Part shown: positions 1 to 10,843 of the stretch, piece after piece
How the letters are laid out: the number at the start of each line of letters is the position of its first letter
Numbering within the stretch: position 1 is the first letter of the stretch
Assembly (NCBI GenBank): GCA_030690245.1
Contig: JAUYGW010000129.1
Coordinates: 1-10,843, forward strand
Source: Gallionella sp.
GTDB lineage: Bacteria; Pseudomonadota; Gammaproteobacteria; Burkholderiales; Gallionellaceae
Direction of reading: 5' to 3'
DNA length: 10,843 nt
The notes under the pieces: model-generated
Told to the model about the DNA's origin: nothing
The model's database searches: none
The model's input: only the letters and a program-made list of their open reading frames with translations
Made by a program: the position numbers and the translations under genes

Positions 1-1
1 G

Positions 2-2113
2 TCCATCCAGGAGGTGATGAAGACTCTGCTGGAGGCGGCGGCGCTGGTGGTGCTGGTGATGTTCATCTTCCTCGGCAACTGGCGCACCACGCTGATTCCG
101 GCCATTGTCGTGCCGGTGTCGCTGATGGGCGGGCTGCTGGGGCTGTATGCCTTCGGCTTCTCGATCAACGTGCTGACACTGTTCGCGATGGTGCTGGCGA
201 TCGGCATCGTGGTGGACGACGCGATCGTGGTGGTGGAGAACGTCGAGCGCAACATGCGCGCCAACCATCTCGATCCGCGCGCGGCGACGCGCCAGGCGAT
301 GAAGGAGATCACCGGGGCCATCATCGCGATCACCCTGGTGCTGATGGCGGTGTTCGTGCCGATGGCGTTCTTCGGCGGCTCCACCGGCGCGATCTACCGC
401 CAGTTTGCCGTCACGCTGGTGGTGACCGTGGCGTTCTCCGCCTTCCTCGCGCTGTCGCTGATGCCGGCGCTGTGCGCGAGCCTGCTCAAGCACGACCCGG
501 AAAGCGCGGAACGCGGCCTCCACGGCCGCTTCAACCGCTTCTTCGGGCGCGTCACGGAAAGCTACGTCGGCGGGGTCAACTACACCGCGCGCCGGCTGCT
601 GCGCTCGCTGGCGGTCTACGCCGTGATCGTCGCGATCGCCGCGTGGACCTATGTGAAGCTGCCGGGCAGCTTCCTGCCCGAGGAAGACCAGGGCTACATC
701 GTCACCGCCATCCAGTTGCCCCCCGCCGCCACGCGCGAAAGATCGCAGGCCGTGCTGGAATCAGTCGAGCAGTTTTTCCTCAAGCAGCCGCAGGTGGACA
801 AGGTGATCGGCGTGCTGGGCTTCTCCTTCTTCGGCAGCGGGCAGAACATGGCGATCGCCTTCGTCAGGCTCAAGGACTGGGAGGTCAGGCCGGGCGAGGA
901 GAACTCGGCGCAGGCGCTGGTCAGGCGCGCCAACATGGAGTTCTTCCGCATGAAACAGGCCATGCTGTTCGCGATCAATCCGCCGCCGATACCGGAGCTC
1001 GCCTCGGCCGGCGGCTTCGATTTCCGCCTGCAGGACCGCGGCGGGGCCGGCCGCGACAAGCTGCTCGAGGCGCGCAACCAGGTGCTGGGCATGGCGATGG
1101 GCGACAAGCGCCTCGCCGCAGTGCGCCCCGAAGGCCAGGAACCCGCGCCGCAGCTTTTCTTCGACATTGACCGCGACAAGGCGGAGACGCTGGGCATCGC
1201 CGCCGCCGACCTCAACGACACGCTGCAATCGCTGCTCGGCGTGTCCTACATCAACGATTTCGTGCGCCAGGGACGGGTGCTGCGCGTGCAGATGCAGGCC
1301 GAGGAAGCGACGCGCCGCAGCGAGGCCGACCAGCTGCGCACCGCGGTGCGCAGCAATGCCGGACGCATGGTGCGCCTCTCGGAATTCGTCACTACCAAAT
1401 GGGTCGCGGGAGCGGCCAAGCTCGACCGCTATAACGGCCTGGCTTCGATGAAGATTTCCGGCGCGACCGCGCCGGGCGTGTCCAGCGGCGAGGCGCTCGC
1501 CGCGATGGAAGCCATCGCGCAGAAGCTGCCGCCGGGCATCGGCTTCGAGTGGTCTGGCATCTCGTCCGAGGAAAAAACCTCCGGCCAGCAGGCGCCGCTG
1601 CTGTTCGGCATCTCTCTGCTGGTGGTGTTCCTGGTGCTCGCCGCGCTGTACGAAAGCTGGTCCATCCCGCTGGCGGTGATGCTGGCCGTGCCGCTTGGGG
1701 TGTTCGGCGCGCTGACCGCGGTGGAGCTGCGCGGGCTGCCCAACGATGTGTATTTCAAGGTCGGGCTGATCGCCATCATCGGGCTGGCCGCGAAGAATGC
1801 CATCCTGATCGTCGAATTCGCGCGCCATCTCGAGGACGAGGGACGCGAGCGCATCGAAGCCGTGCTGGAAGCCTGCCGCCTGCGCCTGCGCCCGATCCTG
1901 ATGACGTCCATCACCTTCATCGCCAGCGTGTTCCCGCTGGCCATTTCCACCGGCGCGGGCGCCGAGAGCCGCCGCGCCATCGGCACCGGCGTCATCGGCG
2001 GCATGGTTGCCGCGACCGTGTTCGCGATCTTCCTGGTGCCGGTGTTCTTCATGGCGGTGCGGCGCATCTTCCCGGGGCATGCGCGCAAGCACAAGGAGGA
2101 GCAGCATGATTAA
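2..2113 (+). CDS. RND multidrug efflux pump inner-membrane transporter (HAE1/AcrB-MexB type), 5' end outside window
   Basis: Proton-driven inner-membrane pump of a tripartite RND efflux system that exports drugs or other hydrophobic compounds through a periplasmic adaptor and an outer-membrane channel. The reading frame is open from base 2 and enters with SIQEV-MKTLLEA, the usual stretch before TM2, so roughly 340 N-terminal residues of a ~1040-residue family protein are missing. The GTG at 14 is an internal codon, not a start. Seen directly: the TM4 proton-relay pair in GIVVDDAIVVVENVE (Asp codons at 215-220), the TM10 lysine in GLAAKNAILIVEFA (codon at 1793), a large periplasmic loop (about 660-1590) and a second block of membrane helices to the end. 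It ends in a charged tail. The stop overlaps the start of the downstream NodT-type gene by 8 bases, with AAGGAGGA just before that start. The HAE1 assignment is firm; the substrate cannot be read from the sequence. Confidence 0.96.
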   Translation, partial: SIQEVMKTLLEAAALVVLVMFIFLGNWRTTLIPAIVVPVSLMGGLLGLYAFGFSINVLTLFAMVLAIGIVVDDAIVVVENVERNMRANHLDPRAATRQAMKEITGAIIAITLVLMAVFVPMAFFGGSTGAIYRQFAVTLVVTVAFSAFLALSLMPALCASLLKHDPESAERGLHGRFNRFFGRVTESYVGGVNYTARRLLRSLAVYAVIVAIAAWTYVKLPGSFLPEEDQGYIVTAIQLPPAATRERSQAVLESVEQFFLKQPQVDKVIGVLGFSFFGSGQNMAIAFVRLKDWEVRPGEENSAQALVRRANMEFFRMKQAMLFAINPPPIPELASAGGFDFRLQDRGGAGRDKLLEARNQVLGMAMGDKRLAAVRPEGQEPAPQLFFDIDRDKAETLGIAAADLNDTLQSLLGVSYINDFVRQGRVLRVQMQAEEATRRSEADQLRTAVRSNAGRMVRLSEFVTTKWVAGAAKLDRYNGLASMKISGATAPGVSSGEALAAMEAIAQKLPPGIGFEWSGISSEEKTSGQQAPLLFGISLLVVFLVLAALYESWSIPLAVMLAVPLGVFGALTAVELRGLPNDVYFKVGLIAIIGLAAKNAILIVEFARHLEDEGRERIEAVLEACRLRLRPILMTSITFIASVFPLAISTGAGAESRRAIGTGVIGGMVAATVFAIFLVPVFFMAVRRIFPGHARKHKEEQHD

Positions 2114-3635
2114 TGGCGTGGAGAAAACCATGCACCACGAAGTGCACGAAGCACGCGAAGGAAGGCAAGGCATGAGATGGAAATATCTTCGTGCCCTTCG
2201 TGTTCTTCGTGGTTCAAGTAGATGTCTTGCAGGAGTTTTTCTGCTGAGTGCGCTGGCGGGCTGTTCGATGATGCCCGGCTACCAGCGTCCCGCCTCACCC
2301 GTTGCCGCCGCCTGGCCGGACAATGCCCAGCCGGACGGTGTGCGCCGGGCCGCTGACACCGCCTGGCAGCATTATTATCCCGATCCGCGCTTGCAGGCCT
2401 TGATCAGGGCCGCGCTGGAGAACAACCGCGACCTGCGCATCGCCACCGCGCGCATCGCCGAGGCGCGCGCGCAATACGGCATCCAGCAGGCCGACCGGCT
2501 GCCCAACTTCAACCTGACTGCCGGACGCAACGCCTCGCTGACGCCGGCGGGCGCATCGGCATTCACCGCCAATGCCATTCACTCGCAGCGCTATGACGTG
2601 GGCATCAGCCTGGTGTCGTTCGAGCTGGATTTCTGGGGGCGGGTCAGCAGCCTGAGCGAGGCCGCCAAGGCCGGCTATCTCGCCACCGAAGCCGCACAGC
2701 GCGCCTTCCGCCTGTCGCTGGTCGCCGACGTGGCCAATGCCTACCTGTCGTTGCTGGAAATGCGCGAACGCGCGCAACTTACCGCAGAAACCGCCAGGAC
2801 GCGTGCCGAAACCAGAGAGTTGACAGCACGCCGCCGCGATCTCGGCGTGTCCAGCGATCTGGATTTCCTGCAGGCCGATGGCGCGTATCAGGCCGCGTTG
2901 GCCGAGCGCGCGAATCTGGAACGGCAACAGGCCGCCGCCGGGAACCTGCTCGATGTGCTGGTCGGGCAGCCGCTGGCGCAGATGAAAGATCTGCCCGCCG
3001 GACGCAGCCTGGACGGACAGGACATCACCACCGACCTGATTGCCGGGCTGCCCGCCGAGGTGTTGTTGCAACGCCCCGACGTGCTGGCCGCCGAGCACAA
3101 GCTGATCGCCGCTAATGCGAACATCGGCGCGGCACGCGCGGCTTTCCTGCCGCGCATCACGCTGACCGGCAGCGTCGGCACGGCCAGCCGCACGCTGGCC
3201 GGACTGTTCGATGCGGGCAGCGGCGCGTGGAGTTTCCAGCCCGCGCTCACGCTGCCGTTGTTCGACGCCGGGCGCAACTCCGCCAACCTGGATGTCGCCG
3301 AGGCGCGCAAGGTCATCGCGGTCGCCGAATACGAGAAAACCATCCAGCAGGCTTTCCGCGAAGTCGCGGACTTGCTGAATGCGCGCGAAAAACTCGCCGA
3401 GCAGCTTGCCGCACAGCAGGCCAATGCCGACGCACAAATCCGGCGCCTGAAGCTGGTTGAAGCGCGCTACGGGGCAGGCATCGCCAACCATCTGGAAGTG
3501 CTGGATGCGCAGCGCGAATCGTTCGCCGCACAGCAAGGCGCGTTGCAGGTGCGGCGCATCCAGCTGTCAGCCGCCGCGCAGCTTTACAAGGCGCTTGCCG
3601 GGCAAGACAGCGCGGCGAATGAGGCAGGCCAATGA
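2106..3635 (+). CDS. NodT/OprM-family outer-membrane efflux lipoprotein
   Basis: Outer-membrane channel of the RND system; trimers of this family form a beta-barrel plus periplasmic alpha-helical tunnel that docks on the pump-adaptor complex. The protein has 509 aa from ATG 2106, within the family range (about 460-510). It has a hydrophobic stretch LAGVFLLSALAGC ending in a lipobox with Cys53, followed by SMMPGYQRP as in OprM-like lipoproteins, then two outer-membrane efflux repeats (about 100-290 and 310-500) with the usual coiled-coil helices. I chose start 2106 because AAGGAGGA lies about 5 bases upstream and it overlaps the pump stop. ATG 2172 (487 aa, AAGGAAGG upstream) is a real alternative and gives a more ordinary signal peptide. 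Oddity: the first ~37 codons are an inverted repeat of CACGAAG units, so HHEVHEAREG and LRALRVLRGS are repeat-derived peptides. It overlaps the next gene by ATGA. An ATG further upstream in this frame (2007) is inside the pump gene and lacks support. Confidence 0.93.
   Translation: MINGVEKTMHHEVHEAREGRQGMRWKYLRALRVLRGSSRCLAGVFLLSALAGCSMMPGYQRPASPVAAAWPDNAQPDGVRRAADTAWQHYYPDPRLQALIRAALENNRDLRIATARIAEARAQYGIQQADRLPNFNLTAGRNASLTPAGASAFTANAIHSQRYDVGISLVSFELDFWGRVSSLSEAAKAGYLATEAAQRAFRLSLVADVANAYLSLLEMRERAQLTAETARTRAETRELTARRRDLGVSSDLDFLQADGAYQAALAERANLERQQAAAGNLLDVLVGQPLAQMKDLPAGRSLDGQDITTDLIAGLPAEVLLQRPDVLAAEHKLIAANANIGAARAAFLPRITLTGSVGTASRTLAGLFDAGSGAWSFQPALTLPLFDAGRNSANLDVAEARKVIAVAEYEKTIQQAFREVADLLNAREKLAEQLAAQQANADAQIRRLKLVEARYGAGIANHLEVLDAQRESFAAQQGALQVRRIQLSAAAQLYKALAGQDSAANEAGQ
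2135..2212. repeat. Inverted repeat of CACGAAG heptamers inside the lipoprotein gene start
   Basis: Left arm 2135-2160 and right arm 2187-2212 are 26 bases each. Both are built from three CACGAAG-like units at a 9-base period with variable dinucleotide spacers. By hand, 21 of 26 positions pair; the mismatches are mostly in the spacers. The 26-base loop contains ATG 2172 and its AAGGAAGG. The arms are in frame and translated. The same unit appears in the repeat at 6985-7112. Confidence 0.88.
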
Positions 3636-4276
3636 TGCATGAAGCCGGAACCGGAACCGCAACCGAACAAACCCGCGAGCGGCTGCTGAATGCGGCGCGC
3701 GAGGAGTTTTCTCGGCATGGTTTTCAGGGGGCGACGGTGCGCGAGATCTGCCGCCGCGCCGAAGCGAATGTCGCGGCGGTGAATTACCACTTCGGCAGCA
3801 AGGATGGGCTGCTCGCCGAAGCCCTGAATTTCGCACCGCTCAAGGCCATGCAGCTCGCCAATCTCGAAGCCGACGAAGATCCCGAGGTGCGGCTGCGCCT
3901 GTTTATCCGCGACTTCATGCTGATGCTGCTGGATGAAACGAACGGTTCGCTTCCTTGCCGGATCATGGCGCGCGAACTGGCCGACCCCACGCCCGCGCTG
4001 GACAAGATCGTGCGCGAAGCCATCGCGCCGCTGCACGAATTCCTGGGCAAACTATTGCGCGAAATCGCCGGGGAAAAGACCGGGGAAGCCGAGTTGCACC
4101 GTTGCGTATACAGCATCCTCGGCCAATGTCTTTATTACCGCCACTCCCATCCGGTACAGCAACGCCCGCATCCCAAGCTGCGCTATGACCAGAAAGAAAT
4201 TGCCGCGATTGCACAGCACATCGCGGATTTTTCCATTGCGGGAATTAATTTCATTTCCGAATCGGCGGCCAAATAA
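3632..4276 (+). CDS. TetR/AcrR-family transcriptional regulator with CecR/CerR-like C-terminal domain
   Basis: DNA-binding regulator, most likely the local repressor of the efflux operon (inference from position). The protein has 214 aa. The N-terminal TetR domain is clear: TRERLLNAAREEFSRHG, then the helix-turn-helix ATVREICRRAEANVAAVNYHF at about residues 34-54, then GSKDGLL. The ligand-binding half (70-205) contains MARELADPTPALDKIV and APLHEFLGKLL, typical of the CecR/YbiH (DUF1956) group, whose E. coli member controls efflux-related genes. ATG 3632 overlaps the lipoprotein stop as ATGA; ATG 3635 follows directly and would remove one residue. There is only a weak purine-rich site upstream (GAGGCAGG), which fits translational coupling. 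Being last rather than first or divergent is less common for such repressors. It is followed by a strong terminator. Confidence 0.93.
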   Translation: MMHEAGTGTATEQTRERLLNAAREEFSRHGFQGATVREICRRAEANVAAVNYHFGSKDGLLAEALNFAPLKAMQLANLEADEDPEVRLRLFIRDFMLMLLDETNGSLPCRIMARELADPTPALDKIVREAIAPLHEFLGKLLREIAGEKTGEAELHRCVYSILGQCLYYRHSHPVQQRPHPKLRYDQKEIAAIAQHIADFSIAGINFISESAAK

Positions 4277-4296
4277 ATCGGCAAGGCAGGGGCGCG

Positions 4297-4325
4297 AGTT
4301 AACCTGGCACTTACCCAGTTAACCA
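4297..4325. repeat. Paired AGTTAACC motifs / imperfect dyad downstream of the TetR gene
   Basis: AGTTAACC occurs at 4297-4304 and again at 4317-4324, 20 bases apart. Because GTTAAC is itself a palindrome, the two copies plus flanking CTGG/CCAG can also fold as a stem of about 9 pairs with one bulged C. It lies between the TetR stop and the terminator. It could be an extra 3' hairpin or a protein-binding site; the sequence alone does not decide. Confidence 0.4.
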
Positions 4326-4330
4326 GCCGC

Positions 4331-4367
4331 AAAAAAACCACCGGCCAAGGCAGGTGGTTTTTGTTTT
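4331..4367. terminator. Bidirectional rho-independent terminator
   Basis: The stem AAAAACCACC (4333-4342) pairs with GGTGGTTTTT (4353-4362) around a 10-base loop. On the + strand it runs into TTTTTGTTTT; on the - strand the A-tract 4331-4337 gives a run of T. It therefore suits both the efflux-TetR operon arriving from the left and the small gene arriving from the right, which converge here. Confidence 0.85.
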
Positions 4368-4389
4368 ACTGACGAATACCGCGCAGGAC

Positions 4390-4620
4390 TTAAGTATTCC
4401 CTCCACCTTCGTAGATGCCCTGCCTGGTGCGTTCGAGTTCCTGTTCCATGGTGTAATGTTGCTCGGATGCACCCAGAGCAACGGAAGCGGGGCTGGCACG
4501 CCCATCTAGATTCAACAGTTCCTTGATAACCGCGTTGGCATCGCTGACGGGAGGCACCATAAGCATTAGCAGTTGGTCATAGACCTCCCGGTCGATGGAG
4601 ATTTTTATTTGGTCAGTCAT
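4390..4620 (-). CDS. Small hypothetical protein, ribbon-helix-helix-like N-terminus
   Basis: I do not recognise this gene. It encodes 76 aa from the ATG at 4620, chosen because GGGAG precedes it at good spacing; the longer version from 4647 lacks a ribosome site. The N-terminus MTDQIKISIDREVYDQLLMLM followed by DANAVIKELLNL has the pattern short beta strand, helix, turn, helix seen in ribbon-helix-helix proteins (antitoxins, CopG/Arc, SeqA N-terminus). The remainder is hydrophilic and ends EQELERTRQGIYEGGGNT. No toxin-like partner gene is adjacent on the same strand, so if it is an antitoxin it is an orphan. GTAC-based dyads lie about 100-165 bases upstream. The fold call is inference from pattern only; the gene itself is supported by the ribosome site and the flanking terminator. 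Confidence 0.72.
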   Translation of the reverse strand: MTDQIKISIDREVYDQLLMLMVPPVSDANAVIKELLNLDGRASPASVALGASEQHYTMEQELERTRQGIYEGGGNT

Positions 4621-4722
4621 GTCATTCTCCCGAATAAAAAGTTGCAAATAAACACATCCCTTCCTTTATGAGCCGATAAATATCTCATGTTTTGATGCTA
4701 TGAATTTATCAGAAATTCTTCT

Positions 4723-4785
4723 GTACGCTGGCGTACATACCGCATGGCATATTTCCTATCGTACTGCTCACGGTACGCTGTACCG
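4723..4785. promoter_or_regulatory. Cluster of GTAC dyads upstream of the small RHH-like gene
   Basis: Two perfect dyads occur: GTACGC-TG-GCGTAC (4723-4736) and CGGTAC-GCT-GTACCG (4771-4785). Between them, CGTAC at about 4760 can pair with GTACG at about 4774. GTACGCTG is a direct repeat at 4723 and 4774. The cluster lies in the 173-base gap between the small gene and the 3' end of the NIF3 gene. It has no T-run, so it is not a convincing terminator. An operator for the small gene is possible but unproven. Confidence 0.4.
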
Positions 4786-4793
4786 ACAGGTTG

Positions 4794-5540
4794 CTAGACT
4801 GGATTGTCCTGATCGAAGAAGCAGTGCTCCAGGCCGAAGTGCGCCGACAAGTGTTCGCCCAGCGCCTGTATGCCCAGCCGCTCGGTGGCATGGTGGCCGG
4901 CGGCGATGAAGGCCACGCCGCTTTCCTGCGCGAGATGGAAACTCTGCTCGGAAATCTCTCCGCTGATAAAAACATCCGCGCCCTGCGCGATGGCCGCCTC
5001 AAAATAGCCCTGCGCCCCGCCGCTACACCACGCGACTTTCCGGATATTCTTGGCGCCATTCCCGATAACTTGCGGGACGCGCTGCAGGCCTTGTCCGACC
5101 TGCGCGGCAAATTGCGCGAGCATCTGCGGGGCCGCCAGCTCGCCGAGGCACGCGATGCCCTGCTCGCCGAACCGGCTCTGCTCCGCCAGCCCGAGCAATT
5201 TGCCGAGCCGCGCGTTGTTGCCCAGCTCGGGATGCGCATCGAGCGGCAGGTGATAAGCCAGCAGGCTCACGTCATGGCGCAGCAATTCGGCGATGCGCCG
5301 TTTCTTGATGCCGGTTATCGCGGCATCCTCGTTGCGCCAGAAATAGCCGTGATGCACCAGGATCGCATCCGCACCCCATGCGATCGCGGCATCCAGCACC
5401 TGTTGCGAAGCCGTCACGCCGGTGGCGATGCGCCGCACTTCCGTGCGCCCTTCCACCTGCAAACCGTTCGGGCAGTAATCCTTGAACAAAGTAGTTTGCA
5501 GCAGGCTTGCGTTATAATCGCGCAATTCATTGAGCAGCAT
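4794..5540 (-). CDS. ybgI: NIF3/YbgI-family dinuclear metal-centre protein
   Basis: Member of the NIF3/DUF34 family, ring-shaped hexamers with a two-metal site per subunit. E. coli YbgI is the close relative; its exact reaction is unsettled and the old 'GTP cyclohydrolase I type 2' label is doubtful. The start at 5540 gives 248 aa, matching YbgI length, with AAAGG upstream; the ATG at 5564 would add eight unsupported residues. All metal ligands expected from YbgI are visible: His63-His64 in LVHHGYFW, Asp101 in LPLDAHPELGNNARLG, His216 and Glu220 in AAGHHATERLG. Also present are NGLQVEG (25-31) and WCSGGAQGYF (171-180). It is transcribed divergently from the DegS-like gene. Its start lies about 50 bases from the inverted repeat at 5589-5724, so its promoter is close to or inside that element. 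Confidence 0.95.
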   Translation of the reverse strand: MLLNELRDYNASLLQTTLFKDYCPNGLQVEGRTEVRRIATGVTASQQVLDAAIAWGADAILVHHGYFWRNEDAAITGIKKRRIAELLRHDVSLLAYHLPLDAHPELGNNARLGKLLGLAEQSRFGEQGIACLGELAAPQMLAQFAAQVGQGLQRVPQVIGNGAKNIRKVAWCSGGAQGYFEAAIAQGADVFISGEISEQSFHLAQESGVAFIAAGHHATERLGIQALGEHLSAHFGLEHCFFDQDNPV

Positions 5541-5588
5541 GTAAGCACCTTTAATTTCAAGCATATCGATTAACCTATAAAAAGCAGT

Positions 5589-5724
5589 TTAGCCACGGAT
5601 TAACACAGATGAACACGGATTACCAATGGGTTAGTTTTCTTATTCATACCACCTTTCGGGTGAATGAGAGATTTTCAACAACTATTTGTTTTATCAGTGG
5701 TAATCCGTGTATATCCGTGGCTAA
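5589..5724. repeat. Inverted repeat with CACGGAT/CACAGAT arms and 69-base loop core
   Basis: The left arm from 5589 begins TTAGCCACGGAT and has three heptamer units at about 10-base spacing. The right arm 5697-5724 reads on the opposite strand as TTAGCCACGGAT, then a second CACGGAT and TTACCAC; it has one unit fewer. Between the arms, 5624-5692 is a 69-base core that starts CAATGGG, ends TGTTTT and has a central CACC-5 nt-GGTG hairpin, matching the core of the repeat at 6985-7112. It occupies most of the divergent gap between ybgI and the DegS-like gene. Confidence 0.88.
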
Positions 5725-5750
5725 TCGCCGCTTTTAGGATTAATCATACC

Positions 5751-6905
5751 ATGCGTAAATACTGGCTTTTATTCACCCAGACCGTCACTGTCGCGCTGGC
5801 GTTGCTGTTTATCGTCCAGACCCTCAAGCCGGAATTGCTGCCGAATGCGGCGCGCAGCGGAGTGGTCACGCTGCAGGAAAGCGCGCCGCAGGTGGCGGAT
5901 GGAAAAAACCTAGCCATGGGCTTAAGCGCCGCCGCGCAGAAAGCCATGCCCAGCGTGGTGAACATCTTCACCAGCATCGTCATCAAGACGCCGCTCCATC
6001 CATTCATGGAAGACCCGCGTTTCCGCTTTTTCTTCGGCGATCCGCGCGATATGGAACCGCAAAGCAGCTCCAGCCTGGGCTCCGGCGTGATCGTCAGCCC
6101 CGACGGCTACATCCTCACCAACCACCATGTCGTTGAGGCGGCCGACCAGATCGAAGTCGCGTTGGCGGACGGGCGCAAGACCAGGGCGCATGTGATCGGC
6201 TCGGACCCGGAGACCGACCTCGCCGTCATCAAGGTCGAACTGCCCGGCAGCCTTCCCGCCATCACCTTCGGCCACCCGGAGCGGGCGCAGGTGGGGGACA
6301 TGGTGCTCGCGATCGGCAACCCGTTCGGCGTGGGGCAGACCGTGACCATGGGCATCATCAGCGCGCTCAAGCGCAGCCATCTGGGGTTGAACACCTTCGA
6401 GAGCTTCATCCAGACCGATGCCGCGATCAACCCCGGCAATTCCGGCGGCGCGCTGGTGGACGTGAACGGCAACCTGATCGGCATCAACAGCGCGATTTAT
6501 TCGCCGAATGGCGGCTCGCTCGGCATCGGTTTCGCCATTCCCGCCAGCATCGCCAAAAAAACCATGGAGCAGATCATCCAGAGCGGCTCCGTGACGCGCG
6601 GCTGGATCGGCGCGGGGGTGCAGGAACTGACTCCGGAACTGGCCGAATCTTTCAAGCTGGGCAGCACCAAGGGTGTGCTGATCACCGAAATCATACGCAA
6701 CAGCCCGGCGGAACAGGCAGGCATCAAGACCGGCGATATCCTGATTGCGATAGACGATCAAACCATCGACGACTGGGACACAATGCTGGAAACCGTGGCC
6801 AACCTGCCGCCCGGCAAAGTTATCACGGCCAGGCTGATGCGCAACGGAACAGTGACAAGTTTGCCGGTTAAAATCGGCAAGCGGCCAAAACCGAGGGAGC
6901 AGTAG
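5751..6905 (+). CDS. degS: DegS/HtrA-type membrane-anchored periplasmic serine protease
   Basis: S1C (HtrA) serine endopeptidase of the periplasm. One N-terminal membrane anchor (about residues 4-23, no signal cleavage motif) and a single C-terminal PDZ domain (about 283-376) make it DegS/AlgW-like rather than DegP, which has two PDZ domains. It has 384 aa, slightly longer than E. coli DegS (~355). The catalytic triad is complete: His126 in LTNHHVVEA, Asp156 in DPETDLAVIKV, Ser231 in NPGNSGGALVD. In relatives, DegS cuts the anti-sigma factor RseA when its PDZ binds misfolded porin tails; no rseA or rpoE is in this window, so that role is inference. I used ATG 5751 because the upstream extension (to 5664) is translated repeat sequence. 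The ribosome site is weak (AGGAT). It converges with tatC and is followed by a hairpin terminator. Confidence 0.94.
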   Translation: MRKYWLLFTQTVTVALALLFIVQTLKPELLPNAARSGVVTLQESAPQVADGKNLAMGLSAAAQKAMPSVVNIFTSIVIKTPLHPFMEDPRFRFFFGDPRDMEPQSSSSLGSGVIVSPDGYILTNHHVVEAADQIEVALADGRKTRAHVIGSDPETDLAVIKVELPGSLPAITFGHPERAQVGDMVLAIGNPFGVGQTVTMGIISALKRSHLGLNTFESFIQTDAAINPGNSGGALVDVNGNLIGINSAIYSPNGGSLGIGFAIPASIAKKTMEQIIQSGSVTRGWIGAGVQELTPELAESFKLGSTKGVLITEIIRNSPAEQAGIKTGDILIAIDDQTIDDWDTMLETVANLPPGKVITARLMRNGTVTSLPVKIGKRPKPREQ

Positions 6906-6936
6906 CCGCATGGCAAGCCGTCCAACGCACCAAATG

Positions 6937-6963
6937 AAAGAGCCGCATTAGCGGCTCTTTATC
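6937..6963. terminator. Hairpin terminator after the DegS-like gene
   Basis: A perfect 10-pair stem AAAGAGCCGC (6937-6946) / GCGGCTCTTT (6951-6960) with loop ATTA. The trailing T-run is only the stem's TTT plus AT, so it is moderate. The structure is symmetric and may also stop transcription arriving from tatC on the other strand. Confidence 0.8.
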
Positions 6964-6984
6964 CTTAAACCTAAAAAACGCAAC

Positions 6985-7112
6985 TCACCACGAAGAACAC
7001 ACACGAAGATTTTTCAATGGGCTATGTGCGACTGAACGCTCACCCATGTGGTGTCTGGTGTTTTTGTGACAACCAACTGTTTTCTTCACGTCCTTCGTGT
7101 TCTTCGTGGTGA
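6985..7112. repeat. Inverted repeat with CACGAAG arms and 69-base loop core
   Basis: The outermost 16 bases (6985-7000, TCACCACGAAGAACAC) are perfectly repeated in inverse at 7097-7112, with further CACGAAG-like units inside both arms. The core 7015-7083 is 69 bases, starts CAATGGG, ends TGTTTT, and has central CACC-CATGT-GGTG. It fills the gap between the convergent DegS-like and tatC genes. The remaining bases 7113-7149 show nothing further. Confidence 0.88.
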
Positions 7113-7149
7113 AGTGCTTTTCTCAGGTTTATTCTTTGCGCTATTGTTT

Positions 7150-7878
7150 TTACGTCGGCTTGGTCTTCCCCTTGACCATCCAGCTCGCAACCACGATACC
7201 GGCTTCATAGAGCAGCCACAGCGGGATCGCCAGCATGAATTGCGACACCACGTCCGGCGGGGTGAAAATCGCGCCGAGGACGAATGCGCCGACGATCACG
7301 TAGGAACGGATTTCCCTCAGCTTCTCGACGCCGACGATACCCATGCGCACCAGCAGCACGACCGCCACCGGCACCTGAAAGGTGACCCCGAACGCCACGA
7401 ACATGCCGAGCACGAAGCTGAGGTATTTGTCGATATCGGTCATCACCGCCACGCCCTCCGGCGCGGAGGCGGTGATGAAGCCGAACACCACAGGGAACAC
7501 CGCTAAGTAGGCGAACGCCATGCCGCAGAAAAACAGCAGCGTGCTGGCGACGATGAGCGGCACGACGAGGCGCTTCTCGTGCGCATACAGGCCGGGGGCG
7601 ACGAAGCGCCATACGTGATAAAGAATGTATGGCAGTGCAATCAGTAAAGCGGCCATCATCGCGACCTTGAGCGGCACGAAGAACGGTGTGGTGACATCGG
7701 TGGCGATCATCTGCCCGCCTTTGGGCAGCTTCGCCAGCAGCGGCTGCGCCAGCAGGGCATAGAGGTCGGAGGCCCAAGGGAACAGGCAGATGAACACCAG
7801 CAGCAAGGCCACGGCAACATGCAGCAAGCGGGTGCGCAGTTCGATCAGGTGCGCGACAAAGCTTTCACTGATACCCAT
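7150..7878 (-). CDS. tatC: Sec-independent (Tat) translocase subunit TatC
   Basis: Six-helix inner-membrane receptor of the twin-arginine translocase; it binds the RR signal peptide together with TatB and exports folded proteins such as Rieske and other cofactor proteins. It has 242 aa, normal length. Conserved sites are visible: FVAHLIELRTRLL with Glu13 (equivalent of the E. coli N-terminal signal-binding Glu), YAHEKR with Glu101 in the first cytoplasmic loop, and FTPPDVVSQ with Asp209. Six hydrophobic segments are evident. The start ATG (7878-7876) overlaps the tatB stop by one base (TAATG). There is no clear ribosome site, so translation is probably coupled to tatB. It is the last gene of the his-HIT-tat run. 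Confidence 0.97.
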   Translation of the reverse strand: MGISESFVAHLIELRTRLLHVAVALLLVFICLFPWASDLYALLAQPLLAKLPKGGQMIATDVTTPFFVPLKVAMMAALLIALPYILYHVWRFVAPGLYAHEKRLVVPLIVASTLLFFCGMAFAYLAVFPVVFGFITASAPEGVAVMTDIDKYLSFVLGMFVAFGVTFQVPVAVVLLVRMGIVGVEKLREIRSYVIVGAFVLGAIFTPPDVVSQFMLAIPLWLLYEAGIVVASWMVKGKTKPT

Positions 7879-8228
7879 TAAACTGGCTTGCTTGGCGTAG
7901 TGGAAGATTGGGCAGCAGGCTGTTCATCGGATGCGTCGGGCGATCTGCCCATCTGCGCATCCAGTATTTTCTGCTCCAGGGACAGCCTGGCCTCTTGCGT
8001 GGCCTGCTCGATAGCGGTGATTTCCTTGCCGATGGCGCCGCGCAGTTGTTTGGCTTCCTCGATTGCCATGTCGTTGGCAATGTCGTTCTTGATGCTATGC
8101 ACATAACGCTGCATCCGCCCCCACAAATTCCCCATCGTGCGCGCCACTTTCGGCAACCGCTCCGGGCCGATGACGACAAGCGCCACCAGCATGACAATCA
8201 TCAGCTCGGAGAATGCGATGTCAAACAT
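7878..8228 (-). CDS. tatB: Tat translocase subunit TatB
   Basis: Single-span partner of TatC in the substrate-binding complex. It has 116 aa. The N-terminus [29 protein letters not shown] shows the TatB hallmarks: polar Glu8 in the membrane segment, the GPERLP hinge, then a long amphipathic helix with WGRMQRYV and a charged coiled-coil-prone region to about residue 95. The tail is Ser/Thr/Pro-rich. The length beyond 100 aa and the GPERLP motif separate it from TatA. Its start overlaps the tatA stop by 8 bases. Confidence 0.95.
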
Positions 8229-8451
8229 TCGTATTCGACTTGTCTTTCGTCTGCGTTTTCGATGTCACTTCGCCTTCAATGGCCTGCCCGTCCTGCTGGG
8301 TCTGCTTGGGCTCATCGTCGCGCACGCCTTCCTTGAAGTTTTTCACCGCGCCACCCAGGTCGCTGCCGATGTTGCGCAGCTTCTTGGTGCCGAATATCAA
8401 TATAACGACCAGCAATACGATCAGCCAATGCCAAATACTTAATCCGCCCAT
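8221..8451 (-). CDS. tatA: Tat translocase subunit TatA
   Basis: Pore- or membrane-thinning subunit that oligomerises around TatBC during export. It has 76 aa from ATG 8451. One membrane helix ([13 protein letters not shown]), the FGTKKL hinge, an amphipathic helix with [14 protein letters not shown], then an acidic/glutamine-rich tail ending in a Thr/Lys-rich stretch. I preferred ATG 8451 over the GTG at 8454 because AAGGAG sits six bases before the ATG. The HIT gene ends 26 bases upstream. Confidence 0.96.
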
Positions 8452-8477
8452 CACGTTCTCCTTCAGATAATTGACTG

Positions 8478-8825
8478 TTAACCGCGCCGCACCATGGGCG
8501 GAATGATGCCGCCGCCGATGATGTGGATATGAAAATGAAACACTTCCTGCCCGCCGCCCTTGCCGGTGTTGATCACGGTGCGGAAGCCGTTTTCCAGCCC
8601 CTGTTCTTTCGCCAGCCTGGGCGCCAGCAGCAGCATCTTACCAAGCAAGGCGGCGTGCGTATCTTCGGCTTCCGCCAGCGAAGCCAGATGCAGCTTTGGG
8701 ATCAGCATGAAATGCACCGGCGCAACCGGATTGATGTCGTGGAACGCCAGCACCTCGTCGTCTTCGTACACCTTGCTGCAAGGAATCTCGCCGCGTGCAA
8801 TCCTGCAAAAAATACAGTCGGTCAT
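8478..8825 (-). CDS. hinT: HIT-family (HinT-like) nucleotide hydrolase/phosphoramidase
   Basis: Histidine-triad hydrolase; HinT relatives cleave AMP-lysine and other nucleoside phosphoramidates in the cytoplasm. It has 115 aa. The triad is HFHIHII at residues 97-103 with the nucleophile expected at His99. The N-terminal [12 protein letters not shown] and the central [17 protein letters not shown] are typical of HinT. The C-terminus [12 protein letters not shown] is slightly unusual compared with the commoner WPPG ending. TAGGAG precedes the ATG. It sits between hisE and tatA, a neighbour relation I recall in other Betaproteobacteria; why it belongs with histidine genes is not known to me. Confidence 0.94.
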
Positions 8826-8842
8826 TTATGCTCCTAAAACCT

Positions 8843-8920
8843 AACCCCTCCCCAGCCCTCCCCTTGTCAGGGGAGGGAGCCGCGTTCTCCTCCCCTGACA
8901 AGGGGAGGCTGGGAGGGGTT
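8843..8920. repeat. GC-rich nested palindrome between hisE and the HIT gene
   Basis: The left arm (about 8843-8875) and right arm (about 8889-8920) are inverse copies of a CCCCTCCC-AGCC-TCCCC pattern, differing by two extra C in the left. Each arm also carries its own palindrome (CCCCTTGTCAGGGG / CCCCTGACAAGGGG), so a long stem or two separate hairpins can form. It fills essentially the whole hisE-HIT gap and abuts the hisE stop codon. It could act as a transcript stabiliser or partial terminator. Its base composition and units differ from the CACRRAK repeats. Confidence 0.88.
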
Positions 8921-9237
8921 TATTTACGGCTTTCCTTTTCGGCGATGCCCGACAAGCCTTCGCGGCGCGCCAGTTCGTTCAGCACATCATCCGCGCTCAG
9001 GCCTTGTTTTGCCAGCAGCACCATGCAATGAAACCACAAATCGGCAATTTCATACACCAGATGTGTTTTGTCGCCCCCCTTGCTCGCCAGAATCACCTCG
9101 GTCGCTTCCTCGCCGATTTTCTTCAATATCGCGTCTTCGCCCTTGCTGAAAAGTTTGGCGACATAAGAGCTTTCCGGCGCTGCCTGCCGGCGCGCCTCCA
9201 GCGTTTCCGTCAATCGTTGCAAAATATCCTGATTCAT
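8920..9237 (-). CDS. hisE: Phosphoribosyl-ATP pyrophosphatase
   Basis: Second step of histidine biosynthesis: hydrolyses phosphoribosyl-ATP to phosphoribosyl-AMP and pyrophosphate. It has 105 aa and an all-alpha MazG-like fold. The metal-binding pattern is visible as GEEATEV (Glu44, Glu47) and YEIADLWFH (Glu63, Asp66). The family-typical N-terminal [23 protein letters not shown] is intact. Start 9237 matches usual HisE N-termini; the ATG at 9267 would add [10 protein letters not shown] inside hisI. There is no strong ribosome site, and the hisI stop lies 10 bases upstream. It is separate from hisI here, unlike the HisIE fusion of enteric bacteria. Confidence 0.95.
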
Positions 9238-9247
9238 TTTTTCGGGT

Positions 9248-9637
9248 TCATTTCTTGTAAATCTCATCGGGAGATTTCAGTACCGCATCCACTTCCGACC
9301 ATTGCCCTTTTTCCAAACGGCGGTAAAAACAGCTTTCGCGTCCGGTATGGCAGGCGATGCCGCCTTGCTGTTCGACTTGCAGCAGCACCACATCGCCATC
9401 GCAATCCAGCCTGATTTCTTTTACTTTCTGGATATGTCCGGATTCCTCACCCTTGTGCCATAGCTTCTTGCGCGAACGCGACCAATACACCGCTTCGTTC
9501 TTCTGCCAGGTCAGCTTCAGGGCGTCACGGTCCATCCACGCCACCATCAGCACCCGCCCGGTGGCGGCATCCTGCGCGATGGCGGGCACCAACCCATCTT
9601 CGGACCAATTCACTTTATTCAGCCAAGCCTCGCTCAT
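9248..9637 (-). CDS. hisI: Phosphoribosyl-AMP cyclohydrolase
   Basis: Third step of histidine biosynthesis: opens the purine ring of phosphoribosyl-AMP. It has 129 aa, monofunctional. Metal ligands are all visible: DCDGD at 78-82 (Asp78, Asp80, Asp82 for Mg; Cys79 for Zn) and the zinc cysteines Cys96 and Cys103 in [31 protein letters not shown] (53-68) is the conserved substrate region. A purine-rich GGGGG stretch lies eight bases before the ATG. The inverted repeat 9652-9739 separates it from hisF. Confidence 0.97.
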
Positions 9638-9651
9638 TCAAACCCCCATTC

Positions 9652-9739
9652 AGCCACAGAGTACACAGAGACCACAGAGAAAACCACCAGCACTTCGACT
9701 CAACAGATACTCTCTGTGACCTCTGTGTTCTCTGTGGCT
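9652..9739. repeat. Inverted repeat of CACAGAG heptamers inside the his operon
   Basis: Arms 9652-9680 and 9711-9739 (29 bases each) match at 26 of 29 positions by hand count, with three CACAGAG-type units per arm at about 9-base period. The loop is 30 bases (9681-9710). The termini read AGCCACAGAG on both sides, with TTTAGCCAC on the hisF side, resembling the TTAGCCAC ends of the 5589-5724 repeat. It lies in the 116-base hisF-hisI gap and is transcribed with the operon. Confidence 0.9.
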
Positions 9740-9753
9740 AAACGATTTCAAGT

Positions 9754-10512
9754 TTATAACCTGACTTCAATACCCTGTTGCGCCATGAATTTCTTGGCCT
9801 GCTGCACGGTGTATTCGCCGAAGTGGAAAATGCTCGCCGCCAGCACCGCATCTGCCCCGCCGAGTTTTACGCCGTCGGCCAGATGTTGCAGGTTGCCCAC
9901 GCCGCCGCTGGCGATCACCGGGATATCCAGCGCATCCGTCACCGCGCGCGTCAACGCCAGGTCGAAGCCGTTTTTCTGCCCGTCCCTGTCCATGCTGGTC
10001 AGCAGGATTTCACCCGCGCCCAAGCCCTGCATTTTTTTCGCCCACGCCACTACATCCAGCCCCGTCGCGTTGCGTCCGCCGTGAGTGAACACTTCCCAAC
10101 GACCCGACGCAACCTGCTTCGCGTCGATCGCGACCACAATGCACTGCGAACCGTAACGCCCGGCGGCGTCCGCGACCAGTTGCGGGTTCAGCACGGCGGA
10201 GGTGTTGATGCTGACCTTGTCGGCGCCGGCATTCAGCAAATTCCGCACATCGCCGACTTCGCGCACCCCGCCGCCGACGGTCAGCGGAATGAACACCTGC
10301 GAGGCGACCTGCTCGATGATGCGGAAGATGATCCCCCGGTCGTCCGAGCTGGCGGTGATGTCGAGGAAAGTCAGTTCGTCCGCGCCCTGTTCGTCATAGC
10401 GGCGAGCAATTTCCACCGGGTCGCCGGCATCGCGCAGCTCGATAAAACTGACCCCTTTGACCACGCGCCCCGCCGTGACATCGAGACAGGGAATAATTCT
10501 TTTGGCAAGCAT
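9754..10512 (-). CDS. hisF: Imidazole glycerol phosphate synthase cyclase subunit
   Basis: Cyclase half of imidazole glycerol phosphate synthase; with the HisH glutaminase it makes imidazole glycerol phosphate and AICAR. It has 252 aa, family length, a (beta-alpha)8 barrel. The two catalytic aspartates are exactly at the canonical positions: Asp11 in IPCLDV and Asp130 in VVAIDAK. Phosphate-binding motifs LTVGGGVR (77-84) and IASGGVGN are present. It starts 6 bases after the hisA stop; the ribosome site is weak, which suggests coupling. Confidence 0.98.
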
Positions 10513-10518
10513 CCAGGC

Positions 10519-10843
10519 TTAACTGTTGAAGGATAGTTTGATCGGGGTCAGCTCGTCGGCCAACGCTTGCGCCGTGCGCAAATCCAGCGAACCTTCGTAA
10601 ATCGCGCGGCCGGTAATTGCACCGGTGATGCCTTCCTGATACACCGCGCACAGCGCGCGCACGTCGTTCAGGTTGGTGATGCCGCCGCTGGCGATCACCG
10701 GCACATGCAGCGGGCTCGCCAGTTCGACGGTGGCCGGAATGTTCACGCCGGACATCATGCCGTCGCGCCCGATGTCGGTGTAAATGATCGCTTCCACGCC
10801 GTAGCCCTCGAAGCGCTGCGCCAGATCCGCCACGTCGTGACCG
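10519..10843 (-). CDS. hisA: ProFAR isomerase HisA, 5' end outside window
   Basis: Fourth step of histidine biosynthesis (ProFAR to PRFAR), a (beta-alpha)8 barrel. Only the C-terminal ~107 residues are inside the window; the frame is open to the edge ([11 protein letters not shown]), so the GTG at 10833 is internal. Diagnostic sequence: [16 protein letters not shown] with the catalytic Asp of the second half, then [16 protein letters not shown] and [15 protein letters not shown] at the phosphate site. It is the upstream neighbour of hisF, as in most his operons. Confidence 0.97.

Follow-up and report, generated by a model that had tools for sequence, protein, structure and literature searches.

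Bacterial MITEs (non-autonomous mini-transposons) are short and gene-free, with inverted ends, target duplications, many copies, and empty sites. ISEcp1, a member of the IS1380 family, produces 5-bp target duplications (PMC2887853). A MITE with a tandem repeat inside, BrickBuilt, has been described in Porphyromonas gingivalis (PMC4596501); its repeats are 23 bp long and have no spacers, and an inverted pair of heptamer arms is not mentioned in the abstract. Multicopy palindromes are also represented by GTAG REPs and REPINs, with REP dimers inside longer palindromes and GTAG/CGTC repeats on record (PMC3733652). TIMEs (PMC4133298) and the MITEs of Thiomargarita (PMC4853749) are among the closest elements in the literature. 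A term search of a 2024 review of prokaryotic MITEs (PMC10969869) gave no occurrence of IS1380, ISEcp1, tandem repeat, 5-bp, Methylo, or heptamer. A published name or description of the heptamer repeats analyzed here was not found in the open-licence literature searched by sequence strings, family, and habitat.

We analyzed the window, the whole stretch of 10,843 nucleotides (contig C274) from a 2.34 Mb draft genome of Gallionella sp. (82.5% complete, 357 contigs). Two elements of the window, E2 and E3, are with a probability of about 0.78 two copies of one MITE family, moved now or formerly by an IS1380-type DDE transposase in trans, with cores alike by descent and with replaced arm blocks. 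They have the features of bacterial MITEs listed above, but their arms are class-specific tandem heptamers, exchangeable within one frame. The 5-bp duplication and an end sequence common with IS1380-type copies of the genus link them to the IS1380 family; unlike its members, E2 and E3 carry no gene, and neither heptamer arms nor the core were present in the IS1380 ends examined. In contrast to GTAG REPs and REPINs, the ends of E2 and E3 have no GTAG tag, their family has target duplications, and no link to RAYT (REP-associated tyrosine transposase) was seen; the likeness lies in GTAG-like palindromes within some elements of the same frame.

Each element consists of a terminal repeat (CCTaAAAACcGCAGTTA), CAC-type heptamer arms, and a core; the terminal repeat outside the arms is about 19 bases long, reads CCTaAAAACcGCAGTTAGC or a variant of it, and starts with CCT. 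E2 (5574–5738, 165 bp, CACGGAT arm class) is located between nif3 and htrA and is enclosed by two copies of ATTAA (5569–5573 and 5739–5743, forward strand). Its left terminal repeat, CCTATAAAAAGCAGTTTAGC (5574–5593, forward strand), matches the family consensus, and the right one (5720–5738, reverse strand) reads CCTAAAAGCGGCGATTAGC in reverse. The left arm (5594–5620, forward strand) is composed of the units CACGGAT, CACAGAT, and CACGGAT at 5594, 5604, and 5614, with a period of 10; the right arm (5693–5719, reverse strand) has the same period, units at 5703–5709 and 5713–5719, and an innermost unit, CACTGAT, read from the sequence. The core (5624–5692, forward strand) contains a mini-hairpin at 5650–5662. 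Genome G021 of the same genus, 93–94% identical there, reads AAGCATATCGATTAATCATATC at this site, which is the window minus E2 and one ATTAA, so that a single ATTAA copy is left in the empty site. Of the 29 loci of relatives, 13 were aligned at the nif3–htrA junction, and E2 was missing from all 13. The right end of E2 (TTTTAGGATTAATCATACC, 5728–5751) lies directly 5′ of the htrA start codon and may provide a Shine–Dalgarno-like AGGA for htrA. A frame of at least 60 aa beginning within E2 (5664) runs on into htrA, out of the element.

E3 (6970–7127, 158 bp, CACGAAG arm class) is located between htrA and tatC and is missing in genomes G021 and G018. Its flanks, TTAAA and TTTAT, form no exact duplication. 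The left arm (6989–7008, forward strand) is irregular, with CACGAAG at 6989 and 7002, 13 bases apart, and the right arm (7084–7108, reverse strand) has CACGAAG at 7093–7099 and 7102–7108 and a degenerate innermost unit, again read from the sequence; the core occupies 7015–7083 (forward strand), with a mini-hairpin at 7041–7053. E3-like copies were found at seven further places of the own genome (88–93% identity over at least 129 query bases), along with one partial copy at 96%, and exact 5-bp duplications surround four E3-like copies (L002, L005, L006, and L007). A frame of at least 60 aa that begins within E3 (7048) runs out of the element.

According to the preliminary description, both cores are 69 bases long, start with CAATGGG, end with TGTTTT, share a central CACC-5 nt-GGTG, agree ungapped at about 36 of 69 positions by hand count, and are flanked by different heptamers (CACGGAT versus CACGAAG). 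Coordinates and lengths were exact, the central motif was located at the two mini-hairpins given above, the recount gave exactly 36/69, and the arms do differ; the marked extent was incomplete, with the outer terminal repeats of E2 and E3 sitting beyond the arms. The comparison with shuffled loops favored relatedness: letter shuffles gave a mean identity of 18.4, and only 1 in 100,000 reached 36 or more. The conspicuous ends account for much of this: after trimming 7 bases from the start and 6 from the finish, the identity was 23/56, equaled by 771 of 100,000 shuffles. The likeness of the two cores is therefore real but moderate, and their equal length is partly a consequence of picking identical end words.

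Related cores are present in several arm classes. We aligned cores of other classes with a panel of 14 CACGGAT-class cores and compared the scores with those of 300 shuffles; the 15 chosen cores comprised 9 of the 21 own CACGAAG, 4 of the 7 CACAGAG, and 2 of the 5 CGCAGAT cores of G021. The E3 core (z 5.0, above 300/300 shuffles), L065 (1/300 shuffles as good), and L012 (4/300) clearly had a core in common with CACGGAT elements, as did a CGCAGAT-armed element of G021 (z 8.0, 0/300). Borderline values were obtained for L070 (11/300), L026, and the second CGCAGAT element (14/300 each). L003, with 30/300 shuffles scoring as well, was not counted as above shuffles, and for the remaining seven tested cores, E4 included, 49 to 140 of 300 shuffles were as good; among the nine tested own CACGAAG cores, L003, L010, L014, L019, L021, and L025 did not exceed shuffles, and L026 was weak. 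Further copies with unrelated loops, which the preliminary description regarded as contrary to its view, thus exist in part: several CACGAAG cores and the E4 core were not above shuffles, while E3 and L012 clearly were. A first rough score against one reference core was low for 83 of 126 elements. Among Gallionellaceae and Methylococcaceae, elements of the CACGGAT class again contain the CACC-loop-GGTG motif with flanking CAATG and GTTG words.

The preliminary description suggested a "functional or ancestral core". Several observations would agree with a structured RNA, regulatory or small, or with a bidirectional terminator, whose hairpin core is under selection and whose copies spread incidentally: E2 and E3, taken as single strands, gave better folds than shuffled sequences (z −6.8 and −5.2), the mini-hairpin stem is more conserved than the rest of the core (0.87 vs. 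0.71), and CAYY-loop-RRTG was counted in 49 of 126 elements, whereas shuffled cores averaged 4.7. We regard this explanation as improbable; a functional RNA core is unsupported because its pairing does not covary. In 23 aligned elements including E2, the named pairs covaried no more than shuffled ones (both sides changed in 7 cells vs. 4.9 ± 2.1; score 0.065 vs. 0.066). Out of 92 mini-hairpin cells, 18 were unpaired, 3 had a change in one partner, and 1 had changes in both partners, and RNAalifold, run on 23 CACGGAT-type sequences, gave one double change in 24 pairs. Arm partners were likewise unmatched within elements. Rfam returned nothing on E2 and E3; its eight matches elsewhere in the window were all to microRNA or snoRNA models, far below gathering scores. 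Terminator-like or promoter-like sites were not found in 5500–7200. What holds of the earlier proposal is its ancestral half: the cores are related, and one transposon family accounts for both the cores and the arm switch. We infer that the cores of E2 and E3 are alike through descent from one ancestral element and not through the upkeep of a hairpin RNA.

At least 65 distinct paired-arm elements, none overlapping or contained in another, were found in the own draft genome after merging identical arm-to-arm sequences: 37 with mostly CACRGAT, 21 with mostly CACGAAG, and 7 with mostly CACAGAG units. A generic pattern matched further own copies on contigs outside this set. The end pattern, with up to two mismatches, had 48 matches in the own genome versus 1 for the reversed pattern. 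Target duplications were 5 bp long and followed W-T-N-A-W. The flanks were long enough in 67 elements (59 own and 8 from G018, G021, and G032). An exact 5-mer duplication was found at the best offset in 24 of them, whereas a control that paired flanks of different elements averaged 4.6 (maximum 9 in 200), and 14 had one at end offsets 19/20; 43 elements of this genus set were without an exact duplication. A scan of named genomes gave 78 matches and 53 elements with both ends in view, 28 of which had an exact duplication, whereas the control averaged 2.9 (maximum 9 in 500); the second base was T and the fourth base A in all 28.

Empty sites were searched for by comparing 59 own elements with about 0.8 Mb of G021, where both flanks were collinear for 15. 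A gap of 4–6 bases was left at the clean empty site of E2 and likewise for L025 and L035_321. The target was intact with extra bases nearby for L045 and L056 (gaps of 18 and 28), gaps of 10–13 bases were found for E3, L003, and L047, and the other seven sites held 41–158 bases of other or unalignable sequence. The family combines the features that define MITEs (terminal inverted repeats, a target duplication, short length without coding capacity, and insertion polymorphism between relatives), and the ends, target duplications, and empty sites settle E2 and E3 as members of a transposon family.

An IS1380-type transposase is the likely mobiliser, since IS1380-type transposons of the genus have the same end sequence. 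An IS1380-type transposase gene of genome G023 (PF13701) is flanked by the ends CCTTAAAACCGCAGTTAACCC and CCTAAAAACCGCAGTTACCC, and the first 17 bases of the latter recur without mismatch at the ends of MITEs, both of the own genome and of G021. When a 22-base MITE end was scanned in 17 transposase loci, four (L133, L148, L149, and L239) matched at 18–20 positions; a 19-position match in L240 was a heptamer MITE beside a transposase fragment, and the other 12 loci matched at 13–16. In 30 comparison loci, the values were 12–15 for 29, and 18 for L085, which is the own E2 locus. Locus L237, from a Methylococcaceae genome rich in elements, had CCTAAAAAAATCAGTTGA at both ends, identical over 16 bases to MITE ends of a Methylobacter record (L175, L222), and L239, an IS1380-type copy in a Methylococcaceae genome with MITEs, had a close end variant, with one end found. 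The proteins of L237 and L239 were 43–44% identical to that of G023.

Transposases with PF13701 were found in 9 of 41 genomes searched, 7 of them over the cut-off, and in a second search in 6 of 61 genomes, all of the same genus. The L133 transposase passed PF13701 and PF01609; its best NCBIfam match was IS1380, at 129 bits versus a cut-off of 180, and the protein of genome G020 scored 140 bits. The flanks of the G023 copies (ATCAC/ATCAT and ATCAT/TTAAA) showed an imperfect duplication or none, and the L237 ends were flanked by ATAAA and ATCAA. A well-bounded IS1380-type copy in G020 had the duplication TTTAT and a different end (CCTATTTTCCTCAGTT). Two IS1380-type copies on G023 contig C105 (L133 and L139) are in opposite orientation with about 440 bases between their 5′ ends, and ATCAT lies to the left of one copy and to the right of the other; the pair looks like a composite transposon.

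It is also conceivable, if unlikely, that the MITEs are as described and were moved by another DDE transposase that coincidentally shares CCT ends and 5-bp duplications. An IS1380-type transposase was not found in the element carriers G021, G018, and G032 or in the own genome (82.5% complete draft in 357 contigs), and when autonomous copies were sought there and in G021 with the end pattern, the frames of L304, L320, and L321, read by eye, showed no transposase. Heptamers were absent from the IS1380 ends examined, and 5-bp target duplications are produced by several transposon families. They are described for Tn3 (PMC2887853). Against a coincidence stand the 17 contiguous end bases identical between the G023 transposon and the MITEs of the own genome and G021, and the close end variants of IS1380-type copies in two Methylococcaceae genomes with MITEs (both ends of L237, the one end found of L239).

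REP/REPIN elements moved by RAYT would fit two observations: the own genome has five Y1-type transposase matches, and GTAG-like palindromes lie within some elements of the same end-frame. This is the least probable of the explanations considered: the family has 5-bp duplications and outer inverted ends, which are not expected from single-strand Y1 transposition. Paired heptamer arms or core words were not found near the five Y1-type loci, two of which had one isolated heptamer match each, and the RAYT link was rejected.

The spacing of neighboring units in the own genome was 9 in 59/60 cases for CACGAAG, 10 in 129/130 for CACRGAT, and 9 in 23/23 for CACAGAG; that of CGCAGAT in G021 was mixed (9 in 10/13, 10 in 3/13). 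Conservation in 23 aligned elements was 0.94 for heptamer units, 0.68 for spacers, 0.77 for the outer repeat, and 0.73 for the core. In 57 elements with 3 + 3 units, the variable left and right positions matched no more within than between elements. Position 4 of unit 1 was an exception (0.79 vs. 0.70, P 0.019, weak and from a mixed set) that was gone in 32 own elements, and at inner variable arm positions the within-element match was below expectation. Units are thus conserved while their left and right partners are unmatched within elements, which argues that arm sequence and spacing are kept and pairing is not. The heptamer units may be protein-binding iterons.

Different palindromic modules occur within the same ends. 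In about 780 kb of G021, 18 paired-arm elements were found: 8 CACGAAG, 5 CGCAGAT, 3 CACGGAT, and 2 CACAGAG. The end-pattern search gave 30 loci with 15 end-bounded elements, 11 of which had exact 5-bp duplications; left out were two chance pairs of 62 bases within the IS1380 copies, a composite formed by two neighbors, and one duplicate place. In 11 of the 15, other palindromes were present instead of paired heptamer arms, and 7 of these 11 had exact duplications. Some armless elements contain GTAG-like palindromes (GTAGGTGCGAATTCATTCGCAC, GTAGGAGCGCGCC, and GTAGGAGCGGGCC), and L296, L297, L298, and L318, also armless, retain the CACC-loop-GGTG core. With four heptamer classes and other palindromes occurring within the same ends, a mosaic interior is set in a constant outer frame. 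Another arm class was found at or near the same place of G021 for 2 of the 15 collinear sites (L034_1509 and L076) and for E1; both edges of L034_1509 lie no more than a few bases from those of the G021 element. Different arm classes could come to one site by exchange in place or by repeated insertion.

Two arrangements were observed apart from these counts. In L309 (genome G000, contig C123), an element with GTAG-like palindromes abuts a CGCAGAT-armed element with a common ATGAA between them, and in a Sideroxydans record (L170, from 4211 onward) a CACGGAT-armed element has another palindromic repeat (GTAGGGTGGATAAGCGCAGCGCATCCACC) in its middle, a case of nesting.

For the family as a whole, the IS1380-type DDE transposase would act, now or in the past, in trans on the terminal repeat; the cores of E2 and E3 would have been inherited from one ancestral element; the heptamers would be retained for their iteron-like sequence, spaced in a class-specific way, and not for pairing; and arm blocks would be replaced as wholes between elements through recombination or nesting. 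A broader view, which we put forward tentatively and hold to be rather doubtful, is that one frame with IS1380-type ends and a WTNAW target is a carrier of exchangeable palindromic cassettes (four heptamer classes with spacing 9 or 10, and REP-type palindromes), in which the arrays would be class-specific protein-binding iterons and the cassettes would be swapped, sometimes at the same site in sister species, in a system common to several phyla.

Two other elements with heptamer arms were found in the window. E1 (2131–2216, CACGAAG arms) overlaps the start of a gene for an outer-membrane efflux protein (PF02321); a clear outer repeat or duplication was not seen. An in-frame ATG at 2172 falls within E1, and the right arm of E1 encodes the charged start (MRWKYLRALRVLRG...) of an apparent lipoprotein signal peptide. 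At the same place, G021 has another palindromic element, with CGCAGAT arms, also in frame ahead of the signal. E4 (9649–9742, CACAGAG arms) lies between hisF and hisI and has a degenerate outer repeat and no duplication, and its core was unrelated to those of E2 and E3 in the alignment-versus-shuffle test; E4 is missing in G021, where another palindromic repeat occupies the place. An inverted repeat at 8821–8922, whose 20-base arms (CCTCCCCTTGTCAGGGGAGG) are perfect, is perhaps another mobile palindrome; G021 lacks it and has about 16 bases at this place. Seven collinear blocks of 91–94% identity join G021 to the window, and G021 is without E1 to E4 and without the 8821–8922 repeat; the only other unaligned gap of the window is 4648–4793.

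In the species genome collection, 77 stretches contain the exact pattern CCTNAAAANNNNNNTTAGCCACNGATNNNCAC (21 fixed bases); the record titles include Ferrigenium, Sideroxydans, Gallionella, Sulfuricella, Nitrosomonadales, Methylobacter, other Methylococcaceae, Thermodesulfovibrionia, Nitrospira, Deltaproteobacteria, and Bryobacterales. The frame is present again in Methylococcaceae, Nitrospirota, and other groups. These records are draft metagenome-assembled genomes, and misbinned contigs are therefore possible in single cases. In a phylum sample, the generic end-plus-heptamer pattern was found in 2 of 398 genomes, one of them the own genome.

E2 and E3 are thus ordinary in kind, as MITEs, and unusual in build, with arms that are exchangeable and possibly iteron-like, set in a frame of IS1380 type that occurs in several phyla. 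Heptamer palindromes for which we found no published name gain an identity as mobile DNA together with a testable mobiliser. The regular heptamer spacing without a pairing constraint points to a putative DNA-binding partner. If the arms are exchangeable cassettes, they would offer small transposons a route to alter their interior and yet stay mobile.
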